Of a DNA stretch of 52,519 bases, positions 1 through 52,519 are shown one piece after another. The position numbers and the translations under genes were made by a program. The notes under the pieces were generated by a model, which was not told where the DNA came from, did no database searches, and saw nothing but the letters and a program-made list of their open reading frames with translations. Origin of the DNA: Actinomycetes bacterium. Its GTDB lineage: Bacteria; Actinomycetota; Actinomycetes; Jiangellales; Jiangellaceae. Each line of letters opens with the position of its first letter. Position 1 is the stretch's first letter. Where the stretch lies: contig JAJYTA010000010.1 in NCBI GenBank assembly GCA_021793295.1, forward strand, positions 1 to 52,519, in the 5' to 3' direction.

Positions 1-176
1 TCGGAGTCTCGGTGGGAGTCTCCGTCGGAGTCTCGGTCGGGGTCTCCGTCGGAGTCTCGGTGGGAGTCTCCGTCGGAGTCTCGGTGGGAGTCTCCGTCGG
101 AGTCTCGGTGGGAGTCTCCGTCGGAGTCTCGGTGGGGGTCCCGGTGGGGGTCTCGGTCGGGGTCTCCGTCGGCTTC
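1..176 (-). repeat. 12/24-bp tandem repeat coding for TETP units
   Basis: A head-to-tail repeat of a 12-bp unit encodes Thr-Glu-Thr-Pro on the minus strand. Alternating third-base variants give a 24-bp higher-order period, so the copies are nearly identical at DNA level. It continues past the left edge. The array is prone to slippage, so the unit number may differ between strains or assemblies. Confidence 0.9.
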
Positions 177-592
177 GCCGGGTGGTACTTGCAGACGGTG
201 TAGTTGCTGATCTGGGCGGGCTTTCCGGATGCGTTCACCGGCGCGTGCAGGTGCGTGAGGTCCGGGCCGAGGAACAGGTTCGTCTGCGGACCGCCCTTGA
301 CCAGCACCGCGAGGTCGATGCCGAGTCGTTCGCCCTCAGCGGTCAGCACGACGTCGAGCTGCATGTTGTCATCGGACAGGTCGACGGTGAACCACGAGTG
401 CTCGAGGATGTCCGGAACGTCCCGGCTGCCCTCCCAGAACACGTCGGGAACGAGCCCTTCACACGACTTGACGTTGCCGTCAAGGGTCTGGTCCGGCTCG
501 GCATGGTCGGCCGCGGCCGGCAGCGTCCCCAGAGCGAACGCCCCGATCACGGCAGCGGGCAAGAGTGCACGAATGTAGGCAAAGCGGCGCAC
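1..592 (-). CDS. Secreted protein with TETP-repeat stalk, 3' end outside window
   Basis: This is a partial gene; it starts at a GTG (592) behind GAGAGG and runs off the left edge. Residues 1-28 look like a Sec signal peptide (basic start, hydrophobic core, AAA-D junction). A globular part of about 110 residues follows, with a Cys pair and the stretch VLVKGGPQTNLF then LHAPVN. That pattern recurs in actinobacterial cell-wall-anchored proteins, as I recall the family. From about residue 138 the chain becomes pure Thr-Glu-Thr-Pro repeats, a typical extended stalk. A C-terminal sorting signal would be expected beyond the edge but is not visible. It lies 94 bp downstream of ppdK on the same strand. 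Function unknown; a surface role is inferred. Confidence 0.75.
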   Translation of the reverse strand, partial: MRRFAYIRALLPAAVIGAFALGTLPAAADHAEPDQTLDGNVKSCEGLVPDVFWEGSRDVPDILEHSWFTVDLSDDNMQLDVVLTAEGERLGIDLAVLVKGGPQTNLFLGPDLTHLHAPVNASGKPAQISNYTVCKYHPAKPTETPTETPTGTPTETPTETPTETPTETPTETPTETPTETPTETPTETPTETPTETP

Positions 593-686
593 AAAGGCCT
601 CTCAGGTATCAAAGGTGAGATCTCGATGGAAGCAGACCGAACCGTACCGACCCGGTCACGCCGACACAAGATTGATCAATAACGAT

Positions 687-3401
687 TCAGGCACTTTCAC
701 CGTGACGCACGTGCGGGCTGGTCAGAGCCGCGCGACCCGCCTCGAGCCGAGCCACCGGAACCCGGAACGGCGAGCACGAGACGTAGTCGAGTTTGATCGA
801 CTCGAAGAAGTGGATCGAATCAGGGTCGCCGCCGTGCTCACCGCAGATGCCGAGCTTCAACTCCGGCCTGGTCTCCTTGCCCTCCCACGCCGCGATCGAC
901 ACCAGCCGCCCGACGCCCTCGGCGTCGATCGACTCGAACGGGCTCACACCGAACACGCCGCGTTCGAGATAAGTGGGGAAGATCATCGCCTCGACGTCGT
1001 CGCGCGAGAATCCCCACGCCGTCTGGGTGAGGTCGTTGGTGCCGAACGAGAAGAACTCGGCCGCTTCGGCCACCGCGTGCGCCGTCATCGCCGCCCTCGG
1101 TAGCTCGATCATCGTCCCGATCGGGAATGAGAGGTCGACGCCAGTCTCGGCCGCCACCTCGGCCACGGTGGCCTCGGCCATGTCGCGGACGGCCTCGAGC
1201 TCTTGCACCGCCGCGACGAGCGGGACCATGATCTCCGGGCGCGGGTCACGCCCCTTGCCGCGCAGCTCGGCGGCCGCCTCGGCGATCGCGCGGACCTGCA
1301 GGCGGAACAGTTCGGGCACCATGAGGCCCAGCCGCACGCCGCGCATTCCGAGCATCGGGTTCTGTTCGTGCAGCCTGCGCACCTCGGCCAGCAGGGCCGA
1401 GGCTTCCTCGTCTCGCTCCCCCTTGGCCTCGGCGACGGCCACGCGCACCGACAGGTCGGTCAGGTCCGGCAAGAACTCGTGCAGCGGCGGATCAAGCAAC
1501 CGGATCGTCACCGGCAGCCCGTCCATCGCCTCGAGGATGCCGACGAAGTCGTCCCGCTGCAGTGGGCGCAGTTCGTCCAAGCCGGCCTGGCGTTGCTCGT
1601 CGGTACGGGCCAGGATGACCCGTTCCACGATCTTGCGCCGCGGCCCGAGGAACATGTGCTCGGTCCGGCACAACCCGATGCCGCCGGCGCCGAGCGCCCG
1701 GGCTCGGGCGGCGTCCTCGGCGGTGTCGGCGTTGGCCCGCACGGCCATGCGTCGTCGCCGGTCCGCGTGGTCCATGAAGCGCAACACGGCATCGACGACC
1801 TCTTGACGCGCCGGGTCGATCTCGCCCTCAGCCGTGGGCTCGCCGTGCAGCGCGTCGACCACCGCCGACGGCACGACCGGAACCGGGCCCAGGAAGACCT
1901 CGCCGGTCCCGCCGTCGATCGAGATCACATCGCCCTCGCGGACGGTTTCGCCGCCCTCGACGGTGAACGCACGGGCCTCAGGGTCCAGGCGTAACGCGTC
2001 GACCCCGACCACGCACGTGCGTCCCATCCCGCGCGCCACCACAGCCGCGTGGCTGGTCTTACCGCCACGTGAGGTCAACACGCCGCGCGAGGCGACCATG
2101 CCTTGCAGGTCGTCCGGGCTGGTCTCACGCCGAACCAAGATCACGTCGGCACCGGCAGCGGCCCACTCCACCGCTGTCGCCGAGTCGAAGGCGACCTTGC
2201 CTACCGCGGCGCCCGGACTGGCCGCCATTCCGCGCGCGATCACCTGGCGCTGGGCCGACGGGTCGAACTGCGGAAACATCAGCTGCGCGAGTTGGGCGCC
2301 GGTGACCCGCGACAGCGCTTCGTCGTCATCGATGACGCCCTCGTCGACCAGTTGCCCGGCGATCCGGAATGCCGCCGCGGCGGTGCGCTTGCCGACCCGG
2401 GTCTGCAGCATCCACAACGTGCCGCGCTCGATGGTGAACTCGATGTCGCACAGGTCGCGGTAGTGACGTTCGAGTGTGGCCATGATGCCCAGCAGAGAGT
2501 CGTAGGACGCCCGGTCCAGTTCGGCCAGTTCGGTCAGCGGCAGCGTGTTGCGGATACCGGCGACCACATCCTCACCTTGGGCGTTGGGCAGGTAATCGCC
2601 GTACACCCCTTGCTCGCCGGTCGCGGGGTCACGCGTGAAGGCCACCCCGGTTCCGGAGTCCGGGCCCAGGTTGCCGAAAACCATCGTGCAGACGTTGACC
2701 GCGGTGCCGAGATCGTCCGGGATCCGCTCTTGACGACGGTAGAGGCGGGCACGCTCGGTGTTCCACGAGTCGAAGACCGCCCGCACGGCGAGCTCGAGCT
2801 GGCGGTGCGGGTCCTGCGGGAAGTCTTCGCCGCACTCCCGGTGGACGATCTTCTTGAACTGCTCCACCAGCGCACGCAGGTCTTCGGCGCCGAGCTCGAC
2901 GTCGGACTCCACGCCGCGGTCGGCCTGCATGGCCTCGATCGCCTCGGAGAAGTGGTGGCCCGCGACTCCCAGGACCGTCTCGCCGAACATCTGCACCAGG
3001 CGCCGGTAGGAATCCCAGGCGAAGCGGTCGTCGCCGGAGCGCTGGGCCAGGCCGGTCACCGACACGTCGGTCAGCCCGACGTTGAGCACGGTGTCCATCA
3101 TTCCGGGCATCGAGAACTTCGCGCCCGAGCGCACCGACACCAGCAGCGGGTCGTCGGGGTCGCCGAGGCGTTTTCCGGTGCGCCGCTCGAGCTCGCTCAA
3201 CTGGGCCGAGACCTGCTCGGCCAGTTCGTCCGGCTCGCGTCCGGTCGCGAGGTAGTGCCGGCACGCCTCAGTGGTGATGGTGAACCCCGGTGGGACCGGC
3301 AGCCCCAGCGAAGTCATCTCGGCGAGGTTCGCGCCCTTGCCTCCGAGCAGATCCTTGTCGTCCTTGCTGCCCTGCGAAAAGTCGAACACGTACTGCGTCA
3401 C
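687..3401 (-). CDS. ppdK: Pyruvate, phosphate dikinase
   Basis: PPDK interconverts pyruvate, ATP and phosphate with PEP, AMP and pyrophosphate in the cytosol. The 904 residues match the usual length. The N-terminal ATP-grasp half opens with LLGGKGANLAEM. The swivelling phosphohistidine domain carries GGKTSHAAVVARG, with the catalytic His near residue 452. The C-terminal PEP/pyruvate barrel has SFGTNDLTQ and the catalytic Cys in LGICGEHGG near residue 850. The start is a GTG with GGGG seven bases upstream. It appears monocistronic, with about 280 bp of non-coding DNA upstream. No adjacent PPDK regulatory kinase/phosphatase gene (DUF299) is present. Confidence 0.96.
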   Translation of the reverse strand: MTQYVFDFSQGSKDDKDLLGGKGANLAEMTSLGLPVPPGFTITTEACRHYLATGREPDELAEQVSAQLSELERRTGKRLGDPDDPLLVSVRSGAKFSMPGMMDTVLNVGLTDVSVTGLAQRSGDDRFAWDSYRRLVQMFGETVLGVAGHHFSEAIEAMQADRGVESDVELGAEDLRALVEQFKKIVHRECGEDFPQDPHRQLELAVRAVFDSWNTERARLYRRQERIPDDLGTAVNVCTMVFGNLGPDSGTGVAFTRDPATGEQGVYGDYLPNAQGEDVVAGIRNTLPLTELAELDRASYDSLLGIMATLERHYRDLCDIEFTIERGTLWMLQTRVGKRTAAAAFRIAGQLVDEGVIDDDEALSRVTGAQLAQLMFPQFDPSAQRQVIARGMAASPGAAVGKVAFDSATAVEWAAAGADVILVRRETSPDDLQGMVASRGVLTSRGGKTSHAAVVARGMGRTCVVGVDALRLDPEARAFTVEGGETVREGDVISIDGGTGEVFLGPVPVVPSAVVDALHGEPTAEGEIDPARQEVVDAVLRFMDHADRRRRMAVRANADTAEDAARARALGAGGIGLCRTEHMFLGPRRKIVERVILARTDEQRQAGLDELRPLQRDDFVGILEAMDGLPVTIRLLDPPLHEFLPDLTDLSVRVAVAEAKGERDEEASALLAEVRRLHEQNPMLGMRGVRLGLMVPELFRLQVRAIAEAAAELRGKGRDPRPEIMVPLVAAVQELEAVRDMAEATVAEVAAETGVDLSFPIGTMIELPRAAMTAHAVAEAAEFFSFGTNDLTQTAWGFSRDDVEAMIFPTYLERGVFGVSPFESIDAEGVGRLVSIAAWEGKETRPELKLGICGEHGGDPDSIHFFESIKLDYVSCSPFRVPVARLEAGRAALTSPHVRHGESA

Positions 3402-3458
3402 TGTCCGGCCCCCTTGTGTGCGGATCCCGTGCGCACCATTGCGCGACTTGTGACGCGG

Positions 3459-3464
3459 AGCCTA
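3459..3464 (-). promoter_or_regulatory. Candidate -10 box for ppdK
   Basis: TAGGCT reads toward ppdK and fits the actinobacterial TANNNT -10. It lies 57 bases before the GTG start. No good -35 hexamer is visible. The rest of the 279-bp gap 3402-3680 shows nothing else that I can name. Confidence 0.3.
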
Positions 3465-3680
3465 GTGAGCAGCGCAGTTGTCCCGCCTCGACCACTTTCG
3501 GACCAATCGTCGCGTGGGCTCGCACGTCAGGCGGTCACCCTGGCCGTGACCGCGGGCGATCTCCGTTTCCATCGTGACTGTGACGTGATGCACAGCACAC
3601 GAACTGGTACGTACCTGACCGGACCGGATGAACGCCGAAACGGTGTCCCTCAGCACCACAGGTGCATCAGGCAGGGGAAC

Positions 3681-4016
3681 TCAGTCGGCGGGTTCGGATT
3701 CGCCCGGCTCGGACCCGCTGGACGAACCGCCGGGTAGGTCCTCGCCGACGGTGTCGCGCAACGTCGTCACGTTGAACACCGCCCAGATGAACACCCCGGC
3801 GGCCAGCGCGGAGACGATGATCGTGCCGAACGAGAACTTCGACTGCACGGCCTTGTAGATGACGAACAGGACGGCGACGGTGATCGCGACGGTCTGTAGC
3901 ACCGGGCGCACGTCGACGGCGGTCTGCGACGCCCAGTCGAGTAGCCCGGCGCGCACCACCGGGGCCTCGGCCGCAACGCCGGAGACCTGCATGCTCAGTA
4001 CTGCCGCGCCCGGCAT
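3681..4016 (-). CDS. Small membrane protein of unknown function
   Basis: This 111-residue protein has an AAGGA-type ribosome site seven bases before the ATG. Two hydrophobic stretches (about residues 40-60 and 66-84) are separated by a short basic segment, AVQSKFSFG. The acidic, Ser/Gly-rich tail (SSSGSEPGESEPAD) is probably cytoplasmic or extracytoplasmic and unstructured. The plan of an N-terminal helix, two membrane spans and a short loop vaguely recalls small conjugation proteins of the TcpD type. No conjugation gene is nearby, so I give no function. The frame is supported by strong GC3 codon bias and by conserved hydrophobic periodicity. Confidence 0.6.
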   Translation of the reverse strand: MPGAAVLSMQVSGVAAEAPVVRAGLLDWASQTAVDVRPVLQTVAITVAVLFVIYKAVQSKFSFGTIIVSALAAGVFIWAVFNVTTLRDTVGEDLPGGSSSGSEPGESEPAD

Positions 4017-4160
4017 CCGCCCGTCCTTCCGTCACGGCTGAAACGAGCGACGTGACCGCCCGTCATCGCCACAGCATAAACGTGGGGACCGCGAGGACAC
4101 GACGTGATGACCACGTATCAGGACACCCGACGGCGCGATGCGCCCGGCCGCCTGGTGTGA

Positions 4161-5354
4161 TCAACCGCCGGAGATGCCGATTTCGGCGCCGGCGAGCTCG
4201 TCGTCCCCGCCGTGCTGGTCGTCCAGCCAGCCGGCGGGTAGGGCCACTTTGCGCGGCGTACCTTGACGCCCGCGTGGCGTACCGAGTTCGGCGACGGGGA
4301 ACGGCTGATCCGGGTCGAGCTCGCTCAGGAGCTGGTCGAGCTCGTCGAGTCCGCTGACCATGCCGAGCGCGGCTCGCACCTGTTGGCCGACGACGAAGCC
4401 CTTGAGGTACCAGGCCATGTGTTTGCGCATGTCGCGCAGGCCGCGGTCTTCACCCATCAGGTCGGCCAGCAGCTGCGCGTGCCGTCGCATCATGGCCGCG
4501 ACTTCGCCCAGCGTGGGCAACGGCGGAACGGCCCCGCCGGCGAACGCGGCGGCGAGGTCGCGGAACAGCCACGGCCGCCCGAGGCAGCCCCGCCCGATGA
4601 CGACGCCGTCCACTCCGGTCTCGCGCACCATTCGCACCGCGTCAGCGGCTTCCCAGATGTCGCCGTTGCCGAGCACCGGGATGCTGACGTGCTGTTTGAG
4701 CCGGGCGAGGGCGTCCCAGTCGGCAGCACCCGCATAGTGCTGCGCGGCCGTCCGCCCATGCAACGCGATGGCCGCGCACCCGGCGTCCTCGGCGATCCGG
4801 CCGGCATCGAGGTAGGTCAGCACATCGTCGTCGATGCCTTTGCGCGTCTTCATCGTGACGGGAATGCCGTACGGCTCACCGGCCTCGACAGCGGCGCGCA
4901 GGATGCGCCCGAGCAGGACACGCTTGTACGGCAGCGCCGCTCCCCCGCCCTTGCGGGTCACCTTGGGCACCGGACAGCCGAAGTTCAAGTCGACGTGGGC
5001 GACGCCGTAGTCTCCGGCCAGGATCTTCACGGCCTCGCCGACGTAGTGCGGGTCGACGCCGTACAGCTGCACCGACCGCACATCCTCGGCGTCGGCGAAC
5101 ACCAGCATGGACAGCGTCTTCTCGTCGCGTTCCACGATGCCGCGCGAGGTGATCATCTCGCAGACGTAGAGCCCGGCGCCCTGCTCGGCACACAGTCGGC
5201 GGAACGCGGCGTTGGTGACGCCGGCCATCGGCGCGAGGACCACCGGCGGATCGACGCTCAGCTCGCCGAGACGCAGCGCGGTGGGCACGCCGTCAAAGGC
5301 AGGCGTCGCCGAACTGGGGGCAACGGGGATGGTCGATGTCATGTCGCCACCCAT
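4161..5354 (-). CDS. dusB: tRNA-dihydrouridine synthase (DusB type)
   Basis: Dus enzymes use FMN and NADPH to reduce uridine in the tRNA D-loop. Visible features are the FMN-barrel start PMAGVTNAAFR, the catalytic Cys motif LNFGCPVPKVTRKGGG (Cys near residue 125), the barrel strand VTMKTRKG, and the phosphate-binding GVVIGRGCLGRPWLF. A C-terminal helical tRNA-binding domain follows. At 397 residues it is slightly longer than the family norm because of a Ser/Ala/Pro-rich N-terminus. A second ATG at 5342 may be the true start, with GGTGG four bases upstream. It follows glyS on the same strand with a gap of about 65 bp. Confidence 0.95.
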   Translation of the reverse strand: MGGDMTSTIPVAPSSATPAFDGVPTALRLGELSVDPPVVLAPMAGVTNAAFRRLCAEQGAGLYVCEMITSRGIVERDEKTLSMLVFADAEDVRSVQLYGVDPHYVGEAVKILAGDYGVAHVDLNFGCPVPKVTRKGGGAALPYKRVLLGRILRAAVEAGEPYGIPVTMKTRKGIDDDVLTYLDAGRIAEDAGCAAIALHGRTAAQHYAGAADWDALARLKQHVSIPVLGNGDIWEAADAVRMVRETGVDGVVIGRGCLGRPWLFRDLAAAFAGGAVPPLPTLGEVAAMMRRHAQLLADLMGEDRGLRDMRKHMAWYLKGFVVGQQVRAALGMVSGLDELDQLLSELDPDQPFPVAELGTPRGRQGTPRKVALPAGWLDDQHGGDDELAGAEIGISGG

Positions 5355-5419
5355 TCTCCCTCATCGCAGCGACCGGCCATGGGCCGTGGACCACTCCGCC
5401 TGCAGCGACCGGCCAAGTC

Positions 5420-6784
5420 TCAGGTGGGCAACCGTTCCGCCAGGTACGACTCCACCCGGTCGAGTCCGACGCGCTCCTGGCGCATCGTGTCGCGATCGCG
5501 GACGGTGACCTCGTTGTCCTCGAGTGAGGCGAAGTCGACGGTCACACAGAACGGCGTACCGATCTCGTCCTGGCGGCGATAGCGCCGCCCGATGGCGCCG
5601 GAGTCGTCGAACTCGACGTTCCACCGCGCGCGCAGCCGGGTGGACAGGTCGCGCGCCTTCGGCGAGAGGTCGACATTGCGTGACAACGGCAGGACCGCCA
5701 CCTTGACCGGCGCCAGTCGTGGGTCGAAGCGCAGCACCGTCCGGGCGTCGGCGCCGCCGCGGGCATTGGGCGCATCGTCGACGTCGTAGGCCTCGAGCAG
5801 GAACGCCAGCACCGATCGGGTCAGCCCGACCGCCGGCTCGATGACGTACGGGATCCAGCGAGTGCCTTTCTCCTGGTCGTAGTAGCTGAGGTCCTGGCCG
5901 GAATGGCGAGAGTGCGTGGACAGGTCGAAATCGGTCCGGTTCGCCACGCCCTCGAGTTCGGCGAACTCCGCCGCGCCGAGTCCGAATCGGTACTCGATGT
6001 CGACCGTGCGCTTCGAGTAGTGCGACAACTTGTCATCCGGGTGCTCGTACAGGCGCAGGTTCCCTGCATCGATGCCCAGGTCGACGTACCAGTCCCAGCG
6101 GGCTTGCAGCCAGTAGTCGTGCCACGTTTCGTCGGTGCCCGGCTCGACGAAGAACTCCATCTCCATCTGCTCGAACTCGCGGGTCCGGAAGATGAAGTTC
6201 CCCGGGGTGATCTCGTTCCGGAATGCCTTGCCGACCTGCGCGATACCGAACGGCGGTCGCCGCCGCGACGAGTTCATGACGTTGAGGACATTGGCGAAAA
6301 TGCCCTGCGCGGTCTCGGGCCGCAGGTAATGCAGCCCGTCGTCGGAGTCGACCGGCCCCAAATGGGTGCTCAGCAGGCCACTGAACATCCGCGGCTCGGT
6401 CCATGCGTCTTTGGCCCCGCACTCCGGGCACGGCTGGTCGCCGGGCCGCCCGGATCCGCCGGGCACCTGGCCGGCAGGCAACTGGTCGACGCGAAACCTC
6501 TGGTGACACGCTTGACACTCGGTGAGCGGGTCGACGAAGCGGTCGACGTGACCGGAGGCCACCCAGACCTCACGCGGCAAAATCACCGCGGAATCCAGGC
6601 CCACGACGTCGTCACGCTGCTGGACCATGGACCGCCACCATTGCCGGCGGATGTTCTCTTTCAGCTCCACCCCGAGTGGCCCGTAGTCCCACGCCGACCT
6701 GGTTCCGCCGTAGATCTCGCCGGTCGGGTAAACGAATCCCCGACGCTTGGCGAGGGACACGATGGCGTCGACGGGCACGGGCAC
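5420..6784 (-). CDS. glyS: Glycyl-tRNA synthetase, class II alpha2 type
   Basis: This enzyme charges tRNA-Gly. About 454 residues begin with the class II GlyRS signature ([26 protein letters not shown]). A Cys pair follows in CQACHQ and another in CPECGAK, a zinc-binding insertion. Motif 2 lies in [16 protein letters not shown], and the C-terminus is an anticodon-binding domain. Three in-frame GTG codons at 6790, 6784 and 6778 arise from a GTGCCC triplication. GGAG lies only three bases before the first but nine before the second, so 6784 is preferred. No T-box leader is visible upstream. It probably forms a transcript with dusB. Confidence 0.95.
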
Positions 6785-6909
6785 GGGCACTCACTCCAAA
6801 TCCAGGCGTGACGGCGTCGAGACCGGAACCACTACTATCAGTCGCCCCGGGTCGAGAGTCGAGGGTAAACGAGGGGTCGTCGCATCGATCGAATTCGCCG
6901 GGCTCGGAT

Positions 6910-8154
6910 TCATGCCTGTACCTGGTCGGCCAGTCGGACCGAGCCCCGCCCCGCGATTCGCCGCCCCCGGCCGCGCACGGCGACCACAGCCAGGCCCGTG
7001 GTGACCGGAACCGCAGCGATGATGCCCAGACCCCCGACCAGGGAGCGCACGATCTCTTGCGCCACGGCCTCGGTGGTGACGGCGTCGAACATCCCCTGGC
7101 CCGCGACGCTGAAGACCATCAGCAGCGGCAACGACGCACCCACGTACGCCAGGACCAGCGTGTTCACGGTGGCTGCCACGTGCTCGCGGCCGATGCGCAG
7201 CCCGGCGGCGAACAGCGAGCGACGCGAGGCCGCCGGGTCGGCCGCGGCGAGTTCCCACACCGCGGCGCTCTGCGTCACGGTGACGTCGTCGAGCACGCCC
7301 AGCGCACCGATCACGAGACCAGCGAGCAGCAAGCCCCGGACGTTCAGGTCGGTGTCGATCGCGCCGAGATACGACGCCGCATGATCGGCGAGACCGGTGA
7401 AATTGGCCAGCGACGTGAACACGGTCCCGAGCACGCCGGTGAGCGCCAGACTGATCAACGTGCCGATGAGCGCGACCGACGTGCGGATCGACAGTCCATG
7501 CGCGAGATACAGCGTGACGATCATGATGACGGCGGCGCCGACCACGGCGACCGGCAGCGGCTCACCGCCGGTGAGCAATGCGGGCAGGACGAAGACGACC
7601 AGCACCGCGATCGATACACCCAGCCCGCCCAGGGCGGCCACGCCCTTCCACCCCGACAGCGCCACCACGGCCACGCCGAACAACACACCCAGCCAGATCA
7701 ACGAACCGCTGCGCTGGAAATCGAGGACCTCGTACCGGCTGTCCAGGGGCGCCTCAGGCAGGGCACCCAGCACGACGGCATCACCGACGTCGAACTGCGG
7801 GGCACCGGTGCCGAACGGCAGGGGCACGACGGCTTCGGTGCCCTCGTCCGGGCCGGACTCGATGCGCACCTGCGCTTCCCGGCACTCCCCCGGCGACTGC
7901 GCTGGCCCGTGGCTGTGACCAGAGGTGTTGGAAGGGTCGCGGGCAGTGACGTCAGCGCAGTCGTCGATGGCCACGATGGTCGCGTCGGTACGGACCCCGG
8001 ACTCGATGCTGGGCGGCTCTCCGGACGGCCAGAGCAGGACGAGCCCGGCGATCGTGGCGACGATCAGCGGAACCAGGACACACAACACCACGCGGCGCAT
8101 ATGCGCAGACGCCGGGGCGGGCGGGCCGTGTGAGTGCAGATGGGCGCCGCTCAC
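6910..8154 (-). CDS. YibE/F-like multispan membrane protein
   Basis: The 414-residue protein has one membrane span near residues 22-42. A soluble, OB-like exported segment of about 100 residues follows, and then seven or so further spans. The core GVLDDVTVTQSAAVWEL is characteristic of the YibE/F family (PF07907). Its biochemical role is not established; transport has been suggested. A His-containing N-terminus (HLHSHG) and HSHG in the exported segment are visible. The GTG start overlaps the upstream stop as GTGA, implying translational coupling with the ABM-domain gene. An apparent upstream extension in this frame overlaps that gene and is rejected. Confidence 0.88.
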   Translation of the reverse strand: MSGAHLHSHGPPAPASAHMRRVVLCVLVPLIVATIAGLVLLWPSGEPPSIESGVRTDATIVAIDDCADVTARDPSNTSGHSHGPAQSPGECREAQVRIESGPDEGTEAVVPLPFGTGAPQFDVGDAVVLGALPEAPLDSRYEVLDFQRSGSLIWLGVLFGVAVVALSGWKGVAALGGLGVSIAVLVVFVLPALLTGGEPLPVAVVGAAVIMIVTLYLAHGLSIRTSVALIGTLISLALTGVLGTVFTSLANFTGLADHAASYLGAIDTDLNVRGLLLAGLVIGALGVLDDVTVTQSAAVWELAAADPAASRRSLFAAGLRIGREHVAATVNTLVLAYVGASLPLLMVFSVAGQGMFDAVTTEAVAQEIVRSLVGGLGIIAAVPVTTGLAVVAVRGRGRRIAGRGSVRLADQVQA

Positions 8155-8474
8155 GCCGGCTCGCCCCGGTCGTCCGATTCCGCAACCGCCGGCACCGACG
8201 CCATGAGCTCGTAGGCCGACGGCTCGTCGACGGCCAGCGACAGCAGCGGCACCGCTTCGACCTTCACGTCGTAGGACGACAGGGCACGCCGATAGGAGCC
8301 GACGTTCTTCCATCGACTGGTGATGACCCACAGTGTCGGGTCATCTGCTGCTCTGCCGATGTGGCCGCTGCGCCAACCCGGTCGTTCGGACAGCACCTCG
8401 AGAGCGCGGCGCGCGCGATCGACGAACGACTCGGCTTCTTCAGCAGGGACGCGGTACCGCGTGACGACGAGCAT
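8151..8474 (-). CDS. Antibiotic-biosynthesis monooxygenase (ABM) domain protein
   Basis: This is a 107-residue single-domain ferredoxin-like protein. Strand-helix features MLVVTRYRVP, SFVDRARRALEVL and LWVITSRWKNVGSYRRAL match small ABM/dimeric alpha-beta barrel proteins. Members include cofactor-free oxygenases and heme-degrading enzymes, and many have no known reaction. GAAGGAAG lies upstream of the ATG. It is the first gene of a two-gene unit with the YibE/F gene. The family call is fairly firm; the reaction is unknown. Confidence 0.75.
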   Translation of the reverse strand: MLVVTRYRVPAEEAESFVDRARRALEVLSERPGWRSGHIGRAADDPTLWVITSRWKNVGSYRRALSSYDVKVEAVPLLSLAVDEPSAYELMASVPAVAESDDRGEPA

Positions 8475-8662
8475 CGGACTTCCTTCAGTCGATCGACAGG
8501 CGGCGTCGATGCTAGCGGTAGACCGGTGATCATCGCGCTGACGGCGACCGCGTCGACGCCGCGAGTCGGGCGCGGTCAGCCTATTGAGGACCATGTCCGG
8601 GCATCACCGTACGATTGGCGAGTTGACGTTCGCCATCGTGACGTCCGAACCGAAGGAAGACC

Positions 8663-9076
8663 GTGCCACAGAACCGCCGCCAGCCTCGCCGTACCCCGAA
8701 CCGTCGGCCCGCCGCGCCCGGCCAGGGGTCGCGTGCGCCGCGTCCGGGCGGTTCGCGCCGCCCGGGCCCGCCCGTCCCGCCGGCGCGCTCGAGTGCGCGC
8801 GTCCGGCTCGAGGGCTTCAGCTACCCGATTCTGGTCCGGCTGAGTTCCGCACCCAAGTGGCTCATCGGTATCGGTACCGGGGCCGTGCTGCTCGGCGGGC
8901 TGCTGGCGCCGCCCCCGTGGGGCCCGGCGCTCCTGGGCCTCGTGGTGCTCTTCCTCGCCTGGCTGCTCACGCTGGCGTGGCCGCGGCTCGAGTCGACCGC
9001 CCGCTTCGTTCGGTTTCTCATCGTCGTCGCGCTTGCCGCCGTGGTCGTGGCGCGCGCGTCGGGGTGGATCGCGTAA
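8663..9076 (+). CDS. DUF6703-like membrane protein
   Basis: This 137-residue protein has an Arg/Pro-rich disordered N-terminus (about residues 1-45, basic and probably cytoplasmic). Three closely spaced hydrophobic segments follow, ending in VVVARASGWIA. The architecture and the segment LEGFSYPILVRLSSAPKWL recall the actinobacterial DUF6703 family. The start is a GTG at 8663. It is divergent from the ABM gene across a gap of about 190 bp and converges on zur with 8 bp between stops. No function is known. Confidence 0.7.
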   Translation: MPQNRRQPRRTPNRRPAAPGQGSRAPRPGGSRRPGPPVPPARSSARVRLEGFSYPILVRLSSAPKWLIGIGTGAVLLGGLLAPPPWGPALLGLVVLFLAWLLTLAWPRLESTARFVRFLIVVALAAVVVARASGWIA

Positions 9077-9084
9077 CCGGTCGG

Positions 9085-9546
9085 CTACGCGGCCGCGCAG
9101 CGCGGACACGTGCCGAAGATCTCGATGGTGTGCGACACGTCGGTGTAGCCGTGCTTGTCGGCGACCGTCTTCATCCACCGCTCGACCGCGGGCCCGGCGA
9201 TCTCGACCGTGGCCTTGCAGGTACGGCACACCAGGTGGTGATGATGCTCCTCGCGCAGGCATCGGCGGTAGACCGCCTCGCCACCGTCGGCGCGCAACAC
9301 GTCCACCCGGCCGTCGTCGGCGAGCCCTTGCAGGGTGCGATACACCGTGGCCAGGCCTACGCCCACCCCACGCGCTCGCAGTGCGGCATGGAGGTCTTGG
9401 GCGCTGATGAAGTCAGCGGTCTCGTCCAGGATCTCGTCCACCGCCGCCCGCTGGCGGGTGCGACGTTGCTCCTTGACCGGCTGATCACTGCCCGCCAATG
9501 CGTACCCCACCTTCCTGCTCACCCCGTGGTGCCCACTCTTGGCCAT
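9085..9546 (-). CDS. zur: Fur-family zinc uptake regulator
   Basis: Zur represses zinc uptake genes when zinc-loaded. The winged-helix part has QRAAVDEIL, ISAQDLHAAL and GLATVYRTLQGL (recognition helix). The dimer domain holds the His-rich regulatory motif EEHHHHLVC and the structural CxxC pairs CRTC and CPRC. The divergent znuACB operon makes zinc, rather than iron, the likely signal. The start is uncertain: ATGs at 9555 and 9546 and later GTG/TTG codons are possible, and the conserved domain begins around QPVKEQRRTRQ. A 17-bp palindrome lies 49 bp upstream, implying autoregulation. Confidence 0.9.
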   Translation of the reverse strand: MAKSGHHGVSRKVGYALAGSDQPVKEQRRTRQRAAVDEILDETADFISAQDLHAALRARGVGVGLATVYRTLQGLADDGRVDVLRADGGEAVYRRCLREEHHHHLVCRTCKATVEIAGPAVERWMKTVADKHGYTDVSHTIEIFGTCPRCAAA

Positions 9547-9595
9547 GATAGCCATGTTCAAGCCGGTGGCAGCAGGTTCGCGACACAGGCCCGTT

Positions 9596-9612
9596 TTGAC
9601 AATGGTTGTCAA
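9596..9612. promoter_or_regulatory. Zur-type operator overlapping the znuA -35
   Basis: TTGACAATGGTTGTCAA is a perfect inverted repeat with 7-bp arms and a 3-bp spacer. It fits the general TGAnAAnnnTTnTCA pattern of actinobacterial Zur sites. Its first six bases are a perfect TTGACA -35. An 18-bp spacer leads to GAGAAT (9620-9625), and transcription would start within a base or two of the znuA ATG. Zur binding here would directly block RNA polymerase. The site also faces zur itself. Confidence 0.8.
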
Positions 9613-9632
9613 TACAGATGAGAATGTGTCCC

Positions 9633-10586
9633 ATGAACATCCGACGCGCGGCCGGCTCTGCGACCGCTGTGGCCTGCGCAAGCCTCGCTTTGGCCGGGTG
9701 TGGCTCGTCCGGCTCCTCCTCCACCGACGGCCCGACGGTGCTGGCCTCGTTCTATCCGCTGGCCTTCGTCGCCGAGCGGGTCGGTGGTGATGACGTCACG
9801 GTCGAGAACCTCACCCAACCCGGCGCGGAGTCCCACGACCTCGAGCTCACCGCCCGCCAGGTCGGCCAGGTCGCCGATGCCGATCTCGTGGTTTACCTGC
9901 AGGGATTCCAGCCTTCCGTCGACGCCGCAGTGGAGCAGAACGCCGAGGGCGCGGCGCTGAACACGGCCGACGTCGTCGAGCTCGAGCACCACGAGAGCGA
10001 CGAGGACGACGAGCAGCATGACGAGGACCGCGATGAACACGGCGATCACGACCACGGTGACCTCGACGGCGACCCGCACATCTGGCTGGACCCGACCAAT
10101 CTGGTCAGCATTGCCGACGCCGTGGCCGAGCACCTCGCCGAGATCGATCCGGACCATGCTGAGCGCTACCGGGCCAACGCCGACGAGCTGGCGGCCGAGC
10201 TGAACCAACTCGACAGCGAGTTCGCCGCCGGGCTGGAGCAATGCGAGCGCGACACGATCGTCGTCGCCCACGAGGCCTTCGGTTACCTCGCCGACCGCTA
10301 CGGGTTGCATCAGGTGGGTATCGCGGGTCTCGATCCCGATGCCGAGCCCTCGCCGGAGCGCGTGGCCGACATTCACGAGATCGTCGAGGCCGAGGACGTC
10401 ACGACGATCTTCTACGAGCGGCTGGTGAGCCCGAAGGTCGCCGAAACCGTCGCCGCCGACCTCGGAGTGGAAACCGCTGTGCTCGACCCCATCGAGGGCC
10501 GCACCGACGAGACCGCCGACCAGGACTACCTGGCCCTGATGCGGGCCAACCTCGAAGCTCTCCGCGCCGCGAACGGCTGCGGTTGA
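9633..10586 (+). CDS. znuA: Zinc ABC transporter substrate-binding lipoprotein
   Basis: ZnuA captures zinc outside the membrane and hands it to ZnuB. The signal peptide ends in the lipobox LAGC with Cys23, giving a lipid anchor. The cluster A-I fold carries likely metal ligands His68, His149, His213 and Asp285. The His/Asp/Glu-rich loop typical of zinc-specific members spans about residues 119-149. Length is 317 residues. The ATG may be leaderless (see the operator entry); an alternative in-frame ATG lies at 9624. It is followed by znuC and znuB. Confidence 0.94.
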   Translation: MNIRRAAGSATAVACASLALAGCGSSGSSSTDGPTVLASFYPLAFVAERVGGDDVTVENLTQPGAESHDLELTARQVGQVADADLVVYLQGFQPSVDAAVEQNAEGAALNTADVVELEHHESDEDDEQHDEDRDEHGDHDHGDLDGDPHIWLDPTNLVSIADAVAEHLAEIDPDHAERYRANADELAAELNQLDSEFAAGLEQCERDTIVVAHEAFGYLADRYGLHQVGIAGLDPDAEPSPERVADIHEIVEAEDVTTIFYERLVSPKVAETVAADLGVETAVLDPIEGRTDETADQDYLALMRANLEALRAANGCG

Positions 10587-10614
10587 GACCGACTACACGG
10601 GTACCGTGACCGTC

Positions 10615-11352
10615 ATGACCGAGTCCGTCGTCGCCACCCGCGGGTTGCGCGTCGACTTCGACGAGCGCGCCGTGCTCCACGACGTCAACCTCCACGTCCT
10701 CGAGGGCGAGGTCGTCAGCCTGCTGGGCGCCAACGGCTCGGGCAAATCGACACTGGTCCGCGCCATCGTCGGGCTCGTCCCCGCGGCCGCCGGCGAGATC
10801 ACGCTGTTCGGCCAGCCGCTGGCCACCTTCCGCGACTGGTCCCGCATCGGTTACGTGCCCCAGCGCGCCACCGCCGCTGCCGGGGTGCCGGCCACCGTGC
10901 GTGAAGTCGTGGCGTCCGGACGGCTCAGCCGTCGGCGCCTGTTCCGGCCGGCCACCCGCGCCGACCGGGCCGCCGTCGACCACGCGATCGAGCTGGTCGG
11001 ACTTGCCGACCGAGCCGGCGACACCGTCGCCAACCTGTCCGGAGGGCAGCAACAGCGGGTGCTGATCGCGCGGGCGGCAGCCGGCGAGCCGGACCTGCTC
11101 GTCCTCGACGAGCCCAACGCCGGCGTCGACCGAGGTAGTCAGGAGGCCTTCGCGCGGGCGCTGCGGACCTTCGTCGCCTCCGGGCGTACCGTCCTGCTGG
11201 TGCTGCACGAGATGGGCCCGTTGGCGCCGCTGATCGACCGCGGTGTCATGCTCGACGGGGGCCGGATCGTCCGCGACGGCGCCCTACCGGCCACGGCGGG
11301 GGCCGGCGTACCCGACCACCTCGACGATCACGAGACGGGCCTGTTCGGATGA
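10615..11352 (+). CDS. znuC: Zinc ABC transporter ATPase
   Basis: This 245-residue ABC ATPase powers zinc import. It has Walker A GANGSGKST (38-46), the Q-loop in VPQR, signature LSGGQQQR (141-148), Walker B LLVLDEP (161-167) and the H-loop His in LVLHEMG. Its last codons overlap the znuB start as ATGA. A GTG nine bases upstream (10606) is an alternative start. The gap to znuA is 28 bp, so the three genes form one operon. Confidence 0.94.
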   Translation: MTESVVATRGLRVDFDERAVLHDVNLHVLEGEVVSLLGANGSGKSTLVRAIVGLVPAAAGEITLFGQPLATFRDWSRIGYVPQRATAAAGVPATVREVVASGRLSRRRLFRPATRADRAAVDHAIELVGLADRAGDTVANLSGGQQQRVLIARAAAGEPDLLVLDEPNAGVDRGSQEAFARALRTFVASGRTVLLVLHEMGPLAPLIDRGVMLDGGRIVRDGALPATAGAGVPDHLDDHETGLFG

Positions 11353-12335
11353 GCCTGTTGGATTACGACTTCATGCAGCGCGCGCTGATCGCGGCGTTCC
11401 TCACCGGCCTGGCCGCGCCGGCTGTGGGCACGTATCTGGTCCAACGGCGCCTGGCGCTGATGGGTGACGGAGTCGGTCACGTCGCGCTCACCGGCGTCGC
11501 GGTCGGCCTCTTGACCGGTTGGGCCCCGGTCTGGACGGCCGTGGCCGTCGCCGTCGCGGGGGCGATCGCCATCGAGCTCGTGCGAGCGTACGGGCGTGCC
11601 TCGGCCGACGTCGCGCTGGCGATGCTCTTCTACGGCGGTATCGCCGGTGGTGTCCTGCTGACCGGGCTGGCCGGCAGTACCGCGGCCACGCTCAACACCT
11701 ACCTGTTCGGCTCGATCACCACCGTGTCGGCAGCTGACCTGTGGGTCGTCGCCGTGCTCGCGGTGGTGGTCATCGTGTTGGCCGTCGGGTTGGCGCCGCA
11801 ACTGTTCGCCGTGTGCCAGGACGAGGAGTTCGCCCGGGTCACCGGGCTCCCGGTTCGCGTGTACGGCGTCCTGATCGCCGTCATGGCAGCCGTGACCGTC
11901 GCGGTGGCCATGCGCACGGTCGGCCTGTTGCTCGTCAGCGCGCTCATGGTCGTGCCAGTGGCGACGGCTCAGCAGTTCACGCGCGGTTTCCGGGCTTCGT
12001 TCGTGCTGGCGCTGGTGCTCGGCGTGGTGCCTTCGCTGGCCGGTGTCGTGTTCTCGTACCACGTGGACGTCGCGCCGGGTGCGAGCATCGTCGTCATCGC
12101 GCTCGCCGGATTCGTCATCTCCTGGCCGGTCGGGTCGATGGTGCGCCGCCACCGCAACCGACACCGCCCGAGCGACGACCCCCGGGTCACCGGCGAGCAC
12201 GTCACGACCGGCACACACCCGCACCGCCACGACGCAACCTGTGGGCATCCGGCCGTCGAGCACGGTGATCACACCGATTACCTGCACGACGGCCACCTGC
12301 ATGCCGCCCACGGGCAGCATTACGACGAGCATTGA
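11349..12335 (+). CDS. znuB: Zinc ABC transporter permease with His-rich tail
   Basis: This 328-residue permease of the ABC-3 family has eight or nine membrane spans, including GTYLVQRRLALMGDGVGHVA near the N-terminus. The last 45 residues are a soluble tail with 13 histidines (for example GTHPHRHD and YLHDGHLHAAHGQH). Permeases of this family usually stop soon after the last span, so the tail is an addition. It is a plausible zinc-buffering or sensing segment on the cytoplasmic side, by inference. Translation is coupled to znuC through ATGA. Confidence 0.93.
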   Translation: MSLLDYDFMQRALIAAFLTGLAAPAVGTYLVQRRLALMGDGVGHVALTGVAVGLLTGWAPVWTAVAVAVAGAIAIELVRAYGRASADVALAMLFYGGIAGGVLLTGLAGSTAATLNTYLFGSITTVSAADLWVVAVLAVVVIVLAVGLAPQLFAVCQDEEFARVTGLPVRVYGVLIAVMAAVTVAVAMRTVGLLLVSALMVVPVATAQQFTRGFRASFVLALVLGVVPSLAGVVFSYHVDVAPGASIVVIALAGFVISWPVGSMVRRHRNRHRPSDDPRVTGEHVTTGTHPHRHDATCGHPAVEHGDHTDYLHDGHLHAAHGQHYDEH

Positions 12336-12478
12336 GCCTTGCCGCGAGCCCGACGACCCGGGCCAGGCGCCGATGCGCCTCGAACCCATGCCCGACCCGA
12401 TGTCGAATCGGCGCACGCTGATCCGACGTCCTTCACAACGGGTGCCGACCACTGCACCCACGGTGTGAAGGGAGCGCG

Positions 12479-12817
12479 GTGAAATACATGCTCATGGTCT
12501 ATGGCGACCCGGACGAGTCCACCCTCGGATGGAGCGACGATCACGTCACCTTCGGCAAGTGCCTGGCTGCGTCCGGTGAGCTGGTCAGTTGCGAAGGGTT
12601 GGCCGATCCGGTCAACGCGACGTCGGTCCATCGCCGACCCGACGGCGCCGTCGTCACCGGCGGCGGGTCACCTCGCGATACCGTGTTGATCGGCTATTAC
12701 CTCATCGACTGCGACGGGTTCGAGCGTGCGGTCGATCTCGGCGGCCGGATCCCCGGTTCGGGATCATCGACGATCGAGATCCGCCCGGTCATGGATGTCG
12801 CCGGGCTGGAGATGTGA
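12479..12817 (+). CDS. YCII (DGPF-type) domain protein
   Basis: This is a 112-residue ferredoxin-like YCII domain protein. MKYMLMVYGDPDE starts the first strand, LVSCEGLADP follows, and EIRPVMDVAG ends it. Such proteins are the standard genomic partners of ECF42-type sigma factors, and their reaction is unknown. The GTG start has GGGAG five bases upstream. The stop overlaps the sigma gene start as GTGA. A 143-bp gap after znuB (12336-12478) holds no gene that I can recognise. Confidence 0.85.
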   Translation: MKYMLMVYGDPDESTLGWSDDHVTFGKCLAASGELVSCEGLADPVNATSVHRRPDGAVVTGGGSPRDTVLIGYYLIDCDGFERAVDLGGRIPGSGSSTIEIRPVMDVAGLEM

Positions 12818-14067
12818 TCACGACGGTGGAGAGCCTGCTGCGCGAGCAGGCGCCGCATGTTCTCGGTGCGCTCGTGCGCCGCTACGGGCACTTCGACCTC
12901 GCCGAGGACGCCGTCCAGGAGGCGTTGGTCGCCGCGTCCGTGCAATGGCCCGACGACGGCGTTCCAGCCAACCCCCGAGGTTGGCTCATCACCGTCGCCT
13001 CACGGCGACTGACCGACCAGCTGCGCAGCGAATCAGCACGGCGCCGGCGCGAAGAGGCGGCCTTCGCGCAAGAGCCCGCGACGCCCGGCGTGGCGGCACC
13101 GCCGGACGAGCATGCACCGGCTGCCGACGACACGCTCACGCTGCTGTTCTTGTGCTGCCACCCGGTGTTGTCGCCGACGTCCCAGATCGCGCTGACGTTA
13201 CGGGCCGTCGGCGGGCTGACCACGGCCGAGATCGCCCGCGCCTTCCTCGTCCCCGAACCGACGATGGCCCAGCGCATCAGCCGCGCGAAACAGCGCATCA
13301 AGAGCAGCGGCGCGCGGTTCGAGATGCCCTGCGCCCATGAACGCCACGAACGCGAAGCAGCCGTGCTGCACGTGCTCTATCTGATCTTCAACGAGGGCTA
13401 CACCGCGACCTCCGGCGAGCAGTTGCACCGCAACGAGCTGACCACGGAGGCGATCCGGCTCACCCGCGAAGTCCGCCGCCAACTGCCTGACGACGGCGAG
13501 GCCGCTGGATTGCTGGCGCTGATGTTGCTCACCGACGCCCGCCGCGCCGCACGCACCACCGCCGACGGCGCCTTGGTACCGCTGGCTGAGCAGGACCGTA
13601 GCCGGTGGAACCGCGCGTACATCGCCGAAGGCGTCGCCCTGGTCACCGAGGCACTGGGCACCCGCGCGGTCGGGCCGTACCAACTCCAAGCGGCCATCGC
13701 GGCGGTCCACGACGAAGCCGAACACGCCGACGACACCGACTGGCCGCAGATCCTCGCGCTGTACCAGCTGCTCGAGCGTCTCGCCCCCAACCCGATGGTC
13801 ACCCTCAACCACGCCGTCGCCGCCGCGATGGTTCACGGCCCCCACAACGGGCTCGCCATGCTCGCCGCCCTCGACGACGACACCCGCCTCGCCGAGCATC
13901 ATCGCCTCGACGCGGTACGCGGCCACCTGTGGGAGATGGCCGGTGACCTCGACGCCGCGAAATCGGCCTACCAGCGAGCGGCCCGCCGCACGACCAGCAT
14001 GCCCGAACGCGACTATCTCGAATCGCGGGCACGGCGCTTGAACCACGGGATCCAGCCGGATCCGTGA
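12814..14067 (+). CDS. ECF42-type RNA polymerase sigma factor
   Basis: The 417-residue protein has sigma region 2 (about 5-75, with GHFDLAEDAVQEALVAA) and region 4 (about 105-165, with LTTAEIARAFLVPEPTMAQR). A long C-terminal helical, TPR-like extension follows (about 170-417), containing RSRWNRAYIAEG and LYQLLERLAPNPMVTLNHAV. This layout, plus the coupled YCII gene, matches ECF group 42. In that group the C-terminal extension is thought to replace an anti-sigma factor. The GTG start is shared with the YCII stop. The regulon is not visible here. Confidence 0.88.
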   Translation: MITTVESLLREQAPHVLGALVRRYGHFDLAEDAVQEALVAASVQWPDDGVPANPRGWLITVASRRLTDQLRSESARRRREEAAFAQEPATPGVAAPPDEHAPAADDTLTLLFLCCHPVLSPTSQIALTLRAVGGLTTAEIARAFLVPEPTMAQRISRAKQRIKSSGARFEMPCAHERHEREAAVLHVLYLIFNEGYTATSGEQLHRNELTTEAIRLTREVRRQLPDDGEAAGLLALMLLTDARRAARTTADGALVPLAEQDRSRWNRAYIAEGVALVTEALGTRAVGPYQLQAAIAAVHDEAEHADDTDWPQILALYQLLERLAPNPMVTLNHAVAAAMVHGPHNGLAMLAALDDDTRLAEHHRLDAVRGHLWEMAGDLDAAKSAYQRAARRTTSMPERDYLESRARRLNHGIQPDP

Positions 14068-14242
14068 TCATCATCGACGCTGCCAGGCGTCGGACTTCGG
14101 CCAAATGTCCCCATGCGGCGCTATGATGGCCCGTTCACCTGTGGTCATCACGCCGTTCTCCGGCACAACCGCCAGCATGGCTGTTAATTTTCAGGTGCTT
14201 GCTGCGAAACATGAACGTCGTTGTTTGCTCAGAGGAGCTGTC

Positions 14243-14701
14243 ATGAACGCGCCCGAGGCGCCAGCCGATCGCCACCCCATCGGGTACTGGCTCAAACTGG
14301 TCGACAGGCTGATCGACCAGAGTTTCGACGCCGTCCTCGGCGGCGCCGCCATCACGCCTCGGCACTGGCAGATCCTCAACCTCCTGCAGCGAGGGCCCAC
14401 GACCTACGCCGAGATCGACGACGAGGCCGCCCCCTACCTCGCTCCCCACATGCCCACCGTCCGTCCGGTCGTCGACGACCTGTGCAGCCGCGGCTGGGCC
14501 ACCCCGCTCGGGCCTGACCGCGTCGGGCTCACCGAGACCGGCACGAAGGCGCTGACCGACATCCAGGGCCGTGTCGCCGCCCACCGCGAGCGCATCACCG
14601 AAGGCATCAGCGAAAGCGACTACCGCACCACCGTCGACGTACTCGCCCGGATGGCGACCAACCTCGGCTGGAGCGAGGAACGCGACATGGGGCCGATCTA
14701 G
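14243..14701 (+). CDS. MarR-like winged-helix regulator
   Basis: This 152-residue protein has the helix-rich N-terminus DRLIDQSFDAVLGGAAIT, then RHWQILNLLQRGPTTYAEI and VRPVVDDLCSRGWATPL, a winged-helix pattern of the MarR type. AGAGGAG lies five bases before the ATG, which is preferred over an upstream in-frame ATG at 14105. The upstream stretch 14179-14220 is the most AT-rich DNA nearby and probably holds its promoter, but I cannot place hexamers. It converges with the AhpD-like genes. The ligand is unknown. Confidence 0.7.
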   Translation: MNAPEAPADRHPIGYWLKLVDRLIDQSFDAVLGGAAITPRHWQILNLLQRGPTTYAEIDDEAAPYLAPHMPTVRPVVDDLCSRGWATPLGPDRVGLTETGTKALTDIQGRVAAHRERITEGISESDYRTTVDVLARMATNLGWSEERDMGPI

Positions 14702-14747
14702 GTCCGCCGCTCTGCCGCGCGACACGCCCGGCCGCCGGAAGCCAGGT

Positions 14748-15329
14748 CTACCGGTAACCCCGCTTGAGCAGGTACTTGGCCCCGGCCGCGAAACCCTCGG
14801 TGCTGAGCAGTTCGAACCCCAAGGCGTCACCGAGGCGACCGGTCGTGTTGAACGCGGCGCACACCGCCAATGCGTCCCGGACCTGCTGGCGTGACACACC
14901 GGCAGCGAGCACCTCGCGCATGTCCTCAGCGCTCACGTCCGCCTCGCGGGTCAGCTTGCCGAGCATCCGCAACGTCGCGCGCAGCGGCTCCCCGATCGGT
15001 GCGGAGTCCACGTCAGCCAGCACCGCTTGGACCTTCGCGCCGTCCTGGTAGGCCTGTCCGGCGGTCGCGCTGTGGGCGCTGACGCAGAACGCGGAGTCGT
15101 TGACCTTCGAGATGTAGGCCGCCATCAGCTCGCGCTCAGCGACCGTCCACGCAGAGGGGCCCCGCATCGCCTCATGGGTGAACGCCTTCGCCACGTCGCC
15201 GTAGAAGCCGGGCCGGTAGAACACCAGCCTCGCGGCGTCTGGCATCGGGTGCCCGCTGAACACCCGGACGACGGCGAACAGCAGCTTGGCTCCGCGGCCG
15301 TATCCGTGGTTGAGGATGTCCAGTCGCAT
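14748..15329 (-). CDS. AhpD-like / carboxymuconolactone decarboxylase family protein
   Basis: This 193-residue all-helical protein is of the AhpD-like fold. The active-site helix reads FCVSAHS (Cys82, His86). Canonical AhpD has CxxC here, whereas this protein has Cys-x-Ser, so a thiol-disulfide relay seems unlikely. C-terminal LAVCAAFNTTGRLGDALGF is typical of the peroxidase-related (PA2086-like) branch. Its ATG shares a base with the stop of the preceding gene (TAATG), so the two are coupled. Substrate unknown. Confidence 0.75.
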   Translation of the reverse strand: MRLDILNHGYGRGAKLLFAVVRVFSGHPMPDAARLVFYRPGFYGDVAKAFTHEAMRGPSAWTVAERELMAAYISKVNDSAFCVSAHSATAGQAYQDGAKVQAVLADVDSAPIGEPLRATLRMLGKLTREADVSAEDMREVLAAGVSRQQVRDALAVCAAFNTTGRLGDALGFELLSTEGFAAGAKYLLKRGYR

Positions 15330-15661
15330 TATCCGGCGTCTCCGTCGTCTGCCGCTCGGGCCAGAGCTGCCAGCCCGGCATCGTACAACCGGGCGGACTG
15401 GCCGACCACGGCGCAGACCACCAACTCGAAGAGCTCGTCCTCGGTGTATCCGGACGCTTTCGCGTCGGCGAAGTCCGTGTCGGAGACCTGCGCAGGTTGC
15501 GTCACCACCTTGTCAATCAGGGGCTGCAGCTGCGCAGGGACGCCGTCGTTGTCGAACGCACGCGCGCGCTGCTCCGGCGTCGTCGTGGCCGGCGCGTTCA
15601 GGACCCGCTGCACCAACGCCTGGTGCGCTGCACGCTTGTTGTCCTCATCCGCCACGGGCAC
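15329..15661 (-). CDS. Small AhpD-like helical protein, partner of the next gene
   Basis: This 110-residue, mostly helical protein resembles half of a carboxymuconolactone decarboxylase domain. DFADAKASGYTEDELFELVVCAVVGQSARLY is the recognisable helix pair, with one Cys and no CxxC or CxxH pair. GGAGAGG lies four bases before the GTG. Its stop overlaps the next start by one base. A heteromeric complex with the downstream protein is a reasonable inference, since AhpD-like proteins oligomerise. No known function. Confidence 0.6.
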   Translation of the reverse strand: MPVADEDNKRAAHQALVQRVLNAPATTTPEQRARAFDNDGVPAQLQPLIDKVVTQPAQVSDTDFADAKASGYTEDELFELVVCAVVGQSARLYDAGLAALARAADDGDAG

Positions 15662-15739
15662 GCCGCCTCTCCGAGCGTGGTACAGCGCTGACCGACCGTG
15701 ATCGACACGGGCCGGAGCAGATGATACTCGCCTGAGACG

Positions 15740-16540
15740 TCAAACGGCCGGAAGGGCAGGGTCGGCCCCGCCGTAGCGCCGATCGCGCCGCGCGAAGATC
15801 TCCACCGCCCGCCACAGCTGCCGGCGATCGAAATCCGGCCACAGCGTGTCGAGAAAGACCATCTCGGCGTAGGCCGACTGCCAGAGCATGAAGTTCGAAG
15901 TCCGCAGCTCACCGGAGGGCCGGAGGAACAGATCGACGTCGGGCAGGTCCGGGTTGTAGAGGTAACGGGCCAGCGTGCGGTCGTTCACCCGGCGCGGATC
16001 GACCTTACCGGCCGCGACATCAGCGGCCAGGGCGGCCGCGGCGTCACCGAGCTCGGCCCGCCCGCCGTAGTTGACACAGAACTGCAACGTGATGACGTCG
16101 TTGGTGCGGGTGCGCCGCTCGGCATCCTCGAGTTCGGCGATCACACTCTTCCACAGCCGGGGGCGTCGCCCCGCCCACCTGATCCGCACGCCGAGATCGT
16201 CCAGCTCGTCGCGCCGGCGCCGGATCACCGCCCGGTTGAACCCCATGAGGAATCGGACCTCCTCAGGCGTACGCCGCCAGTTCTCCGTCGAGAACGCATA
16301 GACGGACAGGTGCTGGATGCCCATCTCGATGGCGCCGTGGATCACATCGAGCAGGACGCCCTCACCGGCCTCGTGACCCTTGGTGCGCGGCAGGCCCCGC
16401 TGGTTCGCCCAGCGACCGTTGCCGTCCATGACGATGGCGACATGACCGGGCACCAACTCCGCCGGAATCGCCGGAGGGGTCGCGCCGGACGGATGCGGCG
16501 TCGGCGGCGTGTAAGTCTTCCTGCTCGCTCGGCGCCTCAC
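15740..16540 (-). CDS. uppS: Isoprenyl (undecaprenyl/decaprenyl) diphosphate synthase
   Basis: This cis-prenyltransferase makes the polyprenyl carrier for peptidoglycan and other wall polymers. Residues 35-45 hold [11 protein letters not shown] with the catalytic Asp39. [16 protein letters not shown] and the C-terminal [17 protein letters not shown] and YAEMVF motifs are intact. At 266 residues it is normal for the family. The Arg-rich, Pro-rich N-terminus of about 30 residues is not conserved. The GTG start lies inside a 23-bp sequence duplicated from the recO stop region. Together with recO it forms a conserved pair. Confidence 0.94.
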
Positions 16541-16599
16541 CGCTCCACCTCACCGGTCGCGTTCGCCGCCTCGCACGCTCGGCGCCTCACCGCTCCACC
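16527..16599. repeat. 23-bp direct repeat spanning recO stop and uppS start
   Basis: GCTCGGCGCCTCACCGCTCC plus three bases (ACC) is found at 16527-16549 and again at 16577-16599, 50 bp apart and identical. One copy contains the recO stop; the other contains the uppS GTG start. This suggests a local duplication that separated two formerly overlapping genes. Confidence 0.85.
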
Positions 16600-17315
16600 A
16601 AACTCAACGACCGGAGCCCCCGCTCCAAATGCCACTGCAGGAAGGCGGCGGTGATGCCGGACGCTTCGCGACGAGCTTGCGGTGCGCTGGCGTCGGCCAC
16701 CGCCCAGTCGCCGGTGAGGAGCGCCGCCAGCAGGGCAACGGTCTCCGGTGCCGGCGCGACCGTACCCGCCGGCCGGCACCCCGGACACACCATGCCGCCT
16801 GCCTGAACCGAGAACAGCCGGTGCGGCCCGGTGGCGTCGCAGCGCGCGCAGTCGGCGAAACTCGGCGCGAACCCGGCGATGGAGAGTCCACGCAGCAGGT
16901 AGGCGTCGAGCACCAGGCCCGGCTCGTGCTCGGCGTTGGCCAGCGTCCGCAACGCCCCCACCAGCAGGAGGTAGTGCTGGACCATCGGCTCGCGTTCCTC
17001 GGCGGTGAGCCGCTCGGCGGTCTCGAGGATCGCCGTTGCCGCGGTGTAGCGCCCGTAGTCGTCGGTGATGTTCATGCCGTAGGGGGCGATGGTCTCGGCC
17101 TGGGTGACGACGTCGAGGGTACGGCCGGTGGCCAGCTGCAGGTCGACGTGCATGAACGGCTCGAGGCGGGCGCCGAACCGGCTGCTCGTCCGTCGCACGC
17201 CCTTCGCCACCGCACGCACCCGGCCGTTGCCTCGCGTCAGCAGGGTGACGATGCGGTCCGCCTCGCCCAGCTTCTGGGTGCGCAGCACCACCGCTTCGTC
17301 ACGATAAAGCGCCAC
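16587..17315 (-). CDS. recO: DNA repair protein RecO
   Basis: RecO loads RecA with RecR and anneals single strands during recombination repair. The OB fold starts [20 protein letters not shown]. The helical C-terminal domain holds a zinc site formed by CARC and CPGC (about residues 157-180). Length 242 is normal. It is followed by uppS, as in most actinobacteria. Confidence 0.93.
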
Positions 17316-17372
17316 GCGCCCACTGTATCGGCCGCAGCGCGCAGGAGTTCAGCGTCTCCGACCGGCATGTCG

Positions 17373-17825
17373 TCAGGCGGCGGCGAGCACCCGGAGGTGG
17401 CCCTGCGCTCCGTAATCGAGCAGTGCACGATCTGCCGTGATCAATGTCGCCCCCAGTACGCGAGCGGTCGCGACGATCATTCGGTCGGCCGGGTCACCCG
17501 GCAGCTCGCCCGGCAGTCGGGTGCTGGCCACCGCGATCTCCGGTGCTAGCGGGACGATCGTCAGACCAGGATGTGTCGCTACTGTCTCGACCCAGGTGCC
17601 GACGTCCCGGTACAGGATGAGCCTGTCCTTGGCCTCCAGCATGGAGACCTCCCACAGGCTGATGGCGCTGACGTGAGCGCCGTTGGCATACGACGCATTG
17701 TCGACCGTCTGCCGGAGCGCGGGTGAGATTCGCTCGTCACCGGCCAGCAACCAGATGAGCACGTGTGTGTCCAGCACCACTCCGGGATCGGACGTAGCCG
17801 GTCTGGTCAACGCGCGGCGTCCCAC
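17373..17825 (-). CDS. vapC: PIN-domain toxin (VapC type)
   Basis: VapC toxins are Mg-dependent RNases. The four acidic PIN residues are present: Asp19 (VVLDTHVLIW), Glu59 (SLWEVS), Asp114 (DPADRMIVA) and Asp132 (ITADRALL). The length of 150 includes about 14 residues before the conserved start, so initiation may be later, for example at a GTG in the GVVLDT segment. The coding start overlaps the antitoxin 3' end by about 19 bp. The toxin looks intact. The pair sits between recO and dacB, not in the conserved gene order, and is an accessory insertion. Confidence 0.88.
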   Translation of the reverse strand: MGRRALTRPATSDPGVVLDTHVLIWLLAGDERISPALRQTVDNASYANGAHVSAISLWEVSMLEAKDRLILYRDVGTWVETVATHPGLTIVPLAPEIAVASTRLPGELPGDPADRMIVATARVLGATLITADRALLDYGAQGHLRVLAAA

Positions 17826-18067
17826 TCCTCGTCGATGGGCGAGACGAGGTCGTCGTACCGCGCTATTGATGCCGCGAAGGCGCCGAACAAGGGCGCGGGA
17901 GCGTCCGCGGGCACCAGCCTGGCCACGGGGCGCCCCCGCTTGGTGATCACCACCGGTTCACGCGTCTCGGCGACGTCGTCGAGCACCTTCAGGCACTCGG
18001 CCTTGAACCGGCCGGCCGGCAGACTCACATCAGCCTTCATATGACCATGGTCACGCACCATGGTCAT
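17807..18067 (-). CDS. Phd/YefM-type antitoxin
   Basis: This 86-residue antitoxin has the Phd fold: MKADVSLPAGRFKAE, CLKVLDDVAETREPVVITKR and GRPVARLVPAD. A toxin-binding C-terminal tail ends in DEEWDAAR. AGGAGG at 18078-18083 is ten bases before the ATG at 18067, favouring this start over the ATG at 18040 that begins the conserved part. If so, the first codons lie inside a perfect inverted repeat. The gene ends 18 bp or less from neighbours on both sides, so co-transcription with dacB is possible. Confidence 0.85.
   Translation of the reverse strand: MTMVRDHGHMKADVSLPAGRFKAECLKVLDDVAETREPVVITKRGRPVARLVPADAPAPLFGAFAASIARYDDLVSPIDEEWDAAR
18041..18067. promoter_or_regulatory. Inverted repeat, probable toxin-antitoxin operator
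   Basis: ATGACCATGGT (18041-18051) and ACCATGGTCAT (18057-18067) are exact reverse complements around a 5-bp spacer. Phd/YefM antitoxins repress their own operons through such palindromes. The element covers the alternative antitoxin start codons, so it could also fold in the mRNA and affect translation. Confidence 0.7.
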
Positions 18068-18085
18068 GACCGTCAAACCTCCTCG

Positions 18086-19666
18086 TCAACAGGCCTTCGC
18101 CCACGAGCACTCGATGTCGTCGGGCAGGTCCACCGCCGGAACGTCGACCGTCCGGTGCGTAGCGGACTCCTCCGCGCTGTGCTCGGCCAGCCGCACCGCG
18201 ATCCGGTCTTCGAGGTCACTCGTTTTGCCGCCGAGAAAGTCGTTGAACATGATCGAGAAGATCAGCTCGCGGCCGTCAGCGTCGGTCACGTAGCCCGACA
18301 GGGCGCTCGCTCCGGTCAGCGTGCCGGTCTTGGCGTGCACGTTGCCCGCGGCCGCCGTGCCGGCCATGCGCGAGCGCAGCGTGCCACCGACCATCCGGTC
18401 GGACTCTCCGGCGATCGGGAGCGCTTCGTACCAGGCGTCGAACCAGGAACGGTCCCGGGCCACTCGCAGCACGGTGGCGATCACGGCCGGCGGAATCAGA
18501 TTGCGCCGCGAGAGCCCGGAGCCGTCCCGGTTGGACATCACGCTGGTGTCGACGCCGTAGCCGGTCGCGAGCTCGTCGCGCAGAATCTCGAGCCCTGCGT
18601 CCCAGGTTCCCTCATCGGCCACCACTCGGCCCATCTCCTTGATCAGGACCTCTGCATGCCCGTTGTTGCTCAGCTTCATGAACGGGATCATCAGCTCGCT
18701 CAGCGGCATCGACTCGTGCTCGGCGAGCACCCGCGCCTGCTCCGGCGTCGCACCTCGGCTCGTCTCGCCGATCACCCGCACGCCGTGGGCGCGTAGGGCC
18801 CGGACGAACACGTCCGCGGCGTAGTCGGCCGGTTCGGGCACGCTGACCCAGTCGCGGCTGGTGTCTCCCACGTCGATGCTGCCCGTGACGGTCACGACGT
18901 TCGTGCCGTGCTCACGTTCGACGCTGATGCCGCTGCCCGCACCGTCGGCGGCGGTGGTGGCCTCGTTCACGACGGTGACGGCGTCGGTCGGGGGCGTCAC
19001 CGTCACCTCGGCGGCCTCGCCCGGCTGCGTGCCGGGCGTGACGTCGACGATGACCGTGCCGGCGTCGTAGTCGGTGTTGGGCGCCACGGTGAGGGCCGAG
19101 ACGGGCGCGGCGTAATAGTACGGCTCGTCGTCCCAGGCCCAGTCGTTGCCGAGCCGCACGTCGCCGAAGCGGGTGTCGTCGGCCACCACGTCGCCGGTGA
19201 CCACCTTCACCCCGCTGGCGGCGACCTGGGCGGCCAGGTCCGCGTAGTCCTCGGCGAGCATCGTCGGGTCGCCGCCGCCGCGCAGGTACAGCTCGCCTCG
19301 CAACACCGGCCCGGCGCGGCGCGCGGTCGTCGCCACGGTCGTGGTGAACGTGTGCTCAGGCCCGAGGACGTCCAAGGCGACAGCTGAGGTCAGCAGCTTC
19401 TCGTTGGACGCCGGCATCAAGCGCTGGCCGGGGTCGTGCTCGTACAAGGTGTCCCCCGTCGCCGCGTCCTGGACGACGACGGCAGCTTGGCCGCCGTCGA
19501 TGCTGGGGTCGCCGACGATCTCGTCGAGGTCGGCGGTCAGCTGGTCGGACGCGGCGTCCGCCGGTGCCGGAGCCCAGGACTCCAGCACCGGCGGCGCGAG
19601 GTTGACGCCCCCGACAAGCGCTCCGGCGACGATGGACGTGACGACGCTCCGGGTGCGTCCGCGCAT
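18086..19666 (-). CDS. dacB: D-alanyl-D-alanine carboxypeptidase/endopeptidase (S13, PBP4 type)
   Basis: This exported penicillin-binding protein trims or cleaves peptidoglycan peptides. It has a signal sequence or anchor at residues 1-25. The catalytic SxxK is SNEK (Ser87-Lys90), SxN is SNN near 333, and KTG is in HAKTGTLTG near 445. The long insert between SxxK and SxN is typical of peptidase family S13. Length is 526 with start ATG 19666, preceded by GAGGAG; an upstream in-frame extension runs through the palindromic element and is rejected. It normally sits near tilS/hpt in actinobacteria, so its place here is unusual. Confidence 0.93.
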   Translation of the reverse strand: MRGRTRSVVTSIVAGALVGGVNLAPPVLESWAPAPADAASDQLTADLDEIVGDPSIDGGQAAVVVQDAATGDTLYEHDPGQRLMPASNEKLLTSAVALDVLGPEHTFTTTVATTARRAGPVLRGELYLRGGGDPTMLAEDYADLAAQVAASGVKVVTGDVVADDTRFGDVRLGNDWAWDDEPYYYAAPVSALTVAPNTDYDAGTVIVDVTPGTQPGEAAEVTVTPPTDAVTVVNEATTAADGAGSGISVEREHGTNVVTVTGSIDVGDTSRDWVSVPEPADYAADVFVRALRAHGVRVIGETSRGATPEQARVLAEHESMPLSELMIPFMKLSNNGHAEVLIKEMGRVVADEGTWDAGLEILRDELATGYGVDTSVMSNRDGSGLSRRNLIPPAVIATVLRVARDRSWFDAWYEALPIAGESDRMVGGTLRSRMAGTAAAGNVHAKTGTLTGASALSGYVTDADGRELIFSIMFNDFLGGKTSDLEDRIAVRLAEHSAEESATHRTVDVPAVDLPDDIECSWAKAC

Positions 19667-19746
19667 GGCAGCTCCTCGCAGATCGTGGAAGATCACGTTC
19701 TTCAAGGCGCCGAGAATGGTCTGTACCTCTGGCGATGTCAAGACAC

Positions 19747-19820
19747 CACGAGGCGTTATGCCGCTCCACCAGCCGTGCACGGGTGGTGGAGCAGGCAATC
19801 ACCTAGTGAACATGATCATT

Positions 19821-19821
<1 letters not shown>
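19747..19821 (-). repeat. 75-bp palindromic intergenic element, copy A
   Basis: It begins at the leuA stop codon and ends 80 bp before dacB. It has conserved ends AAATGATCATGTTCACTA and AACGCCTCGTG (read on the minus strand). The core hairpin has stem CTCCACCA/TGGTGGAG and central CCGTGCACGG, with one mismatch and one bulge toward the outer TGCC/GGCA. By position it may end the leuA transcript. Copy B lies at 52101-52175. Confidence 0.85.
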
Positions 19822-21639
<1,818 letters not shown>

Positions 21640-21658
<19 letters not shown>

Positions 21659-21690
21659 CAGCTAAGGAGGAGTCCGAACGTGCGCTGCAC
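21640..21690 (-). CDS. leuA leader peptide
   Basis: This 16-codon reading frame, MQRTFGLLLSCRGEAR, ends 76 bp before leuA. The three successive leucine codons (CTC CTC CTT) and the SCRGEAR end match the kind of leader reported for actinobacterial leuA. Ribosome speed at the Leu codons would sense charged leucyl-tRNA. The GTG start is seven bases after a TAGGCT -10, so the mRNA probably begins at the start codon. It is too short for ordinary gene finders. Confidence 0.75.
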
Positions 21691-21697
21691 GGCCAAG

Positions 21698-21703
21698 AGC
21701 CTA
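21698..21703 (-). promoter_or_regulatory. Extended -10 box for the leuA leader
   Basis: TAGGCT is preceded by TGT, giving an extended -10. It is seven bases before the leader GTG, the spacing of a leaderless promoter. No convincing -35 is seen, which fits an extended -10 promoter. Confidence 0.55.
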
Positions 21704-21779
21704 ACATCGCTCGGGGTTCGCCTTCCATCGGTTGCCGCCACCCGGGCGGCGCCGGCCCGCAGAAGCGCCCGGCCCCCAG

Positions 21780-21785
21780 TAGGCT
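21780..21785 (+). promoter_or_regulatory. -10 box for the alpha/beta hydrolase, probably leaderless
   Basis: The same hexamer TAGGCT lies six bases before the GTG of the hydrolase gene. It is divergent from the leuA leader promoter 77 bp away. A ribosome-binding site is absent, as expected for leaderless mRNA. Confidence 0.5.
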
Positions 21786-21791
21786 GCGCTG

Positions 21792-22490
21792 GTGTCCGAA
21801 TACTGCCGCGTAGGGCCCGACCACGTCCAGCTGACCTATCGATCCTGGGGCGACCCGAACTCGGCCCCCTCCCCTGTCGTTCTGCTGCACGGTCTGGGTG
21901 GAGACACATCCACCTGGGACGATGTCGCTCCCACCCTGGCCGCGGGCCGGCGGGTCTTCAGCTACGACGCGCGGGGACACGGCCGGAGCGATCGCCCGGG
22001 CACGTACTCCTTCGAGCTCATGCGCGACGACCTGCTCGGCTTTCTCGACGCTCTGGAACTGCCCCGCGTCGACCTGGTCGGGCATTCGATGGGCGGCGTG
22101 GTGTCGTACCTGTTCGCCATGGCTCACCCGGATCGCGTCGGACGGGTCGTGCTCGAGGAGACACCGCCGCCGTTTCCGCGCCCGGACGTCGTCGTGCCGG
22201 AGCGTCCGGCCGACGCCGAGACGCTCCCCTACGACTGGAAGGCCGTCGCGGCCATCCGGGCGCAGGTTCGCACGCCTCCGGCCACCTGGCTCGCGAGCCT
22301 TCCGGACATCGAAGCACCCACCCTGGTCATCGCCGGCGGCCCGGACAGCCAGGTACCGCAGGACCGGATAGCCGACATGGCCGCAGCAATGCCGCCCGCC
22401 ACGCTGATCACGATCGACGCCGGCCACCTGGTCCACACCATGCGCCCGGACGACTTCGTGGCCGCCGTCGCCGATCACCTCGACGGCTGA
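21792..22490 (+). CDS. Alpha/beta-hydrolase fold protein
   Basis: This 232-residue single-domain hydrolase has oxyanion-hole LLHGLGGDTSTW (HG at 33-34) and nucleophile elbow GHSMGG with Ser99. The acid is probably Asp185, and the catalytic His is His212 in DAGHLVH. YDARGHGRSDRP is typical of esterase/haloperoxidase-like members. It has no signal peptide, so it is cytosolic. The substrate cannot be told from sequence. It converges with era, with 16 bp between stops. Confidence 0.88.
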   Translation: MSEYCRVGPDHVQLTYRSWGDPNSAPSPVVLLHGLGGDTSTWDDVAPTLAAGRRVFSYDARGHGRSDRPGTYSFELMRDDLLGFLDALELPRVDLVGHSMGGVVSYLFAMAHPDRVGRVVLEETPPPFPRPDVVVPERPADAETLPYDWKAVAAIRAQVRTPPATWLASLPDIEAPTLVIAGGPDSQVPQDRIADMAAAMPPATLITIDAGHLVHTMRPDDFVAAVADHLDG

Positions 22491-22506
22491 GGCAGCACGA
22501 CCTCGG

Positions 22507-23448
22507 TCAAAAGCCCAGCCGCCCGAGCTTTTTCGGATCACGCTGCCAGTCCTTGGCCACCTTGACGTGTAGATCGAGATAGATCGGCGTGCCGAGCAGA
22601 CGCTCGATCTGTGCCCGCGCCACCGCGCCGACCTCACGCAACCGGGCGCCCTTGCGCCCGATGACGATGCCCTTCTGACTCTCGCGCTCGACGAACAGGT
22701 TCACGTGTACGTCCAGCAACGGCTGGTCGGCCGGTCGGTCCTCGCGGGGGATCATCTCCTCCACCACGACGGCGATCGAGTGCGGCAGCTCGTCGCGCAC
22801 GCCTTCCAAGGCCGCCTCGCGGACGAGTTCGGCGACCAGTTTCTCCTCGGGCTCGTCGGTCAGCTCGCCGTCGGGGTACAACGGCGGGCCCGGCGGCATC
22901 TGGTCGAGCAGCAGTCCGATCAGCAGGTCGACCCGGGCATTCGTCGCAGCCGAGACCGGAACGATCTCGGCCCACTCGAGGCCGAACTGCGCCCCGAGTT
23001 CAGCCGTCGCGGCCAGCTGAACAGCCAGCCGGTCGTCGTCGACCAGATCCGTCTTGGTGACGACGGCGAACTTGGGCGTGCTGGGGATCGCTGCGATCTC
23101 TTCTGCGATGTACCGGTCACCGGGGCCGATGTTCTCGTCAGCGGGGATGCACAGGCCAACGACGTCGACTTCGGACCACGTGGTGCGCACGACGTCGTTC
23201 AACCGCTGGCCGAGCAAGGTCCGGGGCCGGTGCAGCCCCGGGGTGTCGACCACCACCAGCTGGCCGTCCGGACGGTGCACGATGCCCCGGATGGCGTGGC
23301 GCGTGGTCTGCGGGCGGCTCGACGTGATGGCGACCTTGTTGCCCACCATCGCGTTGGTCAGCGTCGACTTGCCGGCATTCGGCCGCCCCACGAAGCAGAC
23401 GAAGCCGGACCGGAACGGCTGTGCGCTGGCTCCGTCGGCGTGGGTCAT
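22507..23448 (-). CDS. era: GTPase Era
   Basis: Era binds 16S rRNA and helps 30S maturation. It has the G1 loop GRPNAGKST, G3 DTPG, G4 TKTD, and a C-terminal KH domain with IVIGRKGARLREVG. Length 313 is normal. It belongs to the conserved ybeY-corC-era series, from which it is separated here by the zinc-ribbon gene and the SMR-TetR pair. Confidence 0.95.
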   Translation of the reverse strand: MTHADGASAQPFRSGFVCFVGRPNAGKSTLTNAMVGNKVAITSSRPQTTRHAIRGIVHRPDGQLVVVDTPGLHRPRTLLGQRLNDVVRTTWSEVDVVGLCIPADENIGPGDRYIAEEIAAIPSTPKFAVVTKTDLVDDDRLAVQLAATAELGAQFGLEWAEIVPVSAATNARVDLLIGLLLDQMPPGPPLYPDGELTDEPEEKLVAELVREAALEGVRDELPHSIAVVVEEMIPREDRPADQPLLDVHVNLFVERESQKGIVIGRKGARLREVGAVARAQIERLLGTPIYLDLHVKVAKDWQRDPKKLGRLGF

Positions 23449-23484
23449 CCCACGAGTCTGCCATCCCGGTTCACCACTCGTTTA

Positions 23485-23520
23485 TGTACAGGCGTACAGT
23501 TTTTCTTGTACGTTAGTACA
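23485..23520. promoter_or_regulatory. Tandem TGTAC-N4-GTACA operators of the SMR-TetR operon
   Basis: TGTACAGGCGTACA (23485-23498) and TGTACGTTAGTACA (23507-23520) are two palindromes of identical design. Their centres are 22 bp apart, two helical turns. They lie 31 bp before the SMR gene, whose downstream partner is a TetR regulator. Binding of two TetR dimers on one DNA face is the natural reading. Confidence 0.75.
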
Positions 23521-23551
23521 TGATTGCGGCCCGGACGGAAGGAACACCCTC

Positions 23552-23881
23552 ATGATGGCCTGGCTGTTCGTCATCGTCGGCGGACTGTTCGAGACGGCTT
23601 TCGCCCTGTGCCTCAAGGCATCCGACGGCTTCACCAAGCTCTGGCCGACCGTCGGCTTCGTGCTGTCGGTCACCGTCAGCATGGGGTTGCTCGGGCTCGG
23701 GCTGCGAACCTTGCCGGTCGGCACCGGTTACGCGGTGTGGGTGGGTATCGGCGCCGTCGGCACGGCGATCGTCGGCATCCTTTATCTGGGCGACCCGGCC
23801 ACGCTGCTGCGCGTGGCGGCCATCGCCTTGATCGTCGGCGGCGTGATCATGCTCAACCTGGCCGAGAGCGCGGCGCATTGA
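23552..23881 (+). CDS. Small multidrug resistance (SMR) transporter, Gdx/SugE-like
   Basis: This 109-residue protein with four membrane spans is a proton-coupled antiporter that works as a dual-topology dimer. The essential Glu is in GGLFETAF (Glu13 or 14). TLPVGTGYAVWVGIGAVGTA matches the guanidinium-exporting Gdx branch. Gdx proteins usually have Trp three residues after the Glu (EVVW); here it is Phe (ETAF), so the substrate may differ. GGAAGGA precedes the ATG. The stop overlaps the tetR start (TGATG). Confidence 0.85.
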   Translation: MMAWLFVIVGGLFETAFALCLKASDGFTKLWPTVGFVLSVTVSMGLLGLGLRTLPVGTGYAVWVGIGAVGTAIVGILYLGDPATLLRVAAIALIVGGVIMLNLAESAAH

Positions 23882-24456
23882 TGGTCACGACCAAGGGTGA
23901 ACGACGCAAAGCCGCGATCGTCGCGGCAGCTCAGCGGATTCTCGTCGTGGACGGGCTCGACGCGATCAGCCATCGCCGGGTCGCCGGCCAAGCCGGCGTC
24001 CCGCTCGGTGCCACCACGTACTACTTCACCGACCTGCACGATCTGCGGCGCGCCGCCGTCGACGCGCTCGCCGCGGCCGACTTGACCCGGATGGAGCGTG
24101 TCGCTGCCGAGCTCAGCGCCCAGACCGGCTCGGTGGCCGACACGGCTCGGGTGATCACCGAGTTGCTCACGCCGGAGGACGACGACGAGCTGGTGGCCTG
24201 GTACGAGCGATACGCACGCGCCGCGCGCGAACCGCTGTTCGCCACCGCGGCTCGGCGGATCAACGAGGCGGCCCGAAGCCACGTCGCCACCGTGCTTCGC
24301 GCCGCCGGGCTCGACGAACTCCCACCGGACGTGGTGCTCGCCATCGTGGACGGCGCGGTCCTGGGGGCGCTGGCCGCCGGTGACGACGACCCGCGCTCCG
24401 TCGCCGCCGGCGCACTGGCGTGCGTGCTCACCGGCGGCGACGGATCTGCGGCGTGA
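23881..24456 (+). CDS. TetR-family repressor of the SMR exporter
   Basis: This 191-residue regulator has an N-terminal helix-turn-helix ISHRRVAGQAGVPLGATTYYFTD (about 29-51). The C-terminal helical domain is acidic and variable and would bind the inducer. The gene shares a base with the SMR stop, so both are translated together. Paired palindromes upstream of the operon give a likely target. It ends 11 bp from the convergent zinc-ribbon gene. Confidence 0.88.
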   Translation: MVTTKGERRKAAIVAAAQRILVVDGLDAISHRRVAGQAGVPLGATTYYFTDLHDLRRAAVDALAAADLTRMERVAAELSAQTGSVADTARVITELLTPEDDDELVAWYERYARAAREPLFATAARRINEAARSHVATVLRAAGLDELPPDVVLAIVDGAVLGALAAGDDDPRSVAAGALACVLTGGDGSAA

Positions 24457-24467
24457 TCTGACCGCGG

Positions 24468-26525
24468 CTACCGGCCCCGCTTGCGCAACGCCGCGTCGAC
24501 GGCGGGGTCGCCCAGATGGCGCAGCCACTCGACCAACTCCGGATAGGTGGACGGGTTGGCCGCCACGTACGGCCGCAACGACGGCGCCTGGGCGGCGATG
24601 TCGGCCAGGGTCTGCAGCGGGGTGTTCGGGTCGGCGGCCGTGCGTGAATCGAAGCCGGCTTCGCGCACGACCTCATCCTCGCCGTCGGCACCATTGTCGG
24701 CACCGGCCGGCCCGTCCGCCGCTGTAGTCGGCAGGACCGCCGTCGCGTCGACAGGCTCGGGAGCCGGCGACGCGTCGGCGGGCTGAGCCGCAGTCGCGGC
24801 TTCGGCCTTCGGCTCGTCCTTCGGCGTCGCCGCATCCGCTGGTGCGGCCGAGCCTGCCGAGGCACTCACATCGGCGCTCGGGGACTTCTCCGCCGGTGTC
24901 GCCGCGCCAGCGGCCGCGGCGGATCCAGCCGGGCGGGCCGTATCGGCCGGCTTCGACGCATCGGGCTTCGATGCCTCCGGCTTCGACGCCTCGGGCTTGG
25001 CCGGTTCAGCGGCTTCGGCAGGCGTGGGAGTCGCAGCCGGTGTCGATGTCGGCGCAGCGGTGCCAGCGGCCGGGGGTCCGGACGCCACCGGCGGTGCCGC
25101 CGGCGTCTGGCTCGACTTCGCCGCCGAGCCGTTGCCGAAGCCCGCCGCGCTGACCGACACCGGGCCGAATTCGTCCCGGACCGCCTTGGGGGTGGTCAGC
25201 GCGAGAAGAATCGCCAGGGCGAACCACCACATGACGCTGACCATGGCAGCGTCGAACAGGCCGACGATCGCGAGATCGGAGGCCCCCAGAACCGAGACGA
25301 TCACCACGCCGAGCACGGCGAACACCAAGCCCGCGCCGATGGCCACGGCGCGTCCCTGGTTCGGCGCCCCGACCAGCGCGTTACGTCCGACCAGCGCAGC
25401 GACCACGACCAGCAGGTGCAGCACCAGAACGGTGATCGCGCTGCCGCGTCCGTCCTCGATGTCGATGAGCTGAACGGCGTACATCACCGCGCCGAACACG
25501 CCCACGATCGCGACCAGCTGGAACAGGCGGATGGACATCGTGACCCACCGGGTGGCACCGGCCACCGGACGGTCGATGGCGGACAGTCCGGCCGAGGCGG
25601 CCGCGGCGCCGAGCGCCGGGTACAGCAACATGGCCGGCCCCAGAGCCCGCAGGTTCCACGCGTCGCTGAGCGTGCGCTCAGCGCCCAACTGCCACAGTGC
25701 GACGAACAGCCCCACGATCGCCAGCAGGACGAGGACGTCTCGCCAACCCGGCTGGCCACGGACCAGACCCATCGTCGGCATCGCCACGAGCGCGAGGAAG
25801 AACACGACGACGAGCAGGCGCAACGTGATGGGCGCCCAATCGAGATTCTCGGCGAAATCGATCAGGAACAGGACCGCGCTCAACACGCTCAGCAGGGCGA
25901 ACAGGCCGGCCAACCCGATGGTGACGGCCCGCCACAGCGCACCGTCGCCGGGCGCGGGCTCCTGCTCGGCTTGCCGGCCCTGGGCCGCGAGCAGCGCGCC
26001 GGCCAGTCCGAACGCGATACCCACCCCAACGCCGTCGCCGCCGTCCTCACCCACGTACGCCAGGACGAAGGTCACCAGGACCACCACGACGTACGGGGCG
26101 TTGGCCGCCAGGCGGGTCAGCCGCAGTTGGGCGGTGCCCCAGGTGGCCGGGAGGATGCCGCCGCGTTTCAGGTACGGCAGGGTGAGCGAGACGATCGACA
26201 GCAGCGTCGCCAGGATCACGTAGACCTTGCCCGTCGCGGAGTCCACGGCGTCCCAGGGCATTCCGAACGACACGAGCAGCAACACCAGCGCGATGGCGTC
26301 GCGGCCGTAGTCGACGACCGGAATGTCGGCAAACGGGTTGATGCTGGCGCCGGGTCGCGCTCCCGGCGCCGCCTTCTGCTGCGCAGCGGCACCGCCTTGC
26401 CCGGGCGGGCCTGACGTCGCCTGCGCTGGAGTCGTCTGCCCCGAAGGCGCTGTCAGCTGCTGGCCGCAGTTGGCGCAATACGCCCCTCCGGTGGCAGGTG
26501 CTCCGCAGTTACTGCAGAAGTTCAT
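24468..26525 (-). CDS. Zinc-ribbon multispan membrane protein with LRV C-terminus
   Basis: This 685-residue composite starts with a zinc ribbon, Cys4, Cys7, Cys17 and Cys20 (FCSNCG, YCANCGQQ). A Pro/Gln-rich linker follows, then about ten membrane spans (roughly 85-445). Next comes a long Ala/Pro/Lys-rich disordered stretch with KPEAS/KPDAS repeats (about 460-620). The last 60 residues (DPNTPLQTLADIAAQAPSL, then YVAANPSTYPELVEWL) match the actinobacterial leucine-rich-repeat-variant domain. The membrane core is not a transporter family that I recognise. The function is unknown. Confidence 0.75.
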   Translation of the reverse strand: MNFCSNCGAPATGGAYCANCGQQLTAPSGQTTPAQATSGPPGQGGAAAQQKAAPGARPGASINPFADIPVVDYGRDAIALVLLLVSFGMPWDAVDSATGKVYVILATLLSIVSLTLPYLKRGGILPATWGTAQLRLTRLAANAPYVVVVLVTFVLAYVGEDGGDGVGVGIAFGLAGALLAAQGRQAEQEPAPGDGALWRAVTIGLAGLFALLSVLSAVLFLIDFAENLDWAPITLRLLVVVFFLALVAMPTMGLVRGQPGWRDVLVLLAIVGLFVALWQLGAERTLSDAWNLRALGPAMLLYPALGAAAASAGLSAIDRPVAGATRWVTMSIRLFQLVAIVGVFGAVMYAVQLIDIEDGRGSAITVLVLHLLVVVAALVGRNALVGAPNQGRAVAIGAGLVFAVLGVVIVSVLGASDLAIVGLFDAAMVSVMWWFALAILLALTTPKAVRDEFGPVSVSAAGFGNGSAAKSSQTPAAPPVASGPPAAGTAAPTSTPAATPTPAEAAEPAKPEASKPEASKPDASKPADTARPAGSAAAAGAATPAEKSPSADVSASAGSAAPADAATPKDEPKAEAATAAQPADASPAPEPVDATAVLPTTAADGPAGADNGADGEDEVVREAGFDSRTAADPNTPLQTLADIAAQAPSLRPYVAANPSTYPELVEWLRHLGDPAVDAALRKRGR

Positions 26526-26603
26526 TCACATCTCCGTCTCGATCGATCGCGCTCGTGCCGCAGCCGGGTCGGGCGGCACGGTAGCGCACTCACGTGCAGA
26601 TAT

Positions 26604-26954
26604 CTACGACCGCAAGGTGGCACGGTGTGTGCCGTCGGCTCCGGCCACGTACACCGGGACACCGGACCCGCCCAGCTCGCCCACCGCCTGGATATCGACG
26701 CTGCCCGGATCGTCGGCGGTCACCACCGCCGCTGCCTCCAGTCCGGTCGAGCCGCTGGATACCGCCATCGCGACCGCGACCTGGAGCGCCGAGAGCGTGA
26801 GCGACGGCAGGCTCACGTCGCTGGCGGCGTAGGTCCGTCCGTCGACGTCACGCACGGCCGCACCGCCCGTGGTGGCTCGGCGCGCCCGGGCCGAACGTGC
26901 CAAGGTGACGATCTTTGCGTCCTCGGGGTGGAGATCAACCGTCGAATCGCTCAC
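26604..26954 (-). CDS. Cytidine-deaminase-like protein lacking catalytic residues
   Basis: This 116-residue protein is conserved next to the corC gene in actinobacteria. EDAKIVTLARSARAR, AAVRDVDGRTYAAS and LSALQVAVAMAVSSG follow the cytidine deaminase fold. The zinc-binding HAE/CAE and PCxxC motifs are absent: there is Ala/Ser where Cys and Glu should be. It is therefore probably a non-catalytic relative. Its start overlaps the corC stop as ATGA. Confidence 0.8.
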   Translation of the reverse strand: MSDSTVDLHPEDAKIVTLARSARARRATTGGAAVRDVDGRTYAASDVSLPSLTLSALQVAVAMAVSSGSTGLEAAAVVTADDPGSVDIQAVGELGGSGVPVYVAGADGTHRATLRS

Positions 26955-28258
26955 GCATGCTCCTCATGTGGGTGTTCTGCCCCGACGCCAACGATGCGGC
27001 TGGCCACGATGGTTCCGATGCGGTTGCGTCGCCCCGCCGGGCCTTCGGCGACCAAGCGCAACCCGGCGACGTCGACTTGAGCGCCGGGGATCGGCACCCG
27101 GCCGAGGTGTTTGGCCATCAGCCCGCCGACCGTGTCGACGTCGTCGTCGGACAGCTCGATACCGAACAGATCACCGAGATCGTCGACGTGCAACCGGGAG
27201 CTCACCCGGACTGCGCCGCCGTCGAGCTCTTGTACCTCGACTTCGTCGTTGTCGTACTCGTCGGTGATCTCACCCACGATCTCTTCGAGGATGTCCTCGA
27301 TGGTCACCAGCCCGGCGGTGCCGCCATACTCGTCGACGACGATGGCGACGTGAGTGCGCTGCGACTGCATCTCGCGCAGCAGAGCGTCCGCCGGCTTCGA
27401 GTCCGGCACGAAGAACGCCGGGCGAGCCACCGACTCGACCTTCTCGACGGACTCGGCGTCGCGGTTGTCGTACAGCCGCCGGGCGATGTCCTTGAGATAG
27501 ACCATGCCGATGATGTCGTCGAGCCCTCCTGAGCCCACGACCGGGATACGGCTGAATCCGCTGCGCAGCGCCAACGATTGGAACTGGCGCAACGTCTTGC
27601 CGGCCTCGATGAACACCACGTCGGGACGCGGCACCATGACCTCGCGGACGACGGTGTCGCCGAGCTCGAACACCGAGTGGATCATCTCACGCTCGCCGGA
27701 TTCGATGATCCGTCCCGCCTCGGCGAGGTCGACCATCTCGCGCAGTTCGGCCTCGGACGCGAACGGGCCCTCGCGGAACCCCTGCCCCGGGGTGAGCGCA
27801 TTGCCGAGCAGGATGAGCAGCCGCGCGATCGGGCCCAAGGCCCGGGTGAAGCTCAGCAACGGGCCCGCGAAGGCCAACGCGACGCCGTCGGAGTGCTGAC
27901 GCCCGATGGTGCGCGGCGCGACACCCACCACGACGTAGGAGACCACGACCATGGACCCGGCGGCCACCAGCAGCGTCAGCCACCACGGCTCGAAATACTG
28001 TTCACACACGACCGCGACCAGAACGACCGCGCAGATCTCGGCCGTCATCCGCAGCAGCAGCACGGTGTTCAGCGCGGGCACCGGATCGTCAGCGAAGCGC
28101 TGCAACGCTTCCGCGCCGCGGCGTTGCTCGCGCCGCAGCTGCGCGGCACGGACGCGGGAGAACGTCGTCAATGCCGCCTCGGCCATGGCGATCACGCCTG
28201 CGACCACTGCCAGCACGGCGGCCGAGACGAGCAACCAGACCGTAGCTGAGGCGAACAT
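26951..28258 (-). CDS. CNNM/CorC-type membrane protein with CBS pair
   Basis: This 435-residue protein has an N-terminal DUF21/CNNM membrane domain (about 1-190, four spans), a CBS domain pair (about 205-330) and a C-terminal CorC/HlyC domain. MVPRPDVVFIEAGKTL and VDEYGGTAGLVTIEDILEEIVG mark the CBS pair. Relatives act in Mg/Co efflux or have been called hemolysin-like. The ATG overlaps the ybeY stop by one base. It is part of a coupled chain phoH-ybeY-corC-cytidine-deaminase-like. Confidence 0.92.
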   Translation of the reverse strand: MFASATVWLLVSAAVLAVVAGVIAMAEAALTTFSRVRAAQLRREQRRGAEALQRFADDPVPALNTVLLLRMTAEICAVVLVAVVCEQYFEPWWLTLLVAAGSMVVVSYVVVGVAPRTIGRQHSDGVALAFAGPLLSFTRALGPIARLLILLGNALTPGQGFREGPFASEAELREMVDLAEAGRIIESGEREMIHSVFELGDTVVREVMVPRPDVVFIEAGKTLRQFQSLALRSGFSRIPVVGSGGLDDIIGMVYLKDIARRLYDNRDAESVEKVESVARPAFFVPDSKPADALLREMQSQRTHVAIVVDEYGGTAGLVTIEDILEEIVGEITDEYDNDEVEVQELDGGAVRVSSRLHVDDLGDLFGIELSDDDVDTVGGLMAKHLGRVPIPGAQVDVAGLRLVAEGPAGRRNRIGTIVASRIVGVGAEHPHEEHA

Positions 28259-28722
28259 CAGGTGCGGGCCCGCCGGGCCGTGCGCCAGTCGGACAGCAGA
28301 CTCTTCTGCAAGCCGAACATCGTCTTCTCCTCCTCCGGCTCGGCGTGATCGTAGCCGAGCAGGTGAAGAATGCCGTGGGTGGTGAGTAGATGCAGCTCGT
28401 CGGCGGTGCTGTGCCCGGCCGCGCGCGCCTGGGTGGCCGCGACCTCGGGACACAGCACGACGTCGCCGAGCAGGCCGGGCTCGGGCTCGGCGTCGTCAGG
28501 CGTGGGCCGCAGCTCGTCCATGGGGAAGGACAGCACGTCGGTGGGACCCGGCTCGTCCATCCACTGCACGTGCAGCTCCTCCATGGTCGTGGTGTCGACC
28601 AGGAGAATGGCCAGCTCGGCCAGCGGATGGATGCGTTGGTTGTCGAGCACGAACCGGGCGAGATCGGACAGCGCCTTGACGTCGACGTCAACGGGGCTCT
28701 CGTTGTTGACCTCGATGGTCAC
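28258..28722 (-). CDS. ybeY: rRNA maturation endoribonuclease YbeY
   Basis: YbeY is a zinc-dependent RNase for 16S rRNA 3' end processing and quality control. The zinc motif [11 protein letters not shown] (His116, His120, His126) is intact. [11 protein letters not shown] is also diagnostic. Length 154 is normal. It overlaps phoH and corC by a few bases each. Confidence 0.95.
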
Positions 28723-29750
28723 GGACGTCTCCCGGGCACCCGCGACCGCCCGTTACCGCGTGCGGCGTCCTGTTCGGCGTCGTAGCGGGTGTACGCGTCG
28801 ACGATTTCGCCGACCAGCCGGTGCCGGACCACGTCGTGACTGGACAGCCTGCAGAAGTGCACGTCGTCGATGTCGCCGAGGATGCCTTCGACGATCTTCA
28901 ACCCGCTGGACGTGCCCGCCGGCAGGTCGACCTGGGTGACGTCACCGGTGACCACCATCTTGGACCCGAACCCGAGCCGAGTCAGGAACATCTTCATCTG
29001 CTCGCCCGAGGTGTTCTGCGCCTCGTCGAGGATGACGAATGCGTCGTTGAGCGTGCGTCCGCGCATGTAGGCCAGCGGCGCCACCTCGATGGTGCCCTCG
29101 GTCATCAACCGCGGGATGGAAGCGGGGTCCATCATGTCGTGCAGAGCGTCGTACAGCGGGCGCAGATACGGATCGATCTTCTCCGACAGCGTGCCGGGCA
29201 AGAACCCGAGCCGCTCGCCGGCCTCGATGGCCGGGCGCGTGAGCAGGATGCGATTGACCTGCTTGGCCTGCAGCGCCTGTACGGCCTTGGCCACGGCCAG
29301 GTAGGTCTTGCCGGTGCCGGCCGGACCGATGCCGAACACGACCGTGTGCTCGTCGATCGCGTCGACGTAGCGCTTCTGGTTGAGCGTCTTGGCGCGAATC
29401 GTGCGGCCACGATTGGACAGGATGTTCGCGGTCAGTACGTCAGCCGGGCGCTCCTCGGTGCGGGCTCGCAGCATCGCGACGGTGCGCTCGACGGCTTCGG
29501 GGGTCAACCCTTGACCGGTGCGCAAGACCGCCACCATCTCGTCCAGGACTCGCTCCGCCTCGGCGATGTCGCCGGTCGGCCCGGTCATGGTGATCCGATT
29601 GCCGCGCACGTGGATGTCGACATCGTCGAAGGAGTCCTCCACGACGCGGATCAACTCGTCGCCCGAGCCGAGCAAACTCACCATGGGGATGCTCGAGGGG
29701 ACGACGATCGCGTTCTGGGCCTGTTCGGTGGCCACGTCTGCCTTTGCCAT
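28719..29750 (-). CDS. phoH: PhoH-like ATPase
   Basis: This 343-residue P-loop ATPase has Walker A GPAGTGKT (142-149) and Walker [10 protein letters not shown]. An N-terminal KH-like region (about 40-80) suggests RNA binding. Its constant partnership with ybeY points to RNA metabolism; older phosphate-starvation labels are weakly supported. The ribosome site is weak. Its stop overlaps the ybeY start (ATGA). Confidence 0.93.
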
Positions 29751-29878
29751 GGGACGGTCCCGGTCGGGACCTGATCACGCCTGCCTTTCGGGGTGTGCTG
29801 GTATCTAACCGTCATGCTACCTGCGTGGACCGGCTCCAGTCGCGGGCATTCTCGTCTCGGTGCCCTCGCGCCGGTCGC

Positions 29879-30226
29879 TCAGCCAGGGGGCCAGGTCATG
29901 TCACGTCCACCGAGCACATGAGCGTGCACGTGGAAGACCGATTGGCCCGCCTGCACACCTGTGTTGAACACCAGGCGGAAGGCTTCGATTCCCTCGTCAG
30001 CGGCGACCGCGCTCGCCTCGCGCACGACTTCGGTGAGCGTCTCGGGCGCCTCGGCCGCCAGGGCCGCGACGTTCACGTAGTGCTCCTTCGGTATCACCAG
30101 GACGTGGGTCGGCGCCTGCGGGGCGATGTCGCGGAACGCGATGGAGCGTTCCGAGCGCCGGACGATGGTGGCCGGGACCTGTCCGTCGACGATCTTGCAG
30201 AACAGGCAGTCGGCGTCTCGGGTCAC
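29879..30226 (-). CDS. HIT-family nucleotide hydrolase/transferase
   Basis: This 115-residue histidine-triad protein has HVHAHV (99-104). Cys7 and Cys10, together with upstream histidines, form the usual zinc site of the HINT branch. Such enzymes hydrolyse AMP-lysine and related phosphoramidates. It is typically encoded before phoH, and here the gap is 128 bp. Upstream are three 15-bp iterons. Confidence 0.92.
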   Translation of the reverse strand: MTRDADCLFCKIVDGQVPATIVRRSERSIAFRDIAPQAPTHVLVIPKEHYVNVAALAAEAPETLTEVVREASAVAADEGIEAFRLVFNTGVQAGQSVFHVHAHVLGGRDMTWPPG

Positions 30227-30253
30227 GGTGCCTCCGATTCGGTGCGAGTCATG

Positions 30254-30298
30254 TCAGTGCAGTCCGGTTCAGTGCAGTTCGGTTCAGTGCAATTCAGT
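30254..30298. repeat. Three 15-bp iterons between HIT and LCP genes
   Basis: TCAGTGCAGTCCGGT, TCAGTGCAGTTCGGT and TCAGTGCAATTCAGT follow head to tail at 30254, 30269 and 30284. They occupy the 148-bp divergent region between the HIT and LCP genes. They could be binding sites for a regulator or slippage products. The 15-bp step places successive copies on different DNA faces. Confidence 0.8.
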
Positions 30299-30360
30299 AC
30301 AGACAGTGCGGCGGCGGTGCCGATCATCCGGCCGGTCTCCTGCCCAGGATCTCAAGATCG

Positions 30361-30366
30361 TACGCT
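30361..30366 (+). promoter_or_regulatory. Candidate -10 box for the LCP gene
   Basis: TACGCT fits TANNNT and lies eight bases before the ATG, giving a very short or absent leader. There is no obvious -35. Confidence 0.35.
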
Positions 30367-30374
30367 CTGGGGCC

Positions 30375-31463
30375 ATGCGGAGAAGGAAAGACGACGCCGA
30401 GGACGAGGAGTCCGTCTACGCCGAGGCGATGCGCCAGTACGAGGAGTACGACGAGATCGTCCACCGGCGGCGTCGCAACCGGCGCATCTTCTTCGGTGTG
30501 TTGGCCGGACTCGTCACGCTCGTGTTGGTCGCCGGTGTCAGCGTGGCGTGGTTCGTCAACCGGGTCTCGTCGAACATCCCGCGAATCCCCGACGCCTTCG
30601 ACATCCCCGACGAACAGCGCCCGCCCGAGGCCGGCGGCGACGCCGTGACGTTCCTGCTCGGCGGCTTGGACAACGCCGACGGCCTGGACAGCGCGGAGGT
30701 GTTCCAGCCCGGCGCCGCACGCACGGACACGATCATGCTGGTGCACGTCCCGGACGGACGCGACCACGGCTATGTCGTGTCGATCCCGCGAGACACCTAC
30801 GTCGACATCCCCGACCACGGTGCGAACAAGATCAACGCCGCCTACTCGTTCGACGGGCCGGCACTGTTCGTCCGCACCGTCGAGCAGCTGATCGGCTTTC
30901 GCATCGATCACCTCGCGCTGATCGACTGGAGCGGGTTCGAGGAACTCACCGACGAGCTCGGTGGCGTCACTCTGACCTTCGACGAGCCCACCGTGCTCGC
31001 CGACGACACCACCCTGCCCGCGGGCGAGCACGTGCTGGACGGAGAGACCGCCTTGCAGTACGTCCGGGAGCGCAAGGGCCTGCCGGCCGGTGACTTCGAT
31101 CGGGTCAAGCGCCAGCAGAACTTCCTGCGCGCGCTGATGAACGAGCTGCTGTCGGCGGGCACTTTCACCAGCCCGAACACCATGAACGGCCTCGCAGACG
31201 CCATCGGTGAGACAGCGCGCGTCGACGAAGGTCTCGGCGCCTTCGACATGGTGCGTCTGGGCCTGTCCATGCGCGGGCTTCGCGCCGACGACATGACGTT
31301 CCTCACCGTGCCCACGGACGGAACCGGCGAGGCGGGCGGGCAGAGCATCGTCGTCTACGACGAGCAGCGCGCCGGTGAGCTGTGGGCGGCGCTTCAAGCC
31401 GACGACATGGATGCCTTCCTCACGGCCAACCCCGACCTCGTCACCGGCCACGACGTCAGCTGA
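30375..31463 (+). CDS. LytR-CpsA-Psr (LCP) family cell-wall glycopolymer ligase
   Basis: LCP enzymes attach polyprenyl-linked glycopolymers (for example arabinogalactan or teichoic acids) to peptidoglycan outside the membrane. This 362-residue protein has a basic, acidic-flanked cytoplasmic tail and one membrane span (about 39-60). The LCP domain follows, with ARTDTIMLVHV, VSIPRDTYVDIP, KINAAYSFDG and YVRERKGLPAGDFDRVKRQQ. The Arg and Asp residues that bind pyrophosphate are present. It lacks the LytR C-terminal extension. It is inserted with two further plus-strand genes between HIT and rsmE. Confidence 0.92.
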   Translation: MRRRKDDAEDEESVYAEAMRQYEEYDEIVHRRRRNRRIFFGVLAGLVTLVLVAGVSVAWFVNRVSSNIPRIPDAFDIPDEQRPPEAGGDAVTFLLGGLDNADGLDSAEVFQPGAARTDTIMLVHVPDGRDHGYVVSIPRDTYVDIPDHGANKINAAYSFDGPALFVRTVEQLIGFRIDHLALIDWSGFEELTDELGGVTLTFDEPTVLADDTTLPAGEHVLDGETALQYVRERKGLPAGDFDRVKRQQNFLRALMNELLSAGTFTSPNTMNGLADAIGETARVDEGLGAFDMVRLGLSMRGLRADDMTFLTVPTDGTGEAGGQSIVVYDEQRAGELWAALQADDMDAFLTANPDLVTGHDVS

Positions 31464-31642
31464 ACGCGGCGGTGCTCGCAGGCGGCGCGAAAGATCATTC
31501 GGGCATCGTACGGACGGCGCCACCCGCACCTGCACCGAGCTTGCGCCGTTTCACCGAATGGCCACCCCGACGCGAGGCCGATCACCTACGGTGGCCCGGC
31601 ACATGTAAACCAAACCGCACGGCACGGCGTCATCAGGGGTAT

Positions 31643-32155
31643 GTGGTGGAAGAGCAGATCGAATCCGCGGCAGACGCTGCGGTCACGGACCTCTACGCGG
31701 CCCACTACGTCCGACTCGTCCGGTTGGGCACTTTGCTCCAGGGCGATCATGCCGTTGCCGAAGAGGTCGTCCAAGACGCCTTCGTCGCCCTGCACCGGCG
31801 ATGGCGCTCGCTGCGCGACCCCGATCGCGCCGTGGCGTACCTGCGCACGTCCGTGGTGCACGGCTGCCGATCGGTGCAGCGGCGCCGCGGGGTCGCCGCG
31901 CGCCATCCCGAGAACCCACCGGACCATGCACCCAGCGCCGAGCACGAAGCGCTGCTCGATGCCGCCGGAGCCGCCGTGGTCGATGCGCTGCGCGAGTTGC
32001 CGCGGCGACAGCGCGAGGCCGTCGTGCTCCGCTACTACGGCGGCCTGGTCGAGGCGGAGATCGCCGAAGCCATGAAGATCAGCCGCGGCGCCGTCAAGAG
32101 CCACCTCTCGCGGGGCATGGCCGGGCTGCGTACCGCCATGGCCGCGTGGTCGTAA
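31643..32155 (+). CDS. ECF sigma factor (SigE-like)
   Basis: This 170-residue sigma-70 family protein has region 2, LYAAHYVRLVRLGTLLQGDH, EEVVQDAFVALHRRW and VAYLRTSVVHGCRSVQRRR. Region 4 is LRELPRRQREAVVLRYYGG with helix-turn-helix EAEIAEAMKISRGAVKSHLS. The start is one of two adjacent GTGs (31643 or 31646) behind AGGGG. It is followed after 10 bp by a membrane protein that may be its anti-sigma factor. A 179-bp gap after the LCP gene holds no other gene. Confidence 0.9.
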   Translation: MVEEQIESAADAAVTDLYAAHYVRLVRLGTLLQGDHAVAEEVVQDAFVALHRRWRSLRDPDRAVAYLRTSVVHGCRSVQRRRGVAARHPENPPDHAPSAEHEALLDAAGAAVVDALRELPRRQREAVVLRYYGGLVEAEIAEAMKISRGAVKSHLSRGMAGLRTAMAAWS

Positions 32156-32165
32156 GGGGTACATC

Positions 32166-33260
32166 ATGAACACGCCACATGAACCCGACGAATTCTCCCC
32201 CGAGGAACAGCGCCTGCGCGACGCCTTGCACCACGCCGCCGGCCAGGTGCACCCCGGCCCCGACGGGCTGGCGCAGATCCGGCGGCGCACCGCCGCGTCG
32301 ATCCCCTGGTGGCGTACGCCGGTGGCCGTCGGCTTGGCTGGTGCGACCGTCGTGGCAGCGGCGGTCATCGCCGGCGGCGTGGCGGTCCTCGGCGACGACG
32401 AGAGCCCCGTCGTGACGGCCGACTCGACGTCCACACCGCCGGAGTCCACCGACCCCATGCCCGCAGAGTCCGGCGCCGCCACGTCCGGGAACTCCCCGAC
32501 CCAGACCGAGGGTGAACCGACCGAGCAGGCAGATGTCCGGACCATCACCGTTCCGGTCTATTACGTCGTCGACACACCGGCCGGGCTCCGTTTGACGCGC
32601 GAGTTCCGCGAGGTCGAGTCCGCCGCGCCGGCGGTGACCACAGCAGTGGCCCAGCTCGGCGAACCACCGCTCGACCCGGACTACCGCACCCTGTGGCCGA
32701 GGGGACTCGACGTCGAGTCCACCCAGGTGGAAGACGACACGATCGACGTCGTGTTCGCCACGATGCCAGAGCTCGAAGCCGACTCCAGCGAGGCGGCACG
32801 GATGGCCGCGCAGCAACTCATCTACACCGCGACCGCCGCGGCAGCCATGCACGACGCCGGCTCCGCCACGACCGTGCAGGTGAGCGTGGACGGCGAGCCG
32901 GCGGCCTGGCCACAAGGCGGGCCGGATCTGGCCGATCCCGCCGGCCGCGCCGACCCCTTGGAGGTCCGCCAGCTCGTGCAGATCGACGAGCCGGGCCATG
33001 GCGCGACGGTGGCCAATCCGGTCGCGGTGCGCGGTTCCGGCGCCGCGTTCGAGGCGACGCTGCAGTGGGAGGTCCGCAGCGACGGCGACGTCGTCGACTC
33101 AGGCACCGTCACGGCCGAAGAGTGCTGCACCATGTCGCCGTTCGAGTTCGAGCTCGACCTCGAACCGGGGACCTATGAGGTCGTCGTCAGTGAGATCGAC
33201 GTCTCCGGCGGCGAGGGCCGCGCGCCGATGAGCGACACCAAGACCTTCACGGTGCAGTGA
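32166..33260 (+). CDS. Membrane protein with GerMN and Gmad2 domains, putative anti-sigma factor
   Basis: This 364-residue protein has three parts. A cytoplasmic N-terminus (1-50, FSPEEQRLRDALHHAAGQV then LAQIRRRTAAS) resembles tails found on products paired with ECF factors. One membrane span follows (about 53-76), then a Thr/Ser/Pro linker. The exported part has a GerMN-like domain (about 125-245, ITVPVYYVVDTPAGLRL) and a Gmad2 immunoglobulin-like domain (about 265-364, PVAVRGSGAAFEATLQWEV, FEFELDLEPGTYEVVV). No zinc anti-sigma HxxxCxxC motif is present. AAGGGG is six bases before the ATG. A sensor role is inferred from pairing. Confidence 0.8.
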   Translation: MNTPHEPDEFSPEEQRLRDALHHAAGQVHPGPDGLAQIRRRTAASIPWWRTPVAVGLAGATVVAAAVIAGGVAVLGDDESPVVTADSTSTPPESTDPMPAESGAATSGNSPTQTEGEPTEQADVRTITVPVYYVVDTPAGLRLTREFREVESAAPAVTTAVAQLGEPPLDPDYRTLWPRGLDVESTQVEDDTIDVVFATMPELEADSSEAARMAAQQLIYTATAAAAMHDAGSATTVQVSVDGEPAAWPQGGPDLADPAGRADPLEVRQLVQIDEPGHGATVANPVAVRGSGAAFEATLQWEVRSDGDVVDSGTVTAEECCTMSPFEFELDLEPGTYEVVVSEIDVSGGEGRAPMSDTKTFTVQ

Positions 33261-33272
33261 GCCGCGCGGTCG

Positions 33273-34016
33273 TCAGCGCCACCGATCCGTGGCGGCGAGC
33301 AGGACACCGGCGGCCACGGTTCCCGCGGTCGACGTGCGCAGCACCGTCGGCCCCAACCGGACGGTGACGGCGCCGGCCTCCTCCAGAATCTCGATCTCCT
33401 CCGGCGTGACGCCGCCTTCGGGTCCCACGACGATGACGACCTCGCCGGCTGCCGGTACGTCCAGCTCGCCGATCCGGCCACCGGCCTCTTCATGCAGGAC
33501 GACGCCCAGCGAGGCGCCGCGGACGAGATCGGCGAGCTCGTTCGTCGTCACGGGGGCGGTCACGTCCGGCAGCCAGGCGCGCCTGGCCTGCTTCGCCGCT
33601 TCGCGCGCAGTGGAGCGCCAGCGCCGTAGCGCCTTGTCGCCGCGTTCGCCCTTCCAGCGCACCATGCAGCGGGCGGCCGACCACGGGACGATCGTGTCGA
33701 CGCCGACCTCGGTCATCGTCTCCACGGCCGTCTCACCGCGGTCCTGTTTGGGTAGGGCCTGGGCCACGACGATGCGAGGCTGCGGCGCCGGAACGTCGAT
33801 ACGGTCGGTGACCTCGCAGGTGATGCCGTGCTTGTCGGCAGCAACGACGCGGCAGCGCGCCAGGTGGCCGGTGCCGTCGGTCAAATCGACAGTCTCGCCT
33901 GCGGTGATGCGGCGTACGACCGCGGCGTGGCGGCCCTCGTCGCCGGCCAAGACGATCCGCTCGCAGGTGCGAAACGCCTCGGGGTCGGCGTCGGCGAGGA
34001 ACAGCGGGGCGGTCAT
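33273..34016 (-). CDS. rsmE: 16S rRNA (uracil-1498-N3)-methyltransferase
   Basis: RsmE methylates U1498 near the decoding site using SAM. The 247-residue SPOUT protein has an N-terminal PUA-like domain and the knotted C-terminus with VVIVVGPEGGVTPEEIEILEEAGAV and LGPTVLRTSTAGTVAAGVLL. It lies 36 bp after dnaJ in the heat-shock operon and 12 bp from the convergent GerMN gene. Confidence 0.94.
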   Translation of the reverse strand: MTAPLFLADADPEAFRTCERIVLAGDEGRHAAVVRRITAGETVDLTDGTGHLARCRVVAADKHGITCEVTDRIDVPAPQPRIVVAQALPKQDRGETAVETMTEVGVDTIVPWSAARCMVRWKGERGDKALRRWRSTAREAAKQARRAWLPDVTAPVTTNELADLVRGASLGVVLHEEAGGRIGELDVPAAGEVVIVVGPEGGVTPEEIEILEEAGAVTVRLGPTVLRTSTAGTVAAGVLLAATDRWR

Positions 34017-34052
34017 GCGTGGCCGGCCGTCATGCTCGGCAGGAGGACCGGG

Positions 34053-35192
34053 TCAGTTGAGGCCCTCTTTGAAGGCGTCGCGGATCCGGGAGAAGAAGTT
34101 TCCATTGGACTCCCCCGACACCGGTCCCGGCACCGACTCTTCGTTGCGCAGCGCCGCCAGTTCGCGCAGCAACTCCTCTTGGCGGTGGTCGAGCTTGGTC
34201 GGCGTCTGGACGTCGAGGCGGACGATGAGATCGCCGCGGCCCGTACCGCGCAACTTCGGCACGCCGCGGGCGCTGAGCCGGACCTCCTCGCCGTGCTGCG
34301 CCCCGGGCCGGATCTCGATGGTGGCCGGGCCGTCGAACGTCTCGAGCTCCACCGAGGTTCCCAGTGCCGCGGCCGTCATCGGCACCGGCAACGTGCACCG
34401 CAAGTCGTCGCCGTCGCGGGTGAAGATCGGGTGCGGGGTGACGGTCACCTCGACGTAGAGGTCACCGGCTGGTCCCCCACCAGGACCGACCTCGCCCTGC
34501 CCGGCCAGCTGGATGCGGGTGCCGCTGTCGACACCGGCCGGGATCTTGATGGTGAGCTTGCGCCGGGTACGCACCCGGCCGTCGCCGGAGCACTCGACAC
34601 AAGGGTTCGGGTTGATCGACCCGAAGCCATGGCACTGCGGGCACGGCCGGGTGGTCATGACCTGGCCGAGGAACGAGCGCTGCACCTGGCTGACCTCACC
34701 TTGGCCCCGGCAGGTGGGGCAGGTGGCCAATGCGGCGCCGTCGGCGGTCCCGCCGCCGTTGCAGACCGTACAGGTGACCGCGGTGTCGACCTGCAACTCC
34801 TTGGTGGCCCCGAACACCGCCTCGGACAGCTCGATCTTCAGCGGCACCAGCGCGTCCTGGCCGCGCCGCACCCGGCTACGCGGCCCGCGCGCCGTGGTGC
34901 CGCCGAAGAAGGCGTCCATGATGTCGGTGAACGAGAACGCACCGCCGAAGTTGCCGCCTGCCCCGCCGCCACTGGCCAGGGGGTCGGCGCCGAGGTCGTA
35001 CATCTCGCGCTTCTGCGGATCGGTGAGCACTTCGTAGGCGGCGACCACCTGCTTGAAGCGCTCTTGGGTCTCAGGATCGGGATTGACGTCGGGGTGCAGC
35101 TGCCGCGCAAGCTTGCGATAGGCCTTCTTGATCTCGTCGTTCGAGGCATCCCTCGACACGCCGAGCACCTCGTAGTAGTCCGTGGTGGGCAC
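34053..35192 (-). CDS. dnaJ: Chaperone DnaJ
   Basis: DnaJ stimulates DnaK and holds unfolded chains. The J-domain (about 4-68) contains the QLHPDVN HPD tripeptide. A Gly/Phe-rich stretch follows. Four zinc-finger repeats are complete: [24 protein letters not shown] and CVECSGDG. The GTG at 35192 has GGAG eight bases upstream and is preferred over the ATG at 35210, which lacks a usable site. It is the second dnaJ type (DnaJ2), cotranscribed with hrcA, not dnaK. Confidence 0.95.
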
Positions 35193-35225
35193 CCTGTGAT
35201 CTCCAACCATCCTGCGTTCTGCGCA

Positions 35226-36245
35226 CTATCCTGCCGCGAGAATCTTGCTGACGTAACGGGCAACAGCGCCGACCGCTGCGATAGTCCCCGGGTAGTCCAT
35301 TCGTGTCGGACCGACGACGCCCATGCTCGCCAACGCCTGCTCGTCCGGACCGTACCCGGTGGTCACGATGGACGTGGCCGACAGCCCCTGCAGTGCGTTC
35401 TCGTGCCCGATACGGACCCGCAGGGTGGGACTCGTCGCCTCACCGAGCAGGCGCAACAAGACGACATGTTCTTCCAGCGCCGACAACAAGGACTCGAGCT
35501 CATGGTCGAACTCGTGCCCGTAACGGGCCAGGTTACCCGTGCCGGCGACGGCGAGGCGATCTTCGTGCCGCTCGACGAGCGTCTCGAGCAGGGTGGCGGT
35601 GATGGCGACCACGAGGGGGCGCTCGTCCGGGTCGAACTGCTCGGACAGGTCGGCCACCCGGGACTCCACGGCACTGAAGTCCTGCCCCGCCACGAGTGCG
35701 TTCATCCGCGCGCGCAGATCGCCCAGGAACCGATCGTCGGGATCGGCGGGCAGCTCCACGACTCGCTGCTCGACTCGCCCGCCTTCGGTGATCAGCACGA
35801 CCAGCACACGTTGCGGTGCGATGGCGACCAGTTCGACGTGCCGGACCGACGAACGCGTCAGCGACGGATACTGCACGATCGCGGCCTGCCTGGTCAGCTG
35901 GGCCAGCAACCGCACGGTACGCGAGACGACGTCGTCGAGGTCCACGGCGCCGTCGAGGAACGTCTGGATGGCACGGCGCTCCGCGACCGACAGCGGCTTG
36001 ACGGTGGAGAGCTTGTCGACGAACAGGCGATAGCCCTTGTCGGTGGGGATACGGCCCGCGCTGGTGTGCGGCTGGGTGATGTACCCCTCGTCCTCGAGTA
36101 CGGCCATGTCGTTGCGGATGGTGGCGGGGGACACACCGAGCTGGTGTCGATCGGCCAGCGCCTTCGAGCCGACGGGTTCCTGGGTGGCAACGTAGTCCTC
36201 GACGATCGCCCGAAGGACGTCGAGTTTGCGGTCATCAACGCTCAA
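35226..36245 (-). CDS. hrcA: Heat-inducible transcription repressor HrcA
   Basis: HrcA represses heat-shock operons through CIRCE. The winged-helix N-terminus has [23 protein letters not shown] trimmed to the family start, then [18 protein letters not shown]. The GAF-like body follows. The TTG at 36245 is ten bases behind AGGAGG and gives 339 residues; the GTG at 36254 is only one base from it. A longer reading frame starting at 36293 would begin inside the CIRCE element and is rejected. Confidence 0.94.
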
Positions 36246-36279
36246 CCGCCTCACACCTCCTGCCGGGGACAGCTGAACT

Positions 36280-36306
36280 CTGGCACTCGACACTGCTAAG
36301 TGCCAA
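36280..36306. promoter_or_regulatory. CIRCE element of hrcA-dnaJ
   Basis: CTGGCACTC, nine bases, then AAGTGCCAA. This is the 9-9-9 CIRCE layout (consensus TTAGCACTC-N9-GAGTGCTAA) in its GC-rich actinobacterial form. It lies 34 bp before the hrcA start, so HrcA represses its own operon. Confidence 0.85.
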
Positions 36307-36420
36307 GTCTACGCGGTCGGGTCATCGGTGGTCACGCACGTGATGACCGCCGCCGCGGTGCGCATCGCTGCGCCGCATGCGGACATCGGACGGACTCCGG
36401 CGATACGACCACGTCCTCAC

Positions 36421-36436
36421 TGTGACTCAGCTCACA
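36421..36436. promoter_or_regulatory. CRP-type site before the TetR-MFS operon
   Basis: TGTGACTCAGCTCACA has both ideal half-sites TGTGA and TCACA with six bases between. It lies 103 bp before the tetR start. Actinobacterial CRP/GlxR proteins bind this consensus. Confidence 0.6.
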
Positions 36437-36453
36437 TTACGTGCCGGAAATTC

Positions 36454-36470
36454 CGGGGACCGAGTCCCCG
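36454..36470. promoter_or_regulatory. GC palindrome 1, TetR operator candidate
   Basis: CGGGGACCGAGTCCCCG is a perfect palindrome with 7-bp arms and CGA spacer. Its core GGGGA-N5-TCCCC is shared with the palindrome at 36491-36513. Confidence 0.65.
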
Positions 36471-36490
36471 TTAGTTCTCTGTGACCCTGA

Positions 36491-36513
36491 AACCGGGGAG
36501 CCACTCCCCGGTT
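36491..36513. promoter_or_regulatory. GC palindrome 2, TetR operator candidate
   Basis: AACCGGGGAG, CCA, CTCCCCGGTT: 10-bp perfect arms, centred 40 bp from palindrome 1. It ends 26 bp before the tetR ATG, a position suited to autorepression. Confidence 0.7.
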
Positions 36514-36539
36514 CGTCCCACGTCGTCGAAGGAGCTCCG

Positions 36540-37187
36540 ATGGACGGAGCAGCAACGGTGCCCCGGCTGAACCGGCTGCGGGTGGATGCGTCCCGCAATC
36601 GTGAGCGGATCATCGCCGCCGCGCGGGAGGCGTTCGTCGAGATCGGCCCGGACGTGCCGTTGGACACCATCGCCAGTCGCGCGGGCGTGGGCAACGCGAC
36701 CCTCTACCGGCACTTCGCCGACCGTTGGGAGCTCGCCCATCAGGTCGCGGTCCAATCAATGACGCGCATCGCCGAGCAAGCTGAAGCGGCAGCGCACAGC
36801 GAGCCGGACCCGTTCGAGGCGCTGAGACACTTCATCCACGCCGCCGTCGACGAACGAGTCGGATCGCTCACGTCGTTGTTCTGCAAAGGGTTCGACAAGT
36901 CCGCGCCCGATGTCGTCGCGGCACGCGAGCGACTCGAGTCCGCAGTCGAACGCCTGATGGACGACGCCCGCGCATCGGGACAACTACGACCTGACGTCGC
37001 CCTCGGCGACGTGATGACCGCGCTGACGCAGCTCAGCAGGCCGATTCCAGGCTCGGACTGCGCCTATTTCGACCGGTTCACGCGCCGGCACCTGCAGTTG
37101 TTCATCGACGGCCTACACACCCCGATCCGGTCGACGCTGCCCGGATCCGCCGCCACGCTCGAGGCCCTCGAGCACCACGAGGCCTGA
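36540..37187 (+). CDS. TetR-family regulator of the MFS exporter
   Basis: This 215-residue TetR protein has NRERIIAAAREAFVEIG, a helix-turn-helix in PLDTIASRAGVGNATLYRHF, and a C-terminal ligand domain of the SACE_7040 type. GGAG lies six bases before the ATG. It is followed by an MFS transporter after 78 bp. Two GC palindromes and a CRP-type site precede it. Confidence 0.9.
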   Translation: MDGAATVPRLNRLRVDASRNRERIIAAAREAFVEIGPDVPLDTIASRAGVGNATLYRHFADRWELAHQVAVQSMTRIAEQAEAAAHSEPDPFEALRHFIHAAVDERVGSLTSLFCKGFDKSAPDVVAARERLESAVERLMDDARASGQLRPDVALGDVMTALTQLSRPIPGSDCAYFDRFTRRHLQLFIDGLHTPIRSTLPGSAATLEALEHHEA

Positions 37188-37265
37188 CCACGAGGCCCCT
37201 GACCAGAACCAACGAGTCCAGTACGACGCCACAACCGAACCGACTTTGAATGGCTGGCCTTCGTC

Positions 37266-38786
37266 ATGTCTGAAACTCCATCCCAGCTGCCGGATACTGC
37301 ATCCCGGCCTGATCCCCGGCGCTGGAGAGCACTCGCCTTCATCGCCATCGCGCAGTTGATGGTCGTGCTCGATGCGACCATCGTCAACATCGCCTTGCCC
37401 TCCGCCCAAGCCGACCTCGGTATCTCTGACGGCAACCGGCAATGGGTCATCACGGCCTACGCGCTGGCCTTCGGCGGCCTCCTCCTACTCGGCGGGCGCG
37501 TGGCCGACATGTGGGGCCGCAAGCGCACGTTCCTCACCGGCCTGGTCGGCTTCGCTGCTGCCTCCACTCTGGGCGGCGCTGCGGTCAACGAAGCGATGAT
37601 GTTCGGCTCGCGCGCCCTGCAAGGGGTGTTCGGCGCTCTGCTCGCGCCGGCCGCCTTGTCCTTGCTGGCGGTGATGTTCACCGACGGCAGGGAACGCGCC
37701 AAGGCGTTCGGCATCTTCGGCGCCATCGCCGGCGGCGGGGCTGCCCTGGGTCTCATCCTCGGCGGCCTGCTCACCGAGTACCTCGATTGGCGCTGGGTGT
37801 TCTTCGTCAACATCCCGATCGCGGCGTTCGCCTTCTTCGGCGCTGCCGCCCAGGTCTACGACCCGGCCGGCAGCAAGAACCGATCGCCGCTGGACCTGCC
37901 CGGCGCCCTGCTCGGCACGCTCGGCCTGGTGTCGCTGGTGTACGGCTTCACCCGCGCCGAGTCGCACGGGTGGTCGGAGACCACGACCATCGGCCTGTTC
38001 GTCCTGACAGCCATCCTGTTGGCGACGTTCGTACTCGTCGAACGGAAGGTGGCCGCGCCGCTGCTGCCGCTGCGCGTCGTGCTCGACCGCAACCGTGGCG
38101 GCGTCTACCTGGCGCTGGGGCTGGCGACCATCGCCATGTTCGGCCTGTTCCTGTTCCTGACGTACTACTTGCAGATCGTCAAGGGCTACAGCCCGGTGCG
38201 CTCCGGGTTCGCCTTCCTGCCGATGGTGGCGGGCATGGTGACCGGCTCGACGCAGATCGGTGCACGGCTCATCACCCGTGTCCCGGCGCGCTACATCATG
38301 ACGCCAGGGTTGCTGGTCGCCGCCAGCGGCATGCTGATCCTGACGCAGATGCAGCCGGACAGTTCGTACGTCGGTTTGCTGCTGCCAGCCCAGATCCTGT
38401 TGGGCCTGGGCCTCGGCTCGACGTTCATGCCCGCCATGAGCCTGGCCACCTACGGCGTGCAGCCACGCGACTCCGGCATCGCCTCGGCGATGATCAACAC
38501 CTCGCAGCAGGTGGGCGGCGCGATCGGAACGGCGCTGCTCAACACGATCGCTGCCAGCGCCACGTCGGCCTACATCGCGGCGAACCTCGCCGGCGCGGCC
38601 TCCCCCGAGCTGGTTCAGCTCCAGGGCATGGTCGAGGGCTACACGTCCGCGCTGTGGTGGGCGGTCGGCATCCTGGTCGGCGCCGCTACTGCCGCGTTCA
38701 CGCTGGTCAACGCCGGAACACATAACTCCGGCACTGCCCTCGTCACCGGCGACGAAGGCGAGGCGGCCCCGGTCATGGCGCACTGA
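37266..38786 (+). CDS. MFS drug exporter, DHA2 (EmrB/QacA) type
   Basis: This 506-residue protein has 14 predicted spans. IAQLMVVLDATIVNIALPSAQ (shortened: LMVVLDATIVNIALP) is the DHA2 motif in span 1. GGRVADMWGRKRTF is motif A in loop 2-3, and spans 4-5 hold GAIAGGGAALGLILGGLLTE, the antiporter motif C region. It is driven by protons and is likely to expel a hydrophobic drug. TetR upstream is the likely repressor. The ribosome-binding site is weak, so coupling to tetR is possible. A strong hairpin follows. Confidence 0.93.
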   Translation: MSETPSQLPDTASRPDPRRWRALAFIAIAQLMVVLDATIVNIALPSAQADLGISDGNRQWVITAYALAFGGLLLLGGRVADMWGRKRTFLTGLVGFAAASTLGGAAVNEAMMFGSRALQGVFGALLAPAALSLLAVMFTDGRERAKAFGIFGAIAGGGAALGLILGGLLTEYLDWRWVFFVNIPIAAFAFFGAAAQVYDPAGSKNRSPLDLPGALLGTLGLVSLVYGFTRAESHGWSETTTIGLFVLTAILLATFVLVERKVAAPLLPLRVVLDRNRGGVYLALGLATIAMFGLFLFLTYYLQIVKGYSPVRSGFAFLPMVAGMVTGSTQIGARLITRVPARYIMTPGLLVAASGMLILTQMQPDSSYVGLLLPAQILLGLGLGSTFMPAMSLATYGVQPRDSGIASAMINTSQQVGGAIGTALLNTIAASATSAYIAANLAGAASPELVQLQGMVEGYTSALWWAVGILVGAATAAFTLVNAGTHNSGTALVTGDEGEAAPVMAH

Positions 38787-38813
38787 CCTCGCGATCTCGC
38801 ATCCCCTGCCAGC

Positions 38814-38850
38814 GGGCCGGTCGCTGCCACCTGGTGTCAGCGCCCGGCCC
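38814..38850 (+). terminator. GC-rich hairpin after the MFS gene
   Basis: GGGCCGG and CCGGCCC enclose CGCTG/CAGCG and CACC/GGTG arms, making a nearly continuous stem. It lies 28 bp after the MFS stop. No U-tract follows, as is common in actinobacterial terminators. Confidence 0.7.
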
Positions 38851-38903
38851 GTACACGTGTCGCTGCCGGACGGTGGCTGCCGCACCGAGTACGGTCGCCG
38901 ATC

Positions 38904-39743
38904 GTGAGCAGTTTTTCCGACCGCTACGGCCGCGACGTCCTCACCAACTCTCCGCATCCGAAACGCCGGGCGAGTACCGAACAGCCCGTCGAGATCGGCC
39001 TCGTCGTCGAAGACGTGCAGACCGGTTTCTGCGGCGCCGTCGTCGACTACGACAAGCACGGCGTCACCCTCGAAGATCGCCACGGGAAGGTGCGCAGCTT
39101 TCCACTCGGCCCCGGCTTCTGGATCGACGGCAAGCCCGTCGCCCTGGTGCGCCCCACCACAACGGCGGCGAAGAAGCCGGCACGCAGCGCATCGGGATCG
39201 ATCGCCGTGCTCGACCACCGCGCCCGCACGGCCCGCGAAAGCCGCATCTACGTCGAGGGCAAGCACGACGCCCAGCTGGTGGAGAAGGTGTGGGGCCACG
39301 ACCTGCGGGTCGAAGGCGTCGTCGTCGAGGAGCTGGGGGGCGCCGACGATCTCGCGGCGATCGTCGCGGACTTCGCTCCGGCACCGCACCGCCGTCTGGG
39401 CGTCATGCTCGATCACCTGGTGACCGGGTCCAAGGAGACGCGTCTTGCCCAGCAGGTCGCCGACGCGCCAGGCGCCGAGCACGTCCTCGTCCTCGGGCAT
39501 CCCTACGTCGACGTGTGGCAGGCGGTGCGCCCGTCCGCCGTGGGCCTGACCGCCTGGCCCGACGTGCCCAAAGGGGTGCCATGGAAGGAGGGCGTCGTCG
39601 AGCGGCTCGGGTGGAACGTCGAAACCTGGGAGGCGTGGGAACGCATCCTCGGCTGCGTACGCACGTACGCCGATCTGGAACCGGCGTTCCTGGGCCGGGT
39701 GGAGGAGCTGATCGATTTCGTCACCGCGCCCGGCTCCCAATGA
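38904..39743 (+). CDS. DUF3097 family protein
   Basis: This 279-residue protein is conserved across actinobacteria without known function. The N-terminal third (GLVVEDVQTGFCGAVVDYDK) is a small beta domain. RIYVEGKHDAQLVEKVWG and LGVMLDHLVTGSKETRLA recall a Toprim-like core, suggesting nucleic-acid metabolism by analogy only. The start is a GTG at 38904. It converges with hemW across a bidirectional hairpin. Confidence 0.88.
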   Translation: MSSFSDRYGRDVLTNSPHPKRRASTEQPVEIGLVVEDVQTGFCGAVVDYDKHGVTLEDRHGKVRSFPLGPGFWIDGKPVALVRPTTTAAKKPARSASGSIAVLDHRARTARESRIYVEGKHDAQLVEKVWGHDLRVEGVVVEELGGADDLAAIVADFAPAPHRRLGVMLDHLVTGSKETRLAQQVADAPGAEHVLVLGHPYVDVWQAVRPSAVGLTAWPDVPKGVPWKEGVVERLGWNVETWEAWERILGCVRTYADLEPAFLGRVEELIDFVTAPGSQ

Positions 39744-39754
39744 TCACCAGGCCC

Positions 39755-39802
39755 ATGGTTGGTTGGTTTCAGGCGCTATGACGCCCAAAACCAACCAATC
39801 AT
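39755..39802. terminator. Bidirectional terminator hairpin between DUF3097 and hemW
   Basis: TTGGTTGGTTT (39759-39769) pairs with AAACCAACCAA (39788-39798), and inside it GGCG pairs with CGCC. The loop is CTATGA. It sits between two convergent stops, and the A/T-rich stem gives a short U-rich arm in both directions. Confidence 0.8.
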
Positions 39803-39829
39803 CACGCGCCTGCCGTACGGCGGCTTGCG

Positions 39830-41056
39830 TCAACTGACGAGGTCGCGAACGACGGCGTCGGCGAGCAACCGGCCACGGCGCGTCAGCACCAGGCGGCCGC
39901 GGTCGAACGCGTCGGGCACGCCGAGGCCGTCGTCCACCGCGCGGCGAGCTGCCGCCCGGCCCTCGGCGTCGAGAACATCGAGGTCGAGCCCGTCGACGTG
40001 GCGCACCTCGAGCAGGACGCGCTCGGTGCGCCGGGTCGACGTGTCCAGGACCTCTCGCGCCTGAGCCGGGCTCGTGCCCGCGGCCAGCCGGGCCGCCCAC
40101 GGCGCGGGGTGCTTGACGTTCCACCAGCGGGTGCCGCCTACGTGGCTGTGCGCGCCCGGCCCGACACCCCACCAGTCTCCGCCGGTCCAGTACAACTCGT
40201 TGTGCGCGCATCGCGCTGCCGGTGAAGTCGCCCAGTTGGACAGCTCGTACCACGTGAAGCCCGCAGCGCCGAGGACGTCATCGGCCAGTTCGTACTTGTC
40301 GGCTTGATCGTCGTCGTCGGGCATGGGCAGCTCACCGCGCCGGATCCGAGCGGCCAGCGCGGTGCCCTCCTCGACGATCAGGGCGTAGGCACTGATGTGG
40401 TCCGGGCCGGCGGCCACCGCCGCGTCGAGGCTGGCGCGCCAATCGTCGATGCTCTCCCCCGGCGTGCCGTAGATGAGGTCAAGGCTCACATGCTCGAAAC
40501 CGGCCTCCCGCGCCTCGGCCACTGCCTCGGTCGCACGCCCTGGGGTGTGGACGCGGTCGAGGACGGCGAGCACGTGCGGGCGGGCGCTCTGCATGCCCAG
40601 CGACACGCGCGTGAAGCCCGCCGCTCGCAGCGCGCTCAGCGACGCCGGCGTCACCGACTCCGGATTTGCCTCGGTGGTGATCTCGGCGTCCTCGCTCAAA
40701 CCGAACTCGCCGTCGATGACGTCAAGGACCCGGGCCAGATCGCCCGGCGGCAGCAAGCTCGGCGTCCCACCGCCGACGAACACCGTCGACACGGTGATGT
40801 CGGCGCCGCCGAGGACACGGCGGGCGAGCCGGAGCTCAGCGATCGCGCCGTCGGCCCAGCTCGATCTGGACGCTCCGGGCGCGGGGCCGAGCTCGTCCGC
40901 GGTGTAGGTGTTGAAGTCGCAGTAGCCACACCTGGTCACGCAGAACGGCACGTGCAGGTAGACGCCGAACGGACGGGTGCCCACCCCCTCCAGCGACGCG
41001 GGCGGCAACGACCCGTCGGCGGGCGCGGGCGATCCCTCGGGCAACGTCGATGGCAC
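39830..41056 (-). CDS. hemW: Heme chaperone HemW (radical SAM)
   Basis: HemW is related to coproporphyrinogen dehydrogenase but is a heme-binding chaperone. The radical-SAM motif CVTRCGYC (Cys39, Cys43, Cys46) is intact. VFVGGGTPSLL and SLGMQSARPHVL follow, then the HemN C-terminal domain. Length is 408 from GTG 41056; a longer frame upstream is not supported. It is often next to lepA and hrcA, as here. True coproporphyrinogen oxidase activity is not expected. Confidence 0.92.
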   Translation of the reverse strand: MPSTLPEGSPAPADGSLPPASLEGVGTRPFGVYLHVPFCVTRCGYCDFNTYTADELGPAPGASRSSWADGAIAELRLARRVLGGADITVSTVFVGGGTPSLLPPGDLARVLDVIDGEFGLSEDAEITTEANPESVTPASLSALRAAGFTRVSLGMQSARPHVLAVLDRVHTPGRATEAVAEAREAGFEHVSLDLIYGTPGESIDDWRASLDAAVAAGPDHISAYALIVEEGTALAARIRRGELPMPDDDDQADKYELADDVLGAAGFTWYELSNWATSPAARCAHNELYWTGGDWWGVGPGAHSHVGGTRWWNVKHPAPWAARLAAGTSPAQAREVLDTSTRRTERVLLEVRHVDGLDLDVLDAEGRAAARRAVDDGLGVPDAFDRGRLVLTRRGRLLADAVVRDLVS

Positions 41057-41124
41057 CTGCCCATTGTCCCCTCCGGGCCGAACCTGCTGCACCCGGCGGT
41101 GGGGGCACGAGGCAGTCCCCCCGG

Positions 41125-42951
41125 CTACGACGTGTACATGCTGTCCAGGACGTCCATGTACTTCTTCTCCACGGCCTTGCGCTTGACCTTGAGGCTGGGC
41201 GTCAGGTCGCCGGACTCCACGGACAAGTCGGTGGAGAGGATCTGGAACTTCTTGATGGTCTCCCACCGCTCGAGCCGCGCGTTGAGCTGGTCGACCTCGC
41301 CCTGGATGAGCTCGTGGACGGCCTCGGACCGAGTCAACTCCTCATACGACAGGCCGCCCATCCCGTTGCGGGTGGCCCAGTCGCGGATGGCCTCCGGATC
41401 GAGCGTGATGAGGGCGGTGCAGTAGTTGCGGGTGTCGCCGTGCACGACGATCTGGCTGGCGTACAAGCTGACCGCCTTGAAGATCACCTCGATCTCCTGC
41501 GGAGCGACGTACTTGCCGCCGGAGGTCTTGATGAGGTCCTTCTTGCGGTCGGTGACCCGCACGTATCCGTCGACCAGCTCGCCGATGTCGCCGGTGTGGA
41601 ACCAGCCGTCGTCACCGAGCACCTCGGCGGTGAGATCGGGACGACCGTGATAACCGCGCATCACGCCCGGCCCCTTGAACAGGATCTCGCCGTCGTCGGC
41701 GATCGACACCTGCATACCGGGCACGGGTGGTCCTACCGTGCCGAACCGGCAGTCGTGCGGCAGGTTCACACACGTGGCCGCGCTGGTCTCGGTGAGGCCG
41801 TAGCCCTCCAGGATCAGCAGCCCGGCGGCGTGGAACCATTCGGCGACCTCACGCGACAGAGCCGCGGCGCCACTGACGAAGAACCGGATCCGCCCGCCCA
41901 TGCGTGCCTTGATCTTGCTGAACACGAGACGGTCGGCCAGGAAGTACTGCGCAGCCAGCAGGCCGCCCGGTTCACGCCCGGCCTGCTTGAGCTCGGAGAC
42001 CTTGGCGCCGACACCGAAAGCCCAGTCGAAGATCTTCTCTTTGACTCCGCCCTCGTCCCGGACGCCGGTGATCACCTTGGCCCGGACCTTCTCGAAGATC
42101 CGGGGCGCTCCGGCCATGAACGTCGGCTGCACCGTGCCGAGGTTGTCGACGATCCGGTCGAGGTTGCCGTCGACGGCCGTCGTGAAGCCGATACGCAGCT
42201 GGATCGCTTCGAGCGCCTTGCCGAACGAGTGCGACAGCGGCAGCCAGAGGTACTGCACGTCGTCGATACCGAGGATGCCGAGCTCGTCGATCGCGACGCC
42301 CTCGAACGTCCAGTTGTCGTTGACCAGCCGGACGCCCTTGGGACGGCCGGTGGTGCCGGAGGTGTAGATGAGCGTGGCGAGGGTCTCGGGGCCTACGCCG
42401 GCCAGGGCGTCGTCGACCGCGCTCGGGCGCTCGGCCAGCAGCTCGCGACCGAGTCGCTCGAGGTCGTCGAAGCCGATGACGAAGTCACCGTCGGCGGCGC
42501 CGTCGAACACGACGATCTTCGTCACGGTGCTCGACGCCGAGCGGTGCTCGACGATCTTGGCCACCTGTTCGTCGTTCTCGGCGAACACGATCCGCGCCTC
42601 GGAGTCGTCCAGGATGTAGGTGACGTCCTCAGGGGTCGTCGCGGGGTAGATCGTGGTGGTCGCCGCACCCACGGCGTTGATGGCCAGGTCGGCGAGGATC
42701 CATTCGATCCGCGTCGACGACGCCAGCGCGACCCGCTGCTCGTGCTCGATGCCCAGGGACAGCAGACCGGCACCCAACGCCCACACGCGGTCCTTCGTCT
42801 GCGCCCAGGTCAGGGTCGACCAGCCGGATCCGTCGGGGTAGCGGTACGCCTCGCGGTCGGGCGTCGCCGCGACCCGGTCGGCGAACATCCGCCCGATGGA
42901 GGCCGGACGATTCGCGACCTGATCGGCCTTGTCAGTGGTGCCGACGCTCAT
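41125..42951 (-). CDS. Long-chain acyl-CoA synthetase (FadD15-like)
   Basis: This AMP-forming ligase of 608 residues activates long fatty acids to acyl-CoA. The P-loop TLIYTSGTTGRPKG is near residues 194-207. LEGYGLTETSAA is motif A5, and GWFHTGDIGELVDGYVRVTDR is motif A7/A8. KTSGGKYVAPQEIE carries the catalytic Lys region. GGGAGG precedes the ATG at 42951. It may affect lipid turnover or signalling. It is divergent from the NUDIX gene across 260 bp in which I see no gene. Confidence 0.93.
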   Translation of the reverse strand: MSVGTTDKADQVANRPASIGRMFADRVAATPDREAYRYPDGSGWSTLTWAQTKDRVWALGAGLLSLGIEHEQRVALASSTRIEWILADLAINAVGAATTTIYPATTPEDVTYILDDSEARIVFAENDEQVAKIVEHRSASSTVTKIVVFDGAADGDFVIGFDDLERLGRELLAERPSAVDDALAGVGPETLATLIYTSGTTGRPKGVRLVNDNWTFEGVAIDELGILGIDDVQYLWLPLSHSFGKALEAIQLRIGFTTAVDGNLDRIVDNLGTVQPTFMAGAPRIFEKVRAKVITGVRDEGGVKEKIFDWAFGVGAKVSELKQAGREPGGLLAAQYFLADRLVFSKIKARMGGRIRFFVSGAAALSREVAEWFHAAGLLILEGYGLTETSAATCVNLPHDCRFGTVGPPVPGMQVSIADDGEILFKGPGVMRGYHGRPDLTAEVLGDDGWFHTGDIGELVDGYVRVTDRKKDLIKTSGGKYVAPQEIEVIFKAVSLYASQIVVHGDTRNYCTALITLDPEAIRDWATRNGMGGLSYEELTRSEAVHELIQGEVDQLNARLERWETIKKFQILSTDLSVESGDLTPSLKVKRKAVEKKYMDVLDSMYTS

Positions 42952-43211
42952 GCATCCTCCCAAACTCACCGAACGGTGGACCGCCGGTTCACAGCCAGGT
43001 GGGAGGAAGGTTACGACCTGGTAGCTCCCAACGACAGCCCGCGCGGCGAACATGTTGCCGAAATATGCCCGACAAGCGTTGCCTCCACCGTATCCGACCA
43101 AGGCCTTCGCCTCGGGCCTTGCAGTGTCAGCGACGCCCATCCAGCGGATGATCACGAACACGGGGCGCGTCGCGTGGGCCGAGGCGATCACCGTCGGGTA
43201 GAACTGACAGC

Positions 43212-43757
43212 ATGAACCGCACCGCCGTGGACTCACACGAGAACTGGCTCGACCCCGAAGATCTCGAGTTCGCCCGGCGACGATTGCCCATCCTCTACGT
43301 CAACGCGGTGCCCACCCGCGTCGACGACACCGGGGTCGTGACGTCGGTCGGCCTGCTCCTGCGCGCCACGCCACAAGGTGAGATCCGCCGCGAGCTCGTC
43401 GCGGGCCGGGTGATGCACCACGAACGCATTCGCGACGCACTGCAACGCCACATCGAGAAAGACCTCGGCCCGCACGCCCTGCCCCAGATCCCGGCTTCTC
43501 CCCTGCCGTTCACCGTCGCGGAGTACTTCCCCACGCCGGGGGTCACGGCGTACCACGATCCACGGCAGCACGCGGTGGCGCTCGCGTTCATCATCCCGGT
43601 CGCCGGCGACTGCGCACCCCGCCAGGACGCTCTCGACTTGGCGTGGCTGCCGCCCGCGGAGGCCGCGGACGACGCCCTGCAGAAAGAGATGCTCGGCGGG
43701 CACGGCATCCTGCTGCGCCACGCACTGGCTCACCTCGGCTTCCCGCCGGCGCCCTGA
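43212..43757 (+). CDS. NUDIX-fold protein, DUF4916 family
   Basis: This 181-residue protein has YVNAVPTRVDDTGVVTSVGLLLR, the first NUDIX strands. The NUDIX box is degenerate (ELVAGRVMHHERIRDALQRHI lacks the full REUXEE core), so catalysis is doubtful. C-terminal GGHGILLRHALAHLG is typical of DUF4916. A TAGAAC -10-like hexamer lies close to the ATG, so leaderless initiation is possible. It converges with lepA, 18 bp apart. Confidence 0.82.
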   Translation: MNRTAVDSHENWLDPEDLEFARRRLPILYVNAVPTRVDDTGVVTSVGLLLRATPQGEIRRELVAGRVMHHERIRDALQRHIEKDLGPHALPQIPASPLPFTVAEYFPTPGVTAYHDPRQHAVALAFIIPVAGDCAPRQDALDLAWLPPAEAADDALQKEMLGGHGILLRHALAHLGFPPAP

Positions 43758-43775
43758 CCGCACAGCAAACGGGAC

Positions 43776-45644
43776 TTACTTCTTCGTCGTCTGTCCCCCG
43801 GCGGCGTCGGACGACAAGGCGGCGATGAACGCCTCCTGGGGCACTTCCACCCGCCCGACCATCTTCATCCGCCGCTTGCCTTCCTTCTGCTTCTCCAGCA
43901 GCTTGCGCTTGCGCGAGATGTCACCGCCGTAACACTTGGCCAGCACATCCTTACGGATCGCGCGGATGTTCTCGCGAGCGATGATCCGTGACCCGATGGC
44001 CGCCTGAATCGGCACCTCGAACTGCTGGCGCGGGATGAGTTCCTTGAGCTTCGCGGCCATCGCCACGCCGTAGTCGTACGCCTTGTCTTTGTGCACGATC
44101 GCGCTGAAGGCGTCGACCGGGTCACCGTGCAGCAGCACGTCGACCTTGACGAGATCGGCCTCCTGCTCTCCGGCGGGCTCGTAATCGAGGCTGGCGTAGC
44201 CACGGGTACGCGACTTCAGCGCGTCGAAGAAGTCGAACACGATCTCGGCCAGGGGCAACACGTAGCGCAATTCCACGCGGTCCTCGGACAGGTAGTCCAT
44301 GCCGAGCATCGACCCGCGCCGCGACTGGCACAACTCCATGATCGCGCCGACGAACTCGCTGGGCGCCAGCAGCGTCGCTCGTACGATGGGTTCGCGGACC
44401 GTGGCGATCTTGCCGGTGGGGAACTCGCTCGGGTTGGTGACGGTGGCCTCGGTACCGTCTTCCATGGTCACCTGGTAGACGACGTTCGGAGCGGTCGAGA
44501 CGAGGTCGAGATTGAACTCGCGCTCGAGTCGCTCGCGCACGATCTCCAGGTGCAGCAGACCCAGGAAGCCGCACCGGAACCCGAACCCCAACGCACCGGA
44601 GGTTTCGGGCTCGTAGACCAGCGCGGCGTCGTTGAGCTTCAACTTGTCCAGCGCCTCGCGCAAGTCCGGGTAGTCCGAGCCGTCCAGCGGGTAGAGCCCG
44701 GAGAACACCATCGGCTTGGGCTCGCGGTACCCGGGCAGGGGATCGGTGGCCGGCGCGCCGGCGAGGGTGACGGTGTCACCCACCTTGGACTGGCGCACGT
44801 CCTTGACCCCGGTGATGAGATAGCCGACCTCGCCGACGCCGAGGCCGTCGGCCGGGTTCATGTCCGGCGCGATGACGCCGATCTCCAGAAGTTCGTGGGT
44901 GGCCTTGGTGGACAGCATCAGGATGCGCTCTCGCGGCGCCAGCGCACCGTCGATCACCCGCACGTAGGTGACCACGCCGCGGTAGGTGTCGTAGACGCTG
45001 TCGAAGATCATCGCCCGGGCCGGGGCATCGGCGTCGCCCGTGGGCGCCGGGACCTCGGCGACGATCCGCTCGAGCAGGTCGAGCACACCCTCGCCGGTCT
45101 TGCCGCTGACCCTGAGGACGTCGTCGGGCGAACCGCCGATCAGGTGGGCGATCTCGGCCGCGTACTTCTCCGGCTGCGCCGCCGGCAGGTCGATCTTGTT
45201 CAGGACCGGGATGATGTGCAGGTCGTGCTCGAGCGCCAGGTACAGATTGGCCAGCGTCTGCGCCTCGATGCCCTGAGCGGCGTCGACCAGCAAGACCGCG
45301 CCCTCGCAGGCGGCCAGACTGCGGCTGACCTCATACGAGAAGTCGACGTGCCCGGGGGTGTCGATGAGGTTGAGCACGTACGTGGTGCCCGCGCGGTCGC
45401 CGGCCTGCGACGTGAACGGCAGCCGGACCGCCTGGCTCTTGATGGTGATGCCGCGCTCGCGCTCGATGTCCATGCGGTCCAAGAACTGCGCCCGCATGGT
45501 GCGGTCGTCCACCACGCCGGTCAGCTGCAGCATCCGGTCGGCCAGCGTCGACTTGCCATGATCGATGTGGGCGATGATGCAGAAATTGCGCAGCAACTCC
45601 GGCGGCGTGGCCGATGGAGGGGGTGCGTTCACACTGACTGGCAC
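43776..45644 (-). CDS. lepA: Elongation factor 4 (LepA)
   Basis: LepA is a ribosomal GTPase affecting translocation and 30S biogenesis. G1 is AHIDHGKST (25-33), switch [21 protein letters not shown], and G4 NKIDLP. Domains II, III, V and the C-terminal LepA-specific domain with [20 protein letters not shown] are complete. Length 622 is slightly above the norm because of the first 15 residues and a basic tail. The start is GTG 45644. Confidence 0.96.
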
Positions 45645-45851
45645 GCAGCGTCCTCGAGGCTTCCTGGTCGGCGGGTCATCGGTGGGCGGCGACAGCGACT
45701 CGCCCAGTGGGATCCATCATCCCATGCCCGGCGGTCATGCTCACAGTTGCGGCGCCGCGTCATGACATCGGGGCTGGCGTCTGCGCATCGAAACGGCCAT
45801 AGTGTGACGCGCTGAATCGTTCGCGCCATGGCCAGTGTCCCAGGAGTACTG

Positions 45852-47180
45852 ATGCCCCGCCCGTCCGTCGTCGCCCTCGGCGCCGCGTGCGTCTTGTCCG
45901 TGCTCGCGTCGTCGATCCCGGCGGCGGCCAGTGACGCGGCTCAACGAGCGGGCGAGGAGCACATCGCTGTGCGGCACTGGACCGACGCCGCCGACTGGGC
46001 CGCCGGCACCTCCGACGGCTTGTGGCCCCTGCCCGGACAGCCCGCCGGTGTGATGATCAGCAGCCCGGCCGGCACCGCCGACTTCACCGATCCGAACACC
46101 GGGCAGACCACCACGTGGGAGTACTCCACGTGGACCTCGCCATACACCGAACTCGACTTCGCCGCGACCGAGATCGTGCCCTCGTGGAACGCCTCCACAC
46201 CGCACGGCACCTGGATCTCGGTCGAGCTTCGCGCCACCTACACCAACGGCGACCAGTCACCGTGGTTCGCGATGGGCCACTGGGCCGCCGGCGACACCAC
46301 CATCGACCGCACCACCGTCGAAGACCAATCCGACGGAACGTCCAGCGTGCTGACCGATACGCTCGCCGTCGACGATCCCGGCGCCGGCATCCTCATCCGC
46401 GGCTACGAGCTGCGCCTGACGTTGCGCCGCGCACCAGGGTCGCTGTCCACACCGCGGGCCTGGTCGATCGGTGCGATGGCCTCGCACGTTCCCGAGCGAT
46501 TCGACGTCGAACCCAGCGCCGGCGGAATCGCCTGGGGCACCGAGCTCGACGTCCCACGCCGTTCGCAGAACATCCACAGCGGCAACTATCCGGAGTACGG
46601 CGGCGGCGGTGAGGTGTGGTGCAGCCCCACTTCCACGACGATGGTCATGGAGTACTTCGGCATCGGGCCTTCCCGCGACGACATGGACTGGATCGAGCCC
46701 GGCTACACCGACCCGCAGGTCGCGCATGCGGCTCGGATGACCTGGGACTACGCCTACCAGGGTGCCGGCAACTGGCCGTTCAACACCGCGTACGCGGCGT
46801 CGTTCACCGGGCTGGAAGCCTTCGTCACGCGGCTGCACTCCCTCGACGACCTCGAGCGGCTCATCGCCGCGGGGATCCCCGTGGTGACCTCACAGTCGTT
46901 CCAGCCGAGCGAGTTGGACGGCGCCGGTTACGGAACCGCGGGGCACCTGTTCGTCGTCGTCGGATTCACCGAGGACGGCGACGTCGTGGTCAACGACCCC
47001 GCGTCGAGCTCGAACGAAGCGGTACGCCGGGTGTATCCGCGCGAGCAGTTCGAGCAGGTCTGGCTGCGCACCAAGCGGCATCTCGCCGACGGCTCCGTGG
47101 CCGGCGGATCCGGCGGCATCGCCTACATCATCCACCCGTACGACGTCCCGCTGCCCGATGGCGGCGACGGGTCATGGTGA
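45852..47180 (+). CDS. Secreted C39-like cysteine peptidase
   Basis: This exported 442-residue protein has a signal peptide (1-27, ending AAAS-D). A beta-rich N-terminal domain of about 190 residues, with many Trp, may bind a carbohydrate or wall. The C-terminal peptidase_C39_2-like domain has nucleophile Cys257 (EVWCSPTSTTMVMEYFG), His365 (GHLFVVVGF) and Asn381/Asp382 (VVNDPAS). AGGAG six bases before the ATG at 45852 decides the start over ATG 45828. No bacteriocin genes are nearby, so substrate is unknown. Confidence 0.85.
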   Translation: MPRPSVVALGAACVLSVLASSIPAAASDAAQRAGEEHIAVRHWTDAADWAAGTSDGLWPLPGQPAGVMISSPAGTADFTDPNTGQTTTWEYSTWTSPYTELDFAATEIVPSWNASTPHGTWISVELRATYTNGDQSPWFAMGHWAAGDTTIDRTTVEDQSDGTSSVLTDTLAVDDPGAGILIRGYELRLTLRRAPGSLSTPRAWSIGAMASHVPERFDVEPSAGGIAWGTELDVPRRSQNIHSGNYPEYGGGGEVWCSPTSTTMVMEYFGIGPSRDDMDWIEPGYTDPQVAHAARMTWDYAYQGAGNWPFNTAYAASFTGLEAFVTRLHSLDDLERLIAAGIPVVTSQSFQPSELDGAGYGTAGHLFVVVGFTEDGDVVVNDPASSSNEAVRRVYPREQFEQVWLRTKRHLADGSVAGGSGGIAYIIHPYDVPLPDGGDGSW

Positions 47181-47248
47181 CCTCGTGGTCGGCGGTCGAC
47201 AAGCGGCGGCGACGGCAGGTGCGCGACGTGGTCGACCTGACCGCCGAA

Positions 47249-47278
47249 TTGGCTGGTGAACCGTAGCACTGGTAGTCT
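47249..47278 (+). promoter_or_regulatory. Promoter of rpsT
   Basis: TTGGCT (-35), 18-bp spacer, TAGTCT (-10). It lies 60 bp before the GTG of rpsT and fits the principal sigma factor consensus. Confidence 0.6.
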
Positions 47279-47338
47279 TGGCGGTCGCGTGTTCACCCGC
47301 CCTCTTGACCTGTCCAACCAAACCGAAGGCACACGTTC

Positions 47339-47599
47339 GTGGCGAACATCAAGTCCCAGAAAAAGCGCATTCTCACCAACGAGAAGGCCCGCCTGCGCAA
47401 CAAGGCGGTCAAGTCCGAGGTGAAGACCGCCATCCGGCGGTTCCATGAAGCAGCCGACGCCGGTGACGTCGACCAGGCGCAGGCCTTGGCTCGCAACGCG
47501 GCTCGCAAGCTCGACAAGGCGTCGTCCAAGGGCGTCATTCACAAGAACCAGGCGGCCAACCGTAAGTCGGCCGTCACGAAGCGCGCCGCCTCGCTCTGA
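47339..47599 (+). CDS. rpsT: 30S ribosomal protein S20
   Basis: This 86-residue basic helical protein binds 16S r[23 protein letters not shown] and [15 protein letters not shown] are diagnostic. The start is GTG. It is convergent with holA across a bidirectional hairpin, the standard actinobacterial arrangement rpsT/holA. Confidence 0.97.
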
Positions 47600-47613
47600 G
47601 CTGAATCGTCTGT

Positions 47614-47644
47614 CGGCGCCGTGTCCAGGGTGGACGCGGCGCCG
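47614..47644. terminator. Bidirectional terminator between rpsT and holA
   Basis: CGGCGCCGTGTCC pairs with GGACGCGGCGCCG, with one wobble pair, around loop AGGGT. It is placed between the two convergent stops. Confidence 0.85.
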
Positions 47645-47648
47645 TTCG

Positions 47649-48662
47649 TCATGCTCTGGCTGCCGCGCCCTGTTCCGCGCGGGCCGAGCCGATGTGCACC
47701 AGCGCCGTGGTCAACGCCAGCGTCGGGTCGTTGCCACCGCCCTTGACAGCGAGATCGGCCTCAGCCACGGCACGGATGGCGTGAGCCAGCCCGGCCGGGG
47801 TCCAGCCGCGCAATTGTCCGCGCAGGATCCGCACCTTCCAGGGCGGAACGCCGAGATCGCGGGCGACATCGGCGTCGCGCAACCCTCGCGGTGCACCGGC
47901 AAGCCGGGCCAGTGAACGCAGCGCCGTGGCCAGCGCCCCGGTGATCAGGACCGGGTCGGTACCAGTCTCGAGCGCCCAACGAAGCTGTTCGACGGCTTCG
48001 CCGGTCTTGCCCTCCACAGCGCGGTCGGCCACCACCCAGCCCTTCACCTCCGCACGCCCCTCGAAGTACATCGCGATGACTGAGCTGGAGACGACGCCGT
48101 CGGGGGCGTCGGAGGCCAACTGGGCCGCGGCCGACGCCAGCCCCCGCAGCTCGCCGCCGACGGCGTCGACCAGTTGGCGTGCGGCTTGCTCGTCGATTCG
48201 CCCGCCGGCGCGGCGGACTTCGGCCCGGACGAAGGCGACCTGGTCGTCAGGCCGAGTGATGCGATCAGCCGCGACCTCGTGCACCCCCGCTTTGCGCAGG
48301 GCCGTGAGCAGTTTCTTCCCCTTGACCCCACCCGGGTGGACGAGAACGACATGAATGCCGTCGGCCGGAGCTTTGACCTGGGCCACCAGGAGCTCGCCGA
48401 CGGCGTCGGACACGTCTTGGACGTCCTGGACCACCAGAACACGGCTAGTGGCGAACAGCGACGGACTCAGATGCTCGGCCAGACCGCCGGGGGTCAGTTC
48501 GCTTCCGGCGGTGACGGAGACGTCGGCGTCGGCATCGGCCGCTCGTGCGGCCTTGACCACGGCACCGACGGCTCGTTCGGCGAGCAGCGTTTCGGGCCCG
48601 GCGACGAGCGTGACAGGGACCAGGGGGTCAGCGGACAGCGCAGCCATAACGAAGCACAGCAT
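47649..48662 (-). CDS. holA: DNA polymerase III delta subunit
   Basis: The delta subunit opens the beta clamp during loading. This 337-residue protein has the weak AAA-like N-terminus PVTLVAGPETLLAERAV and clamp-binding helix area. The C-terminal collar domain holds WKVRILRGQLRGWTPAGL. GGAG is nine bases before ATG 48662. A longer frame upstream overlaps the comEC 3' end and is rejected. It follows comEC by 47 bp. Confidence 0.92.
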   Translation of the reverse strand: MLCFVMAALSADPLVPVTLVAGPETLLAERAVGAVVKAARAADADADVSVTAGSELTPGGLAEHLSPSLFATSRVLVVQDVQDVSDAVGELLVAQVKAPADGIHVVLVHPGGVKGKKLLTALRKAGVHEVAADRITRPDDQVAFVRAEVRRAGGRIDEQAARQLVDAVGGELRGLASAAAQLASDAPDGVVSSSVIAMYFEGRAEVKGWVVADRAVEGKTGEAVEQLRWALETGTDPVLITGALATALRSLARLAGAPRGLRDADVARDLGVPPWKVRILRGQLRGWTPAGLAHAIRAVAEADLAVKGGGNDPTLALTTALVHIGSARAEQGAAARA

Positions 48663-48709
48663 GGCATGCGGCTCCGACAACGACGTACGTGGATGTGCCG
48701 ACACGCCGC

Positions 48710-51100
48710 TCACGGTGCGAGCGCCGCGTCCCGGGTCACCACGCCGAGCCCGGCCGGTCCGCGAACGACGGCCACCGCACCGTCGTGATCGGTGCGGAAG
48801 GTGCGCACGCCCCCGGCCCGGAGCGTATCGAGCACGGACGGCGCCGGATGGCCGTAGGCGTTGTCGTCGCCGACGCTGATCAGCGCGATTCGCGCATCGA
48901 GCCCGGTGAGCAGCCCGTGGTGCTGGTTCGGCGAGCCATGGTGCGCGACCTTCAGCACGTCCGTGCTCAGCCTCGGCTCCGAACGCATCAGGGCACGCTG
49001 CGCCGCAGGTTCGAGGTCGCCGGTCAGCAGAACGTCGACGCCGTCGACCTCGGCGTCGAGCACGACGCTGGCGTTGTTCGACACCGACTCCGGCGCGGAG
49101 ATGAGCCGGCGCGGCCACAGCACTTCCAACGTGAGCTGATCACCCACCGCGATCCGCTGGCCCGGCTCAGCCGCTGACATCGGCACGCCAGCTTCGTCGA
49201 GGCGGCGCGTCACGTCAGCGGCGTTGTCCGCTGGCTCGCGCAGCGGCGAGACGAGCGCCCGGCCGACGTGGCGGCCGTCCAGCACGCCGCGTACGCCGCC
49301 GACATGATCGAGGTCGAAATGGCTGAGGACCAGCAGCGGAACGGTGTGTACGTCCAGCTCGTCGAGACAGCGCCGCACCGGCGCCGGTTCGCGGCCGGCG
49401 TCGACGACCACGGCGGTGTGCTCGCCTGCCCGCAAGACCACGGCATCGCCTTGCCCGACGTCGCAGGCCACCACCAGCCACTCCGGCGGTGGCCAGCCCG
49501 GCGACGGTAGGGCACGCAGCAGACCGACGGTCAGGGCCGCACCGGCCGCCAGCGACACGACGGGCCGGCGGAGCACCAGCGGCATCGCCGCGACCGCGAC
49601 CAGGGCCAGTGTCACCGACGTCACGACGCCGGCGGCGCCGGGTACCCAGGGCATCGTGGCGCCGGGCCGCTCGGCGAACCAGTGCGCGAGCGTGGCGATC
49701 CACCAGGCCGGGATGCCGGCGACCCAGGCCGACCACGCCGCCACCGTAGGCGCGAGCGGACTGATCGCGGCTGCGACGACGCCGAAGATCGTCGCCGGCG
49801 CCACAGCCGGCGCGGCGAGCACGTTGGCCGGCAACGAGGCCAGGCTCAGTTCGCCGGACACCGCGAGAAGCATGGGTGTGCAGGCCACTTGCGCGGCCAA
49901 CGGGACGACGATGGCCACCGCCAGCGGCCGGGGCAACCACCACATCGCGCGTTGCCAATGCGGCACCAGGGCGAGAATGCCCGCTGTCGCCAGCACGGAC
50001 AATGCGAACCCGACGCTGCGTGCCAGCCACGGATCGATCAGGAGCAGAAGCGTCGCCGCCGCCGCGAGCGCGGGTAGGCCACGGCGGCGCCCGGCCACGG
50101 CCAACCCGACCACCGCGACGACTCCCATCGCGGCAGCTCGAAGCACGCTCGGGTCAGGACGCGCCAGAAGCACGAAGCCGACCACGGCGAGCAGGCCGAC
50201 GACCGGCAGGGCGTAACTGCGCAGCCCCGACCAACGCGCCACGGCGAGCACCACGACCAAGACGATCGTGATGTTGGTGCCCGAGACCGCCGTGAGGTGG
50301 GTGAGACCCGCGGCCTTCATGTCCTGCCGTAGGTGATCGGTCATCAACGACTCGTCGCCGACGACGAGTCCCGGGATCAAGCCTCTGGCATCTGGGCCCA
50401 GGCCGGAGACGCTGGCTCGCAGGCCCGCCCGCAACGGTTCGGTCAGGCGCGACGCGGTGCTCGGCGCGCCGATGAGTTCAGGACCTGCTCGAGGCCGCAG
50501 GACCGCGGCGACGTCGGGGGCACGACCACGGCTGGGCTCCACGATGCCACCGGTCCGGATGCGCTGTCCCGGCAGCAACGCCGCCCAACTCGTCTCACCG
50601 GTGACGAACAGTACCGGCGAGCGAAGCTCGTAGGAGAGTGATCTGCCGGAGATCCGTTCGACCCGGATGCGGCCGACGACGTAGGTCTGCTCGTCGCCGG
50701 CTTCCATGGCCTCAGCGGCGGGTTTCGCCGCAACCCGGTGGCGCTCGACCGGGTCCCCTGTCAGGACACCCTCGATCTCGACGTACGCGCCGGCCTCGGC
50801 CAGGTCCGTGACCGGCCCGCCGTGCATCGGGGCCGCCCGCGAAGCACCGACGGCCAGGCCGGCCACCAGGCACAACCCCGCTACCGCGACCGCGCGGCGT
50901 CGTCCGGACGGCCGCATCCAGGCCACCGCCGCCACGGTCGTGACGGTGACGAACACGCCCACGGCTGCTGCGGCACCCCACGTACACGCGAGCCCGGTGA
51001 AGGTTCCAGCCCACAGCGCCAGCGCCACGGGCACGAGCCGCAGGTCGAGGCGGTCGCGAGGCGGTTCCGTGCGCGGCGCGCTCGCCACAGTGGAGCTCAC
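48710..51100 (-). CDS. comEC: ComEC/Rec2 DNA-uptake channel protein
   Basis: This 796-residue protein combines membrane spans near the N-terminus, an OB-like exported domain (about 80-190), and a Competence channel domain (about 240-500, HLTAVSGTNITIVLVV). A metallo-beta-lactamase domain closes it, with SHFDLDHVGG and DVLKVAHHGSPNQ, metal ligands present. ComEC passes single-stranded DNA and its nuclease-like domain may degrade the other strand. The start overlaps the comEA stop as GTGA. Pilus genes are not in the window, so competence is unproven. Confidence 0.94.
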   Translation of the reverse strand: MSSTVASAPRTEPPRDRLDLRLVPVALALWAGTFTGLACTWGAAAAVGVFVTVTTVAAVAWMRPSGRRRAVAVAGLCLVAGLAVGASRAAPMHGGPVTDLAEAGAYVEIEGVLTGDPVERHRVAAKPAAEAMEAGDEQTYVVGRIRVERISGRSLSYELRSPVLFVTGETSWAALLPGQRIRTGGIVEPSRGRAPDVAAVLRPRAGPELIGAPSTASRLTEPLRAGLRASVSGLGPDARGLIPGLVVGDESLMTDHLRQDMKAAGLTHLTAVSGTNITIVLVVVLAVARWSGLRSYALPVVGLLAVVGFVLLARPDPSVLRAAAMGVVAVVGLAVAGRRRGLPALAAAATLLLLIDPWLARSVGFALSVLATAGILALVPHWQRAMWWLPRPLAVAIVVPLAAQVACTPMLLAVSGELSLASLPANVLAAPAVAPATIFGVVAAAISPLAPTVAAWSAWVAGIPAWWIATLAHWFAERPGATMPWVPGAAGVVTSVTLALVAVAAMPLVLRRPVVSLAAGAALTVGLLRALPSPGWPPPEWLVVACDVGQGDAVVLRAGEHTAVVVDAGREPAPVRRCLDELDVHTVPLLVLSHFDLDHVGGVRGVLDGRHVGRALVSPLREPADNAADVTRRLDEAGVPMSAAEPGQRIAVGDQLTLEVLWPRRLISAPESVSNNASVVLDAEVDGVDVLLTGDLEPAAQRALMRSEPRLSTDVLKVAHHGSPNQHHGLLTGLDARIALISVGDDNAYGHPAPSVLDTLRAGGVRTFRTDHDGAVAVVRGPAGLGVVTRDAALAP

Positions 51101-51993
51101 ACGGTCACGAGCCCGTCAAGGTCAGCGAGACGCTGCTCGCCGATGCCGGACACCTCGAGCAGTTCGTCGATGACGGTGAAGCGCCCGTTCTCGTCTCGCC
51201 AGTCGAGGATGCGCTGGGCCAGCGCCGGCCCGATGCCCGGCAGCGACTGGAGTTGCTCACTCGTGGCGGTGTTGAGATTCACCGGGACGCCGGCTGCGTT
51301 TCCGGCGGCCGGATCGCCGCCGTCGTTCGTCGGTGGCTCCGGTGGTGGCGCCGGTGGCTGCCCGGGCGGCGGTTCACCCGTGACCACGACCTGCTCACCG
51401 TCGGTGAGCACCCTGGCGAGATTGATCGGCGTGAGATCGGCTTCGTCGGTGGCACCACCTGCGGCACGGACAGCGTCGATGACCCGTGAGCCCGCGGGTA
51501 ACTCGACGACCCCCGGCTTCGCGACCAGTCCGGCGACGTGGACGATCATCGGCTCAGCCGCGGTGGGTGACGTCGCCGGGGCCGGGTCGACAGCTGCAGC
51601 CGTGGCCGGCGGCTCACCGGTGGGCTGAGCCGATGGCTCGATGGGTGTTCCGCTCGACTCGACCGTGGCCGCGATCGGTTCGATGGTCGGCCGGCCGAGC
51701 CCGAACAGGATCACCGCCCCGGCGACACCGAGTAGTACGACCAGCACCACGACGGCTACGTGAGCGCGATCCAGTCCGCCGCGAGCCGTACGCAGGGTCG
51801 GTGGAAGCCAGCCGTTAGGTTCGGATCGCGGCTCCGCTGCCGCTGGTGTAGCAGGCTCGGTGCGCGGTCCGGAGTGGTCGTCGTCCGCCCCGGAGCCGGT
51901 AGCCGACGTTCCGGTGACCCTGCGGATTCGCGCCCGCACCATGGCCGTCGCGTCGTCGTCGATCGTGGCATGGCGGGAGCGGTTCGGGCGCAT
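51097..51993 (-). CDS. comEA: ComEA-like DNA-binding protein
   Basis: The 298-residue protein has a cytoplasmic N-terminus of about 70 residues and one span (about 74-96). A Pro/Ala/Thr linker follows, then an SLBB domain (IVHVAGLVAKPGVVELPAG, about 147-180). The C-terminal helix-hairpin-helix DNA-binding domain is VNLNTATSEQLQSLPGIG. The layout fits an outward-facing DNA receptor that delivers DNA to ComEC. Its GTGA overlap with comEC gives a coupled pair. Confidence 0.94.
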   Translation of the reverse strand: MRPNRSRHATIDDDATAMVRARIRRVTGTSATGSGADDDHSGPRTEPATPAAAEPRSEPNGWLPPTLRTARGGLDRAHVAVVVLVVLLGVAGAVILFGLGRPTIEPIAATVESSGTPIEPSAQPTGEPPATAAAVDPAPATSPTAAEPMIVHVAGLVAKPGVVELPAGSRVIDAVRAAGGATDEADLTPINLARVLTDGEQVVVTGEPPPGQPPAPPPEPPTNDGGDPAAGNAAGVPVNLNTATSEQLQSLPGIGPALAQRILDWRDENGRFTVIDELLEVSGIGEQRLADLDGLVTV

Positions 51994-52100
51994 GTCCGTG
52001 ACGCTAGGCAGCCGCGGCTGCTCCCCTCCACCCCGCCGAGCGCAATTGTGGACAACCCACCCCGCCCAATTCGCCTGTGGACTCCCCGCCCCCGCGAGTC

Positions 52101-52175
52101 AAATGATCATGTTCACTATGGTTTTGCCTACCCCACCACCCATGCACGGGTGGTGGGGTAGGCAAACGCCTCGTG
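52101..52175 (+). repeat. 75-bp palindromic intergenic element, copy B
   Basis: It has ends AAATGATCATGTTCACTA and AACGCCTCGTG, exactly as copy A, but on the opposite strand. The hairpin is a perfect 19-bp stem (52123-52141 with 52148-52166) around loop ATGCAC. It lies 9 bp after the stop of the minus-strand gene that enters from the right. No U-tract follows it. Confidence 0.9.
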
Positions 52176-52184
52176 ATGTTCGCT

Positions 52185-52519
52185 TCAGGGCCGCACGAGC
52201 GACCGCGCATCCTTGACGCCCGGCTTCCCGATCTCCGACGATGCCGCGGCACGCACCAGCGTCGACCGTTCCCGGCTGGTCAGCACACCGTCCTCGACGA
52301 GGTCAGCCGTGACGTCGCCGACGTGGCGCACGAAGGCACCGTGCTCGGCCCAGTCACGCTCGTCCTCGATCAGGTCGTTGACCGTGCATCCCGCGCCGGC
52401 GTCGTAGTTCGGTACGCCCGTGTCGACACCGCGCAACCACACCGTGTCGCGGTCGTCGCCGGAGCAGGTGCCGGGTTCGCCTGCGACGACGGTGAACTCG
52501 ACCGAAGCGGTCTCGGAGA
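52185..52519 (-). CDS. C-terminal part of a secreted protein, 5' end outside window
   Basis: An open frame of 110 codons enters from the right edge and stops at 52185. It contains two Cys (GTCSGDDRD and AGCTVNDL), likely a disulfide, then a helical end: HGAFVRHVGDVTADLVEDG and LTSRERSTLVRAAASS. The end part resembles a small helical module on the C-terminus of exported actinobacterial hydrolases, as far as I recall. The remainder is not visible, so no function is given. It is followed by repeat copy B. Confidence 0.65.
   Translation of the reverse strand, partial: SETASVEFTVVAGEPGTCSGDDRDTVWLRGVDTGVPNYDAGAGCTVNDLIEDERDWAEHGAFVRHVGDVTADLVEDGVLTSRERSTLVRAAASSEIGKPGVKDARSLVRP

Follow-up and report, generated by a model that had tools for sequence, protein, structure and literature searches.

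The window, a stretch of 52,519 nucleotides from a Jiangellaceae genome whose nearest named relatives are Jiangella and Phytoactinopolyspora, encodes an ECF sigma factor followed by a membrane protein, with the gene for an LCP-family glycopolymer transferase upstream of both (Table 1). The sigma factor scores 152.7 bits against TIGR02983 (SigE-fam_strep; cut-off 141.55), which places it in the SigE family, and it contains sigma2 and sigma4 only, matched by Pfam Sigma70_r2 and r4_2. Identity to its orthologues is 50–83%. The stop codon of the sigma gene is separated from the ATG of the membrane partner by 10 bases, and in many other loci the two genes share an ATGA start/stop overlap. Before the start of the LCP gene, at 30250–30300, there is a short tandem array of GTTCAGTGCAGTTCGGTTCAGTGCA-type repeats.

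Table 1 Features of the locus and of the prophage copy of the tail (positions in the window, except for the last row).
Feature	Position	Strand	Details
LCP-family glycopolymer transferase, upstream neighbour of sigma	30375..31463	+	PF03816/TIGR00350
ECF-type promoter of the operon	31605..31631	+	-35 GTAAACC (31605-31611), 16-base spacer, -10 CGTC (31628-31631)
SigE-family (TIGR02983) ECF sigma factor	31643..32155	+	GTG start at 31643, stop 32153-32155, 170 aa
Membrane partner of sigma (inner tail, one span, disordered linker, GerMN, Gmad2)	32166..33260	+	ATG start, 364 aa
Cytoplasmic tail, proposed anti-sigma module	32166..32309	+	Residues 1-48; alignments A1 and A7, model
Single membrane span	32319..32381	+	~residues 52-72; hydropathy peak from residue 57; low-confidence model helix 52-69
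Exported GerMN (Germane) domain	32556..32903	+	Residues 131-246; PF10646, 42.7 bits (cut-off 23)
Exported Gmad2 immunoglobulin-like domain	32976..33215	+	Residues 271-350; PF10648, 58.2 bits (cut-off 25.7)
Phage tail gene	L345:9058-9246; L346:3001-3189	+	62 codons; overlaps end of Erf-like gene

Architecture of the membrane partner

The layout described in the first-pass annotation, a sigma factor and then a protein with an inner tail, one span and exported GerMN and Gmad2 domains, proved accurate. The tail carries the motif L..AL..A..V.P..DGL..IR.R and is predicted to form two helices, at residues 12–26 (pLDDT ~93) and 34–44 (pLDDT 73–84). The same annotation rightly reported that a zinc anti-sigma motif is missing: the tail has neither a cysteine nor an HxxxCxxC (Hx3Cx2C) motif, and hence does not qualify as a zinc-binding anti-sigma (ZAS) domain, and a Pfam search of the partner matched no anti-sigma domain. 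The partner combines an inner N-terminal part with a membrane span, as expected of a membrane anti-sigma factor. The span is bordered by an arginine-rich sequence (IRRRT..WWR) on the inside and by acidic residues on the outside. The structural model has pLDDT >90 across the exported domains; its GerMN fold matches GerM of B. subtilis (6gzb, E 3.6e-6) and Gmad2 is modelled with confidence as a beta-rich fold. A profile search of the PDB with the partner returned weak matches only.

Joint occurrence of the tail and the sigma gene

Within the Jiangellaceae, the sigma gene lies directly upstream in every genome that has the GerMN-Gmad2 partner. We extended the comparison to 80 named loci from GTDB genomes in addition to the family's own loci. 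Tail and sigma gene were both present in 43 loci and both absent from 66, with a single exception (L030), where the contig breaks off at the tail and leaves the sigma side untestable. Some of these loci came from two collections, and removal of identical ectodomains left 33 tail-bearing versus 66 tail-less proteins. Most of the tail-less GerMN-Gmad2 proteins are lipoproteins or carry a signal of another kind, and no sigma gene adjoins them; in Arthrobacter and others, such a version occupies the same position between PhoH and RsmE, without the sigma gene. An ectodomain tree contained seven changes of state, at least three of which fell on branches with strong support; in all independent pairs, tail and sigma gene switched jointly. 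As there are only three such pairs, a sign test has no power, and the weight therefore rests on the counts and on synteny.

A tail-only profile (A7), which takes no account of the sigma factor, matched 50 of 118 genomes of the host's class and 108 when 394 were searched, nearly always once per genome. The sigma gene was immediately upstream on the same strand in 157 of the 159 tail loci retrieved, which represent 109 distinct pairs; the remaining two are L030 and a prophage copy described below. The pairing of sigma factor and partner is far beyond chance. Lack of conservation, which the first-pass annotation had named as grounds for dropping its idea, was thus not observed, and the pairing is kept across many families. 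In a quick tree, the sigma factors of tail-bearing loci fell on one side of a branch from 18 paralogues, a grouping that is tentative. Mean-field DCA of the 109 sigma-tail pairs, whose effective number is about 34, placed its top pairs at the alignment edges and was given no weight.

The two genes could be neighbours merely because they sit in a conserved stretch of chromosome (PhoH-HIT-...-RsmE-DnaJ-HrcA), and this stretch is indeed conserved. However, the pair is intact at loci elsewhere in the genome (L208, L209, L213, L215 and L216), and inside the stretch the tail is gone whenever the sigma gene is gone. Because the pair holds elsewhere and tail-less lipoproteins in the same place lack the sigma gene, we rejected plain synteny as the cause, and regard it as barely credible.

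Copies of actinobacterial type were also found in two records with unexpected titles, L049 (a Spirochaetaceae MAG) and L080 (Vibrio cholerae 35D), the latter grouping with Arthrobacter in the tree. Both are probably the result of contamination or misbinning.

The operon promoter and its candidate targets

The Jiangellaceae loci have an element in common upstream of the sigma gene, made up of GTAAACC (or a near match), a spacer of 16 bases and CGTC. Across all families, GTMAACS-N16-CGTC was present in 85 of the 109 distinct upstream regions (81 in the strict form) and missing as written in 24, while spacers of 12–15 and 17–20 bases gave no motif in these 109 regions. An earlier set had the motif in 31 of 44 regions, against 0.02 of 44 expected from shuffles. 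The form of this element is that of an ECF promoter and points to autoregulation. The strict form, GTAAACC-N16-CGTC, occurs once in the host genome, before the sigma operon, and the conserved regulon at that stringency is therefore the operon itself. The relaxed GTMAACS-N16-CGTC was considered as a genome-wide regulon and discarded, as its matches are dominated by GTCAAC and are mostly background.

Outside the paired loci, the motif precedes five tail-less GerMN-Gmad2 loci, one in Pedococcus (L060) and four in Propionibacteriaceae or related MAGs (L052, L055–L057). All three motif-bearing genomes that were tested encode the sigma factor elsewhere, its gene being preceded by the motif and directly followed by that of a GerMN-Gmad2 partner, with a weak tail match in two of these three operons. 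A close orthologue of the sigma factor was thus found in 3/3 genomes with the motif versus 0/7 tested genomes without it (Fisher p 0.008). Furthermore, GTAAACC-N16-CGTC occurs twice in perfect form in L050 (2889–2915 and 4018–4044), upstream of a secreted tail-less GerMN-Gmad2 gene and of the neighbouring sigma gene. The tail-less GerMN-Gmad2 protein is therefore a predicted target of this sigma factor in several lineages.

That the same promoter stands before tail-less paralogues is also consistent with GerMN-Gmad2 being mainly an effector in the envelope, with a structural or docking role, which in this lineage is also tethered to the sigma factor, so that its state of assembly, and not a ligand, would feed back on the sigma factor. 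The retention of tail-less versions in the absence of the sigma factor and the involvement of GerM, a GerMN protein, in SpoIIIA-SpoIIQ assembly (PMC6934232) point in the same direction, whereas tails without any GerMN in other families do not. We see this as a minority possibility; it is a sub-version of the sigma/anti-sigma reading favoured below and concerns the signal only.

Exchange of the exported part and models for the pair

The same tail carries GerMN-Gmad2 in the form found in the Jiangellaceae, Gmad2 without GerMN in L206 and, with further sequence, in L210, an FG-GAP ectodomain in L208 and L215, and, in L207, a stretch that is rich in proline, serine and threonine and matches no family. 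In the FG-GAP group the pair lies outside the PhoH-RsmE neighbourhood and is still together. Since the ectodomains vary on a constant sigma factor and tail, these two belong together as a unit, and it is the ectodomain that can be exchanged; GerMN-Gmad2 is here, as judged from the sequences, one of several interchangeable heads.

These exchanges bear on the proposal, made in the first-pass annotation, of an envelope sensor in which binding of a wall ligand by GerMN-Gmad2 frees the sigma factor and the LCP ligase acts in the same response. Its core, a sigma factor paired with a membrane protein of anti-sigma type, stands; GerMN-Gmad2 does lie outside the membrane, is confidently folded, and adjoins an LCP gene here. 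As a general principle, however, ligand sensing through GerMN-Gmad2 is at odds with Gmad2 alone, FG-GAP, or disordered stretches with no recognisable ectodomain on the same tail and sigma factor, and with the persistence of tail-less GerMN-Gmad2 where no sigma factor is present. Nor is the position of the LCP gene conserved, as it adjoins the pair in 5 of the 17 tail-bearing named loci and is missing there in 12. A promoter shared by the operon and the LCP gene was likewise not borne out: GTAAACC-N16-CGTC was not found before the LCP gene, and within the window only the sigma gene has it. We consider the ligand-sensor proposal unlikely.

A prophage in one genome (with integrase, excisionase, Erf and HNH genes), of which there is a second record as a viral contig, has a gene for nothing but the tail; the product, of 62 aa, has no span, and no sigma gene lies next to this gene. 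The tail can therefore exist on its own. No related tails were found in annotated phage records. Our guess is that the phage protein may be a soluble anti-sigma factor acting on a host sigma factor. The membrane protein could instead be a positive partner which recruits or activates the sigma factor, since obligate pairing is compatible with both modes of action and sequence is blind to the difference between them. Nevertheless, the studied ECF-paired membrane proteins with an inner tail are mostly inhibitors (PMC7406223), and a soluble phage tail is most easily read as an inhibitor. We hold activation to be improbable; by analogy, the tail would very probably be an inhibitor of the sigma factor.

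The explanation that we favour, with a probability of about 0.78, is an autoregulated pair in which an anti-sigma factor in the membrane controls an ECF sigma factor; tail and sigma factor are its fixed core, and exported parts can be exchanged. The sequences show that the two genes are paired, that tail and sigma gene are present or absent together, that the promoter is conserved and that ectodomains are swapped. From these we infer binding of the tail to the sigma factor, inhibition rather than activation, a signal and a release step. In unstimulated cells the sigma factor would be tethered to the membrane by the two-helix inner tail. It would be freed, probably via cleavage, when a signal from the envelope acts on the partner's outer part or alters the partner's stability. 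The free sigma factor would then use GTAAACC-N16-CGTC to transcribe the operon that encodes it and, where one exists, the gene of the tail-less secreted or anchored GerMN-Gmad2 paralogue. Against this explanation counts the regulon in the Jiangellaceae, which at the strict motif amounts to roughly the operon itself and is unusually narrow, as do the 24 of 109 loci in which the motif as written is missing.

Among known systems, the class II anti-sigma factor CnrY binds sigma4 and sigma2 with two helices (PMC7406223). The pair described here resembles CnrH-CnrY in having a zinc-less, short, two-helix inner tail beside an ECF sigma factor, the tail helices here being predicted. The resemblance is one of layout and predicted form, not of demonstrated sequence relation, and a CnrY-like contact is a lead by analogy. 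To our knowledge, CnrY lacks large exported domains such as those of the partner. The class I anti-sigma domain (ASDI) consists of four helices (PMC7406223). ASDI proteins such as RseA, RskA, RsiW and ChrR share with the partner an inner N-terminal part and a gene placed after that of the sigma factor, and often a span and a variable exported domain. However, the tail, which has ~48 residues, lacks a zinc motif and is predicted to form two helices, does not fit the four-helix domain. With LpqB and GerM the partner shares a GerMN domain outside the membrane. LpqB is a lipoprotein that works with MtrAB, and we know of no pairing of either protein with a sigma factor via an inner tail.

It is conceivable, at somewhat less than even odds, that the tails make up an unnamed two-helix class of anti-sigma factors (108/394 genomes) with one orthologous SigE-family sigma factor, at least four heads and a phage-captured soluble controller of 62 aa. 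The layout was not described in the literature that we searched, outside of which lie the main ECF classification papers, and an earlier listing of the ECF group is possible. The work defines a testable pair of sigma/anti-sigma type, found in numerous genera of actinobacteria, whose promoter sequence can be used in reporter assays, and the natural ectodomain swaps separate the signal-receiving from the sigma-binding part. In addition, the poorly understood GerMN-Gmad2 proteins gain a regulatory context, and through the phage-borne copy of the tail a virus may be able to influence transcription in its host.

The host genome has more SigE-family sigma genes (L112, L114, L115 and L118), each followed by an overlapping partner gene whose product has a short N-terminal segment and other exported parts. 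These partners differ from the one described here in both tails and ectodomains, and possibly represent further pairs of a similar general kind. In the window itself, another ECF-type sigma match, a more distant one, is found at 12829–13305, with 38 bits to TIGR02983.
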